A DNA stretch of 41,085 nt from a virus. The stretch is from positions 1 through 41,085 of IMG/VR virus record IMGVR_UViG_3300030098_000909, one strand, 5' to 3'. Below, in pieces: positions 1-41,085 of this stretch (position 1 is its first letter; each line of letters begins with the position of its first letter). The translations under genes were made by a program, and so were the position numbers. Under the pieces are notes generated by a model that saw only the letters and a list, made by a program, of their open reading frames with translations, was not told the DNA's origin and did no database searches.

Positions 1-1
1 A

Positions 2-30
2 TATATATGCGATTGTTTGGGAAAAGTCAA
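2..30 (-). promoter_or_regulatory. sigma70-like promoter firing left out of the window
   Basis: Read on the minus strand there is a -35 element TTGACT (25-30), a 17-base spacer and a -10 element TATATA (2-7). The -35 element overlaps the stop codon of the NrdR-like gene. It would drive a gene beyond the left edge, separating it from the small DNA-binding cassette. The same -35 hexamer and spacer length occur in the replication promoter at 8314-8342. Confidence 0.6.
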
Positions 31-320
31 GAGAAATCGTCACCATGAATTAATTCTTCTAGCTCTTCGTCGGTCATATTCTCAAAGTCCATGTCTTCAA
101 AGCGTTGTTTCTTAACAGGCTTACGTTTTACGGTGACTTTATTTAATTTCTTGATGGGATCACCCATGATGTCGTCCAGCTTGACCACCTTAGTTTCTAA
201 AGTTTCTAAGGTAGAATATTTATGACCACACATTAAACACTGCCGGTGGCGGCGTGTTGTATCTCCAAGCGGCCTACTGTTGTAGACCTTACTCTTTCCC
301 TGACACTTCGGGCATATCAT
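27..320 (-). CDS. NrdR-like zinc-ribbon protein lacking the ATP-cone
   Basis: This 97-residue protein begins MICPKC and has the NrdR-type zinc ribbon: Cys3, Cys6, Cys28 and Cys31 around a basic segment (SRPLGDTTRRHRQC) and the following HKYSTLE stretch. NrdR proteins are repressors of ribonucleotide reductase genes and bind DNA through this ribbon, but full-length NrdR is about 150 residues with an ATP-cone. Here the ATP-cone is replaced by a short basic linker and a very acidic tail (residues 75-97). The start is chosen at 320 because GGGAG lies just upstream and a longer reading frame would add residues unrelated to the family. It is the last gene of the four-gene DNA-binding cassette. Zinc-ribbon assignment is solid; repression of nucleotide genes is inference. 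Confidence 0.75.
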   Translation of the reverse strand: MICPKCQGKSKVYNSRPLGDTTRRHRQCLMCGHKYSTLETLETKVVKLDDIMGDPIKKLNKVTVKRKPVKKQRFEDMDFENMTDEELEELIHGDDFS

Positions 321-468
321 TTCTTTCTCCCTGTGATATGACCATCTTGCATACCGAACATTGATAGTGCCCGTGAACCTCAACGGGCGGCGCGGCAGTA
401 TGGCACCGTGGGCAAAGCCCATCTTTTATCAAACGCCCTATACTGCCATCACCCTGACTTATTGTCAC
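289..468 (-). CDS. 59-residue zinc-ribbon protein, GTG start
   Basis: This small gene overlaps both neighbours. Its GTG start overlaps the TGA stop of the AT-hook gene (GTGA), and its last 32 bases overlap the NrdR-like gene in another frame. The product has two CxxC knuckles, Cys19-Pro-Arg-Cys22 and Cys37-Ser-Val-Cys40, separated by PPVEVHGHY, the layout of a treble-clef or rubredoxin-type zinc ribbon. AAAGG lies about seven bases before the GTG. Such ribbons commonly bind nucleic acid or a polymerase, but no specific function is shown. The paired CxxC motifs and tight coupling make a real gene likely despite its size. Confidence 0.75.
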   Translation of the reverse strand: MTISQGDGSIGRLIKDGLCPRCHTAAPPVEVHGHYQCSVCKMVISQGERNDMPEVSGKE

Positions 469-683
469 TTCTTTGCCTTTGCTGGACGGCCCCGTTTTTT
501 AGGCGCGGCAATCTTTGCTGGACGGCCCCTCTTCTTTTTCACAGGGGCTTTACCACCCACCCATGCTTCGTTGACCGTGGGCGTTGATTTGTTATCACCC
601 CGCAGACGCCCTTTGTCATCTCTGGCTCGTTCCGGCTCAGAAAAAAACATGGGAAAAAACAGACGCAAAAACTTATCTAACAT
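465..683 (-). CDS. small AT-hook DNA-binding protein
   Basis: The 72-residue product ends in two AT-hook motifs, each KKRGRPAK (core RGRP around residues 52-55 and 64-67), in a Lys-rich Ala/Pro tail like that of HMGA proteins and some histone-like bacterial proteins. AT-hooks insert into the minor groove of AT-rich DNA. The N-terminus is hydrophobic (FLRLFFPMFF), possibly an amphipathic helix. AAGGAG lies ideally upstream of the ATG at 683. It is the second gene of the DNA-binding cassette and is coupled to the zinc-ribbon gene by a GTGA overlap. Role as a nucleoid-type or transcription factor is inferred. Confidence 0.8.
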   Translation of the reverse strand: MLDKFLRLFFPMFFSEPERARDDKGRLRGDNKSTPTVNEAWVGGKAPVKKKRGRPAKIAAPKKRGRPAKAKK

Positions 684-692
684 AGACCTCTC

Positions 693-705
693 CTTAGTAA
701 CTAAG
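693..705. promoter_or_regulatory. inverted repeat over the AT-hook gene ribosome binding site
   Basis: CTTAGT-A-ACTAAG is a perfect 6-base inverted repeat with one central base. On the coding strand it runs into the AAGGAG of the AT-hook gene. It resembles the palindrome at 886-897 (both contain CTTA...TAAG next to the ribosome binding site) but with wider half-site spacing. It could be a second repressor site or an RNA hairpin; the evidence is positional only. Confidence 0.35.
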
Positions 706-711
706 ACTTAT

Positions 712-740
712 CGCATACCATAGTTAAAAAAAATGGTCAA
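712..740 (-). promoter_or_regulatory. possible extended -10 promoter before the AT-hook gene
   Basis: On the minus strand TTGACC (735-740) is followed after 17 bases by TATGCG (712-717), preceded directly by TGG, which fits an extended -10 element. The -10 hexamer itself is weak. It would allow the AT-hook and zinc-ribbon genes to be transcribed separately from the RHH gene. Confidence 0.35.
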
Positions 741-877
741 CTGATTGTTTTGCGATAGGCGTTCCACATAACGCGAAGCTGACCAGATATTGTCCGGCCC
801 TCTAATTTCGCTAATTTTTTGATCTCTTCGTACACTTCTATGGGTACGAGAACCGATTTCCACTTTGTAATGTCCAT
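737..877 (-). CDS. ribbon-helix-helix (Arc/CopG-type) regulator, 46 aa
   Basis: The product is 46 residues: a beta strand with alternating pattern (KWKSVLVPI), a first helix (VYEEIKKLAKLEG), a turn (RTISG) and a second helix (QLRVMWNAYRK). This strand-helix-helix layout and the hydrophobic spacing are typical of dimeric Arc/MetJ/CopG repressors. AAGGAG at 884-889 gives the start at 877. It is the first gene after the terminator at 931-955 and has its own promoter at 899-927. A perfect palindrome sits on the transcription start and ribosome binding site, so autoregulation is the natural inference. Confidence 0.75.
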   Translation of the reverse strand: MDITKWKSVLVPIEVYEEIKKLAKLEGRTISGQLRVMWNAYRKTIS

Positions 878-885
878 ATATAGCT

Positions 886-897
886 CCTTACGTAAGG
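886..897. promoter_or_regulatory. 12-bp palindrome, candidate operator of the RHH gene
   Basis: CCTTACGTAAGG is a perfect palindrome. It lies directly downstream of the -10 element at 899-904, covers the expected +1 near 892, and its end overlaps the AAGGAG ribosome binding site. Ribbon-helix-helix dimers bind such short symmetric sites. Binding would block both transcription start and, in the RNA, ribosome access. Confidence 0.6.
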
Positions 898-898
898 G

Positions 899-927
899 AA
901 TATATAAGAGAAGTTGTTATTTTACAA
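899..927 (-). promoter_or_regulatory. sigma70-like promoter of the DNA-binding cassette
   Basis: On the minus strand the -35 TTGTAA (922-927), a 17-base spacer and the -10 TATATT (899-904) lie between the polymerase terminator and the RHH gene. The predicted start near 892 gives a leader of about 15 bases. The -10 matches consensus at five of six positions. Confidence 0.65.
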
Positions 928-930
928 GCA

Positions 931-955
931 AAAAAGGCCCCGCCGAAGCGGGGCC
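931..955 (-). terminator. intrinsic terminator after the DNA polymerase gene
   Basis: Read on the minus strand an 8-bp GC stem (GGCCCCGC / GCGGGGCC) with a TTCG loop is followed at once by a run of T. It begins 18 bases after the polymerase stop codon. This is a textbook Rho-independent terminator and marks the end of the replication operon. Confidence 0.92.
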
Positions 956-973
956 AGTCTCTAAGGGAGGGTA

Positions 974-2866
974 TTACTTTGCTTCACCCCAACTAGGACC
1001 GATCTCAATGTCACATAAGTTGGGTATCTCCAACGGTACAGCATTTTCCATAATTTCTGCAACCTCTTTTGCCTCTTCACAATTCTTCACAGACATAGCG
1101 ATCTCGTCATGCACCTGCACCAAAGGGACACGTCCGGTCTTATATATGTCCACCATCGCTTTCTTTGTCATGTCCGCGGCAGACGCTTGGATCAGCCGGT
1201 TGAGAGCTTTATAAGTGTAGGCCCGCTTCAATCTGGTGGTCTCACCGTACTCTCGTATAGCTTCTTGGTAGGGTAGGGCCTTGTTCATGGCAAACGTATC
1301 GGGCTCCCACAGATCAAACCGGCACTTACGTCCCAGTATCGACCGGACAGACCCACTGCCGTCCTTTTTGTTCAGATGGTTTTGTACACCGTTCATCAAC
1401 CCTTTTACGAAGGGGACGCGGTCATGGTACTGTTTGACCAGATCCTTGGCCTCATCAACATCAATATCTAGCTGATCCGATAGCTTGTTGACGCCCATGC
1501 CATACATCATGCCAAGGTTAATCGTCTTCGCCTGTTTGCGCGGGATCTCCGCCATTTCTGCGACCATCGTATGAAAGTCCATATTATTATTATGTCTATA
1601 AGCATTGACGAACTCCTCTGCGCCGTTAAGTAACGCGCCTCTTGTTTTGCCGAAAACGTATGCGTAGTGAACCAAGATCCGTGGTTCCTGTTGCGAGAAA
1701 TCAATAGCCGCCCACTGGTCACCCTCTTCCGGCAGGAACAGACTGCGTATCATTGGACCCATCTCAGGGTCACGCGCAGGTATCTGCTGTAGGTTTGGGT
1801 TTGACATGGATATGCGCCCCGATACCGTACCGCCATCGTCAGAACGGATCTGGTTGATGTGACTATGTATGCGGCCATCAGAGTGGCAGTGCTTCATTAT
1901 AGTGTTGATAAATGTGCCGCTGGTCTTGTTCAGGTTGCGGGCTTGCACGATCAACCGTGCCAACTCGTGGTCATGGTCTGTAAGAAATGATTTGGTAAAA
2001 GATGGAGCACCTTTTTCTGTCTTCGGATACGGTATGCTTAGTGCATCAAATGCTTTGGCTATGGACGCGGCGGCCCATAACTCCACGTCCATACCGGCTA
2101 CGCGATTGATTTGAGCAAGCACATCTTTTTCTTTTCTTAAAAGCGTGTTCCGCGTTTTCTCGACTCTGTCCTGATCTACCCGCACCCCGCGCAATGTCAT
2201 GTCGATCAGGCATGGCAACAGGTCAAGCTCTAGGTTTGCGATTGGCCAGAGCTCTTCTTTAGTAAGCTGGGTAGACAGGTAGTTCCACAGATCAAGTGTA
2301 ATCTCTGCGTCGTTCTGGGCGTATGGCCCTACATACATGGCAGGCATCTTCCACATCTCAGCCTTGGGGTCCAAGCCAAACTCGCGGGCCGCGTCTTGCA
2401 GAGTCTTTTCAGTTTTTATTTTACCTAGCAGATCGTAACAAAGCGCGTTGAGGCTGTAGCTGAAACGGTTCTCATCCAACAGTGAAGCTACCAGCATGGT
2501 GTCGATTATACGCCCGTTGATAGTAAAACCCATGCTACGTATCCAGCCCGCATCATACTGCGCGTTGTGCATGATCTTGTCGGCGGGACACTCAAACACT
2601 TTCTTTAGCCATTTGTTGACTATGCGCTCATCCAGATTGCCACCACCCAGATGCCGGATGGGTATGTATCCGGCCCAGTCGGCAACTGCTACAGCGTAGC
2701 CCACTACCTCGCCGTCACCGGTAGGCCAACCGGGCCCGTTGGACTTTAGATTTGGGTCTTTTGTCTCAACGTCGATGGCTATTTGTTTAGCATCAAATAT
2801 GTCAGGTAGCTCTGCCGGTGGAACCCATTCACTCTTGGGCCCGAACATTGTCATCTGTAGTGCCAT
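974..2866 (-). CDS. family A DNA polymerase with 3'-5' exonuclease domain
   Basis: A 630-residue replicative polymerase of the PolA/T7 gp5 type. The N-terminal DnaQ-like exonuclease has its acidic residues in IAIDVET (about 30-36), NAQYD (about 105) and YAQNDAE (about 185). The polymerase domain shows motif A DFSQQEPR (Asp389), motif B RKQAKTINLGMMYG (about 444-457) and motif C VHDE (Asp587). In motif B the residue aligned with E. coli Pol I Phe762 is Leu451, the variant that published work on marine phages links with slower and often temperate lifestyles. No 5'-3' exonuclease domain is present. It is the last large gene of the replication operon, before the terminator at 931-955. Confidence 0.96.
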   Translation of the reverse strand: MALQMTMFGPKSEWVPPAELPDIFDAKQIAIDVETKDPNLKSNGPGWPTGDGEVVGYAVAVADWAGYIPIRHLGGGNLDERIVNKWLKKVFECPADKIMHNAQYDAGWIRSMGFTINGRIIDTMLVASLLDENRFSYSLNALCYDLLGKIKTEKTLQDAAREFGLDPKAEMWKMPAMYVGPYAQNDAEITLDLWNYLSTQLTKEELWPIANLELDLLPCLIDMTLRGVRVDQDRVEKTRNTLLRKEKDVLAQINRVAGMDVELWAAASIAKAFDALSIPYPKTEKGAPSFTKSFLTDHDHELARLIVQARNLNKTSGTFINTIMKHCHSDGRIHSHINQIRSDDGGTVSGRISMSNPNLQQIPARDPEMGPMIRSLFLPEEGDQWAAIDFSQQEPRILVHYAYVFGKTRGALLNGAEEFVNAYRHNNNMDFHTMVAEMAEIPRKQAKTINLGMMYGMGVNKLSDQLDIDVDEAKDLVKQYHDRVPFVKGLMNGVQNHLNKKDGSGSVRSILGRKCRFDLWEPDTFAMNKALPYQEAIREYGETTRLKRAYTYKALNRLIQASAADMTKKAMVDIYKTGRVPLVQVHDEIAMSVKNCEEAKEVAEIMENAVPLEIPNLCDIEIGPSWGEAK

Positions 2867-2867
2867 A

Positions 2868-2990
2868 TCATTTCCAGTAAATGGTTACGATCTCATCGCC
2901 CTGTTGAAGAACTTTCCAGCCCTGATTAAGGTAATGGTCCAGTTGTTCAATACGGATGAACCGAATGAGCTTATCTGATTTTTTAATCAC
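2868..2990 (-). CDS. 40-residue conserved-looking protein, GTG start
   Basis: This short gene fills the space between the DUF6378-like gene and the polymerase. GTG at 2988-2990 overlaps the end of the upstream gene, and the TGA at 2868 lies one base before the polymerase ATG. The product has a regular beta/alpha pattern with a GWKVLQQGDEIVTIYWK end, resembling a small folded domain rather than noise. The ribosome binding site is weak, so translation is probably coupled. Function unknown. Confidence 0.6.
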   Translation of the reverse strand: MIKKSDKLIRFIRIEQLDHYLNQGWKVLQQGDEIVTIYWK

Positions 2991-3246
2991 CCGTTTCTTC
3001 GCCACCTAACGCTCCATAGCCACAAATGTCTACCCAACTGTCCTCATGGTCCGGTGTTACTACCAGACGGGCCAGCTTAACAGCAACCATACATTGGTAA
3101 ACCTGTTGAATAGTAACATGTTTATCTAGCAGAACAGACCACATCTGTGCAATACGAGCGTGGTTTTCATGCGCGTCACCATACTCTTTGGCCCGTGGTC
3201 CGTTGACTAGGCTCTCTGCCTTACGAAGTATTTCTTCACGCTTCAT
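2983..3246 (-). CDS. DUF6378-like phage protein
   Basis: The 87-residue product contains KAESLVNGPRAKEYGDAHEN, then an all-helical stretch and LARLVVTPDHEDSWVDICGYGAL. The pattern of a nucleotide-handling-like helical protein (NG.R...YG, N...IA..W, DSWVDI.GY) is that of a family annotated as DUF6378 in phages, from memory. I start it at the MKREE methionine because the longer frame mostly overlaps the upstream gene. The overlap with the upstream gene is 11 bases. Biochemical role unknown; its place beside polymerase and helicase suggests nucleotide or replication metabolism. Confidence 0.75.
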   Translation of the reverse strand: MKREEILRKAESLVNGPRAKEYGDAHENHARIAQMWSVLLDKHVTIQQVYQCMVAVKLARLVVTPDHEDSWVDICGYGALGGEETGD

Positions 3247-3481
3247 GCGCTCTTCTCTTTTCAAGTTCTTCGTCCACTTGCATGATGTAATTACCCCAAA
3301 ACTCATCTATGTCTATTTTTGTGCTGGGGCAAGTGTGGTAAAGTTTTTGAAGCAGACTCGCTACTAAATTAGTGTGCGGTTTATCCCAACCAACTTCGTT
3401 CAGTTTGTATTCTGCAAGAATGCGAAAAGGAATAGGATCATTAGGGTCTACGTCATAATGGTCTTTTGATTTTACAGTCAT
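3236..3481 (-). CDS. hypothetical 81-residue protein
   Basis: I do not recognise a family. The protein is acidic and mostly helical, with SKDHYDVDPNDPIPFRILAEYKLNEVGWDKPH at the N-terminus (residues 5-36). Its ATG overlaps the stop of the helicase gene as ATGA, so it is translationally coupled within the replication operon. Confidence 0.7.
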   Translation of the reverse strand: MTVKSKDHYDVDPNDPIPFRILAEYKLNEVGWDKPHTNLVASLLQKLYHTCPSTKIDIDEFWGNYIMQVDEELEKRRAHEA

Positions 3482-5034
3482 ATCTGATAACTCCTCGTGG
3501 CATCGTCAGGCTCAACCAAGTACAAGTTTTGCTTTGTCCGTGTCAGCCCAACATAAAAAACACGGTGCAAATCGTCAGGCGCGAGTTCCGCGGCCTTTGA
3601 TGCGGCTGGTGATATCTCTGTAAACAGAACCACATTGTCTGCCTCTCCGCCCTTAGATCCGTGGATCGTGGACAGATTGATGCGAGGCTCTGCATTGAAC
3701 TTTTCACCACGACGTAACAACGCGGTGATATAGGCACGGTCTGCGCTGGGCAACTTGTCCATCGCTGTATGCCAGATCATATCTCGTATGGATGTAATCA
3801 GATCCACGCCTTCTATGAGTCCGTGGTGCGCGATCAGTTCATCCAGCGTCACCATGTCGTCATCGTCGAGTGCCGGTAATTTTTTAAATCCGCGCTTGAC
3901 TCTGTTGTTCACGGACATATAACTGTAAATGGTTCGTGCGGTCTTGCCCGTCACCTGTTTACCTTTTCTCAACTGCTCCCAGCCATTCACAGCGTCACTC
4001 AGATTTTCTGAGATTGAACGTCGGCCCCGATAGTTGAAAAGATAGCCCCGACTCCGTAGGTCCGCGGTTATATCCGACAGGAAGTATGCGGCTTGTGCCA
4101 GCACGAGCCACGAACCCTCAGAAAAATCAATCATCTCAGCGCGGGCTATATGTTCTACGTTGCCTCTGTCCTCGCGGGGCAGATACTTTTTGGGCACACG
4201 GCGTTTAATGCGACGGACCACACGCTCTGCCATAGGATGCACAGTGGCCGGTACGCGGTAGGACTGTTCCAATACCTCGTAGCCACCGTTGAGATTTATG
4301 AAATGCTCAACATCTGCACCGGCCCAACGGTATATGGCTTGGTCATCATCACCGGCAGCATAGATCCTCTCAGAGTGTTGCTCTAATACATGAGCCACGT
4401 CCCATTGCAGGGGCGACAGATCTTGCGCCTCGTCAACGAAAGTGACAGCTAGGCGGGGGCAAAACTGTGCACTCTCGTTGACAAAGACCTCTAACATATC
4501 TGTGAAGTCGAAAAGCTGGTATCTGTTTTTGTATTCCTGCAAAGCCGTGGCCACATACTTTACCGTGTTCCAGCTTTCTCCTATCTCGCTTTCGTTATAC
4601 TGCTGACGCAGATCTACCTTACGCAACCGCGCTAGGTTCATAAGGTTGACGATTGGGCTACTGCTTTTATTGAGATCAAAAGCATCTTCACCGGACAGGT
4701 TGGAGCCCTCTACGTCTAAGTTGAAACCCAGTGCAATTCCTACTTCTTTGTAGTGTTCCGGTTGCATAACCTGTTCTTGCCGTATGCCGGACAGGCGCAG
4801 GGCAAAGCTATGCAGTGTTCTGAACCAAGGCAGTTGCGATTTGTCCAGATGAAACCTCGCACAGGCCCGCTCGACGGCTTCGTTTGCGGCTTGCCGCGTA
4901 AAGGCAAAGTAACCTATGTGCGTGGGGTCAACTCCGCTCGACAAAGCCTCATCCACTTTGTTCAAAAGCGCGGTGGTCTTGCCGGTTCCGGGCGGGCCGT
5001 AGATGCGGAATATCTTAGTATCCATGCTCTTCAT
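3478..5034 (-). CDS. superfamily 1 (UvrD/Dda-like) DNA helicase
   Basis: A 518-residue SF1A helicase. Motif I (Walker A) GPPGTGKTT is at about 13-21, motif Ia near GYFAFTRQAA, motif II VDEAQD near 200, motif III GDDDQAIYRWAGAD near 229, motif IV QSYR, motif V STIHGSKGGEADNV near 455 and motif VI VGLTRTKQNLYLV near 495. This motif set belongs to UvrD/PcrA/Rep and phage Dda enzymes that unwind DNA 3'-5' or 5'-3'; I cannot tell polarity from the motifs. Two starts are possible (5034, or the in-frame ATG at 5025); neither has a strong ribosome binding site and both overlap the upstream gene. It is probably a replication or recombination helicase. Confidence 0.93.
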   Translation of the reverse strand: MKSMDTKIFRIYGPPGTGKTTALLNKVDEALSSGVDPTHIGYFAFTRQAANEAVERACARFHLDKSQLPWFRTLHSFALRLSGIRQEQVMQPEHYKEVGIALGFNLDVEGSNLSGEDAFDLNKSSSPIVNLMNLARLRKVDLRQQYNESEIGESWNTVKYVATALQEYKNRYQLFDFTDMLEVFVNESAQFCPRLAVTFVDEAQDLSPLQWDVAHVLEQHSERIYAAGDDDQAIYRWAGADVEHFINLNGGYEVLEQSYRVPATVHPMAERVVRRIKRRVPKKYLPREDRGNVEHIARAEMIDFSEGSWLVLAQAAYFLSDITADLRSRGYLFNYRGRRSISENLSDAVNGWEQLRKGKQVTGKTARTIYSYMSVNNRVKRGFKKLPALDDDDMVTLDELIAHHGLIEGVDLITSIRDMIWHTAMDKLPSADRAYITALLRRGEKFNAEPRINLSTIHGSKGGEADNVVLFTEISPAASKAAELAPDDLHRVFYVGLTRTKQNLYLVEPDDATRSYQI

Positions 5035-5266
5035 CCGTCAGGTCTTGTATGTCTTGCATCATGTGCACAAACACAGGGGTTTGTTCACCTACCCATGAGC
5101 CCAATACGTTAACGAAGAAAAAGTCTATAGCCTCGTCGTGACTCATGCCGTCACGCTCACAAAGTATGGCTATGCACTTATGGTAATCGTATGCTACCAA
5201 AGGCTCCTGACCAAACCGGTGACACACACCAATAAACGCTTCATCAAATCCATCTGCTTTCAACAT
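5015..5266 (-). CDS. conserved marine-phage protein of unknown function
   Basis: The 83-residue protein begins MLKADGFDEAFIGVCHRFG and continues QEPLVAYDYHKCIAILCERDGMSHDEA, ending with a GSWVGEQTPVF segment. I recognise this as a small family common in marine phage genomes, but no function is known to me. Its start abuts the primase stop and its end overlaps the helicase start. It appears mixed alpha/beta with no metal site. Confidence 0.8.
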   Translation of the reverse strand: MLKADGFDEAFIGVCHRFGQEPLVAYDYHKCIAILCERDGMSHDEAIDFFFVNVLGSWVGEQTPVFVHMMQDIQDLTDEEHGY

Positions 5267-6804
5267 TAGAACGGGGCCTCCTCTTCCCTGCCAAAGTCTG
5301 GCGTTTTAAGATCTACCTCAACAGACTCGTATGCAGGTATTTTCCATACCCTAATGGTGCGGTTTTTAATTCTAAGAACCACACTTTCACCACCTAAATC
5401 GCGAAGCCTCTGAGCCATCTTATAAGGCTTATACTCAAAAAACTTGTTACGTTTTAAAAACGCCTCAAAATCCTTTATTCTAAAGTAAGTCATGTTTGAC
5501 TCTTCGTCAGTCCAAGGACGTTTTAAAAGTATCTCTTCTTTATCCTTTGCGTTTTGTAAATGAGCGCAGAACTCCTCTAAATAGTCGTAGAACTGACCGT
5601 CTGTGCTGGCATCTTCTGCTACGTCGATGATTGCGCTTTCATTAGCGGTCATCTCTCGCATCAACCCACCTATGCGCGTCTCCCACGCCTGTTTACTGAC
5701 TGTGCGAGGCATTGTGTTAAGCTGCTCCATACAGGCTTTTTGAAAAGCCGTTTGGTTCATTAACCCGTCAGTATCTAATTCAAGCGGTTCGCCGTTTACA
5801 TCTACGAACCAAACAGGTGGAGTTGAGTCATATTTACGCAAGTTAGCTATGGCCGCGCCTTGTATGGCCGCACTAATGCCATGCTTCCTAGTCTGGCAAA
5901 GCTCCTTATTACAATGCGCGTTAATAGGCGCGTCACTACAACGATAAGCATAATCCTTCTTCTCAAGTTGCTTGGCCACTATGTTCACCTCGTTAAGAGG
6001 CAGCGGCGGTTCCAGATACTGCATATTATACGTAAGTATCTCTGACTCCCAACTATCAGGATACGCTTTGCGAAGATACACACCTATATTGAACAAACCG
6101 TTGTTACGCCCGCCCTCAGATATTTTGTTTTTAATTAAGAACTGTAAGCACGGCGGCCCGTCGTTCATACGTGACGTTTCAGGATCTTCCGTGATCTGAA
6201 GCTTAATTACCTGTTCTGGTGTCTGCTTATGCGTCTCGTAAAGCTCAAAGAACTCTTCAAGCGTAGCAGATGTGCCGTCGTCTTTGATTGCGTATCTTAA
6301 CCCGTCTTCTGCATCATAATACGGTAGGTTCAGAAAGTTACCTACGTCGTCGCGGTCAAGATGCAACTTAACCTGCTTTGGAAAGATTTCACTGCCGCCG
6401 TACCCCAAAGCGGCTGAAACCTGTTGCAGTGTTGACTGCATATCTTTTGCATCCACCCATTCTGTTGCGAACAGGAAGCAGTGTGCGCCGCCAGACTTGG
6501 AGCGGCACACCACAAGAGGTAATTTAAGCTTACGGATCTTCTCAACGAGTACTTTGTGATCTAACGGGTATTGGTCTACGTCAACACAACCCCAGACACA
6601 CTTATTGTCCTCATTGATCGGTATAATACCAATACCACGACCCTTACCAGCTAGATGCCCTTCCCACAGTTCCTTGGTCCGTGGTTCGCGCACGATGGCG
6701 GCACGTCCGGTATTCTTACCGTTCGCCTGCTGTTTCTCTACTTTATATGTGCCATACGCAAGACGCAGGCCATCAAAGATGGATGAAAACTTATCTACTG
6801 ACAT
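5266..6804 (-). CDS. TOTE-type archaeo-eukaryotic primase (AEP)
   Basis: A 512-residue primase. The AEP catalytic features are WGCVDVDQYP (Asp75, Asp77) and RSKSGGAHCFLF (His108 in the SGG.H motif), followed by a conserved FPKQ and LNLPYY region. This matches the AEP domain described in TOTE systems and in many phage replication modules. Around 288-306 there is a Cys cluster (YRC...HCNKELC) typical of the primase C-terminal region that may hold zinc or an Fe-S centre. The C-terminal third resembles a helical accessory domain. I start at the ATG at 6804 with GGGGA upstream rather than the in-frame TTG. A terminator lies just upstream. It likely primes DNA synthesis for the family A polymerase. 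Confidence 0.88.
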   Translation of the reverse strand: MSVDKFSSIFDGLRLAYGTYKVEKQQANGKNTGRAAIVREPRTKELWEGHLAGKGRGIGIIPINEDNKCVWGCVDVDQYPLDHKVLVEKIRKLKLPLVVCRSKSGGAHCFLFATEWVDAKDMQSTLQQVSAALGYGGSEIFPKQVKLHLDRDDVGNFLNLPYYDAEDGLRYAIKDDGTSATLEEFFELYETHKQTPEQVIKLQITEDPETSRMNDGPPCLQFLIKNKISEGGRNNGLFNIGVYLRKAYPDSWESEILTYNMQYLEPPLPLNEVNIVAKQLEKKDYAYRCSDAPINAHCNKELCQTRKHGISAAIQGAAIANLRKYDSTPPVWFVDVNGEPLELDTDGLMNQTAFQKACMEQLNTMPRTVSKQAWETRIGGLMREMTANESAIIDVAEDASTDGQFYDYLEEFCAHLQNAKDKEEILLKRPWTDEESNMTYFRIKDFEAFLKRNKFFEYKPYKMAQRLRDLGGESVVLRIKNRTIRVWKIPAYESVEVDLKTPDFGREEEAPF

Positions 6805-6817
6805 GTACGTTCCCCGC

Positions 6818-6866
6818 AAAAAAGATGAGGCGGCAAGGGCGTAGCAGCCAACACCCTTACCACCCC
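6818..6866 (-). terminator. intrinsic terminator between SSB-like and primase genes
   Basis: On the minus strand a 16-bp hairpin without mismatches (four G-T pairs; arms 6851-6866 and 6827-6842, loop of 8) is followed by ATC and six T. It sits within the operon, 6 bases after the SSB-like stop, so it should lower readthrough into primase, helicase and polymerase while leaving SSB-like expression high. Confidence 0.75.
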
Positions 6867-6872
6867 AACTGT

Positions 6873-7664
6873 TTAGAACGGCACGTCGTCGTTTAGATTG
6901 TTATCGGAGACGCTATCGTCCTGATGCTTTACCACCACATCACCAGCGGTAATGCTCGTAGCAAAATCCTTACCACGTTGGTAGATAGCTCTATCTTCGA
7001 CAGGACCCACACGGCTCATCTCCCAGCCATGCCAGCTACCCTTACTATTCTCCTCAGAAATGGTCTTGAGGTGGTAGATATGACTAAAGCGTGGTGGCGT
7101 AAACGGGCCGTTCTTACCCTGCATGGTCAACGAAGAGATCATGCTGTTCCACTTGCGTGATTTTTTAAGCTGCGTTGATTTCATTGCTATCAACGCAGTT
7201 TCAGCAGACCCGTCGTCATGCAAGACGATTACAAAGTGCTGGTGGGTCTCTTCAATATACTGACCAGACCCATCCTGAACATATTCCTTATTATCTTCAG
7301 CAGACCGCTCCGTTTTGGGCATGGTCTCGCCCGGAGAATAGATAGCAACGGGAGCGCCAGTTCCTTCGCCCCGTGGGGCCCATTGGATGAACCGACGCTG
7401 GTAGGCTACCGGAATGACCTTAATGCCGTCCTTGCCCTTGTATACGGCTCCTGAGACGGTATTAAAGATATCACCCTTGCGGGCATCTTCCAGATCATCA
7501 AGTTCTTTACTTACGCCTGACAATATCTTGAGAAAAGGTAACGCAAGATCCTCTTGGCTCATATTCTCAAGACCAACTCCTGCGTCGGCTTCAAACATAG
7601 AAGGATCAAACTGGATAATCTCAGCCGTCTCTTTCTCAACCACATCATTTTTCTTTTCGGCCAT
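6873..7664 (-). CDS. putative single-stranded DNA binding protein
   Basis: A 263-residue protein whose sequence ends NNLNDDVPF. This acidic tail with terminal Phe is the classic protein-interaction tail of SSB proteins. The body begins with acidic residues, then MSQEDLALPFLKILSGVS and a beta-rich region (KGIKVIPVAYQRRFIQW-like pattern), consistent with an OB-type fold but not proven. I recognise it as a family widespread in marine phages. The start at 7664 is set by GAGGAAAG upstream; a longer open frame crosses the preceding gene. It is followed by a terminator, fitting a product needed in quantity. Confidence 0.6.
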   Translation of the reverse strand: MAEKKNDVVEKETAEIIQFDPSMFEADAGVGLENMSQEDLALPFLKILSGVSKELDDLEDARKGDIFNTVSGAVYKGKDGIKVIPVAYQRRFIQWAPRGEGTGAPVAIYSPGETMPKTERSAEDNKEYVQDGSGQYIEETHQHFVIVLHDDGSAETALIAMKSTQLKKSRKWNSMISSLTMQGKNGPFTPPRFSHIYHLKTISEENSKGSWHGWEMSRVGPVEDRAIYQRGKDFATSITAGDVVVKHQDDSVSDNNLNDDVPF

Positions 7665-7665
7665 T

Positions 7666-8262
7666 TTACTTTCCTCTCTTAATAATTGCGCGTTGCCCGA
7701 CATATGCTCCGAAGAGCTCCATTGGGAACTCGTCACCATTCTCAACACGTTCCCTGACAAAGGCACGAAGCGTCTGTGAATGGACCGTTTCTTTTTGTTC
7801 TGGGACATACCCTTCTTTTTCCGCAATAGCCTTGAACGCATTCGCTTGTTCGTCTTCGCCTGCTCCAAAACTACACGTAACCGTATTTTTGATGATATCG
7901 CCATGCCCGTTCTCCCGTAACCAATGATAAGCAGCGGGACGATTGTCCACGGTGCCTTTTTCACCTGTTGTGATTGCTCCACCGTAAGTAGCTTTCACCG
8001 TCACAATAGACCCATCATCTAACGTCATGGATGTTAGTCCGATTTCAGTGAGCATCGTTGGCAGATCTTCGTCAGTCATCTTTAGCAACGACTTTTTCTC
8101 AGCCTTGAGTTTTTCCTCAAGCTCTTTGACCTGCTCTTCTTTGTCCCTGATTGCTTTAGCCATACCGGCGACCGTTGTTAGGTCACCTTGATCCAGTTTT
8201 TCTACTGAATTAGACAGACTCGCTTCAAAGTCTGCCTCCATTTCTGCGAATAAATCACTCAT
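7666..8262 (-). CDS. coiled-coil replication-module protein, unknown function
   Basis: A 198-residue protein, first gene of the leftward replication operon. Residues about 40-75 form a charged coiled coil (KEEQVKELEEKLKAEKKSLL), followed by a small beta domain (LTSMTLDDGSIVTVKATYGG) and a helical C-terminus. This family often precedes the SSB-like gene in marine phages as far as I recall; its function is unknown. The start at 8262 has CGGAG seven bases upstream. The stop at 7666 touches the SSB-like start, so the two are coupled. Confidence 0.75.
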   Translation of the reverse strand: MSDLFAEMEADFEASLSNSVEKLDQGDLTTVAGMAKAIRDKEEQVKELEEKLKAEKKSLLKMTDEDLPTMLTEIGLTSMTLDDGSIVTVKATYGGAITTGEKGTVDNRPAAYHWLRENGHGDIIKNTVTCSFGAGEDEQANAFKAIAEKEGYVPEQKETVHSQTLRAFVRERVENGDEFPMELFGAYVGQRAIIKRGK

Positions 8263-8301
8263 CGTGTTTCTCCGTTCGTTGTTAAAGGCACCTGTCGGGC
8301 C

Positions 8302-8329
8302 TTGACAAATACTCATATAATCTGATATT
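8302..8329 (+). promoter_or_regulatory. promoter of the SNF2 gene (rightward)
   Basis: A consensus TTGACA (8302-8307), 16-base spacer and GATATT (8324-8329) precede the SNF2 gene, whose AAGGAG is at 8341-8346. It overlaps the leftward promoter at 8314-8342 almost completely. Confidence 0.6.
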
Positions 8330-8342
8330 AGCGCATAGTCAA
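8314..8342 (-). promoter_or_regulatory. promoter of the replication operon (leftward)
   Basis: On the minus strand TTGACT (8337-8342), a 17-base spacer and TATATG (8314-8319) lie upstream of the coiled-coil gene at 8262. The two -10 elements of the opposing promoters are only four bases apart and each -35 lies outside the other's -10, so one polymerase footprint excludes the other. Confidence 0.6.
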
Positions 8343-8350
8343 GGAGAAAA

Positions 8351-9802
8351 ATGATGCGGGAATATAAATTTAAAACTGAGCCGTTTGACCACCAGCGAAA
8401 AGTCTTGGAAGACTCGTGGGCCGAGGAGTTCTATGCGCTGTTCATGGAAATGGGTACAGGTAAATCCAAGGTGGCTATCGACACTATTGGTATGCTGTAT
8501 CAGGCCAAAAAAATAAACGCGGCACTTATACTGGCACCAAAAGGCGTTTATGACAACTGGGTTCAGGGTGAGATACCGGCGCACTTACCAGATGAGATAG
8601 AGCGCATGGTGGTGCGGTGGACGCCGTCTACTGCTAAAAAGTTTCAAGACGAGATGAAAGCGCTTGTGTATGAGCCGTTTGACGGCATGAAGATCTTTGT
8701 AATGAACATAGAGGCGCTGTCTACTGCGCGTGGTACGAAGGCCGCATATGCCTTTTTACGTAGAAACCCCAGTAACATAATGATTGTGGACGAAAGCACC
8801 ACTATCAAAAACCGTAAAGCCACACGCACCAAGAACGTGATGATGCTGGCCAAGGACGCTATGTATAAGCGCATCCTTACAGGGTCACCGGTTACTAAAT
8901 CACCTATGGATTTGTTCAGTCAGTGTATGTTTTTGTCACCGGCTGCGCTCAACTTCAACAGTTACTTTGCCTTTCAGAACAGGTACGCGATTGTGCAGAA
9001 GCGCACTATGGGCACTCGTGCATTTCAGGAGATCACCGGATACCGCAGATTGGATGAACTGAACCAGAAGCTAGACCGGTTTAGCAACCGCACTTTGAAA
9101 GAAGATTGCTTAGATCTGCCAGACAAAATGTACATTAGACGTGACGTTGCGCTGACGGACGAGCAGAAGAGCTTGTATACGCAGATGAAGAAGCTGGCTC
9201 TGGCCAAGCTGGAGAACGGTGAACTGGCTACAACAGCTAGTGTGCTGACACAGATCATGCGCCTGCAACAGATATGCTGCGGGCATTTGCAACCAGATGA
9301 GGGCGAGATACAGCCGGTGGAGAGCAATAGACTTAAAGAATTACTGGAGATCACAGATGAGCTACAGGGAAAAGCCATCATTTGGGCGTCGTATACATAC
9401 GACATTCAACAGATAGCTTCGGCCCTGCGCCACCGCTTTGGGCCCGAAGCGGTGGCAACCTATTATGGCGAAACCCCGCAGGATGAGCGTCAAGAAACGG
9501 TCAACCGCTTTCAGAACAAAGATAACCCGCTTCGTTTCTTTGTCGGTCAGCCGCGGACAGGTGGCTACGGGATCACGCTGACCGCGGCTAACACAATGAT
9601 ATATTACTCAAATAGCTATGATTTGGAAATACGGTTGCAGTCTGAAGACAGAGCACACCGTATAGGCCAAATCAATAAAGTGACATACATCGACTTGGTA
9701 TCGCCGCGCACTATTGACGAAAAGATCCTGAAGACCCTACGCAACAAAATAAATCTTGCCGGTCAAGTGCTTGGAGAGCAGGCTAGAGAGTGGTTGGTTT
9801 AG
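8351..9802 (+). CDS. SNF2-family (SF2) DNA helicase/translocase
   Basis: The only rightward gene, 483 residues. Helicase motifs are: Q-like FDHQ (12-15), Walker A MGTGKS (34-39), motif Ia LILAPKGVYDNW, motif II VDEST (Asp147, Glu148), motif III LTGSP, a C-terminal lobe with IIWASY, motif V region TGGYGITLTAANTMIYYSNSY (residues about 400-420) and motif VI QSEDRAHRIGQ near 434. The RAHRIGQ signature defines SNF2 ATPases, which move along double-stranded DNA. DEST replaces the usual DEAH/DEGH. Phage versions commonly lie in replication modules. Its stop overlaps the stop of the converging virion gene by three bases. Confidence 0.94.
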   Translation: MMREYKFKTEPFDHQRKVLEDSWAEEFYALFMEMGTGKSKVAIDTIGMLYQAKKINAALILAPKGVYDNWVQGEIPAHLPDEIERMVVRWTPSTAKKFQDEMKALVYEPFDGMKIFVMNIEALSTARGTKAAYAFLRRNPSNIMIVDESTTIKNRKATRTKNVMMLAKDAMYKRILTGSPVTKSPMDLFSQCMFLSPAALNFNSYFAFQNRYAIVQKRTMGTRAFQEITGYRRLDELNQKLDRFSNRTLKEDCLDLPDKMYIRRDVALTDEQKSLYTQMKKLALAKLENGELATTASVLTQIMRLQQICCGHLQPDEGEIQPVESNRLKELLEITDELQGKAIIWASYTYDIQQIASALRHRFGPEAVATYYGETPQDERQETVNRFQNKDNPLRFFVGQPRTGGYGITLTAANTMIYYSNSYDLEIRLQSEDRAHRIGQINKVTYIDLVSPRTIDEKILKTLRNKINLAGQVLGEQAREWLV

Positions 9803-10479
9803 CGGCGAGGGTACGGGAATATACTGCCTATACCTTGGTGCACTACGCCGCCCTTGGCATACTTAAAGTTAGCTTGTACACCAAGTCCAAGGCCCTTACT
9901 AGCTGGGTTGAAAGGGCTAAAACCCTGAAAACCAACCGTCGTAGGACTAGAATATTGAGCTCCTAGTATGCCTTGATTTAAACTATCTTCTAAATTTTTT
10001 TGTGCTTGACTCTTTTGATTAGTAGGCGTTGAAAGAGACTTGGCTTTAGCCTGTGCATCTGCGTACATATCTGCCAGAGTTTTAGCTGTAGGTGCAACAG
10101 TGGGCGTTGTGAGACTTACGGGGGTGCTTAAATTAGTTTTTAAACCAAGCGCCTCATCCATAGACATATTTTCCATAGACGTGTCCAAGTTTCCACCTTT
10201 GGCAGATGTGTCAGTTTTTCCTGTGCCGTATCCTGTGCCTAATCCGGCGGCGGCTGCCGCAGCGGCTGTATCTGCCACAGAAGAACGAGCGGCGCTTTGT
10301 TCACCGCGGAAGCCATCGTCTGGACCGGGTGTTGGTGCAGGATCGGACGGAGGCGCAGGATTTTTACTACCGCCGCCCTTACCACCACCATCACCGCCAA
10401 AGCAGCCGAACTTTATTTCAAATTCGTTCTTGTCTTCGTAGATATCATGTAGGCCGTCATACCAACGCTTTTTATACAC
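9799..10479 (-). CDS. low-complexity virion-type protein with AKGG end, GTG start
   Basis: A 226-residue protein, last gene of the virion operon. It starts at GTG 10479 with a strong GGAGG seven bases upstream; no upstream or early ATG exists. The middle is rich in Gly, Pro and Ala (GGDGGGKGGGSKNPAPP, then poly-Ala). The end reads KYAKGGVVHQGIGSIF, sharing the AKGG peptide and a GIGS tail with other virion proteins here. It is coupled to the HlyC-like gene by an 8-base overlap. No enzyme motif is seen; a flexible virion or internal protein is the best guess. Confidence 0.7.
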   Translation of the reverse strand: MYKKRWYDGLHDIYEDKNEFEIKFGCFGGDGGGKGGGSKNPAPPSDPAPTPGPDDGFRGEQSAARSSVADTAAAAAAAGLGTGYGTGKTDTSAKGGNLDTSMENMSMDEALGLKTNLSTPVSLTTPTVAPTAKTLADMYADAQAKAKSLSTPTNQKSQAQKNLEDSLNQGILGAQYSSPTTVGFQGFSPFNPASKGLGLGVQANFKYAKGGVVHQGIGSIFPYPRR

Positions 10480-10945
10480 AGCTATGCCTCCGTCCTACGA
10501 TGTCTTCCTGTACGCCTGTAGCGTACCCTTTTTTCTTACCGTTTGCCTGCCGCAAGAATGTAGCCCCGTCATACGGGTATACTTCGATATACCGACTGGT
10601 CAACTCCTGCTGTACAAAACGTCCTATTTTCAATGCGTTATTGTACGGTGCGATAAAGTCTATGACGTACAGCATACCAGACCCGTGGTCCGTGTACCAA
10701 TCTTCGGGCTGTAACTTGCGTGTGCCGTTCTCGTAACCCTCCGCTGCTTCCTTCGTCAGAAACGCATGGCTGAACAGACCCGTGGGCCGCGGAAAGATCT
10801 CCGTCTTGGCTGTTAGTTTGTCTTCGTACACGACAACCATCTTTTTTGCTTCGATGGCAGGCAGGACCAGCCGCTCCAGATCGGCAATGTACCAGTCACG
10901 GTGCATATCGGACTTGAGCATTAGTTCCAGTACGTCGTTGATCAT
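10472..10945 (-). CDS. HlyC-like toxin-activating lysine acyltransferase
   Basis: The 157-residue protein aligns along its length with the HlyC family. SDMHRDW (His15) corresponds to HlyC SPLHRNW (catalytic His23), followed by the shared VLPAI; LQPEDW corresponds to the HlyC AEDW segment; and YVIDFIAPY (Asp96) corresponds to FIDWIAPFG (catalytic Asp92). HlyC moves a fatty acyl group from acyl carrier protein to internal lysines of RTX toxins. No RTX toxin is in the window. The gene is coupled by ATGA to the 1475-residue virion protein upstream and overlaps the AKGG-ending gene downstream, so a virion protein substrate is conceivable. Family call is strong; activity and substrate are inference. 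Confidence 0.82.
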   Translation of the reverse strand: MINDVLELMLKSDMHRDWYIADLERLVLPAIEAKKMVVVYEDKLTAKTEIFPRPTGLFSHAFLTKEAAEGYENGTRKLQPEDWYTDHGSGMLYVIDFIAPYNNALKIGRFVQQELTSRYIEVYPYDGATFLRQANGKKKGYATGVQEDIVGRRHSCV

Positions 10946-13900
10946 CCCATCAGGCTCCCAATACCTTGTTGCCGTATGAGGGCAGAGGTTGGGTCATTTG
11001 GGAACAGGGCAGCGTACTGTTGTCGGTTCACTTGTCCACTAGCCGGAGGTGGGGGTGGAGCTTGAACCTGTGGCGCTGCCGACGCAAGGGTGGTTGTGGG
11101 AGGTGGTGCCACCGGTTGCGCCGGAACTGGTTGTGGTGCGGGCATAGCTGTTGGTGCGACAGAGCTTACAGGACCTACATCGGGTTCTTCTGGTGGGATT
11201 ATAGGTTCTTGTTCAGGTTCTGCAAATTCTTGTGCCCCTAACGGTATTGCTCTGGATCCGGCAGGAACGGTCATGCCTATTCCAACGGTCTTTAAACCAC
11301 TAAGAATATTATTAACAATGCTGGTTTTTTCAGAGGCAGATCTAGGTTTACGCAGAGCCATAGCTAATAGTTCTGGGTCTAATAAAATTCTTTCCAAAGC
11401 ATCATACTCTTGTAAAGCAGGTAATTCTTGAGTCAACTTACGTAAGTATTTAGATCCGGCCTCCGCTTCAATCAAACCAGCGCCAGCACCTCTTGTCCCC
11501 GGTAGCATACCGGAGAATGTTGTTCCTGCTCTAGCACCTATGATGCGTGTATAAAAATCTAACAAAGCCGGAGCCTCATTAGTTAATATGGCTTTAGACA
11601 CATCTTGTTTGGTTTCAAATTGAACAAGCCGACGTAAACCAAGTTCTAACCCTTGTACCTCTTCCTCTGTCATTATTTTATTGCTAACCATCCAGTTAGC
11701 TAGATTTTCACTTTCACGACTGGCTTTTGGTAAAGCCTCAAAAAGCATGTTGTATGCGCCTTTTGCATTTATACCCGCAGCGCTATATTGTCCCCCGTTA
11801 GAAAAAGCTAACGAAATTACAGTTCTACGAACACCTTGTCTTGCAGCCTCTATGTCTAGTGCATCTATATCTGCACTTATTCCTTTGTTTCTGAGTAAGC
11901 GTCTTAGGTTTCTAGGATTAGAGCCCGCTTTAATAAGCTCTACTAATGAATTTAATTCTTGAGTGGGATTGTCAGAATTAAGAGCAGCGAGTATTGCTCG
12001 TTCTGGATTTTCTGCTCTGGTCAATTTGACGAAAGCTTTTTGATCAGCTACCTGCTGTTCTAATCTTGCTATTGTTTTTTTGGTTCTAGCTAAAAAGTTT
12101 CCAGCGCTTCCAGCTTCATCTATCATGTCTGATAATTGCGGGAAAATCTCCATTATGCGGGGGTTTTTAGCCCTAAACTGTTGCATCGCCTCGTTTTGAG
12201 CGGCTGCTATGGCCTCATCCGTCCTTAAAGTTCTAGCCTCAATGGGTAATTCTATTTCTCTCAAAGCAAGACGAAGAGTGTCAAGCAGGACACTCTCTGT
12301 TGTCCCCATATAGTCAGCTACTTCATCTTTGGAAACAATTTCATATCCAGAGTCAGCCGCATACTTTCTAATTTGTTTACCTAATTCATTAATTTGACCT
12401 ATTTTTAAAGATACCGCATCCGGCCTACCCGTCATAAGTTTGTCTGTAAGAAGGGCTTCGTTAACTACGTCTTGGCCACGTCTATTTTGACTTACTATGT
12501 CTCCACCAAAAGTTCTTTTTAAATACTCATTGTACGCATAAGATATGTCCCGCGCCGCATCGTATTCCGGATTACCTCTGACACCAGCGTTTAAATCATC
12601 TAAAGTCGCTTCCGCAAGATTGTTTAATATTCTTGCTGTGTTTGCATCAGTTGGCCCTTGTTCTCTTTGTAACTTTCTTAATTTTGTGTACAGAGAGGTC
12701 AAGTTTCCTTGCGTAAGATTTTGCGTGATAACGCCGCTAGCTTCACCGCCCTGTGCTTGAGCTCTTTGTGCTATTAAAGCTTGTCTTTTTAATCTTATAA
12801 GTTGAACAACTGGATCATTTCTATTTTTTCGGCCAAAACGAGCTTCTAAAGCACCTAACTGTTCTATGGTTGCTTCGTCAGGAACTAGATCGTCTATAGT
12901 GGTTGGAACATTTGATGCAACAGGGTTTTCAAGATCGTCCGCTCTTGCCCGGAATAAATTAGCTTCCTCTCTCAACCGTTCAGCCGTTTCTCTAAAAGAA
13001 TCTCCCGCTGCCCGGTCTTGTTCAAATAAGGCCATTTGGCGGTCAGCAAGTTCGTCATTAGAATTTGCCGCGGCTCGTAAATTTTCTACATTGTTTACAT
13101 CTATCCCGGCACCGGGACGAGCTTCAGAAAGCCGTATTCTTTGATTAAACGACTCTAAAGCTCCTTCAGATACTTGTTCTCTTAACTCGTCAACACGACT
13201 ACCTGTTGTCGTTCCAGTTATTCCGTTCCGTTCTAAAATATTTAAAAAACTTTGTCGTGCGGGGGTTCCCTGCGTATTTAAAAAAGCTTCATCAAATCTC
13301 ACAACCGCATCTGGTCTACTCGCTAAAACATCTGTGGCGTCTAGCCCAAGCTGCTGTTTATAATCTAATATTCGGGCATTTATTTCTTTAAAACCGGGGA
13401 CATTCATTAAAAAGTCCCTGTCCAGCTTGTCCATCCTAGCTAGTTCAGCATCAAACTCTTCAATGAAGTTTGGAATATTGTTTTCTACAAACTCTCCAGT
13501 CTCATCGTCTTTTCTATAAAACGTAGGTATTTCCCGGTTTCTGTCTACCCTTGACCAAGCGTTTGCCTCTAACCTACGAAATAAATCTTTTTGCGTCTTT
13601 ATAACATCTTTAAGTCGTGCGCCAATGAGGGCACTAGCCTCTGCACCGCCTTCGGGGTAAACTTTTTGAACAGACTTTACGACATTATCTATTGCTCTTT
13701 CTGTTCTCGCAGCAATGAGCATGGAGATCCTATTTTGCATCATATCCCCGGCTACCTTCATTAGTTCAGGATCACCAGAACCTTGCATAGCCCAGATTAT
13801 GCCTTTTTCCATCTCTAAGGCTTTTAAATAATCGGCCTCTTGTTTTGCCGAAAGATTTGGGCCTCCTCTACCTAAAACTATTTGTTCTAGTTGATCTATG

Positions 13901-15369
13901 GCAGGGCTGTTTACAAACTTACCAGAAAATATGGCTTCTTTTTCCGCTCCGGGTTGAGGTTGGAAGTTTGGTTTCAGCTTGTAACCCACAATTTCTCCGT
14001 TTTTAATAACAGGATCAACAAGGGTTTCTTCTAAAGCTTTTAAAAGATCATCCGGATTTTCTTTATTTTGCTCAAAAATATCTAAGATATCTTGAGTGGC
14101 TCTGTTTTCAGCCCTAGCTCTGGTTCCAAATATATCTAAAGGTTTTTTAAGCGCTCTGTTTTCGGCTATTCTTGTTAAAAAATTTTTTCCCGATTTAACG
14201 ATTGATGGAGCTATTTTTAGTAAGGATAATTGAGGTGCAAGGCTACCGGCTGTTTCCGCAGCCAGTCTGGCAGAGGGGCTTCTTGGGGCGGCTGTCTCTT
14301 GCATTTGAACCGCAGCACCCGTTGCAGGAATGGCGGCTGTTTCCACACCCATAAAAAAGCCTTTTTGGCCCGGAGATAAAGATCGGAAGGATTGACCTCC
14401 AGCCACAAGAGCTCGTTCAGCATAATCAAAAGCACCTATGGTCCCACGAACCATTCGCCCTGACTGATTTAACTGTTGAGCAGCAAGTTTTGCAGCTTCC
14501 TTCAAGGTTATGTCTTGGCCAGCCTCTTTAGCCTCTCTAAATATTTGATCTCGTGTAGCCCTAAATTGGCGAGACGTAGGTATTCCTGTTAATCTACCGG
14601 ATAAATACTGTGTAACCAGAGGGTTTGCCATGTCGTCAGCGGAAAGCACGGTAACCTGATTAGCAAGGGGCAGTTTTCTTAGTGAAGATACCGTGCTAAA
14701 AGCCGCTTTTGGTGCAGTGTGCGGCATAAATATAAACGGTGCTACACTACCAGCAGACTCATACGCTCTAAAGGTGGCTTCTGCTCTAGGTGTCAAATTT
14801 ACATCGTCTAGCCCCGGAGTAAGCATATTTGCTACGGGCGTTCCTACAAGCACATCGCCGAGAACAGATCCTGCTAAAAAACCTCCAAGACCCGCCGCTG
14901 GTTTAGATAAAACGCCTAATGGGGCAAGAGGACCGGGAAGTGGGACATATGGCGGAGCGGCGGCGGCTGCTGCTTTTGCTCCAGCAACGCCTGTGGCAAA
15001 TGAACCACCTCCTCGTATTAAACCTCGCAGAAAAGCGTCAGTTTCTGTTGGCGCACCGTCTTCACCTAATGTTTTTAAACTTGAAAACAAACGTAAGATT
15101 TGATCGTCAGTTATCGCCTTCCCACGATCTTCAGGTCTCATCGGCACTAAATCAAGAATGGGAGCCGTTCCCTGAAGTAACTCACCGTAATCCGCCGTCC
15201 CTCTAAACTCAGGCATTTCATTTAGAAAAGCAGACGTAGTTTTAGCTAAAGCCTCCTCCGCTTTATCGCCATGCTGATCGTAAACAAATTGTAATTCTTC
15301 CGCATTGAACTCAATAGCTTTAAACGGGCTGTTTTCAGTAAAAACAGAGGGTGTAGGATTAGTCGTCAT
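10942..15369 (-). CDS. giant internal virion (ejection-type) protein, 1475 aa
   Basis: The protein opens with a helical region, then glycine- and alanine-rich hydrophobic stretches (about residues 105-170, GGGSFATGVAGAKAAAAAAPP and following) that could insert in membranes, and continues as long mainly helical segments with coiled-coil character. The last 130 residues are Pro-rich (repeated PAPQPVPAQP-like runs) and end LFPNDPTSALIRQQGIGSLMG. I recognise that LFPNDPTS tail from marine phage virion proteins. Very large helical proteins downstream of the tail hub in short-tailed phages are usually core or ejection proteins (T7 gp16, P22 gp16/gp20 roles). No lytic transglycosylase motif was identified. 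Start overlaps the preceding stop (ATGA). Confidence 0.75.
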   Translation of the reverse strand: MTTNPTPSVFTENSPFKAIEFNAEELQFVYDQHGDKAEEALAKTTSAFLNEMPEFRGTADYGELLQGTAPILDLVPMRPEDRGKAITDDQILRLFSSLKTLGEDGAPTETDAFLRGLIRGGGSFATGVAGAKAAAAAAPPYVPLPGPLAPLGVLSKPAAGLGGFLAGSVLGDVLVGTPVANMLTPGLDDVNLTPRAEATFRAYESAGSVAPFIFMPHTAPKAAFSTVSSLRKLPLANQVTVLSADDMANPLVTQYLSGRLTGIPTSRQFRATRDQIFREAKEAGQDITLKEAAKLAAQQLNQSGRMVRGTIGAFDYAERALVAGGQSFRSLSPGQKGFFMGVETAAIPATGAAVQMQETAAPRSPSARLAAETAGSLAPQLSLLKIAPSIVKSGKNFLTRIAENRALKKPLDIFGTRARAENRATQDILDIFEQNKENPDDLLKALEETLVDPVIKNGEIVGYKLKPNFQPQPGAEKEAIFSGKFVNSPAIDQLEQIVLGRGGPNLSAKQEADYLKALEMEKGIIWAMQGSGDPELMKVAGDMMQNRISMLIAARTERAIDNVVKSVQKVYPEGGAEASALIGARLKDVIKTQKDLFRRLEANAWSRVDRNREIPTFYRKDDETGEFVENNIPNFIEEFDAELARMDKLDRDFLMNVPGFKEINARILDYKQQLGLDATDVLASRPDAVVRFDEAFLNTQGTPARQSFLNILERNGITGTTTGSRVDELREQVSEGALESFNQRIRLSEARPGAGIDVNNVENLRAAANSNDELADRQMALFEQDRAAGDSFRETAERLREEANLFRARADDLENPVASNVPTTIDDLVPDEATIEQLGALEARFGRKNRNDPVVQLIRLKRQALIAQRAQAQGGEASGVITQNLTQGNLTSLYTKLRKLQREQGPTDANTARILNNLAEATLDDLNAGVRGNPEYDAARDISYAYNEYLKRTFGGDIVSQNRRGQDVVNEALLTDKLMTGRPDAVSLKIGQINELGKQIRKYAADSGYEIVSKDEVADYMGTTESVLLDTLRLALREIELPIEARTLRTDEAIAAAQNEAMQQFRAKNPRIMEIFPQLSDMIDEAGSAGNFLARTKKTIARLEQQVADQKAFVKLTRAENPERAILAALNSDNPTQELNSLVELIKAGSNPRNLRRLLRNKGISADIDALDIEAARQGVRRTVISLAFSNGGQYSAAGINAKGAYNMLFEALPKASRESENLANWMVSNKIMTEEEVQGLELGLRRLVQFETKQDVSKAILTNEAPALLDFYTRIIGARAGTTFSGMLPGTRGAGAGLIEAEAGSKYLRKLTQELPALQEYDALERILLDPELLAMALRKPRSASEKTSIVNNILSGLKTVGIGMTVPAGSRAIPLGAQEFAEPEQEPIIPPEEPDVGPVSSVAPTAMPAPQPVPAQPVAPPPTTTLASAAPQVQAPPPPPASGQVNRQQYAALFPNDPTSALIRQQGIGSLMG

Positions 15370-18300
15370 TGCGTTTGCCCTCGCGCTCTACGTAAAGCGT
15401 CTATGGTTGCGTCCACAGATGCATCATCAAGAACGCCGCGATCCGGTATGGTCTCCAGCATCTTTAAAACACTTTGAATAGCGTAATTGGACTGTTCTGC
15501 CTGTCGTATGAGAACACTATCCGTTGACTCAGCTAACACGTTTAAATTCTGCCTGTATTCAAAACGCATAACCCTCTTTAACCCAATTAGTTTTCTAACC
15601 GCATTTTCCGGGTTAGCTAGAAGTCTTTGTGTATCTGGGAACAAATTAGCTAATCTAGTTTGTTCACCTTCAGCATATCTTGGGCTGTTAGCCAATGCCA
15701 CCCTACCAAGAACATTTACAGTATCTATAAAGTTCCCGGCTTCTACTTCATCTGCAAAAGCATTTTCAAAGGCAGGAACTAAAGCACCCCCAAATTCACT
15801 AAGTGACTGTTTTATTTTATTATAGAAGCCAACACCTTTTCTGGCGTTTCTAAGAGCATCAAAGCTTACTGCTTCAATATCTGGAGATAAAGAGCCACCT
15901 AAAGCTTCAACACGCTGATTAATAACATCGTCTTGACCCCTTAACTGGCCTGACAACCTATCATCACCTTCGGCCCTATCTAACCGATCTATTTCAGCCC
16001 GTGCTCTGGCTTGTTTTGTTGCTGTTTTTGAAGCGGTGAAAGCCGTGTCCTTACTGACTATCACGGCATCTTTATACGTATCAGATGCTAGATCAATAAT
16101 CTCGCCAGTTGTATCATATAAAGTAGACCCGACCTTTTTAACTATGACGCTCTTTCCGTTAGCCAGTATCATATTTTCAAAAGTGCCGGTCTTTGGAGTG
16201 CGCTCACCAAAGATCGGGACAGGAGCCCCGCCATCTGCTGGAATTTCAACCAGTTGACCTCTAACAATTTTAATATCTCGTTTTTTCTTACCAAAAATAG
16301 TTTTAACATCATCTGGATCTGTAATATCAACAACTTGACCATCAATCGTAACTGTTTTGACGTTGGGTTTACCAAATATAACTTTTGGATTTTGTGAGTC
16401 AGTGATGTCCACGACCTCACCGTTAACGGTAACTGTTTTTGTGTCCTTATCTCCATATATAACTTTTGGATTATCTGAGTCCGTATAATCAATAAGTTGA
16501 CCGTTAACCATTGCAGTATCTTTTTTAGGATCTCCGAAAACAACTACAGGATTAGCCTTATCTGTGATGTCAACAATTTGTCCCTCTACTATCTTTATAT
16601 TAGGATCTTTCTCTCCAAAAATAACTTTTGGAGTTTCCGGCTTTGTAATGTCAATAACTTGACCTTTCACTGTAACGGTCTTGACATCAGGTGTTCCAAA
16701 AATAACTTTCACGTTATTCGGGTCGGTATAATCTACGATCTGCCCGTTTACAGTTTTGGTGTCTCTCTTTTTATCACCAAAGACAACTTTTGGACTTTTC
16801 ATGTCTGTAATATCAATAACTTGACCTTCAATAGTTACCGTATTGGGTTTTTGCGGACCGCCATCAGAAAGCCTAGAACCCGGATTCTGGTCCCGCATAA
16901 CTCTAGCACGTGCATAATCGTCGGAGTCGTTAATATTAAATTGACCTAAAACTTGAGTTCCCGTCTTATCAAGAAGAACCATAGGTTTTGGAGTTTTAGG
17001 TTTAGCTCTTGCAAGCGCAAGCTCATCTGCTGCTTTCACCTCTGCGGCAAGTTTTGTTTCTGCCGATTGAAGTGCTGCGAGGTCCAAGGCTCTTTCTTCT
17101 TTAGCCGCGGCTCTCTTCTGTTCCGCAAGCGTCTGAGCTCGTGCACCTATGGTTTGTGGTAACTTTGTTGCTGAAGCAGCCATAGCTAGGCGCTCTGCTG
17201 CGCTGGCACCGGGTCGCTCCCCTTGCATTGGACCCGCAAAGGTAAGGGCCGTTTGCGCTATATCAAACAGCATCTGTGCCTTGGTTAAATCTTTTTGTGA
17301 CTCAAGTTCCGCGGCTCGTGCTGCGGGATCACCTAACCCGTACTCTCGGTAAATATCTTTTTGAGCCTCTACTAATTCTCTCAAACGAGAACCGTCTCCA
17401 CGAGCAGGTGCAGGTGCAGGTGCAGGTGGTGGAGTTACCCGAACAGGACCGGTTGCCTGACTAAGAACCGGGAAAGCGTTTACAGGGGGCGGTATATTTA
17501 AAGACCTGCGGAAATCCGCAATTGTCTCTCCTCCGTTGGCGTACATTTGAACTGGCTGGTTGTCTCCGCGGCGGACCAGCCCGCCTTCCTTAAAATTTGC
17601 GGGTGGTGGTCCCCCCATACCACCAGTAGGCATAGGTGCCGCGGGCGGCGGTGGAGGTGCCACGTTTGACATAATCCCCTGCGCCATAGCGCCCTGTACA
17701 GGCTCCATCATCTCTTGTTGCGCCAAGCCGCCAATGCCTTGGTCTACTGCGCCCATGACCATAGCGGGCTGCACCAGTGTAAGGACAGACTCAGGCGTCT
17801 GTCTGGCGTCTTCTTCGCCTACGATACCGGCAAGCTCCTCATAGCGCTCTTCAACTGTCGCTTCATCACCACGTATGGTGTTCATAACCGTTTCAAAGTC
17901 TTCGGCTTGGTCGAGGTTTGTAATCTCCTGCTCTGCCGTAGCTAAAGCGCCCTCAAGCACTTGCGGGTCTATGGCCTGTCCGCCCCCTGCTGGTGCGGAG
18001 GGCATGGCAGGTGGAGGCGGCATCATTGAACCAACGCCCTGTGCCATAACCGGATCACCGCCCATTGCCATGCCTACAGCAGGAGGTTCTGCCTCTTTTT
18101 CCAATACTGAAAAATCTCTTGGGTCTAAGTTTGTTTTAAAAAATTCATTATAATCCGATACATCAAATTCTGGATTTTGATCAAAAAAACGAAGAATATT
18201 ATAAATATTATTTGGGTTGAAGCCCTCCTCGTTAGCGGGGAGTTCTCTGCTTACATCATTTAAACCAAGGAGTGGAACATCGTATCTGGCTTTATTCCTA

Positions 18301-18566
18301 AGTGCTTGTAAAGCAGTTATATTCTCCATCTGACGTTGTTGGTCCATTTTTTCATTTATTAATTGTGCTTTAACTCTGTCTATATCTCGACGTAACTCTT
18401 CACTAATCCCTGCTCTAATTTCCCCGCCTTCCTGATATTTCTTGGCAGCAACAGGGTCCATCTTCATCTGCACCTCTTCAGGCAGCTTTGAAAAGCCCTT
18501 GTACTCGTTAGGCACGGCCTGACCACCCTTGGCAAACATCTGTCTGGCTAATACGCTTCTGTTCAT
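15366..18566 (-). CDS. internal virion protein with eight tandem repeats, 1066 aa
   Basis: The N-terminus carries MFAKGGQAVPNE, and further AKGG-type peptides follow (KYQEGGEI, FKEGGLVRRG, MYANGGETIADF near residue 345). A Pro/Met/Gly-rich segment (about 165-340) precedes a helical region with long Ala/Glu/Arg stretches. Residues about 575-790 hold eight tandem repeats of 26-28 residues (see separate entry), followed by a helical C-terminal domain. No enzymatic motif is visible. Size, position after the hub and repeat structure suggest an ejection or core protein. Start and stop are coupled by TAATG and ATGA overlaps. Confidence 0.75.
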   Translation of the reverse strand: MNRSVLARQMFAKGGQAVPNEYKGFSKLPEEVQMKMDPVAAKKYQEGGEIRAGISEELRRDIDRVKAQLINEKMDQQRQMENITALQALRNKARYDVPLLGLNDVSRELPANEEGFNPNNIYNILRFFDQNPEFDVSDYNEFFKTNLDPRDFSVLEKEAEPPAVGMAMGGDPVMAQGVGSMMPPPPAMPSAPAGGGQAIDPQVLEGALATAEQEITNLDQAEDFETVMNTIRGDEATVEERYEELAGIVGEEDARQTPESVLTLVQPAMVMGAVDQGIGGLAQQEMMEPVQGAMAQGIMSNVAPPPPPAAPMPTGGMGGPPPANFKEGGLVRRGDNQPVQMYANGGETIADFRRSLNIPPPVNAFPVLSQATGPVRVTPPPAPAPAPARGDGSRLRELVEAQKDIYREYGLGDPAARAAELESQKDLTKAQMLFDIAQTALTFAGPMQGERPGASAAERLAMAASATKLPQTIGARAQTLAEQKRAAAKEERALDLAALQSAETKLAAEVKAADELALARAKPKTPKPMVLLDKTGTQVLGQFNINDSDDYARARVMRDQNPGSRLSDGGPQKPNTVTIEGQVIDITDMKSPKVVFGDKKRDTKTVNGQIVDYTDPNNVKVIFGTPDVKTVTVKGQVIDITKPETPKVIFGEKDPNIKIVEGQIVDITDKANPVVVFGDPKKDTAMVNGQLIDYTDSDNPKVIYGDKDTKTVTVNGEVVDITDSQNPKVIFGKPNVKTVTIDGQVVDITDPDDVKTIFGKKKRDIKIVRGQLVEIPADGGAPVPIFGERTPKTGTFENMILANGKSVIVKKVGSTLYDTTGEIIDLASDTYKDAVIVSKDTAFTASKTATKQARARAEIDRLDRAEGDDRLSGQLRGQDDVINQRVEALGGSLSPDIEAVSFDALRNARKGVGFYNKIKQSLSEFGGALVPAFENAFADEVEAGNFIDTVNVLGRVALANSPRYAEGEQTRLANLFPDTQRLLANPENAVRKLIGLKRVMRFEYRQNLNVLAESTDSVLIRQAEQSNYAIQSVLKMLETIPDRGVLDDASVDATIDALRRARGQTQ
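16200..16844 (-). repeat. eight tandem coding repeats of about 80 bp
   Basis: Within the 1066-residue protein, units of 26-28 residues recur: (K)TVTVxGQVIDITDxxxPKVIFGxxx. The most conserved positions are G-Q in the first half and V/I-D-I/Y-T-D, then KVIFG. Units alternate in length and in ITD versus YTD, suggesting duplication as pairs. The eighth unit is degenerate. A beta-hairpin repeat making a rod or solenoid is likely. Confidence 0.85.
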
Positions 18567-19408
18567 TAGAATAACCCCGCTGTTTTAGCGCCTGCTGCCG
18601 CTGATAATCCTGCAATACCCAGACCCAGATAAGTCTGAGCCGGTGATACATTGGGCGCGGTAGCTGATGAAATAGTTTGTTGCGAAGACGGCGCACCCTT
18701 GTAAATGTCTGATAAGAAAGAATATCTATTATACGGCTCATAGAGTTGAGCCAAATCACTTTGTTGCTGTGCTGCAATTTCCGCCTGCTGCTGCGCCTGC
18801 TGCTGTTTACCCAAATTAAACTGTGTTTCAATGTCTTGCAGTGTCTGCTGCTGTGATTGCTGCCCCAGCGCCGCTTGTTGAAGTCCAAGCTTTCCTAATG
18901 CTTCTGCTTGTGCCGCCTGCGCCTGTTGAGCTTGTAAAAAGTTCTGTGCCTGCGATTGCGCTAAAGCCGCTGCACGGTTACGCCCTATCTCTGCCTGTTG
19001 TATCGCGGCCCGTGATCCGCCAAAGGCAGACGGCCCACCGGGTTGACCTACTGCACCAAGCCCTGCCTGTGCGGCCTGTATATCAAAGGACCTGTCAATC
19101 TCAGCCTGAAGGGCTGCTTGATACGGGTTCATAAACTGCGTGATGCCAGACGGGTCTAGCGTGGTCTTTGCTTCACCCAACGCGGTGCCTGCATCCGACA
19201 AGTACTGTTGGAAGCCACCAATACCGCCTGTGGCAGAGGACGCATCAGCAATAGCCTGTTGTTGCAACCCAGACATTTGAGCGATTTGCTGAATTGGAAG
19301 GGTAATCGGCTGGTCAGCTAGTTTCTTTGCAGACTCAAGAAGCCCAATCTTATAGGCTTCTATTTCTGGAGCTTCTTTGATTATTTGTATTTCGGTATTT
19401 GTAGCCAT
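18566..19408 (-). CDS. Gln/Ala-rich internal virion protein
   Basis: A 280-residue protein with a large helical region (residues about 110-225) dominated by Gln and Ala, for example QQAQQQAEIAAQQQSDLAQL. A central FGGSRAAIQQAEIGRNRAAA stretch and a glycine/alanine-rich hydrophobic end (YLGLGIAGLSAAAGAKTAGLF, residues 260-280) are recurrent in proteins next to the hub of short-tailed marine phages. It is comparable in size and composition to P22 gp7-type ejection proteins, but homology is not shown. TAATG overlap with the upstream gene. Confidence 0.7.
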   Translation of the reverse strand: MATNTEIQIIKEAPEIEAYKIGLLESAKKLADQPITLPIQQIAQMSGLQQQAIADASSATGGIGGFQQYLSDAGTALGEAKTTLDPSGITQFMNPYQAALQAEIDRSFDIQAAQAGLGAVGQPGGPSAFGGSRAAIQQAEIGRNRAAALAQSQAQNFLQAQQAQAAQAEALGKLGLQQAALGQQSQQQTLQDIETQFNLGKQQQAQQQAEIAAQQQSDLAQLYEPYNRYSFLSDIYKGAPSSQQTISSATAPNVSPAQTYLGLGIAGLSAAAGAKTAGLF

Positions 19409-21123
19409 TATGCCATCGCCTTCCCTTTAGCCTCAAGACCGCGCATCATGTCGTACATTCTATTAATGCCTTTGTTGTTATCGCCGTCACCCAAGCCCTT
19501 TACGGCATTTGTAGTCATTACAAACTCACCGGGCATTAACATGGCTTTTACGCTGTCTTTGCCGGGAGTGCCCTCATCTGGCATGATACCACCTACACGT
19601 CGTGGGAATATCTCACCGCCGTCCGCTGCAAAAGTTGTTGGAACAGAGAACAAACCTTGAGCTAACTTCGGGGTTTCAGCCGGTAACCCATATTTAGCTT
19701 GGTTTGCCATGTAAAGGTCATAACCAGAAGGTCCGAGGGCCGCTAACCGCTCTTCGTCGCTCATCTCATCTAGTTCTTGCGGTGTAAATCCGCCAGCTAA
19801 ATAAGTAGCCCCACCAGCCAAGGCCAGAGATGGTCCGTATGTGCGAATTAGGCCGGGGGTTAACTCAGCGGTGGCCATCTCAAGGGCTTTGTCATAAGTT
19901 AATTTTCCTCCGGACTCTTTTACAAAATCAAGGGCTAACTTGTTCTTTTGAGCAAATGTTGGATCGCTTCCTGTCAAGAAGTCCATCGCCTTACCGCCGT
20001 AGTCCATAGCAGTTTTGCCAGCGCTCTGTAACTGTTCCAACATTGTAGGAGGCGGTGTAGGCTGTGCGCTTGATATTTGACCAGATCCAAAGAAAGCTTG
20101 GTCAGCAGGATTTGGAGACTGAAGCGGACTTGGTGTAGTGAGCGGTGAAGCGGGTGGTAAAGCATCAGAAGCTGTTCCAAGATACATTTGATCTGGTCCC
20201 GCAGCAACAGGAGCGGACGCGGCCCCATCCACACCTTTTGTTGCATCCGCCGCCACACTCTCCGGAGTGATGCCCTCTTTAACACTAGCTAAAGTCTCGG
20301 AAGCCGGAGTAACCAAAGTTTGGTCAGACAAAACTTTTTCATACCCGGACTGACCAAACTGACCCGTAGCAAGCTGTTTACCGGCTGTTTGTAGGTTAGA
20401 GAACTTAGCGGCATCCTGAATACCTTTCATAGCGCCCTGACTAAAGCTACCACCGGGAGTTTTAGCCGCCTGTAAACCGCCACCAATAGCAGCAGTTGCG
20501 CCGCCGATAGCGCCACCAATCAAGGCGTTCTTGAAGGCGTCCTTTAGGTTACCACCCTGAACGAGTGTACCAATACCTGCTCCAAGAGCACCTGAATAAA
20601 TTGCACCAAGGCCGGGAAAGACTGCGTTCAAAGCAAACGGTATAATTACTGGAGCAGCTTTCTTAATTACCTTAGTCACGCCCTTGAGAGCTTTGCTCAC
20701 GCCTTTAGCTAGTTTGCTTACACCCTTTTTTACGCCCTTAAACAGCTTCTTCAGAAAGAACTCAGGCATACCTGTGTCTGGATTGATGGAGTTTACACCA
20801 GAACCAACCACATAGCGCTCTGGGTCCTCTACACCAAGATCCCGCAGATGACTAAATATAGAGTCTCGTAGCTTTGGGTTGTCGTCAATCAGGGCTTTCG
20901 GGACAATCAACTCACCGGTTTCAACGTGAGCAACGGTGTCGTCACCGTAACGACCGTAAGATGCCATACGCGTGGCAATAGGCTCAAACGTAGCAATACC
21001 AGAAGATCCAAACTCCTGCGCCGCTTCTTCACGCTCCAGAGCTTCGATCTCGTGGTCTTCCATATAAAAATCGGCGATACCGCCCGCTGGAAACTCAAAA
21101 ACTTCTGCTGTTGCTTGTGCCAT
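19408..21123 (-). CDS. internal virion protein with glycine-zipper membrane segment
   Basis: A 571-residue protein. The N-terminal part contains DDTVAHVETGELIVPKALI and GSGVNSINPDTGMPEFFLKK. Next is a Lys-rich amphipathic stretch (about 125-160), then a Gly/Ala-rich hydrophobic region of some 70 residues (FALNAVFPGLGAIYSGALG and on) that looks membrane-active. The C-terminus has FAADGGEIFPRRVGGIM and DSVKAMLMPGEFVMTTNAV. The E-x-V-x-x-x-L-x-P/T-G-E-x-V motif thus occurs at both ends. Such PGEFV motifs are common in phage tape-measure and ejection proteins. Probable role is forming or lining a DNA ejection channel; inference. Confidence 0.75.
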   Translation of the reverse strand: MAQATAEVFEFPAGGIADFYMEDHEIEALEREEAAQEFGSSGIATFEPIATRMASYGRYGDDTVAHVETGELIVPKALIDDNPKLRDSIFSHLRDLGVEDPERYVVGSGVNSINPDTGMPEFFLKKLFKGVKKGVSKLAKGVSKALKGVTKVIKKAAPVIIPFALNAVFPGLGAIYSGALGAGIGTLVQGGNLKDAFKNALIGGAIGGATAAIGGGLQAAKTPGGSFSQGAMKGIQDAAKFSNLQTAGKQLATGQFGQSGYEKVLSDQTLVTPASETLASVKEGITPESVAADATKGVDGAASAPVAAGPDQMYLGTASDALPPASPLTTPSPLQSPNPADQAFFGSGQISSAQPTPPPTMLEQLQSAGKTAMDYGGKAMDFLTGSDPTFAQKNKLALDFVKESGGKLTYDKALEMATAELTPGLIRTYGPSLALAGGATYLAGGFTPQELDEMSDEERLAALGPSGYDLYMANQAKYGLPAETPKLAQGLFSVPTTFAADGGEIFPRRVGGIMPDEGTPGKDSVKAMLMPGEFVMTTNAVKGLGDGDNNKGINRMYDMMRGLEAKGKAMA

Positions 21124-21184
21124 TTTTTAATTCCCTAGTATAAGGTTCCTCGCAGTCTACCTTGTTTTTCAAATTCCGTCTACA
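21124..21184 (-). other. 61-bp gap before the internal virion genes
   Basis: The gap holds the ribosome binding region of the 571-residue gene and a -10-like TATACT, but no acceptable -35 element at the right distance and no hairpin with a T run. I see no gene here. Confidence 0.5.
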
Positions 21185-21472
21185 CTATGCAACGGCTATT
21201 GTTACAGTTCCGAGAGCCGTGGTTCCCACTACACTTCCCGAATGCACCTCGTTTTGCACTATAGTCTGTATGAAATTAGCCTCACCTATAAAAAAATCAC
21301 CTACTTCTAATGTGTTAGCCGCGCCGCTACCGGGTATGCCCTGAAAGTTAATGTCCGCGGACCGCACTTCGTCGATCAACTGTTCCAAAGCCCGCGCTAA
21401 CTGATTGACATACACCGGATCGTACTCTTGCGGTGCCGTCGGTATGATCGGACGTAATACCTTTTTTGTCAT
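21185..21472 (-). CDS. small tail protein after the hub
   Basis: A 95-residue protein. The N-terminal half is helical (YVNQLARALEQLIDEVRS), the C-terminal half is beta-rich and hydrophobic (GTTALGTVTIAVA). Its ATG overlaps the hub stop (ATGA). Proteins of this size after the hub may form part of the needle or a tail tip, but no family is recognised with confidence. Confidence 0.65.
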   Translation of the reverse strand: MTKKVLRPIIPTAPQEYDPVYVNQLARALEQLIDEVRSADINFQGIPGSGAANTLEVGDFFIGEANFIQTIVQNEVHSGSVVGTTALGTVTIAVA

Positions 21473-23337
21473 CGCCTACCATCCGGCCTCGCATCAAGTC
21501 TAGACGCCCCTAATCTCCAGTTTACGCCCGTGTCGGTGTTCTCAACTCTGACCGACATCTGTCTGCCACGAGCTCTTAGGTCAATCTTTTCCGTAAACTG
21601 TTCTACTGGAGCAGTAGCTGTTCTTACAGCAGAACCAGAAGGGGACTCTGTAAAATTGTTACCGCTAAAATCCCTGCTCTTTACAGTAAATAGAGCAGAT
21701 GGACTACTTGTGCTTGACCCACTAAAACTAAGATCCGGTAGTATACGGTTGACCATCATGAACTGTTGACCATCACCTATGTCAAAGTCGGAGGACTCAA
21801 TAAAGGCGTTGATAGCGACGGCGCTACCCGTGCTAAAATCATCTAACCCATCTTCATGATTGTATAAGAAAAAATCAGCACCGGTGGCTTGCGGGAAGCT
21901 ACGCAGACCAGAGGCCCGGTCATTCCACGCGGTGCGAACTAAAGTTCCGTAGTACCAAATCTGCTGACCATAATTATACACAACATATCGGTCTATCTCC
22001 GTTGCACCGGAAGATACATAGAACCACCAAATCTCGGTTTGGCTGCCTATGGACCCTGCATGAAACTTAAACGATTGTTGGTTATTCATGTCATTAAACA
22101 CGTAATCTCTAACAGAGCACGGTATGGTTTGTATACGTCCGTCATATGCGTAAAAGTTTTCTTGTCCCATCCAGAAGACAATGTCGTTTACGGCGATAGC
22201 TGTATTTGGTCCAGCTATACGTATATTGTCACCAAGAAGTGATATACCAAAAGTAAAGGGTGCGCCGATAAACTGCATGGAATATAAGGACTGATCTGTG
22301 TACACCAGTATCTGACGACTAGTTTGTACAGCCGTGATGATCTCACTGCCTTTTGACAACCTTAAATCACCCGCTGTGTTAGTGGCCGTGGGTGTAAAAT
22401 CAGTCAAAGATTCTTGGCTTCCAAACCTAATTAGTAAGGGGTCAAGTATGCCAGTGCCAACCGGGTTAGTGCCGAAGAAAATAATGTGCCTATCTACATC
22501 GGAGACCAATAATTTACGAACCACCGTGGGGACATCGCTTGCACCTGTTAAGCTGTCTAATCGGACTGCCCTTGTACTAGTTCCGTTGGTTGCATCCCAG
22601 TAAAACACAGTCCCGTCAGATATATTGAATAGCAGGTCCTCTCCAAAGTTATCCACTGAGAACAGGCGTAGTGTCTGACCTGACAATGATCCAGCCGCGG
22701 AACCCCAAGTAAATCGACCCCATGTGCCAGCACCCCAACCAGAACCGAGGACCGTGGTGTTTAGCCCAACATTGACTTGAAACGCTGCGGTGCCGGACGA
22801 ACCGCCTCCAGCGGTGCTACCTGAAGTAGCCGACCCGGCAGTGGTAATTGTAAAAGTTGTGGTGCTAGGAACAGAAGTTATTGTGTGTTCGGTGTTTAGC
22901 TGTGCGGCTGTTATACCATCAGTGGTTGTAAGACTAGCTAATGTGACAAAGTCCCCCACTATTGCACCATGTGCAGCTTGTGTCGTGACAGTGACAACGC
23001 CGCTGCCTGCTCCACCTGTAGTATTTACTGGGTTTGAACCAAGACTGACCGTAGATCTAATGGGTGTGATGTCGTTAAACGTGCCTGCATTTTCTAAAAA
23101 CACCTTCTTTTCGGTGCCTATAAACAGGAGATTTTGTGAGTCTAAAGTGACAAAGTCAAATATCTTACGAGGTGTTCCCGTGACTTGAGTATTAGATACA
23201 CGAGTCCAACCGCCTATACGCTCTGCGTATCCAGCCCTAAAACGTATCTTATCTCCGTTAAACCAACCGCCCTCATTAGAGTAATTCGTACCCTCTCTAT
23301 TGATGCCCGGTTTGAATTGCAATTTGCTTAGAGGCAT
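21469..23337 (-). CDS. P22 gp10-like tail hub / DNA stabilisation protein
   Basis: A 622-residue, beta-rich protein beginning MPLSKLQFKPGINREGTNYS followed by EGGWFNGDKIRFR, which I recognise from gp10-like tail hub proteins of short-tailed marine phages. Blades with recurring W/F-G-T and YAYDGRIQTIPCSVRDYVF segments are compatible with the gp10 propeller. Around residues 110-170 a separate module (GVVTVTTQAAHGAIVGDFV ... HTITSVPSTTTFTIT) appears inserted. GWGAGTWGRFTW near 200 resembles the start of the 188-residue fibre protein. In P22, gp10 closes the tail tube after gp4 and holds DNA in the head. Position after the fibres and before ejection proteins fits. Confidence 0.82.
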   Translation of the reverse strand: MPLSKLQFKPGINREGTNYSNEGGWFNGDKIRFRAGYAERIGGWTRVSNTQVTGTPRKIFDFVTLDSQNLLFIGTEKKVFLENAGTFNDITPIRSTVSLGSNPVNTTGGAGSGVVTVTTQAAHGAIVGDFVTLASLTTTDGITAAQLNTEHTITSVPSTTTFTITTAGSATSGSTAGGGSSGTAAFQVNVGLNTTVLGSGWGAGTWGRFTWGSAAGSLSGQTLRLFSVDNFGEDLLFNISDGTVFYWDATNGTSTRAVRLDSLTGASDVPTVVRKLLVSDVDRHIIFFGTNPVGTGILDPLLIRFGSQESLTDFTPTATNTAGDLRLSKGSEIITAVQTSRQILVYTDQSLYSMQFIGAPFTFGISLLGDNIRIAGPNTAIAVNDIVFWMGQENFYAYDGRIQTIPCSVRDYVFNDMNNQQSFKFHAGSIGSQTEIWWFYVSSGATEIDRYVVYNYGQQIWYYGTLVRTAWNDRASGLRSFPQATGADFFLYNHEDGLDDFSTGSAVAINAFIESSDFDIGDGQQFMMVNRILPDLSFSGSSTSSPSALFTVKSRDFSGNNFTESPSGSAVRTATAPVEQFTEKIDLRARGRQMSVRVENTDTGVNWRLGASRLDARPDGRR

Positions 23338-23342
23338 GCATC

Positions 23343-23879
23343 TTATCCCGCTATCTCTGTTGCAGTGATGAAAGAGACGCCGCGTTCATAATAGGTATCA
23401 TCATTATCTTCCAACGTCCTATTAAGGAAAAAATTCCCGTCCTGTCTAGCTCTTATGCCCACCTTATAGGTAATCTGTGATGTGGTTGAGGGTGAGTCAA
23501 AAAAACTGTACATTCCACACTCTGGGGTCGATGCCGCGTTTTGATTTGCTTGACTATAGGTTTGTGTAATCATTGACACGCCGTTCGCTCGATCTCCAGC
23601 GGCGTCATGACCAAGTTTGGTTGTGTCCCTGTAAAAAAAGAAGATGTGGTTCCATGCGTTTGCAATAAGCCCATGCTCCCCAAAAATTTGAGCGTCTAAT
23701 CTAAAAACGCTACTTGTAGCTGTCGGGGTGATGTTCACTGTCAAATCTGTAAAAACAGTGTCTGCTAAACCAGTAAGTGAAATTGTATTTGTACTAGTAA
23801 ATTGAGTGCGTTGGACTTGCAAAATTTTGCCCGTGCTTCCCCCACCAATAAATGCCGCTAATTCTGCTGCTCTACTCAT
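23343..23879 (-). CDS. adhesin/fibre-tip protein, type E (copy 2)
   Basis: A 178-residue beta-rich protein: GKILQVQRTQFTSTNTISL, then VFTDLTVNITPTATSSVFRLDAQIFGEH. It shares with the protein at 25821-26318 the ILQ(V/I) start, the (T/A)xxITPT(A/D) block, aromatic/His-rich middle and the same length class. The family is common at the distal part of marine phage tails, and a trimeric receptor-binding head is a reasonable guess. Coupled by ATGA to the upstream type C gene. Confidence 0.65.
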   Translation of the reverse strand: MSRAAELAAFIGGGSTGKILQVQRTQFTSTNTISLTGLADTVFTDLTVNITPTATSSVFRLDAQIFGEHGLIANAWNHIFFFYRDTTKLGHDAAGDRANGVSMITQTYSQANQNAASTPECGMYSFFDSPSTTSQITYKVGIRARQDGNFFLNRTLEDNDDTYYERGVSFITATEIAG

Positions 23880-24250
23880 GCTAGTTCTCCAAATATGGAT
23901 ACAGAAATGTTTGCATTGTCTGTTTTAGTGCTGTCATCTCTAATAGTGCCTACTCGTATAGAACCAGCGGCTTTTGATGCAACGCTAATATCTAACCCAC
24001 CTCCTCCATCTGCATCTGCGGGAACAATAGGATGAGAATAATTTGCTGAACTTATACTTGAAGAAAGTGCGAATGTATAATCTCCTGTGCCATTATCTGT
24101 TGTGCTTGCAAGATTAAGTGAGGCATCTGCCGCTGCACCCGCATTTGAGTCAGCCCAACATTTACAGCTACCATTCGCAACAAAGCTGGTGGCAATACTG
24201 TTATTACCGCTGGCATCCTTTAGGGTGTTAACTCTAAGTTCGCTTGCCAT
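23876..24250 (-). CDS. adhesin-like protein, type C (copy 2)
   Basis: A 124-residue protein starting MASELRVNTLKD, with SFVANGSCKCWADS, a LNLASTTDNGTGDYTF block and the terminal FGELA. Compared with the type C gene at 27190-27579, it has the same (V/T)xFV(V/A)NGSxKxW signature and the same place as last gene of its triplet. Start is set at 24250 by the TAATG overlap with the upstream stop; a longer frame would run into the neighbour. Predicted beta fibre-tip or adhesin. Confidence 0.7.
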   Translation of the reverse strand: MASELRVNTLKDASGNNSIATSFVANGSCKCWADSNAGAAADASLNLASTTDNGTGDYTFALSSSISSANYSHPIVPADADGGGGLDISVASKAAGSIRVGTIRDDSTKTDNANISVSIFGELA

Positions 24251-24657
24251 TATGCTAGGTCCCCCATCATAAAGATGTTGGCTCTGTGCCAATTAACTAA
24301 AGTAGTCGTATTGCTACCACACTCAGCCCCCATTGCAGAGGTTGATATCAAAAACCCAGCAGATTGAACGGCAAGATGTGCTGTTCCACTTGCGTATTGA
24401 AACGGATTGGCCGCACCGCAACAGTTATCAGCGTCACTAAAAGCATTAGTCAAATTTACCTGTGGTTTACCCGTGCCTAAGTCTGTAAAGCTACTAGAAT
24501 TTAAGCTGTCATTGATGCTAGAAACAGTAGCAATCATTGCCCAAGCCTTTACAAGACCCTGTTCCAGAGATTGCGTAGCAGTAGCACCAACGGTAACAGT
24601 GACGGTTTTAGCCGTTGTATTACCTGTAAGAGTATCTACTTTAAGAATACTAGCCAT
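24250..24657 (-). CDS. adhesin-like protein, type B (copy 2)
   Basis: A 135-residue protein starting MASILKVDTLTGNTTAKTVTV, with VGATATQSLEQGLVKAWAMI, LNSSSFTDLGTGKPQVNLTN and end FMMGDLA. The VTVGA(T/S)ATQS(L/M) signature is shared with 27579-27989, also a middle gene. Several Cys residues (NCCGAANP, GAECG) are unusual for this group. TAATG overlaps on both sides. Function inferred from family resemblance to marine fibre-like proteins. Confidence 0.7.
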   Translation of the reverse strand: MASILKVDTLTGNTTAKTVTVTVGATATQSLEQGLVKAWAMIATVSSINDSLNSSSFTDLGTGKPQVNLTNAFSDADNCCGAANPFQYASGTAHLAVQSAGFLISTSAMGAECGSNTTTLVNWHRANIFMMGDLA

Positions 24658-25040
24658 TATGCGAGGTCTCCAAATACACAAATATTTGATTGTCCAGCAT
24701 CAGTTAGCGAGTTGCTAGAATTTCTATTTGACGTTCTAAACAAACTTGTTGTCCTATGACTTGCACTTGTAGTTCTAATACTAGCATTTCCTGATGCGCC
24801 ACTTTCTTCACCACTTTGTTCGCAAGTTGCATAAGTAGCATCACTCATATTATTGGTATAATTATAGGTGAATGAACCTGTCGCATTGTCTGTAAGTGAT
24901 GCAGTGTTTAAGGCGTTTTCTAAAGCAGGTGTAATGTTGTTTGAGTGTGCAAAAACTTTTACTGCTGCTTGCTTAGTCAACCCAACCGGACCAGTGCCAG
25001 CCTTATCTGCAATAGTGTCTACATTCAATACACTGGTCAT
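24657..25040 (-). CDS. adhesin-like protein, type A (copy 2)
   Basis: A 127-residue protein: MTSVLNVDTIADKAG, then TGPVGLTKQAAVKVFAHSN, LNTASLTDNATGSFTYNYTN, NNMSDATYATC and a Ser/Thr/Asn-rich variable part before CVFGDLA. LTKQ(A/S)A and TNNMS are shared with 27986-28378. GGAG lies before the ATG at 25040, which overlaps the upstream stop (ATGA). First gene of the second A-B-C triplet. Confidence 0.7.
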   Translation of the reverse strand: MTSVLNVDTIADKAGTGPVGLTKQAAVKVFAHSNNITPALENALNTASLTDNATGSFTYNYTNNMSDATYATCEQSGEESGASGNASIRTTSASHRTTSLFRTSNRNSSNSLTDAGQSNICVFGDLA

Positions 25041-25495
25041 ACGATACTCCAATAACCGTTAACAGTTACGGTTGCGTTCTGTGTGATAGGCCCAGCCGAT
25101 ACACCATTCTCATCGCTGTCAATTGTAATGTCTGCGCTGATGGTCTGCCCATTCAAACGGATGATGCTGTTGTTACCTTTGAACGGATAGCGTGTGTCAC
25201 TTTCTGTTTTAGTGTAACTGCTAGATATAGCAAAGGTGTCATAGACCACCATCTCAACAATGTCATTTAGGCTGGCGGCTGTAACTAATACAACGCTTGT
25301 GCCTGTTGTGGCTGCATAGTCAGTTCCGGGTTTGAGAAGCACCCCGTTTTGATACACGTCCATGTACAGGCTATCTGTATACTTTAGTGTCTTCGCATCG
25401 CCATCACTGCCACTGAATGTCGTTTGACTAGCTGTGGCTTGATATACGAAGCGGTTGCGAACACCAAACTCTGGAGATTTTCCTATGTATGGCAT
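25037..25495 (-). CDS. fibre protein, type D (copy 2)
   Basis: A 152-residue protein. The N-terminal beta domain contains TTFSGSDGDAKTLKY and DVYQNGVLLKPGTDYAA, a module frequent in phage fibres, and ASLNDIVEMVVYD. The C-terminal part reads IIRLNGQTISADITI, then AGPITQNATVTVNGYWSIV. The protein at 28375-28827 has the same order of a beta module followed by an NNQSLTVDTTI / GPFTVASGVTLTV repeat-like end. ATG at 25495 overlaps the preceding stop (TAATG). Leads the second adhesin cassette. Confidence 0.75.
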   Translation of the reverse strand: MPYIGKSPEFGVRNRFVYQATASQTTFSGSDGDAKTLKYTDSLYMDVYQNGVLLKPGTDYAATTGTSVVLVTAASLNDIVEMVVYDTFAISSSYTKTESDTRYPFKGNNSIIRLNGQTISADITIDSDENGVSAGPITQNATVTVNGYWSIV

Positions 25496-25821
25496 TATGG
25501 TTTCTCCGGCCACTTAACATCATCAAGTGATGTTGCAGTTTTTGTTATATCTCGTAAGTCTTGACGATACTTTTTTTGTGCATCCGTCATGGCAGGCGTA
25601 TCAGATGCGTCCCACCAATCTGTTTCTGATAATAATCTTGTACGCTCTAATCTTAAATCTTCAAGGCTGGCGGCTTTTTCTAACTCTGCTTGCTTTGTTG
25701 CCACAGTAGAAGCGTCCCAAGAAACCGTTTTTCCATCTTTATCAATAGCAACCGCATCGGACCCAGTGCCAGTTATGGAAACCACGTTATCATAGAGTTG
25801 ATATATTGCTTCGTGTTGCAT
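25495..25821 (-). CDS. tail assembly chaperone-like protein
   Basis: A 108-residue protein with a small N-terminal beta part, a helical AELEKAASLEDLRLERTRLL, then SETDWWDASDTPAMTDAQ and YRQDLRDIT...VKWPEKP. The RxxLLxxTDW...M...Q..YRQ.LRDI....DDV.WP pattern is the phage tail fibre assembly chaperone signature (XkdW/DUF4376-like group, from memory). It lies between adhesin genes, as such chaperones often do. Not expected in the mature virion. Confidence 0.8.
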   Translation of the reverse strand: MQHEAIYQLYDNVVSITGTGSDAVAIDKDGKTVSWDASTVATKQAELEKAASLEDLRLERTRLLSETDWWDASDTPAMTDAQKKYRQDLRDITKTATSLDDVKWPEKP

Positions 25822-26318
25822 TATTGTCCGATCTCCATGAGTGTTATACTGCTTGCGCCATTTAAATCAGTATCGCTTGATCCACCTCTGTTAATGTAAA
25901 TTGTCGCCGCACTGTTGTTATCTACATAGACCGTGTAATCTATTGCACTGGTAGTATTGTGGTCGTGGTAAATCTGACCACCAAAGTTTACCATTGTATA
26001 GTTGCTATATTGACCAGCCCTTGCTCCAAAAAAACGTGAACTAAATGCTGTGTCAGAACCAGTTTGTCCAATATCGTGATAAATCATGTGATAAGCACCG
26101 TAAGCCGCCCCTGTGTTATTTGATGAGGTGCAGAGACTATATGTCACAAGTATTTTGCTGGTCACATCAGTTGGTGTGATTGTAGCGGCTAATCCTGTTG
26201 CTTGTGGAGTGTTTGCACTTTGCGTCAAACTCTGCTCAGTTTCATAAAGCACATGGACTATTTGCAATATAGAACCTGATGCTGCTACGCCACCGCCGAT
26301 AATTTTAGTTAAGGGCAT
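25821..26318 (-). CDS. adhesin/fibre-tip protein, type E (copy 1)
   Basis: A 165-residue beta-rich protein: VAASGSILQIVHVLYETEQ, LAATITPTDVTSKILVTYSL, a Tyr/His-rich middle (YGAYHMIYHDIGQ) and GASSITLMEIGQ at the end. The ITPT..(T)SKILV and SSITLMEI blocks are typical of a common marine fibre-tip family. Related to 23343-23879. Probable receptor-facing module. Confidence 0.7.
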   Translation of the reverse strand: MPLTKIIGGGVAASGSILQIVHVLYETEQSLTQSANTPQATGLAATITPTDVTSKILVTYSLCTSSNNTGAAYGAYHMIYHDIGQTGSDTAFSSRFFGARAGQYSNYTMVNFGGQIYHDHNTTSAIDYTVYVDNNSAATIYINRGGSSDTDLNGASSITLMEIGQ

Positions 26319-26328
26319 AACCTATTCC

Positions 26329-26703
26329 TTATGCGTAAGGGCTGTCACCCAATACAGATGTATCCCAAGCAGCTTTGAGCTTTGCAATGGTGTCTGCGTC
26401 TGTAATTGCTTTTGCAGCAGGTGCATCACGCAAAGCCTTCTTCTTGTTGACAGAGTTAGTCTTTGCAGTTGCATCATCAGCTTCAAGAGCCTTCATGTAC
26501 ACAACATCCTCTGCATCAAGCAGTGGCTGACGTACTTCACGGATTTTGTCCTTAAAAATCTTTTTTGCTTCAGCCAAATCTTCAGAAATGACTTTGCCAC
26601 TCAGAGTCCATGCGCCTCTGAAGTGACGGTCTGATGGAACGGTAGCGGTTGAAGCATCAATCTGATTACCGTCCTTATCTACGATATATGTTGTTGGTGC
26701 CAT
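26329..26703 (-). CDS. tail assembly chaperone-like protein
   Basis: A 124-residue protein. VPSDRHFRGAWTLSGKVISEDL followed by EAKKIFKDKIREVRQPLLDAED, YMKALEADD and NKKKALRDA is the DR.FR.AW.(L/F)SG + helical pattern of tail fibre assembly chaperones in phages. AGGAG precedes its ATG. It lies between the two adhesin cassettes with two other chaperone-like genes, perhaps serving different fibres. Confidence 0.75.
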   Translation of the reverse strand: MAPTTYIVDKDGNQIDASTATVPSDRHFRGAWTLSGKVISEDLAEAKKIFKDKIREVRQPLLDAEDVVYMKALEADDATAKTNSVNKKKALRDAPAAKAITDADTIAKLKAAWDTSVLGDSPYA

Positions 26704-26713
26704 GAGGTTTCTC

Positions 26714-27190
26714 CTATGCGGCTACGGTTTCATCAGTGGCTAGCTCTTCACTAATCTTCCAAGCGTTGCGCCACTCTCTTGTCGCTGGAAGCTGTTCCTT
26801 GCGGCATATTACCATCTTTGGCTTATTACCGCTATCATAGTCTCGCCACACATGCTGTGGGCAGTCTTTCATAATCAAATACTCGATTGCTTGCTCTTCG
26901 GTCATCGCCTCGACAGGCTCAGTGTTATGGAGCAAATATCCTCTTGTGTGCTTTTTAAAGTCAGGCTGCGCTTCATCTTTGGCTAGTTCCCAGTATACTT
27001 GCACTGGTGGTAGGATGCCGCCCTGTAGCGCACAAGCCATCCAGTTAGGGTCAGGTACAAGTATCTTTGCACATTCGTCTATGCTGTCCTCATAGACTAC
27101 ACGATAGTCAGACTGTACACCGTCTAGGTTTTCTTTAGCCCAGCAGAGTCTGTCAAATAAGTGTGTGCCTTGAAATTCTGGTGTATCCAT
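26714..27190 (-). CDS. conserved protein with chaperone-like C-terminus
   Basis: A 158-residue soluble, acidic alpha/beta protein (LFDRLCWAKENLDGVQSDY; DPNWMACALQGGILPPVQVYW). Near the C-terminus it has PATREWRNAWKISEE, resembling the (D/R)xx(F/W)R.AW.(L/I)S motif of the adjacent chaperone. I recall homologs in marine phages without known function. A role in fibre assembly is inferred from position and motif. TAATG overlap with the type C adhesin gene downstream... its ATG overlaps that gene's stop. Confidence 0.6.
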   Translation of the reverse strand: MDTPEFQGTHLFDRLCWAKENLDGVQSDYRVVYEDSIDECAKILVPDPNWMACALQGGILPPVQVYWELAKDEAQPDFKKHTRGYLLHNTEPVEAMTEEQAIEYLIMKDCPQHVWRDYDSGNKPKMVICRKEQLPATREWRNAWKISEELATDETVAA

Positions 27191-27579
27191 TATGCTAAAT
27201 CTCCGTGAAATGAAACGCAGTTATGATTACAATCTTGCGTGGTTCCATCATCTTCTGTCTTAACTCTTTGTGTAGATGTTGTCCTTCGATTGTCGTGAGC
27301 TTCATCTCTAGTGCTTCTGTCCTGTAAAGAGTGACCCGTTGATGTACTTGCGGATATACAAAATTTTGCATTTCCAAAAGCACTAGTGACAGTTAAGGTG
27401 AAGTCACCCGCCGCCTCATCTGTTAATGACGAGTGATTTAAACTGTCATTTATTAAATTACTAGTGTACATTTGTGACTGTGACCACGCCTTTGCACTAC
27501 CATTCACCACAAACTGTGTATCAACTGACCCAGCGGTGCTGTGTTCTAGGGTATCTGCTTTTATCTTTCCTAGTGCCAT
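27190..27579 (-). CDS. adhesin-like protein, type C (copy 1)
   Basis: A 129-residue protein starting MALGKIKADTLEHSTAG, with TQFVVNGSAKAWSQS, LNHSSLTDEAAGDFTLTVTS and a hydrophilic, charged C-terminal half (RSTRDEAHDNRRTTSTQRV) ending FHGDLA. The DNA of the last codons is identical over 18 bases with the end of the type A gene at 27986. Last gene of the first triplet. Confidence 0.7.
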   Translation of the reverse strand: MALGKIKADTLEHSTAGSVDTQFVVNGSAKAWSQSQMYTSNLINDSLNHSSLTDEAAGDFTLTVTSAFGNAKFCISASTSTGHSLQDRSTRDEAHDNRRTTSTQRVKTEDDGTTQDCNHNCVSFHGDLA

Positions 27580-28005
27580 TACGCAATATCCCCCGCCATC
27601 ATAAAGGTAACATCTTCATCAGAACCGCCACTTATAACTCTAAAATGTTTGGTTGAAGTAGATTGCGTCCCATCATTTACTATTGACCTAGCACCAGTAG
27701 TTGTACCGTCTCTGTTTCCAGCATATCCCGCTTGTGCTGTTGCATCATTCGAAAAGTTATTAGTAAAATTTAATTCAAATTGAAGCGCACCACCATCACC
27801 AATCGAAGAAACATTAAGGCTATCGCCTACACCAGAGTTTCTTTTTGTTGGTGGGTTTGTGTCATCTATGCTAATCCAAACTTTCAATAACCCTTCTTGC
27901 ATAGACTGTGTAGCACTAGCACCAACCGTCACGGTGATGTCATTAGCAGTGCTTACGCCAGTGAGTTTGTTTGTTTTTACCTCACTCATGCTAAATCTCC
28001 GTGAA
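27192..28005 (-). repeat. 18-bp direct repeats at adhesin gene ends (27192-27209, 27988-28005)
   Basis: atgctaaatctccgtgaa is found identically at the 3' ends of the type C and type A genes of the first cassette; it encodes HGDLA and the stop on the minus strand. Other adhesin genes have diverged versions of this end. The copies flank the type B gene. Confidence 0.8.
27579..27989 (-). CDS. adhesin-like protein, type B (copy 1)
   Basis: A 136-residue protein starting MSEVKTNKLTGVSTAND, with ITVTVGASATQSMQEGLLKVW, a LNVSSIGDGGALQFELNFTN block and end FMMAGDIA. The signature residues 18-32 match the type B gene of the other cassette. Stop and start codons overlap neighbours on both sides. Predicted fibre-tip or adhesin subunit. 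Confidence 0.7.
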   Translation of the reverse strand: MSEVKTNKLTGVSTANDITVTVGASATQSMQEGLLKVWISIDDTNPPTKRNSGVGDSLNVSSIGDGGALQFELNFTNNFSNDATAQAGYAGNRDGTTTGARSIVNDGTQSTSTKHFRVISGGSDEDVTFMMAGDIA

Positions 28006-28378
28006 CATTAATAGTCAAATAATTGTCTTCACTTGAAGTATTTTGATATTGACTTGCAGTGGTAAAAGACCCCGAAGCATATGCAGATGATGCAGAAAAG
28101 CGACTATACCGAGAATTACTTCCGTTTAATCCTGTATAGTGAGAATTTGTAATAGATGCATATTGAGTACTAGACATATTATTAGTAAGTGATGTTGAAA
28201 AAATTCCTGTGCTAGTATCACTAAAACTGCTTACGTTGAAGGTGTCACCACCAGTATTTGCACCAAGTTTATCACCTCTTTGGTCAAACACACCAAACGC
28301 CTTTGCCGCACTTTGCTTAGTCAGCGTAGCCGCACCACCGGCGGTGCTTTGGATTGTATCTGCTTTTAATGTACTCAT
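27986..28378 (-). CDS. adhesin-like protein, type A (copy 1)
   Basis: A 130-residue protein: MSTLKADTIQSTAGGAATLT, KQSAAKAFGVFDQ, FNVSSFSDTSTGIFSTSLTN, NMSSTQYASITNS, then a Ser/Tyr/Asn-rich variable segment and VHGDLA. I recognise the STLKADTIQST..GGAATLTKQSAAKA opening as a recurrent marine phage fibre-like family. ATG overlaps the upstream type D stop (ATGA). Confidence 0.75.
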   Translation of the reverse strand: MSTLKADTIQSTAGGAATLTKQSAAKAFGVFDQRGDKLGANTGGDTFNVSSFSDTSTGIFSTSLTNNMSSTQYASITNSHYTGLNGSNSRYSRFSASSAYASGSFTTASQYQNTSSEDNYLTINVHGDLA

Positions 28379-28827
28379 AGCGTCACCAACGTCCCGCCAG
28401 ACTCGACTGTAAGAGTTACACCAGAAGCCACAGTAAACGGACCAGTTACGTTAGCGTTTTCTGTGGCTAGGATAGTGGTGTCTACAGTTAGGCTTTGATT
28501 GTTTGTGCGGAAGATACCGCCGGACTTAAAGTTGCCTCTATTTTCTGTGGCAGGTGAGATGGATCCACTGGTCACACCCATGTACATAACAAAGATATTA
28601 TTGCCAGAGTTACTTGATGGCGCTTCATCAAACGTAAGAGTGGCTCCGTCAGGTACGGTATATGATCCAGTTGGCTCTTGAACCACCCCATCTACGGAAA
28701 CGACTATATCTTCTGCACGAACCGTCTGATTAAGAGTAAAGGTGGTAGTGCTTCCATCACCACTAAACTCCTGTCTTGTAGGTCTGGCCTGAAAACTAGG
28801 CACTATAGTATTGCCAAGAAGAGGCAT
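28375..28827 (-). CDS. fibre protein, type D (copy 1)
   Basis: A 150-residue beta protein: RQEFSGDGSTTTFTLNQTV, VSVDGVVQEPTGSYTV, FDEAPSSNSGNNIFVMYMG, then FRTNNQSLTVDTTI and GPFTVASGVTLTVESGGTLV. The first part is a module seen in many phage fibres, the second a short stem or capping element. It heads the first adhesin cassette. Related in layout to 25037-25495. Confidence 0.78.
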   Translation of the reverse strand: MPLLGNTIVPSFQARPTRQEFSGDGSTTTFTLNQTVRAEDIVVSVDGVVQEPTGSYTVPDGATLTFDEAPSSNSGNNIFVMYMGVTSGSISPATENRGNFKSGGIFRTNNQSLTVDTTILATENANVTGPFTVASGVTLTVESGGTLVTL

Positions 28828-29156
28828 CAGGTGATCTCCATTATACTCGCTACAGTATCTAAGCTGTTTGCCGTGTCACTTTGCACAATCAAGCTATGCC
28901 CTGTTTCCATGACAATCTTGTTACCTGCCATATATTCAAAACTAGATGCCGCAGGAATCGGTATGTCTTTTGCCAAAAACACCATATCGCCAGCGTTTAG
29001 CTTTATGTCAGCAGTGATTTGGGCAGATGAAGTGTTCGCCAGAGTCAGACCAATAACAACGGTAGTGGTGGAACTTGGCACGGTGTAAACAGCCATGTCT
29101 GAATTGGCACTGGCTGTTCCACCGTTGAACACCTTATTTTTAAAGGTATTAGCCAT
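28827..29156 (-). CDS. small virion/fibre-associated protein
   Basis: A 109-residue beta protein (VYTVPSSTTTVVIGLTLANTS, LNAGDMVFLAKDIPIPAAS, KIVMETGHSLIVQSDTAN). The pattern resembles jelly-roll accessory domains that recur near phage fibres. GGAG-type site AGGAGTAGAAC before the ATG. No function known. Confidence 0.65.
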   Translation of the reverse strand: MANTFKNKVFNGGTASANSDMAVYTVPSSTTTVVIGLTLANTSSAQITADIKLNAGDMVFLAKDIPIPAASSFEYMAGNKIVMETGHSLIVQSDTANSLDTVASIMEIT

Positions 29157-29165
29157 GTTCTACTC

Positions 29166-29618
29166 CTATGCTACATCATCTAGCAAAGCACATACTATAC
29201 ATTCGGCTGTTGATGCAGATGAAATAGCGTGTATATCCGCTACAGTTGTGTTTGGCAGTCTGGCTACGAAAGCCTCGCTTGGGCCAATAGTAATACCGTC
29301 ATTTGCACTAGAAGATGCGGTGCCTGCATCCAGAACTATGAAAATACTACGACTGTTAGTGTCGATGTTCTTGATAAACAAAAACTTTACTTTGTCGCCC
29401 GTAGCCACAGCGGTGGGGGCTGTGTCGTCGTCAACTGCGGTGTAATCTGTGTAATTACCAGCGATCAAGTCTGTGCTTGAGTTAGAGACGCTAGTCTTTT
29501 TGTAATACCACTTATCGTTAGCATCAGCGGGAGTAACAGTCATGCTTGCAGAAAAGGTCTTAGCAATCTCGTCTGGCAAAACTGTCGCCTGTATTGTTGC
29601 GGATCCATCATTTGCCAT
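29166..29618 (-). CDS. beta-rich virion/fibre-associated protein
   Basis: A 150-residue protein (SATIQATVLPDEIAKTFSAS, WYYKKTSVSNSSTDLI, KVKFLFIKNIDTNSRSIFIV). The FLFIKN-D---SIFI segment resembles that in the next gene (FFIIKNSLSGS), suggesting two related beta modules. AGGAG is well placed. Structural role inferred. Confidence 0.65.
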   Translation of the reverse strand: MANDGSATIQATVLPDEIAKTFSASMTVTPADANDKWYYKKTSVSNSSTDLIAGNYTDYTAVDDDTAPTAVATGDKVKFLFIKNIDTNSRSIFIVLDAGTASSSANDGITIGPSEAFVARLPNTTVADIHAISSASTAECIVCALLDDVA

Positions 29619-29627
29619 TTTTAACTC

Positions 29628-30140
29628 CTATCCTAAAGCTATGGCTAAAGCAGTAGCTGTACCAGCGACCTCTGCACTACTACCTACGTTAAAAGATGTA
29701 GCAAGTCCAGTGACTGCCGCCCCTGATCCTGCACCATCACAGAACACAATGTCAGATGTACCATTTGGTATAGACACTGTAGCTCCTGATCCTTGTTGTA
29801 TAGTGGCTGCTCTGCTACCAGACAAAGAATTTTTTATAATAAAAAATTTACTGGTGGTGTTTGGTGCAATCGTAACCACGTTTGTGCCACCAAGATCAGA
29901 ACCACTATCTTTTAAATTAATTACAGAGAACATACCAGTCTGAACATTACTGGAGCCAGAGGTCGGAGACCCTAACCTTACGGTCAAGTCTGTGGTCAGG
30001 TCAGAGGCTGTTAAGTCAGTAGCGCCTGTTATTCTATCAAATATATCAAAGTTAAAGTTGGTGACATCGCCCCAACTACCAGAAAGTTCACCTGTAGCTG
30101 GTTTTTCTATACCAAGGTTTGTACTAAACGAGCTTGCCAT
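29628..30140 (-). CDS. tail fibre protein with phage fibre N-terminal motif
   Basis: A 170-residue protein. NLGIEKPATGELSGSWGDVTNFNFDIFDRI is the (L/I)E.P..GE.SG.WGD..N.N...(L/F)D motif seen at the N-terminus of many phage tail fibres (residues 8-37). The rest is beta with TNVVTIAPNTTSKFFIIKN. The end AVTGLATSFNVGS is a fibre-like tail. Confidence 0.75.
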   Translation of the reverse strand: MASSFSTNLGIEKPATGELSGSWGDVTNFNFDIFDRITGATDLTASDLTTDLTVRLGSPTSGSSNVQTGMFSVINLKDSGSDLGGTNVVTIAPNTTSKFFIIKNSLSGSRAATIQQGSGATVSIPNGTSDIVFCDGAGSGAAVTGLATSFNVGSSAEVAGTATALAIALG

Positions 30141-30149
30141 CTGTTACTC

Positions 30150-30716
30150 CTATGCCGCCTTATCTGTCCAAGACGGTGTTTGTGACGGCGTTACGTCGCC
30201 CCAATTTGTTGTAGCCCCTGTTACAACACCCCAGTTTGGAGTTTGCGCTGCTACAATCTCTGTATAAATAAGGACTATACCAGTATTTCCCGTCGCTGTA
30301 ACCCCTGTTGGAAAAACTCCTAAAGATAGTATTGGGGCAACAGTTCCTGTATCTGTCTCCCCGGTCCCTGTAACACCCGTAACAGAAAGTAAAGAAGACC
30401 CACTAATGCCCTCCTCACCCAGACTTGTTGTGGCTACCGCGCCAACACCTATTACCCTTGCTCCGGCGTTGGTCTGTTCATCGCCAAGAGCAGAGGTTCC
30501 TGCTACACCCGTGACTGAGAAAAGGGCTGTTCCTATTAAAACTGGGTTTCCTGCGGTTCCCGTAGCCGAAACACCCGTGGGTACATGAAGCACCGCTCCT
30601 GCTGGCGTTACAGCCCCAGCGGATGCTGTAGCTGAGACCCCTGTGACAGATATGGGTATGGCTTGGTTCCAAGGACCCTCGCCCCAAGTGCCTCTACCCC
30701 ATCCCGCTATGCTCAC
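30150..30716 (-). CDS. repetitive beta virion protein with WG motif
   Basis: A 188-residue protein beginning MSIAGWGRGTWGEGPWNQ, then about six imperfect repeats of 20-25 residues around SVTGVSATASAGAV/PTGVSATGTAGNP/SVTGVAGTSALGDE, and NWGVVTGATTNWGDVTPSQTP (two WG units, residues 161-181). No Cys. A repetitive fibre or surface protein is likely. The GWGxGTWG start is shared with the tail hub. Confidence 0.7.
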   Translation of the reverse strand: MSIAGWGRGTWGEGPWNQAIPISVTGVSATASAGAVTPAGAVLHVPTGVSATGTAGNPVLIGTALFSVTGVAGTSALGDEQTNAGARVIGVGAVATTSLGEEGISGSSLLSVTGVTGTGETDTGTVAPILSLGVFPTGVTATGNTGIVLIYTEIVAAQTPNWGVVTGATTNWGDVTPSQTPSWTDKAA

Positions 30717-30728
30717 CGTATTACTCCG

Positions 30729-31181
30729 TTACGCTATACGAATAATAGCGTTGCTTGCATCGGCTGTTGGGAATTGAATGGTAAAAGTGCCGGATGTTGA
30801 GGTTTTATTAGATGTAAAATCCAACACAGCCACAGCTTTGTTGCTGTTAGTGCTGTTATATATTAAAGCACCCATCGCAGTAATCGTAGCCGTAGTAAAG
30901 CTAAGATCTGCAAAATCAGTAAACGCTGTGGTTCCAGATGTAGTTGGCGCGACTTTTGTAAGTGTGCCACCCCCAGTTGCATATGAGCCACTAGAAGCTA
31001 CCTCACCTGTTGTGGTAAATGCCGTGGTTGTCGCCCCTAAAGTGGCTGTGGTGCTAGACTTTCCGCCACTGCTTTCTGCATATAGAGCCAGTTTAAAGGC
31101 GTTACCGTTTGTTGCGAAATTGTGTGTGCCCAACATCAACTCTTGTTTGAATGCGGTACACATTGCTTGTGCTATTGCCAT
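30729..31181 (-). CDS. conserved marine-phage virion protein
   Basis: A 150-residue protein: MCTAFKQELMLGTHNFATNG, FKLALYAESS, TTSGTTAFTDFADLSF, MGALIYNSTNSNKAVAVLDF and FPTADASNAIIRIA. This pattern is very common in uncultured marine phage genomes and appears a single beta domain. GGAG precedes the ATG. It lies between neck and fibre genes, so a tail decoration or connector role is possible. Confidence 0.75.
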   Translation of the reverse strand: MAIAQAMCTAFKQELMLGTHNFATNGNAFKLALYAESSGGKSSTTATLGATTTAFTTTGEVASSGSYATGGGTLTKVAPTTSGTTAFTDFADLSFTTATITAMGALIYNSTNSNKAVAVLDFTSNKTSTSGTFTIQFPTADASNAIIRIA

Positions 31182-31468
31182 TATAGTCTCCCTATAGCGT
31201 CAGCTAGTTGATGTTGACCCGCCTCACGGACCTTCGCACAAATTGTAGCACGTTCTTCTTTTCTAGCCAACTCTACATAATATTGCACTAAATTTCTAAC
31301 ACGATCCTTAAAAGCCTCTGCCTGCAATCTAATTGGTTCAGGGGCTTCATCGGATATATATAATATCTTATCGGCTGCCATATCAGCTATTTGGTCGTTA
31401 GATAATCCGCCGTTATCAGAGGATATTACCTTAACAGAGCCTACGGATGCTACGTTAACCTCAAACAT
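31181..31468 (-). CDS. small helical protein of the tail region
   Basis: A 95-residue protein with a short beta N-terminus and a helical rest (IRLQAEAFKDRVRNLVQYYVEL, then EERATICAKVREAGQHQLADAI). The start at 31468 has GGGAG at 8 bases; the in-frame upstream TTG is rejected. Its start overlaps the end of the Rossmann protein gene by 8 bases. Function unknown; probably an assembly factor. Confidence 0.65.
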   Translation of the reverse strand: MFEVNVASVGSVKVISSDNGGLSNDQIADMAADKILYISDEAPEPIRLQAEAFKDRVRNLVQYYVELARKEERATICAKVREAGQHQLADAIGRL

Positions 31469-32138
31469 GATCATGTCTCCCAAAAATAACCGGATTTGAT
31501 TCTACCGGTTCTGGCGGTCTTATATCAGACTGTTTTGTTATTAATATGTTGCCCCCTTCAATCGTTTGAACTAAAGGATCATCTAGCCTATGGTAACCAT
31601 ACAGTTTTTCATTATCTGGGACATTTGTGTCTAACAACCCGGAACGGTGAGCTATCTCTAATTTTATTCCCTTCGATGCAGCAATTGCACACCAAAACTC
31701 TACACAAGCTCTTCCTGACTCAGCCATGTTTACGTTTTTATAAGTAAAATCAATACCGTACAAACAAATCTTCGTTACTTTTTTCCAAATGGCATAAGCC
31801 ACCGCATAAGCCACCGTGTTGTTAAAATAACAATAACCTGTTGATTTTACAACCTTTTCAAGAGGATAAGGTTTTATGGCTGGAAAATCATTGTGTTTTT
31901 GGCACGAGTATATTGTGTTTTTATTTTTAAGTAAAAACTCTCTAGCTATTCCGGTTTGAGAACCAGCGTTTTCAGTATCTAAAAAACGAGAAACAGGGTC
32001 CATCATAAACGTCTTATCGACGTGTATAATACCTCCGATACAATTAATTCCCCAAACTTCATCAAAAGTTTGAGAGGCAACTCTTGCGGCTATGTAGTCG
32101 GCATAACTGCCTCCTAAGCCAACGATGGCAACTTTCAT
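31461..32138 (-). CDS. Rossmann-fold enzyme, DUF115/GT42-like
   Basis: A 225-residue protein: N-terminal VAIVGLGGSYADYIA (nucleotide-binding-type G-x-G-x-S loop), DEVWGINCIGG, DKTFMMDPVSRF, and KICLYGIDFTYKN. The GIDF motif followed by a polar stretch and a conserved YGYHRLDDPLV end recalls DUF115/MptE-like proteins and GT42 sialyltransferases. A sugar-nucleotide or pterin substrate is therefore possible. I recognise close relatives in marine phages. It is embedded between neck and fibre genes; a role in modifying virion proteins or host surface sugars is inference. Confidence 0.6.
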   Translation of the reverse strand: MKVAIVGLGGSYADYIAARVASQTFDEVWGINCIGGIIHVDKTFMMDPVSRFLDTENAGSQTGIAREFLLKNKNTIYSCQKHNDFPAIKPYPLEKVVKSTGYCYFNNTVAYAVAYAIWKKVTKICLYGIDFTYKNVNMAESGRACVEFWCAIAASKGIKLEIAHRSGLLDTNVPDNEKLYGYHRLDDPLVQTIEGGNILITKQSDIRPPEPVESNPVIFGRHDHV

Positions 32139-32989
32139 GTACGGGCCCTTCTTGGTAACCCCTGTCTGTTTGCATCATCGTTTTCTCTAGCTTCCCCAAG
32201 ATCCTTCAATCTAACTAAAGACTCTACAAAGCGCTCACTGTACATTTTCATAACGTCCGGTTCACCCTTCATATAAGTATAAGCTTCAATCAAACTGCCG
32301 TATAATAAAGCGTTAGGGGCATTAACACTTAAAAAGGTTGTAGTAGAGTCTGCCGAAGTAGAAACTACTGTTCCCGTAGCCCCACTGGTCGCTCCAGTGA
32401 CTGTTTCTCCCACAGTTAAATCTGTGCTTGGTATAACAATATTGAACGTCGTCGCGCTAACAATAGAAGCTATTGTTGTATTTGCACCACTGGTTCCACC
32501 CGTAATCGTTTCTCCAGCTACAAAAGTCCCACTTACGCTGCTAACCGTTAATAAAAACTGACTTTGCGTTAGACTGGTTGGTCTATAATAGTAATGAAGC
32601 TCTGCTGTGTAATCAGCATCTGGAGTGGGAGCTAATAAAAAGTTTTGGAAGTCATACACACCATAATATTTTGGGAGACCAGTGGTAGCTGAATTTGGGT
32701 TATATTCTTGTAAGAAGTTAACGTCTTTGATTAATAAAAAGTTCTTATTACTAGAACTTTCTAAAGATAGACTAAAAGATGCTATGTAATCGTCGGGTAC
32801 AGCTAAAAATTGGTTACCTGAAGTTGTGGTGCCCGTTGCATTCTTGCGAAAAAACTCTAGGTCAACGCTTTTAAATATGCGTTCCTCGGCTGTCTTTACA
32901 AAGTCAACAAGATGAGAAACAAAAGTAGTTTCTTGGTTTTCGGTATAGTCTTTTATTGCGGACTTTAATGTACTGTATGTAAAACTCAT
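32135..32989 (-). CDS. tail adaptor (tail tubular A-like) with inserted beta module
   Basis: A 284-residue protein. The N-terminal helical part (FTYSTLKSAIKDYTENQE, FVKTAEERIFKSVDL) and PDDYIAS, YYYRP blocks are those of phage adaptor/tail tubular A proteins. Residues about 151-219 form a beta insert with two similar units, GETITGGTSGAN... and GETVTGATSGAT.... After it the adaptor resumes (LYGSLIEAYTYMKGEPDVM). The start at 32989 is an ATGA overlap. It should form a ring below the portal or gp4-like ring. Confidence 0.75.
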   Translation of the reverse strand: MSFTYSTLKSAIKDYTENQETTFVSHLVDFVKTAEERIFKSVDLEFFRKNATGTTTSGNQFLAVPDDYIASFSLSLESSSNKNFLLIKDVNFLQEYNPNSATTGLPKYYGVYDFQNFLLAPTPDADYTAELHYYYRPTSLTQSQFLLTVSSVSGTFVAGETITGGTSGANTTIASIVSATTFNIVIPSTDLTVGETVTGATSGATGTVVSTSADSTTTFLSVNAPNALLYGSLIEAYTYMKGEPDVMKMYSERFVESLVRLKDLGEARENDDANRQGLPRRART

Positions 32990-33756
32990 GGTGTATTCGC
33001 CTGCCAACCCATGCCGCTGTGATTAGTGCAATAGTAATACAATGTCGGAGCTCCAGAGGCTACTGTTATTTGAGTGTACGCACCAGAAGAACCGGGAGTG
33101 CCGTTAGTGGTCACACCTGTCGTATACTCATACCCTCCGCCATGTGTGCCATTAGCCGTCGTGCTGAAACGCAAGGGATGACCTGAATTAGAGGAGTCAC
33201 TTTGATCAAATCTATAAGTATTTCCCTCCGATAGACTTAACAAGACATCTGCCGTGGCCGTAGATCCATCAATCGCAAATTTATTGGCCGAACCAACATT
33301 ATAATATGGGTGATTTACAGGATTTCCCCCAACCACTGTTACTGTGTAAGTTTGTGTAATGCTTAAACCTGTGCCAGAGGCTGTAACCGTACCTACAGAA
33401 CCTGTTCCAGAAACCCCCGTAGTGGTTGCATCCGTGGGTGTAATTACATCTCCGCCAAATGTAACCTTTCCTAACAGAGCTTCCGCTTGAGGCACTAATT
33501 GATATTGTAGAGTTACAGTGCTAAAAACTGGAAACTTAACAGTAACAGGTATTTTATTATTGTTGGGTCGGGCCTCTTTCAAAGTTTGAGGATCATGTAT
33601 CTTGCGAAACGGTCCTAGTTGTGGGTGTTTTCTTTCAAATTCGTCCTTGCCAACGAGTAACCCGTTCCATTCTTTTCGCATATCTTTATAGCGATACTCC
33701 AGCCCAGAACGATCTGATATGGCCTTGGCATACTTTCCTGTAGCGTATCTAGGCAT
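32986..33756 (-). CDS. neck/virion protein with cupredoxin (type 1 copper) domain
   Basis: A 256-residue two-part protein. Residues 1-75 (SGLEYRYKDMRKEWNGLLV ... KHPQLGPFRKIHDPQ) match a domain common in phage structural genes. Residues about 134-252 form a beta domain with SGHPLRF (His193) and YYYCTNHSGMGW (Cys243, His246, Met249). The C-x2-H-x2-M spacing equals that of amicyanin and the sequence resembles plastocyanin-type YYC..H ends; with the upstream His all four type 1 copper ligands are available. Copper binding is not shown. It lies between the two adaptors with ATGA/TAATG overlaps. Confidence 0.75.
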   Translation of the reverse strand: MPRYATGKYAKAISDRSGLEYRYKDMRKEWNGLLVGKDEFERKHPQLGPFRKIHDPQTLKEARPNNNKIPVTVKFPVFSTVTLQYQLVPQAEALLGKVTFGGDVITPTDATTTGVSGTGSVGTVTASGTGLSITQTYTVTVVGGNPVNHPYYNVGSANKFAIDGSTATADVLLSLSEGNTYRFDQSDSSNSGHPLRFSTTANGTHGGGYEYTTGVTTNGTPGSSGAYTQITVASGAPTLYYYCTNHSGMGWQANTP

Positions 33757-34424
33757 TAGTTTGTCCTAAAGTATGCGTACTCTGGCGTCACCGTGAAGCT
33801 AGATCGGTCTCTATCTTCACCCATAGCTCTTTCAAACTCCTCCTCGTACATAGCTTTAAGCATTTGAGTTCGATTAGGAGCTCTTTTAATAGATAAATAA
33901 TAAGCCAGACCGGCAGCTAAACACGGATAAAACCTAAAAGGTACATCTAATGTATTTATGGCTGTGTCTGCATCATCTATGCGTGTCAAAGCGTTATAAA
34001 CCACAACATCGGTGCTGTTTTCTGGGGTCGGCCATACACGCAGGCTTGGTGTCACTTGTCTGTCCAAGAAAAACTGAGTTGGTCTACCTGTAGTAGCTTT
34101 ATTGGGAATATTTAAATCATCATCCCGACTAACTCTAGTTAAAGAAAAGTCCGTGCTACTGCGGGTCACAACTGCACTTAATATATCAATCACATCTGCG
34201 GATAAGGCATAGGTTCTTGTCCCAGATGTTAAGGCTTGTGTGCGTTGTGTAATTGTCCACTGGTTAAGACCACGGTTAGCCCATTCGGCCAGCATTATAT
34301 TTAAAGATCGTCTGGCAGTTACAAGATCGTATCCTGTTTTAACCTCCAAGCCACAACGCTCAAAAGCCTCTTCTACATAATCTGATACGTCTAATTCAAA
34401 GTTTACGCTTCCAGAAACAGCCAT
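33756..34424 (-). CDS. head-tail adaptor (P22 gp4 / tail tubular A-like)
   Basis: A 222-residue, mostly helical protein: DVSDYVEEAFERCGLEVKTG, ARRSLNIMLAEWANRGLNQW, TGTRTYALSADVIDILSAV, and LPFRFYPCLAAGLAYYLSIK-like C-terminal helices. This order matches gp4-type adaptors that bind the portal ring in short-tailed phages. A second adaptor-like gene lies two genes downstream. Family call rests on pattern recognition, not alignment. Confidence 0.75.
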   Translation of the reverse strand: MAVSGSVNFELDVSDYVEEAFERCGLEVKTGYDLVTARRSLNIMLAEWANRGLNQWTITQRTQALTSGTRTYALSADVIDILSAVVTRSSTDFSLTRVSRDDDLNIPNKATTGRPTQFFLDRQVTPSLRVWPTPENSTDVVVYNALTRIDDADTAINTLDVPFRFYPCLAAGLAYYLSIKRAPNRTQMLKAMYEEEFERAMGEDRDRSSFTVTPEYAYFRTN

Positions 34425-35101
34425 TACTTATCTTTCGCATATAGATTGTCGAATATCTGATTTACGTCCATTGTATAGTCTAAATCTGATTTTGAATAGT
34501 GTATATGCTGAGACGGCAAGAAATCAGGCGCACCTTGTCCTGTTTCAAACCACGCAGGATGTGTGACTCGGACACGATTATTAGGCAGAGCAACGATGTT
34601 ACCCGTGTACGGACCAGCATCCAAAAGCTCTAAAACGTGGCTCTGTTTATGCTGCGCCGGGTCATCAGCGATCTCGCTCTCCGTATAATCTACCGTAAAA
34701 TAGTATTTAGCCGGATAAAACTCAGGCCCTATTTTGGCAATCCAAGGGCACGGATGAGCGCGATCTAAACGATAAACTGCGTGTGTATGGGACATACAGT
34801 CCCAAGGCTGCGCCAAATGGACAGGCATAGGTTCTGGCCATTCCTCAAAAGGCGTGTCCCCAACAAGCGCAGTTATGGGCATTCTAGCCCACATCGCTCC
34901 CCCGTGCACATTCTGTTCGTCCGTGTCATCGGTTTCACAGCCGGTGAATATCATCTGAAAACTTAAACACCGGCTGGGCATCGTAGTAACAGCAATCGCC
35001 ATAGCGTGAAGAAACTCGCCATGATAATTGGAGTGATTACACGTATACTCTCTTCGCACCCAACACTTGAAGTGCGGAATATTACTTTGGAGATAGGACA
35101 A
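34424..35101 (-). CDS. conserved marine-phage protein of the neck region, TTG start
   Basis: A 225-residue alpha/beta protein with PHFKCWVRREYTCNHSNYHG, GEFLHAMAIAV, ARMPITALVGD, YRLDRAHPCPWIAKIG and ALPNNRVRVTHPAWFETG. I recognise highly conserved relatives in marine phages without known function. The frame has no ATG before residue 34 although conservation begins near residue 8, so a TTG start (35099-35101), four bases after the preceding stop, is the best choice; AAGG lies upstream. Possible roles include neck assembly. Confidence 0.72.
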   Translation of the reverse strand: MSYLQSNIPHFKCWVRREYTCNHSNYHGEFLHAMAIAVTTMPSRCLSFQMIFTGCETDDTDEQNVHGGAMWARMPITALVGDTPFEEWPEPMPVHLAQPWDCMSHTHAVYRLDRAHPCPWIAKIGPEFYPAKYYFTVDYTESEIADDPAQHKQSHVLELLDAGPYTGNIVALPNNRVRVTHPAWFETGQGAPDFLPSQHIHYSKSDLDYTMDVNQIFDNLYAKDK

Positions 35102-35345
35102 GGTCTTATACCTTACCGCCCTTGGCCATACCCTTCTTCTTCATCATGCCGCCGTTGGCCATCTTCTGAACCTTGCCACCTTTAGCCATGCCTTTTTTCT
35201 TCATCATGCCGCCGTTGGCCATCTTCTGGACTTTACCGCCTTTGGCATAACCCTTCTTCTTCATGGCTCCACCGCCAGCCATCTTCTGGACTTTACCGCC
35301 TTTAGCCATGCCCTTGGCTTTTACCCTGCCACCTTTAGCCATGCC
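35101..35345 (-). repeat. four copies of a 60-bp tandem coding repeat
   Basis: Period 60 bases, with copies beginning near 35101, 35161, 35221 and 35281; the first three are highly similar, the fourth diverges. They encode the Lys/Gly-rich units of the gene at 35106-35423. Copy number could vary by slippage. Confidence 0.9.
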
Positions 35346-35423
35346 TTTTTTCTTCATGGTAGGTGCTACATTACCAACAAGACTGGATGCGTACTCATCC
35401 ATTGTCATAAATTCTTTTGCCAT
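35106..35423 (-). CDS. Lys/Gly-rich repeat protein
   Basis: A 105-residue protein. After about 20 ordinary residues (EFMTMDEYASSLVGNVAPT) it is built from units of KKKGMAKGGKVQKMANGG type with a 20-residue period. It is strongly positive. Similar AKGG and ANGG peptides occur in other virion proteins here. A DNA-binding or condensed virion protein is possible; no fold is predicted. Confidence 0.75.
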   Translation of the reverse strand: MAKEFMTMDEYASSLVGNVAPTMKKKGMAKGGRVKAKGMAKGGKVQKMAGGGAMKKKGYAKGGKVQKMANGGMMKKKGMAKGGKVQKMANGGMMKKKGMAKGGKV

Positions 35424-35432
35424 TTTTTGCTC

Positions 35433-35798
35433 CTATGCAATTTTGGTGCGTTTTCTTCTGTTAGCCATTACAGCGCCGCATCCTCGCGCTACAACAGTTC
35501 CGGGTATGTTCTTACCCCTAAAAGGTCTCTTAGGCTTTGTTACCGCCCCACCATTCTTTAAACCTGTTACCTTCGCAGCTTTTGTGTTAGCAACTGTAGT
35601 TTTTCCTTTAGCGCCTGCTTTCTTTTTTTTACGTGCTGTCGTAGCGCGTTCACTTTTGGATAAACTATTAGCCTTAGATCTAGGCAAGCAACGATCAGGG
35701 TTTTTCTTATCTTTTGAAGTACCACATGGGCCTTTAATAGAGCCATCAGATCCAATCCTTACCCAATCTTGTTTCAGCCATTGCTTTAACTGTCCCAT
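35433..35798 (-). CDS. basic DUF5872-like protein
   Basis: A 121-residue protein: LKQDWVRIGSDGSIKGPCG, NPDRCLPRSKANSLSKSERA, then a Lys/Ala-rich stretch (TTARKKKKAGAKGKTTVAN), LKNGGAVTKP and RGCGAVMANRRKRTK. The WVRI..G.I.GPCG/NPDRCLP pattern is one I associate with DUF5872. Highly basic, with three conserved Cys. Function unknown; nucleic-acid contact is plausible. Confidence 0.75.
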   Translation of the reverse strand: MGQLKQWLKQDWVRIGSDGSIKGPCGTSKDKKNPDRCLPRSKANSLSKSERATTARKKKKAGAKGKTTVANTKAAKVTGLKNGGAVTKPKRPFRGKNIPGTVVARGCGAVMANRRKRTKIA

Positions 35799-36088
35799 TA
35801 TACTTTCTCGCGCTGTTTGCGTATCGCATTTTTACCAGCTTTTGCTATTCTAGCTTGCTCAGACTTACCCGCTACCTTTGCTCTTTGTTCTAAAACAGTA
35901 AGTATTTGTATCTTCCTAGCAAATGGTTTTTTTAACTTTTTTACCTTTGCCACCGTGGCTCTTGCATCAGCCGGTGTGGCAAATTTTATAGAAACAGTAT
36001 CTCTAGGGTTCTCATCTGTGTACAAACGTCTATCAGATCCCTTGGGCTTTTTTCCTGTCCCCTTTTTAGGATCTTTTCCGTTTCCCAT
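35798..36088 (-). CDS. basic conserved phage protein
   Basis: A 96-residue basic protein with SDRRLYTDENPRDTVSIKFA, PADARATVAKVKKLKKPFAR, KIQILTVLEQRAKVAG and KNAIRKQREK. I recognise it from marine phages where it accompanies the other basic genes here. Its start is overlapped by the 44-residue gene by 23 bases. Function unknown. Confidence 0.75.
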   Translation of the reverse strand: MGNGKDPKKGTGKKPKGSDRRLYTDENPRDTVSIKFATPADARATVAKVKKLKKPFARKIQILTVLEQRAKVAGKSEQARIAKAGKNAIRKQREKV

Positions 36089-36200
36089 TTTTTACCAACT
36101 TAGATAGTGTCCGTGCCTGACTAGCGTGTAATTTAGACGCTTTATTCAAACCCTTTACAACTTTTTTAATTTTTTTTCTCTTCGGCGCTGTTAGTGTCAT
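36066..36200 (-). CDS. 44-residue very basic protein
   Basis: ATG at 36200 overlaps the preceding stop as ATGA; the frame ends at 36066 within the next gene. The product has RKKIKKVVKGLNKASKLHAS then QARTLSKLVKNGKRKRS, with nearly 40% Lys/Arg and a likely single helix. KASKLHA.QA.TLSK resembles small marine phage proteins I have seen. Likely virion or DNA associated. Confidence 0.65.
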   Translation of the reverse strand: MTLTAPKRKKIKKVVKGLNKASKLHASQARTLSKLVKNGKRKRS

Positions 36201-36445
36201 TTGCCCTTCCTTTTACCACCCTTTGATTTTTTAGCATAGTTGGGGTCTTTACAGTATTTTGATGCGGCCAAGTTTGCATACGCTGACGGGTATGTGTCAA
36301 ATGTGCGTTTAGCCCAAGCCTTGCCTTCGGGACAGATCTTACCACCACTTTTTACCTTCCCCCCTTTTTTCATACGAACAGCACTATTTGAAGCGCGTTT
36401 TGGTATAGGACAAGCTGCTGCCCCTATTCTTACTGCACTAGTCAT
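36197..36445 (-). CDS. basic Cys-containing phage protein
   Basis: An 82-residue protein with MKKGGKVKSGGKICPEGKAW then AKRTFDTYPSAYANLAASKYC, KDPNYAKK and a Lys/Gly end. GGKICPEGKAWAKRTFDTYPSAYAN is a conserved block in marine phages. Three Cys are present. GGK motifs echo the AKGG repeats. Start abuts the stop of the 52-residue membrane protein. Function unknown. Confidence 0.75.
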   Translation of the reverse strand: MTSAVRIGAAACPIPKRASNSAVRMKKGGKVKSGGKICPEGKAWAKRTFDTYPSAYANLAASKYCKDPNYAKKSKGGKRKGK

Positions 36446-36604
36446 TTAAAACACTTTCTGCACGACGGCGGCTGCAACAATTAACCCAGCTATGCCCCAG
36501 AGCCTTTGATCCAGCTTATCTAACTGTTTTTGTATCTGAGCATACCGGCCATTGCACTCTTTTTCGTGCTTTTCCAAAAGTTTTAAAACATCGTCGGCTT
36601 TCAT
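36446..36604 (-). CDS. 52-residue membrane protein, XhlA-like layout
   Basis: ATG at 36604 lies directly next to the stop of the preceding gene, and the TAA at 36446 directly precedes the next ATG. The N-terminal 33 residues form a charged helix or coiled coil (LKLLEKHEKECNGRYAQIQK, QLDKLDQRLW); residues about 37-48 form a short hydrophobic segment (GIAGLIVAAAVV). The layout matches XhlA-like and holin-accessory proteins. It is the only obvious small membrane protein in the window, so a lysis role is possible. Confidence 0.65.
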   Translation of the reverse strand: MKADDVLKLLEKHEKECNGRYAQIQKQLDKLDQRLWGIAGLIVAAAVVQKVF

Positions 36605-36892
36605 CTAACATTTCCATCTTCTACGTGCTGCACAAATACGCTTTTTAGGAGTCTTTTTACAATTTATGTTGTGCATCTTCATTTGACCTTTTGACCGACT
36701 ACAATATGATGCACGACGTTTTGCGTCTTTTGAACCCTTTTTTACTTTTCCTGTGACAGCCGTTTTTAACTTAGAACCGGGATTTGCACGTCTATAAGCA
36801 GCCACCCCGGCTTTAGTCATTCCCGCCCCTTTTTCTGTGGGGCGGAAATTTTTCTTATTTTTTTTTGGCATCGTAGCTTTACGAGGAGCCAT
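36605..36892 (-). CDS. basic DUF6321-like protein
   Basis: A 95-residue protein rich in Lys/Arg: FRPTEKGAGMTKAGVAAYRR, ANPGSKLKTAVTGKVKKGSK, DAKRRASYCSRSKGQMK and a RRRWKC end. The GLT..G...Y.R..PGSKL...V / RR.S(F/Y)C.R / RRRW.C layout is one I associate with DUF6321 in marine phages. The Cys-Arg-rich end is invariant in relatives as I recall. Function unknown. Confidence 0.78.
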   Translation of the reverse strand: MAPRKATMPKKNKKNFRPTEKGAGMTKAGVAAYRRANPGSKLKTAVTGKVKKGSKDAKRRASYCSRSKGQMKMHNINCKKTPKKRICAARRRWKC

Positions 36893-36903
36893 TTATTTAC
36901 CTC

Positions 36904-37308
36904 TTACGCATACTTCTTACGCATGTACAAAATTATTGTATATGTGTCCGCAGAAGAATGACCAACTGTTGTAAACAAAATGTCCCCTGTCTTACCACTG
37001 CCTGCGTTGTTTGTTAGGCCGCCAAAAGAGTTATAATCGTGATGACCGCTTTGGTTTTCACCTAACTCAATAGCAAAAGCGTTAGAGGTAGCATCAAACA
37101 GCATTTGTACCTTCATGCCGTTACACTGCCACCATATACGCTCTATGACGACCTCACTACACGCAACACCATCTAAACTGCTGGCAAGAGCAGAAACGTC
37201 TACTTTTTTTACGGCAGACTCTCCACTCCCGTCAGAGACATTGGTGAATTTCATAACGGCATGTTTAGGGCCGTCAATCAGTGTTTGCGAGGTTACAGCA
37301 TCCGCCAT
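36904..37308 (-). CDS. beta-rich virion protein
   Basis: A 134-residue protein with KHAVMKFTNVSDGSGESAV, KKVDVSALASSLDG, VVIERIWWQCNGMKVQMLFD, AFAIELGENQSGHHDY and TYTIILYMRKKYA. A single beta-sandwich is likely. I recognise the IERIWW...G..V.(L/M).(F/W)DAT pattern from marine phages. It follows the capsid operon, with AAGGAGG before its ATG. Possibly a head decoration or completion protein. Confidence 0.72.
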   Translation of the reverse strand: MADAVTSQTLIDGPKHAVMKFTNVSDGSGESAVKKVDVSALASSLDGVACSEVVIERIWWQCNGMKVQMLFDATSNAFAIELGENQSGHHDYNSFGGLTNNAGSGKTGDILFTTVGHSSADTYTIILYMRKKYA

Positions 37309-37318
37309 TTCAGCCTCC

Positions 37319-37939
37319 TTAGAATACTGAGTATTCTAGTTCAACCGTAAATCTGCCTGCTGTTGCGTCTGCGTTTAGCGTGGTTGTGGCCGCAGCATAC
37401 AAATGAGTGCTTGCAATCGGAGCAGTAACATTTGGTTCAAACACATGGAAATTACCGGCTGAGTTATTGAAATTAATATCAACCTCAGTTATGGACAATG
37501 CCGCAGATAATGTTGGTGAAAAGGCTGTTACACCTGCTCCAACAATCTCTGTTCCTGATGATACCGCAGCATTAGTTGCAGTCCCACTCGTAGCACTCAA
37601 CTGTAAAGAACCCACCAAAGTTTGACCCGCGGCAGTGGTAATACCGATCACGGCTTTATGAATGAAAAACTTTGTTGCTGTCACCAATGCGTCTGGGTGA
37701 TCTGTGTTAAGAGTTCCCAACTCAACAAGAACGTCACCGTCGGCATATGCTGAACTGGTATCTGTGTCTGCCAGTGATCCAACAAAAGTTTGGATCTTTC
37801 TTGATCCCAAAGAAATCAACTGACCAGTTGAGTTTACAGAAAATCCGGTTTCTGTAATCGTGCCAGTGCCGGAGCCCTCGTTGATTACTTTAAAACCTGC
37901 TTTTGAACGGACGGAGCCCGAAAAAGTAGTTGTAGCCAT
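37319..37939 (-). CDS. virion protein after the capsid terminator
   Basis: A 206-residue beta-rich, Thr/Ala/Ser-rich protein (FSGSVRSKAGFKVINEGSGT, FVGSLADTDTSSAYADGDV, ITEVDINFNNSAGNFHVFEP, ADATAGRFTVELEYSVF). No Cys. It is the first gene after the terminator at 38005-38030, and its leader contains an imperfect hairpin (37962-37984). AGGAG precedes the ATG. A head decoration protein is plausible; no family named. Confidence 0.7.
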   Translation of the reverse strand: MATTTFSGSVRSKAGFKVINEGSGTGTITETGFSVNSTGQLISLGSRKIQTFVGSLADTDTSSAYADGDVLVELGTLNTDHPDALVTATKFFIHKAVIGITTAAGQTLVGSLQLSATSGTATNAAVSSGTEIVGAGVTAFSPTLSAALSITEVDINFNNSAGNFHVFEPNVTAPIASTHLYAAATTTLNADATAGRFTVELEYSVF

Positions 37940-37961
37940 TTTTTTCTCCTGTCTTGGCTAT

Positions 37962-37984
37962 TGTCAGCCCATCATGGGCTGTCA
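37962..37984. promoter_or_regulatory. leader inverted repeat before the 206-residue gene
   Basis: TGTCAGCCCA-TCA-TGGGCTGTCA pairs at nine of ten positions with a 3-base loop. It lies between the capsid terminator and the ribosome binding site. It has no T run, so it is not a terminator. It could be an RNA-stabilising hairpin, an RNA processing site or an operator. Confidence 0.5.
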
Positions 37985-38004
37985 GGATAAAATAACCATA
38001 CAAT

Positions 38005-38030
38005 AAAAAAGGGCGACTGTGAAGCCGCCC
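38005..38030 (-). terminator. intrinsic terminator after the major capsid gene
   Basis: On the minus strand GGGCGGC-TTCACA-GTCGCCC forms a 7-bp stem (one G-T pair), followed by six T. It begins 29 bases after the capsid stop. It closes the head operon segment and should make capsid mRNA the most abundant. Confidence 0.9.
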
Positions 38031-38058
38031 TTTGAAACCTCTACGGGAAAAGAGGTTA

Positions 38059-38970
38059 TTATGCTGCGCCCGGTGTTCCAAACACACAACGCCAATCAGA
38101 AACGCCGAAGCTGTAACGCTCACGGGCCTTAAACCGCATGTTGCCGGTGTCAAAGTCACCTTCCATTGCAGTTTTGATTGGAGAACGGTTGAAATATTTG
38201 AAACCGTTTGGAGCATCGGTCTTGATGAAAAACGCATCCGTATCTGTCAAGAAATGGTTTACGACTGCACCTTCAGGCAGCATACCCATGTTCTTGATAG
38301 CGTTTGCGTCGTTATCAGCCGTTGCTGAACGCAAGTTTGAGTTAATCACACGCTCTGCGATAAACTGCAACTCTTTTGGAATGATAAGCTTCATTCCACG
38401 AACTGCAATTTTCAGACCACGCTCATCAGTGAAACCTGCAATATCAATCAACATCTGCTCAAGAGAAGTTTCATTCAAGTCAGCAGCAGTTGACAGCAAA
38501 TTGCGCTGGTTACCTGTGAGTGATGGGTGAGACGAAGAGCAAAGTGATGCACCGTCACCGATTGCAGAAGCGCCTGCCGTGAACGCATTGTTCAAGATAG
38601 CCGCAGCTTTAATCTGCTTGGTCTGAGCCATAGAGCGGGCCAGAGCCTTGGTGTAACGAGATGCCAGACGGTCATACAGATTATCCTCAATGGCTTCCTC
38701 AGTAATTGAGAAGGCCAAAGCGATTGTCTCATGTGTGTACCGTGCTGTGAATGTCTCTTGAGCATCGTCAAAAGAGATGGCTGCGCCTTCTTCCTTAGTC
38801 GGTGCTGTTGAGAAACCCCCAAGCATCACTTCTTCTTCAAATGAACGATCAGATGCTTCTTCTGCAAAGATCTCAGCATGTTCGTTTTCATAACGATCAT
38901 ACTCAAGCCCAAAAAGTGCATTTAGACCGGGTTCTAGCTCTTTAGCTAGTTGTGCTCTTGAAATAGCCAT
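38059..38970 (-). CDS. major capsid protein (HK97 fold, Mu gpT-like)
   Basis: A 303-residue protein. MAISRAQLAKELEPGLNALFG and Y...E.AEIFAEEASDRSFEEEVM form the N-terminal arm; TARYTHETIALAFSITEEAI and LASRYTKALARSMAQTKQIKAA lead into the spine helix; DGASLCSSSHPSLTGNQRNL and MKLIIPKELQFIAERVI are typical blocks of the Mu gpT-like major head subunit; the end is ARERYSFGVSDWRCVFGTPGAA. Length is usual for the family. AGGAGG stands before the ATG and a strong terminator follows. No N-terminal prohead cleavage site can be identified from sequence alone. Confidence 0.9.
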   Translation of the reverse strand: MAISRAQLAKELEPGLNALFGLEYDRYENEHAEIFAEEASDRSFEEEVMLGGFSTAPTKEEGAAISFDDAQETFTARYTHETIALAFSITEEAIEDNLYDRLASRYTKALARSMAQTKQIKAAAILNNAFTAGASAIGDGASLCSSSHPSLTGNQRNLLSTAADLNETSLEQMLIDIAGFTDERGLKIAVRGMKLIIPKELQFIAERVINSNLRSATADNDANAIKNMGMLPEGAVVNHFLTDTDAFFIKTDAPNGFKYFNRSPIKTAMEGDFDTGNMRFKARERYSFGVSDWRCVFGTPGAA

Positions 38971-38981
38971 TTCCTAGCCTC

Positions 38982-39614
38982 CTATATGCCGGTGTTCGCT
39001 GCGGTGCCTACGGCAGCAGCAAAGCCTGAGTTGAAAGGTGCGTTCAAACGAACGATATACTGATGTCCAACTGCGGAATAATCCGTGTTGCCTTCCTCTT
39101 CATAGAGTCCAACAATACGAACATCCAAACCAGCAGTTGTTGCAGCGGTGCTAATATCAAGCATGTCAGAAGACTTACCTGTATTAGTGCTACCGTTGTT
39201 AACACTAGCCATATCACAGTTAGCAAACACATCTGCCAACGCGGTTGCCCGGTCGGTATTTGTGCCATCTGCTACCACAACATATAGCTGCATTGGATCG
39301 TCATACACGTAAGCTTTAACCGGAAAGTTGGTGTTAACACTTACAGCGTTTGAACCGGGCCAATAATTAAGGTGGGTCGATTTACCGGTAACGGAATCAA
39401 CATACTCAACACCGCCTAGAACGCCCAAAGGAGCCACTGCCTGATCGGTACAAGCGATTGTGCCTCCTGCGAGTGGAATAACAATTCCACCGTTATAGAT
39501 AGCGGTTGTGTAGTTGTTAGCAATTTCATACATCGTCGTAGCGTTGTTATTGATATTGCCGCCCGTTTTACCAATAGGACGAAGGCCAAAACCACCTGTT
39601 AGGGTATTTGCCAT
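38982..39614 (-). CDS. head protein, probable capsid decoration
   Basis: A 210-residue beta-rich protein (LTGGFGLRPIGKTGGNINNN, TTAIYNGGIVIPLAGGTIAC, LGGVEYVDSVTGKSTHLNYW, FPVKAYVYDDPMQLYVVVAD). Directly upstream of the capsid gene. The GLRP.G...G..NN start is common in proteins beside marine phage capsids. Two Cys only. AGGAG before ATG. A decoration or cement role is inferred from place. Confidence 0.7.
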   Translation of the reverse strand: MANTLTGGFGLRPIGKTGGNINNNATTMYEIANNYTTAIYNGGIVIPLAGGTIACTDQAVAPLGVLGGVEYVDSVTGKSTHLNYWPGSNAVSVNTNFPVKAYVYDDPMQLYVVVADGTNTDRATALADVFANCDMASVNNGSTNTGKSSDMLDISTAATTAGLDVRIVGLYEEEGNTDYSAVGHQYIVRLNAPFNSGFAAAVGTAANTGI

Positions 39615-39645
39615 TATCTACTCCTGATTGACAAAAAGGTAGCCA

Positions 39646-40134
39646 TCATTTCTGAGGACCACCAAAGGTTACACGAGATTGACGATCAGGTTTATTGATC
39701 GTCATAGTCGAATGTGCATTCTCTCGCATCATATCAGAGTCCACCGCTTGCATTTGATCGGAGCTTCTTTTGTTAAAATAAGCGCTTCTCTCAGCAACAG
39801 TTTCGTCTGGAATACGAGCTAGAATAAGTCCACCTACTCCAAACACACCTTCATATTTACCTGAGTCAATTACCGGGGCCTCAAAGTCTGGGTACTCATC
39901 CCTACGAACAAGTTCATAACCTTCACGCAATTTTGCGCTGATGTTCTTAGTATCGTCAAAACCACGAGTCTCCACTCGTATCCAACGATGCTTATAACCA
40001 TCCGGTGCAGGCGGTGCATCCAACATAGACGGGGGAGCCCACGGCTTACGCTGCGCCGTTTTTTCCCTAGTTTGGTTTGCGCGAGAAGTACGTTTAACTG
40101 TACCTTCAAACATTTCGTTTTGTTCTTCAGCCAT
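39646..40134 (-). CDS. head-region hypothetical protein
   Basis: A 162-residue hydrophilic protein with GTVKRTSRANQTREKTAQRK, then WAPPSMLDAPPAPDGYKHRW, IRVETRGFDDTKNISAKLRE, GYELVRRDEYPDFEAPVI and GLILARIPDETVAERSAYF. The PP.PDGY.HRW(I/V)R....G..D..N.....REGYE.VR pattern is common in phages next to capsid genes. Function unknown; a head assembly or minor head role is possible. Confidence 0.72.
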   Translation of the reverse strand: MAEEQNEMFEGTVKRTSRANQTREKTAQRKPWAPPSMLDAPPAPDGYKHRWIRVETRGFDDTKNISAKLREGYELVRRDEYPDFEAPVIDSGKYEGVFGVGGLILARIPDETVAERSAYFNKRSSDQMQAVDSDMMRENAHSTMTINKPDRQSRVTFGGPQK

Positions 40135-40138
40135 TTAC

Positions 40139-41011
40139 TTACTCCTTCACGTATTTCGCGTATTCTTCAAGCGGCACACCCAATTTTTTCGCTATTGCGA
40201 CTTGGCTAGGGGTGAGTCTAACCTTTTTCCCACTACTGCGCCCAGATGTAGACCGGGATACGGAAGCAACGGTCTGAGCGGGCCGTCTGCTTTCCCCGTT
40301 TTTCAGCTTATGCGGAAACTCCTCCCGCATACGCTTGTCTAACTCACTATAGTACTCATCGCTCTGCGGGTCAAACCCTTCATTTTCGATAAGTTTCTTA
40401 TGAACACCAAAAGCGGCATACGTCATAGCCTCATCAGTGCCGAACCACTCGTTTCTCGACGCCCATTGTTCCGCCTTCGCGTCCGGACGGCGAGGTTGCT
40501 GCTGTGGCATAGGAGCATTGACCTGTGCTTCCTGCTGCGCTCTAACTTGTTGCGCCGCCCTCTCCTGTTGCGCCTTAGCTTGTTCCGCGCGATCATTCTC
40601 AATCGCGAGTCTCGTGATCTTTCTTTGCGCCTCAACAACTCCATTCGTGTCACCGATCTCTATGGCTTTGGCAAGTTCTCCTTCAGCAGAGGTCATCTCG
40701 CTGGTAACACGGTTACTATACTCGTTAACATAATTAGTGTCTAAAGCATTCATACGGCTTTTCAAGCCGTCTGCTTCAGCCTGAACATTCTGAGCGTATC
40801 TTAAAGCTTCTTCTCTCTGACGCTCTGCTTCCCGCATTTTTTTAGTCAAACGATCTATGCGTTTTTGCGTGTTACTTTCTGCTTTTTCAAACTGATCTTC
40901 ACTTGACGCCTCTACTTCAGTTTCGGCGGCCTCTTCAGCTTTCACCTCAACTTCAGTATCTTGTGTATCCTCAAGCTCTAATTCAATTTGTTGTTTATCT
41001 TCCTCTGCCAT
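40139..41011 (-). CDS. capsid assembly scaffolding protein
   Basis: A 290-residue protein: very acidic N-terminus (residues 1-45, EEDKQQIELELEDTQDTEVE), then a long coiled coil (about 45-170; KRIDRLTKKMREAERQREEA), a Gln/Pro-rich linker, and a basic C-terminal segment (SSGKKVRLTPSQVAIAKKLG) that is the capsid-binding type end of scaffolds. Position before the capsid genes and charge layout agree. AGGAG before ATG. Confidence 0.82.
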   Translation of the reverse strand: MAEEDKQQIELELEDTQDTEVEVKAEEAAETEVEASSEDQFEKAESNTQKRIDRLTKKMREAERQREEALRYAQNVQAEADGLKSRMNALDTNYVNEYSNRVTSEMTSAEGELAKAIEIGDTNGVVEAQRKITRLAIENDRAEQAKAQQERAAQQVRAQQEAQVNAPMPQQQPRRPDAKAEQWASRNEWFGTDEAMTYAAFGVHKKLIENEGFDPQSDEYYSELDKRMREEFPHKLKNGESRRPAQTVASVSRSTSGRSSGKKVRLTPSQVAIAKKLGVPLEEYAKYVKE

Positions 41012-41020
41012 ATTCTGCTC

Positions 41021-41085
41021 CTAGAAATGAAGAATGTCTTCGGGTTCCATAATCTTAGCCAATACCTCGTCATCATTGAGTATAC
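41021..41085 (-). CDS. 3' end of a gene cut by the window edge (probable portal)
   Basis: The last 20 residues (ILNDDEVLAKIMEPEDILHF) end at TAG 41021. Only the C-terminus is in the window. Its place just before the scaffold is where portal or head-tail connector genes usually lie, so portal is a guess from order, not from sequence. Confidence 0.55.
   Translation of the reverse strand, partial: ILNDDEVLAKIMEPEDILHF

What the first reader, a model, noticed from the sequence alone, without database searches (positions are those of the whole stretch)
23343..28827. Four-gene adhesin cassette duplicated in fixed order (D-A-B-C twice)
Eight small fibre-like genes fall into four types, each with its own signature, and the order D-A-B-C is the same in both sets. 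A type E gene follows each set, and chaperone-like genes sit between. This looks like block duplication, or parallel acquisition, of an entire receptor-binding module. It would give the phage two sets of tips with separate evolution, or a hetero-oligomeric tip in which A, B and C each have a place. I know the single families from marine phages, but not a description of the ordered duplication.
Basis: partly seen in the sequence, partly recalled or inferred. Interest (0 to 1): 0.85.

Follow-up and report, generated by a model that had tools for sequence, protein, structure and literature searches.

The report
Slot-addressed plug-in phage adhesin array
A common group of ocean viruses of bacteria carries about eight tiny adhesion genes in a fixed order, each made of a position-specific "plug" and a hypervariable tip that recombination has moved between plugs, which would let the virus mix and match what it can grip.

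Summary
In this HMO-2011-type marine podovirus, D-A-B-C occurs twice. A, B and C are paralogues (phrog_11355). What is duplicated is a docking ladder, not whole receptor-binding proteins. Each protein is a ~28-40-residue N-terminal "address", specific to its slot, plus a hypervariable ~95-residue beta-sandwich tip. Nearest neighbours by address fall in the same slot 94% of the time and the same letter 99%; by tip, 22% (shuffled 17%). In 44 loci (37 contigs) holding all six core addresses, each occurs exactly once. 43 keep the order A1 B1 C1 (X) A2 B2 C2 (Y); the one exception keeps the full set, permuted. Near-identical tips occur behind different addresses, with DNA identity jumping at the address/tip boundary. 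Unrelated tips (S74, Peptidase_G2, E) sit behind the same addresses. D2 models as a T7 gp17-like tail anchor. Distant phages (17-lineage clade) have one D-A-B-C-H1-H2 cassette, so duplication is supported. Best reading: a branched receptor-binding array with exchangeable tips; physical docking is inferred. The A:B:C heterotrimer is disfavoured. 'Type E after each set' is incidental: slots X and Y hold E tips here. New variant of multi-adhesin branched complexes.

The parts
28375..28827 (-). D1: anchor of set 1 (weak T7 gp17-like N-terminal domain plus conserved C-terminal cap)
   Evidence: PF03906 E=0.0015, below cut-off; phrog_18673 tail fiber; always first in set 1
27986..28378 (-). A1 plug: address MSTLKADTIQS..AKAF (28295-28378) plus hypervariable tip
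   Evidence: phrog_11355; address/tip split
27579..27989 (-). B1 plug: address MSEVKTNKLTG..LKVW (27876-27989) plus tip
   Evidence: phrog_11355; split
27190..27579 (-). C1 plug: address MALGKIKADTLEHSTAG..AKAW (27484-27579) plus tip
   Evidence: phrog_11355; split
26714..27190 (-). H1: conserved ~158 aa protein, likely tip chaperone/assembly factor, encoded once
   Evidence: 84-98% conserved in the near loci and always after C1; follows F tips even when fused in a long fibre; function inferred
26329..26703 (-). H2: conserved ~124 aa protein, likely assembly chaperone, encoded once
   Evidence: phrog_20196, weak tail fiber assembly hit; shares LPxxRxFRxAW-like motif with H1 C-terminus
25821..26318 (-). 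Slot X plug: address MPLTKIIGGG plus type E tip (E1)
   Evidence: X address shared by F, E and S74 tips in relatives
25495..25821 (-). H3: tail assembly chaperone partner of the E tip
   Evidence: PF16778 Phage_tail_APC E=1.3e-11
25037..25495 (-). D2: T7 gp17-like tail anchor of set 2 plus C-terminal cap
   Evidence: AlphaFold model matches LME-1 9efk, HRP29 8es4, T7 gp17 7boz/7ey9; residues 11-92 match tail-fibre starts of pelagiphages and roseophages
24657..25040 (-). A2 plug: address MTSVLNVDTIADKAG..VKVF (24951-25040) plus tip
   Evidence: address low-confidence, tip 8-stranded beta sandwich in the model; tip 73% identical to a B2 tip in L049
24250..24657 (-). B2 plug: address MASILKVDTLTG..VKAW (24541-24657) plus tip
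   Evidence: phrog_11355; split
23876..24250 (-). C2 plug: address MASELRVNTLKDASGNNS..CKCW (24155-24250) plus tip
   Evidence: phrog_11355 and phrog_3484; split
23343..23879 (-). Slot Y plug: address MSRAAELAAFIGGG plus type E tip (E2)
   Evidence: phrog_6942 tail fiber, C-terminal part; Y address MS(K/R)AAEL in 23 of 24 Y genes

Best explanation
The locus encodes a branched, multi-adhesin receptor-binding apparatus for a short-tailed phage. D1 and D2 are truncated fibres: a T7 gp17-like domain docks on the tail and a conserved C-terminal cap forms a hub. Up to eight small adhesins (A1, B1, C1, X, A2, B2, C2, Y) each carry a short N-terminal address unique to one docking position and a self-contained, probably homotrimeric, beta-rich tip. 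H1/H2 (for F tips) and H3 (for E tips) are assembly chaperones. An ancestral ladder D-A-B-C-H1-H2(-Y) was duplicated as D-A-B-C. Because the address/tip junction and the tip's last codons are conserved in all slots, recombination can move a tip to another address, giving combinatorial variation in host recognition. Shown: gene order, address/tip split, slot specificity, one of each core address per genome, tip exchange, tip-type substitution, purifying selection on addresses, the modelled fold class of D2 and the F tip. Inferred: address docking, D cap as hub, homotrimer state, chaperone role, receptor binding.
For: Address/tip split: nearest neighbours by address fall in the same slot 94% and same letter 99%; by tip 22% and 40%, against 17% and 31% in shuffles. 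Exactly one of each core address in 44 loci, including L019, where B-C(-Y) segments traded places. Tips 88-98% identical behind different addresses, with DNA identity rising from 40-60% to 80-100% at the junction, e.g. C1 of L028 vs A2 of L027. Against relative L010, scaffold genes align full length at 87-92% while A1-C2 and Y align only over their first 35-89 bases. Unrelated tips behind the right address: S74 in B1 and X, Peptidase_G2 in B1, E in B1, C, X, Y. Address pN/pS 0.14-0.32. D2 fold like T7 gp17 N-terminus; tip fold weakly like parts of tailspikes. Distant phages have one ladder whose address letters are 100% consistent among themselves. F tip fused to a long fibre in SI2, followed by H1/H2.
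Against: No virion structure, interaction or host-range data. The address is low-confidence in the monomer model (pLDDT 53-62), so docking is not shown. Tip nearest neighbours show a small but significant slot bias (22 vs 17%, 40 vs 31% by letter), so tips are not fully free. Loci were found through H1 or D1, which favours intact cassettes. Address HMM calls in incomplete loci include oddities such as A1 A1 B2, which may be miscalls or variants. Most relatives are uncultured contigs.
Confidence: 0.72

Rival explanations
1. A, B and C form one heterotrimer per set (each a different chain of a trimeric fibre tip), so three genes are kept because a fibre has three chains.
For: Exactly three plugs between D1 and H1 in 59 of 61 near loci; often three in distant ones.
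Against: Slot B can hold an S74 or Peptidase_G2 fibre, and slots B and C an E tip; S74-type fibres are homotrimers (general knowledge). Tips in one cassette are no more alike than between phages (0.254 vs 0.249) and move singly. Some distant cassettes have four F genes. In SI2 and others a single fused fibre carries one F tip.
Confidence: 0.08
2. The conserved 5' ends are only recombination or translation-start sequence (the crossover arms), not docking addresses; slot identity is an accident of descent.
For: Junction and tip ends are conserved across slots, as recombination arms would be; genes overlap at start codons.
Against: Addresses differ between slots yet are kept within slots at protein level (pN/pS 0.14-0.32 with pS about 0.5). 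Each address is present once even after the L019 rearrangement. Unrelated tip families carry the right address.
Confidence: 0.12
3. Linear stacking: D, A, B and C join end to end in gene order as segments of one fibre, rather than branching off a hub.
For: Fixed gene order; order often follows assembly in fibres (general knowledge).
Against: All F tips share the same invariant C-terminus (GDLA), so no slot-specific socket for the next protein is visible at the tip end; tips of unrelated fold are tolerated in the middle slot B.
Confidence: 0.15
4. Tips are diversified by a diversity-generating retroelement, not by exchange.
For: Hypervariable C-terminal region.
Against: No reverse transcriptase found in the 41 kb record, with working controls; near-identical tips occur behind different addresses with sharp junctions. 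The record may be partial.
Confidence: 0.03

Closest known systems
Branched tailspike complex of Ackermannviridae (TSP1-4) and multi-RBP Klebsiella phages (PMC11414711)
   Same: Several adhesins per virion, conserved N-terminal assembly parts, variable C-terminal receptor parts, neighbouring genes, exchange by recombination at conserved 5' ends proposed.
   Different: Those use large tailspikes linked by T4 gp10-like XD domains; here ~130 aa proteins with ~28-40 residue addresses, no Pfam-recognised XD domain, and an ordered ladder of up to eight slots duplicated as a block.
T7 gp17-type tail fibre; truncated anchor as in phage HRP29 (8es4)
   Same: D2 model matches T7 gp17 N-terminus and an HRP29 tail protein; pelagiphage and roseophage fibres carry the same domain.
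   Different: D ends after a ~50-residue cap; receptor-binding parts are separate genes. HMO-2011-type relative CRP-1 has a single ~1080 aa fibre instead.
Puniceispirillum phage HMO-2011 (tail fiber genes gp28-gp41)
   Same: Same region, H1 84% identical, D-F-(E,k)-F-H-h-X-d-F-?-k-F layout.
   Different: Annotated only as multiple tail fiber proteins; the 2022 survey of this phage group does not mention tail fibers. No slot or address description found.
Metaviromic islands in marine phages (PMC3909814)
   Same: Tail fibre and C1q genes are among the most variable, swapped parts of marine phage genomes.
   Different: Described at read-recruitment level; no per-slot addresses or cross-slot tip exchange in the passages read.
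Pam3 simplified fibre gp24 with chaperone gp25 (PMC9608196)
   Same: Short trimeric fibre with N-terminal docking part, receptor-binding distal part and dedicated chaperone.
   Different: One fibre type, on a myovirus baseplate; no array.

Membership tests
Branched multi-RBP complex (Ackermannviridae / G7C kind) | Several RBPs in one genome with conserved N-terminal and variable C-terminal parts | tested here: met
Branched multi-RBP complex (Ackermannviridae / G7C kind) | T4 gp10-like XD branching domains | tested here: not met
   No Pfam match to such a domain in the D, A1, B1, C1, E or H proteins scanned
Branched multi-RBP complex (Ackermannviridae / G7C kind) | Physical assembly of all RBPs on one virion | not testable with these tools
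   needs virion structure or proteomics
T7 gp17-type tail fibre | gp17 N-terminal tail-docking domain | tested here: met
   D2 fold match to 7boz, 7ey9, 9efk, 8es4; D1 PF03906 only below cut-off
T7 gp17-type tail fibre | Receptor-binding C-terminus in the same chain | tested here: not met
   D is 150-152 aa and ends in a conserved cap
phrog_11355 tail fiber family | Profile match over the full protein | tested here: met
   A1, B1, C1, A2, B2, C2: E 2e-17 to 2e-6
Phage_tail_APC chaperone (PF16778) | Match above gathering score | tested here: met
   H3 44.5 bits, cut-off 26.6; H1 and H2 do not match
Diversity-generating retroelement target | Reverse transcriptase nearby | tested here: not met
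   PF00078 absent from the record, controls ring; record may be partial

The most novel reading that the evidence does not exclude
A protein 'address code': each virion displays up to eight different adhesins, one per coded docking position on two small T7-type anchors, and tips of any fold can be plugged into any position, so host range evolves by re-plugging tips rather than by changing fibres.
Probability: 0.5. Interest if true: 0.85.

Novelty: new variant of a known kind. Interest (0 to 1): 0.74.

Why it matters
[quoted passage not shown] If right, the locus is a natural modular display system with short docking tags. It explains why many tiny 'tail fiber' genes stand in a row in these genomes, makes host-range evolution readable as tip-by-slot combinations in metagenomes, and gives a testable rule: one of each address per genome, any tip in any slot.

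Tried and rejected
Heterotrimer A:B:C (see rivals). Retroelement diversification: no RT. 'E belongs to each cassette': E is one of several tips in slots X and Y, also found in B and C. Whole-protein trees as the test of duplication: replaced by separate address and tip analyses, because tips recombine. Search of viral contigs with the F alignment failed, too variable; search with SI2 H1 found no relatives. A tree test holding sets 1 and 2 together without the six intermediate contigs is rejected (p 2e-43), because those contigs lie inside that clade. The first cassette-tree script, a shuffle script (second half) and one Pfam call with wrong coordinates failed and were repeated or dropped.
Full report
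What is there. The window is a 41 kb record of a marine podovirus related to Puniceispirillum phage HMO-2011. All genes of interest lie on the - strand, overlapping by 1-4 bases or spaced by up to 10. Read in the direction of transcription the order is D1 A1 B1 C1 H1 H2 E1 H3 D2 A2 B2 C2 E2. A, B and C of both sets match one PHROG, phrog_11355 'tail fiber protein'. H3 is a Phage_tail_APC chaperone (PF16778). H1 and H2 have no named family with a function.

Conservation of the order. A search with H1 gave 80 viral loci; with HMO-2011 and the window that makes 82 sequences. Between D1 and H1, 59 of 61 readable loci have exactly three plug genes, 49 of them three F (A/B/C-family) genes. In the rest a slot is filled by another protein, and L019 has four F. 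A second search with D1, which does not require H1, gave more loci. Pooling all loci and classifying proteins by their first residues, 44 loci from 37 distinct contigs hold all six addresses A1, B1, C1, A2, B2, C2. Each occurs exactly once, and in 43 of 44 in that order, usually with X before A2 and Y after C2. The 37 is my count after removing contigs fetched twice; it includes the window and L167, which is identical to it over this region.

Address and tip. Aligned F proteins split at an 'AKAW'-like motif. Before it, proteins in the same slot are 62-71% identical (45% in X). A1-A2, B1-B2 and C1-C2 are 45, 58 and 38% identical; other A/B/C pairs are 21-31%. After it, mean identity is 24-30% whatever the slots. 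Nearest-neighbour tests give the same slot for 94% and the same letter for 99% of addresses, against 22% and 40% for tips. Shuffling slot labels within loci gives 17% and 31% for tips, so a weak slot bias remains (p 0.0125 and 0.001). Address codons show pN/pS 0.14-0.32 with pS around 0.5, which is protein-level constraint and not just conserved start-site DNA.

Tips move between slots. Pairs of tips from different phages are 88-98% identical behind clearly different addresses: A1 of L026 and A2 of L031; C1 of L028 and A2 of L027; C1 of L068 and A2 of L077; C1 of L034 and X of L033. At DNA level identity is 40-60% in the address and jumps to 80-100% at the junction. The window's own A2 tip is 73% identical to the B2 tip of L049, with 23% identical addresses. 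Against relative L010, D1, H1, H2, D2 and the tail protein next door align over their full length at 87-92%. A1, B1, C1, A2, B2, C2 and Y align only over their first 88, 45, 89, 71, 36, 83 and 35 bases, and X not at all. The junction and the final GDLA are conserved across slots, so they could serve as recombination arms (inference).

Other tips use the same addresses. In L014 and L059 slot B1 holds an S74 chaperone-type fibre and in L077 a Peptidase_G2 fibre, all starting MSEVKTNK; in L036 slot X holds an S74 fibre starting MALTKV. E tips occur in slots X, Y, B1 and C. By position, 42 of 46 non-F proteins in slot X start M(A/P)LT or MALS, and 23 of 24 in slot Y start MS(K/R)AAEL or similar. 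E1 and E2 of the window are therefore simply the tips that slots X and Y hold here.

L019 is a natural test. Its gene order is A1 B2 C2 Y H1 H2 X D2 A2 B1 C1: the B-C segments, with Y, have changed places between sets. The full set of addresses is still present once. If docking is set by the address in trans this should be harmless, as observed.

Structure. The AlphaFold model of A2 (113 sequences) has a low-confidence address (pLDDT 53-62) and a confident eight-stranded tip. The best PDB matches are parts of trimeric tailspikes (phiAB6, Pam1, phi297), at weak E-values of 0.008 and above. Among viral models it matches small proteins and long fibres of cyanophages. The D2 model (mean pLDDT 75) matches tail-docking domains: LME-1, HRP29, T7 gp17, CBA120 TSP4. 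D2 residues 11-92 also match tail fibres of pelagiphages and roseophages. The end of D is a conserved cap found before A-B-C even when the start of D differs. I infer that it is the hub.

Origin. Microcystis phage Mel-JY33 and Nostoc phage Nsp-JY18 have a single D-A-B-C-H1-H2 cassette. A scan with Mel-JY33 H1 found many more: 28 of the distant loci read D-F-F-F-H-h. Their addresses fall into A, B and C classes without error among themselves. Against the near set, A and C find their own letter (17/17 and 15/17) but B does not. On a tree of D cap plus three addresses, these 17 lineages are separate from a 100/100 clade holding set 1, set 2 and six intermediate contigs. So the A-B-C ladder probably predates the duplication, which came later, in the HMO-2011-like branch. 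The tree rests on 160 columns and assumes the pieces travel together. In 'Dunaliella virus' SI2 and several contigs an F tip is fused to a long fibre and still followed by H1 and H2, which ties H1/H2 to F tips.

Mechanism, shown and inferred. Shown by sequence: order, one address each, split, exchange, substitution, selection on the address. Shown by model: D2 anchor fold, tip fold class. Inferred: addresses are docking peptides, D cap is the hub, tips are homotrimers that bind receptors, H1/H2/H3 are chaperones. Because tips of unrelated families fit the same slot and tips in a cassette show no mutual similarity (0.254 against 0.249), I prefer separate homo-oligomeric spikes to an A:B:C trimer.

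Compared with what is known. Multi-adhesin branched complexes with conserved N-termini and swapped C-termini are known in Ackermannviridae and Klebsiella phages (PMC11414711). Variable fibre and C1q genes in marine phages are known as metaviromic islands (PMC3909814). The HMO-2011-type survey does not mention tail fibers (PMC9038755) and the RCA phage paper only notes fibre variation (PMC6918029). I found no description of slot addresses, the ordered duplication or cross-slot tip exchange; the library lacks many subscription papers, so this is not proof of novelty. I file it as a new variant of a known kind.

Limits. Relatives were found through H1 or D1, which favours loci with intact cassettes; related phages such as CRP-1 use one long fibre. 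Some address calls in incomplete loci are odd. Nothing here shows protein contacts.

Noticed in passing
L019:8481-13062: Natural permutation of the ladder: B2, C2 and Y addresses sit in set 1 and B1, C1 in set 2, with each address still present once.
   Followed up: yes
window 26714-27190 and 26329-26703: The C-terminus of H1 (LPATREWRNAW) and the N-terminus of H2 (VPSDRHFRGAW) share a motif, suggesting related binding segments.
   Followed up: no
L084:4433-5908: The phage recorded as 'Dunaliella viridis virus SI2' (host given as a green alga) has a tailed-phage fibre with a fused F tip followed by H1 and H2; the stated host is doubtful.
   Followed up: partly
L105, L142, L150, L151 after H2: A D2-type anchor start lies next to a single cassette and, in L142 and L151 at least, another unrelated gene stands where A2-C2 would be.
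   Followed up: partly
window 8351-9802, + strand: A 483 aa SNF2-type helicase gene on the strand opposite to its neighbours (PF00176 and Helicase_C).
   Followed up: partly
window 5266-6819: Primase-like protein matching the archaeo-eukaryotic primase domain of TOTE conflict systems (PF22548).
   Followed up: no
window 28827-29156: Small gene before D1, at the same place in relatives, ending in a 'SIMEIT'-like strand; phrog_1276 and phrog_26609, function unknown.
   Followed up: no
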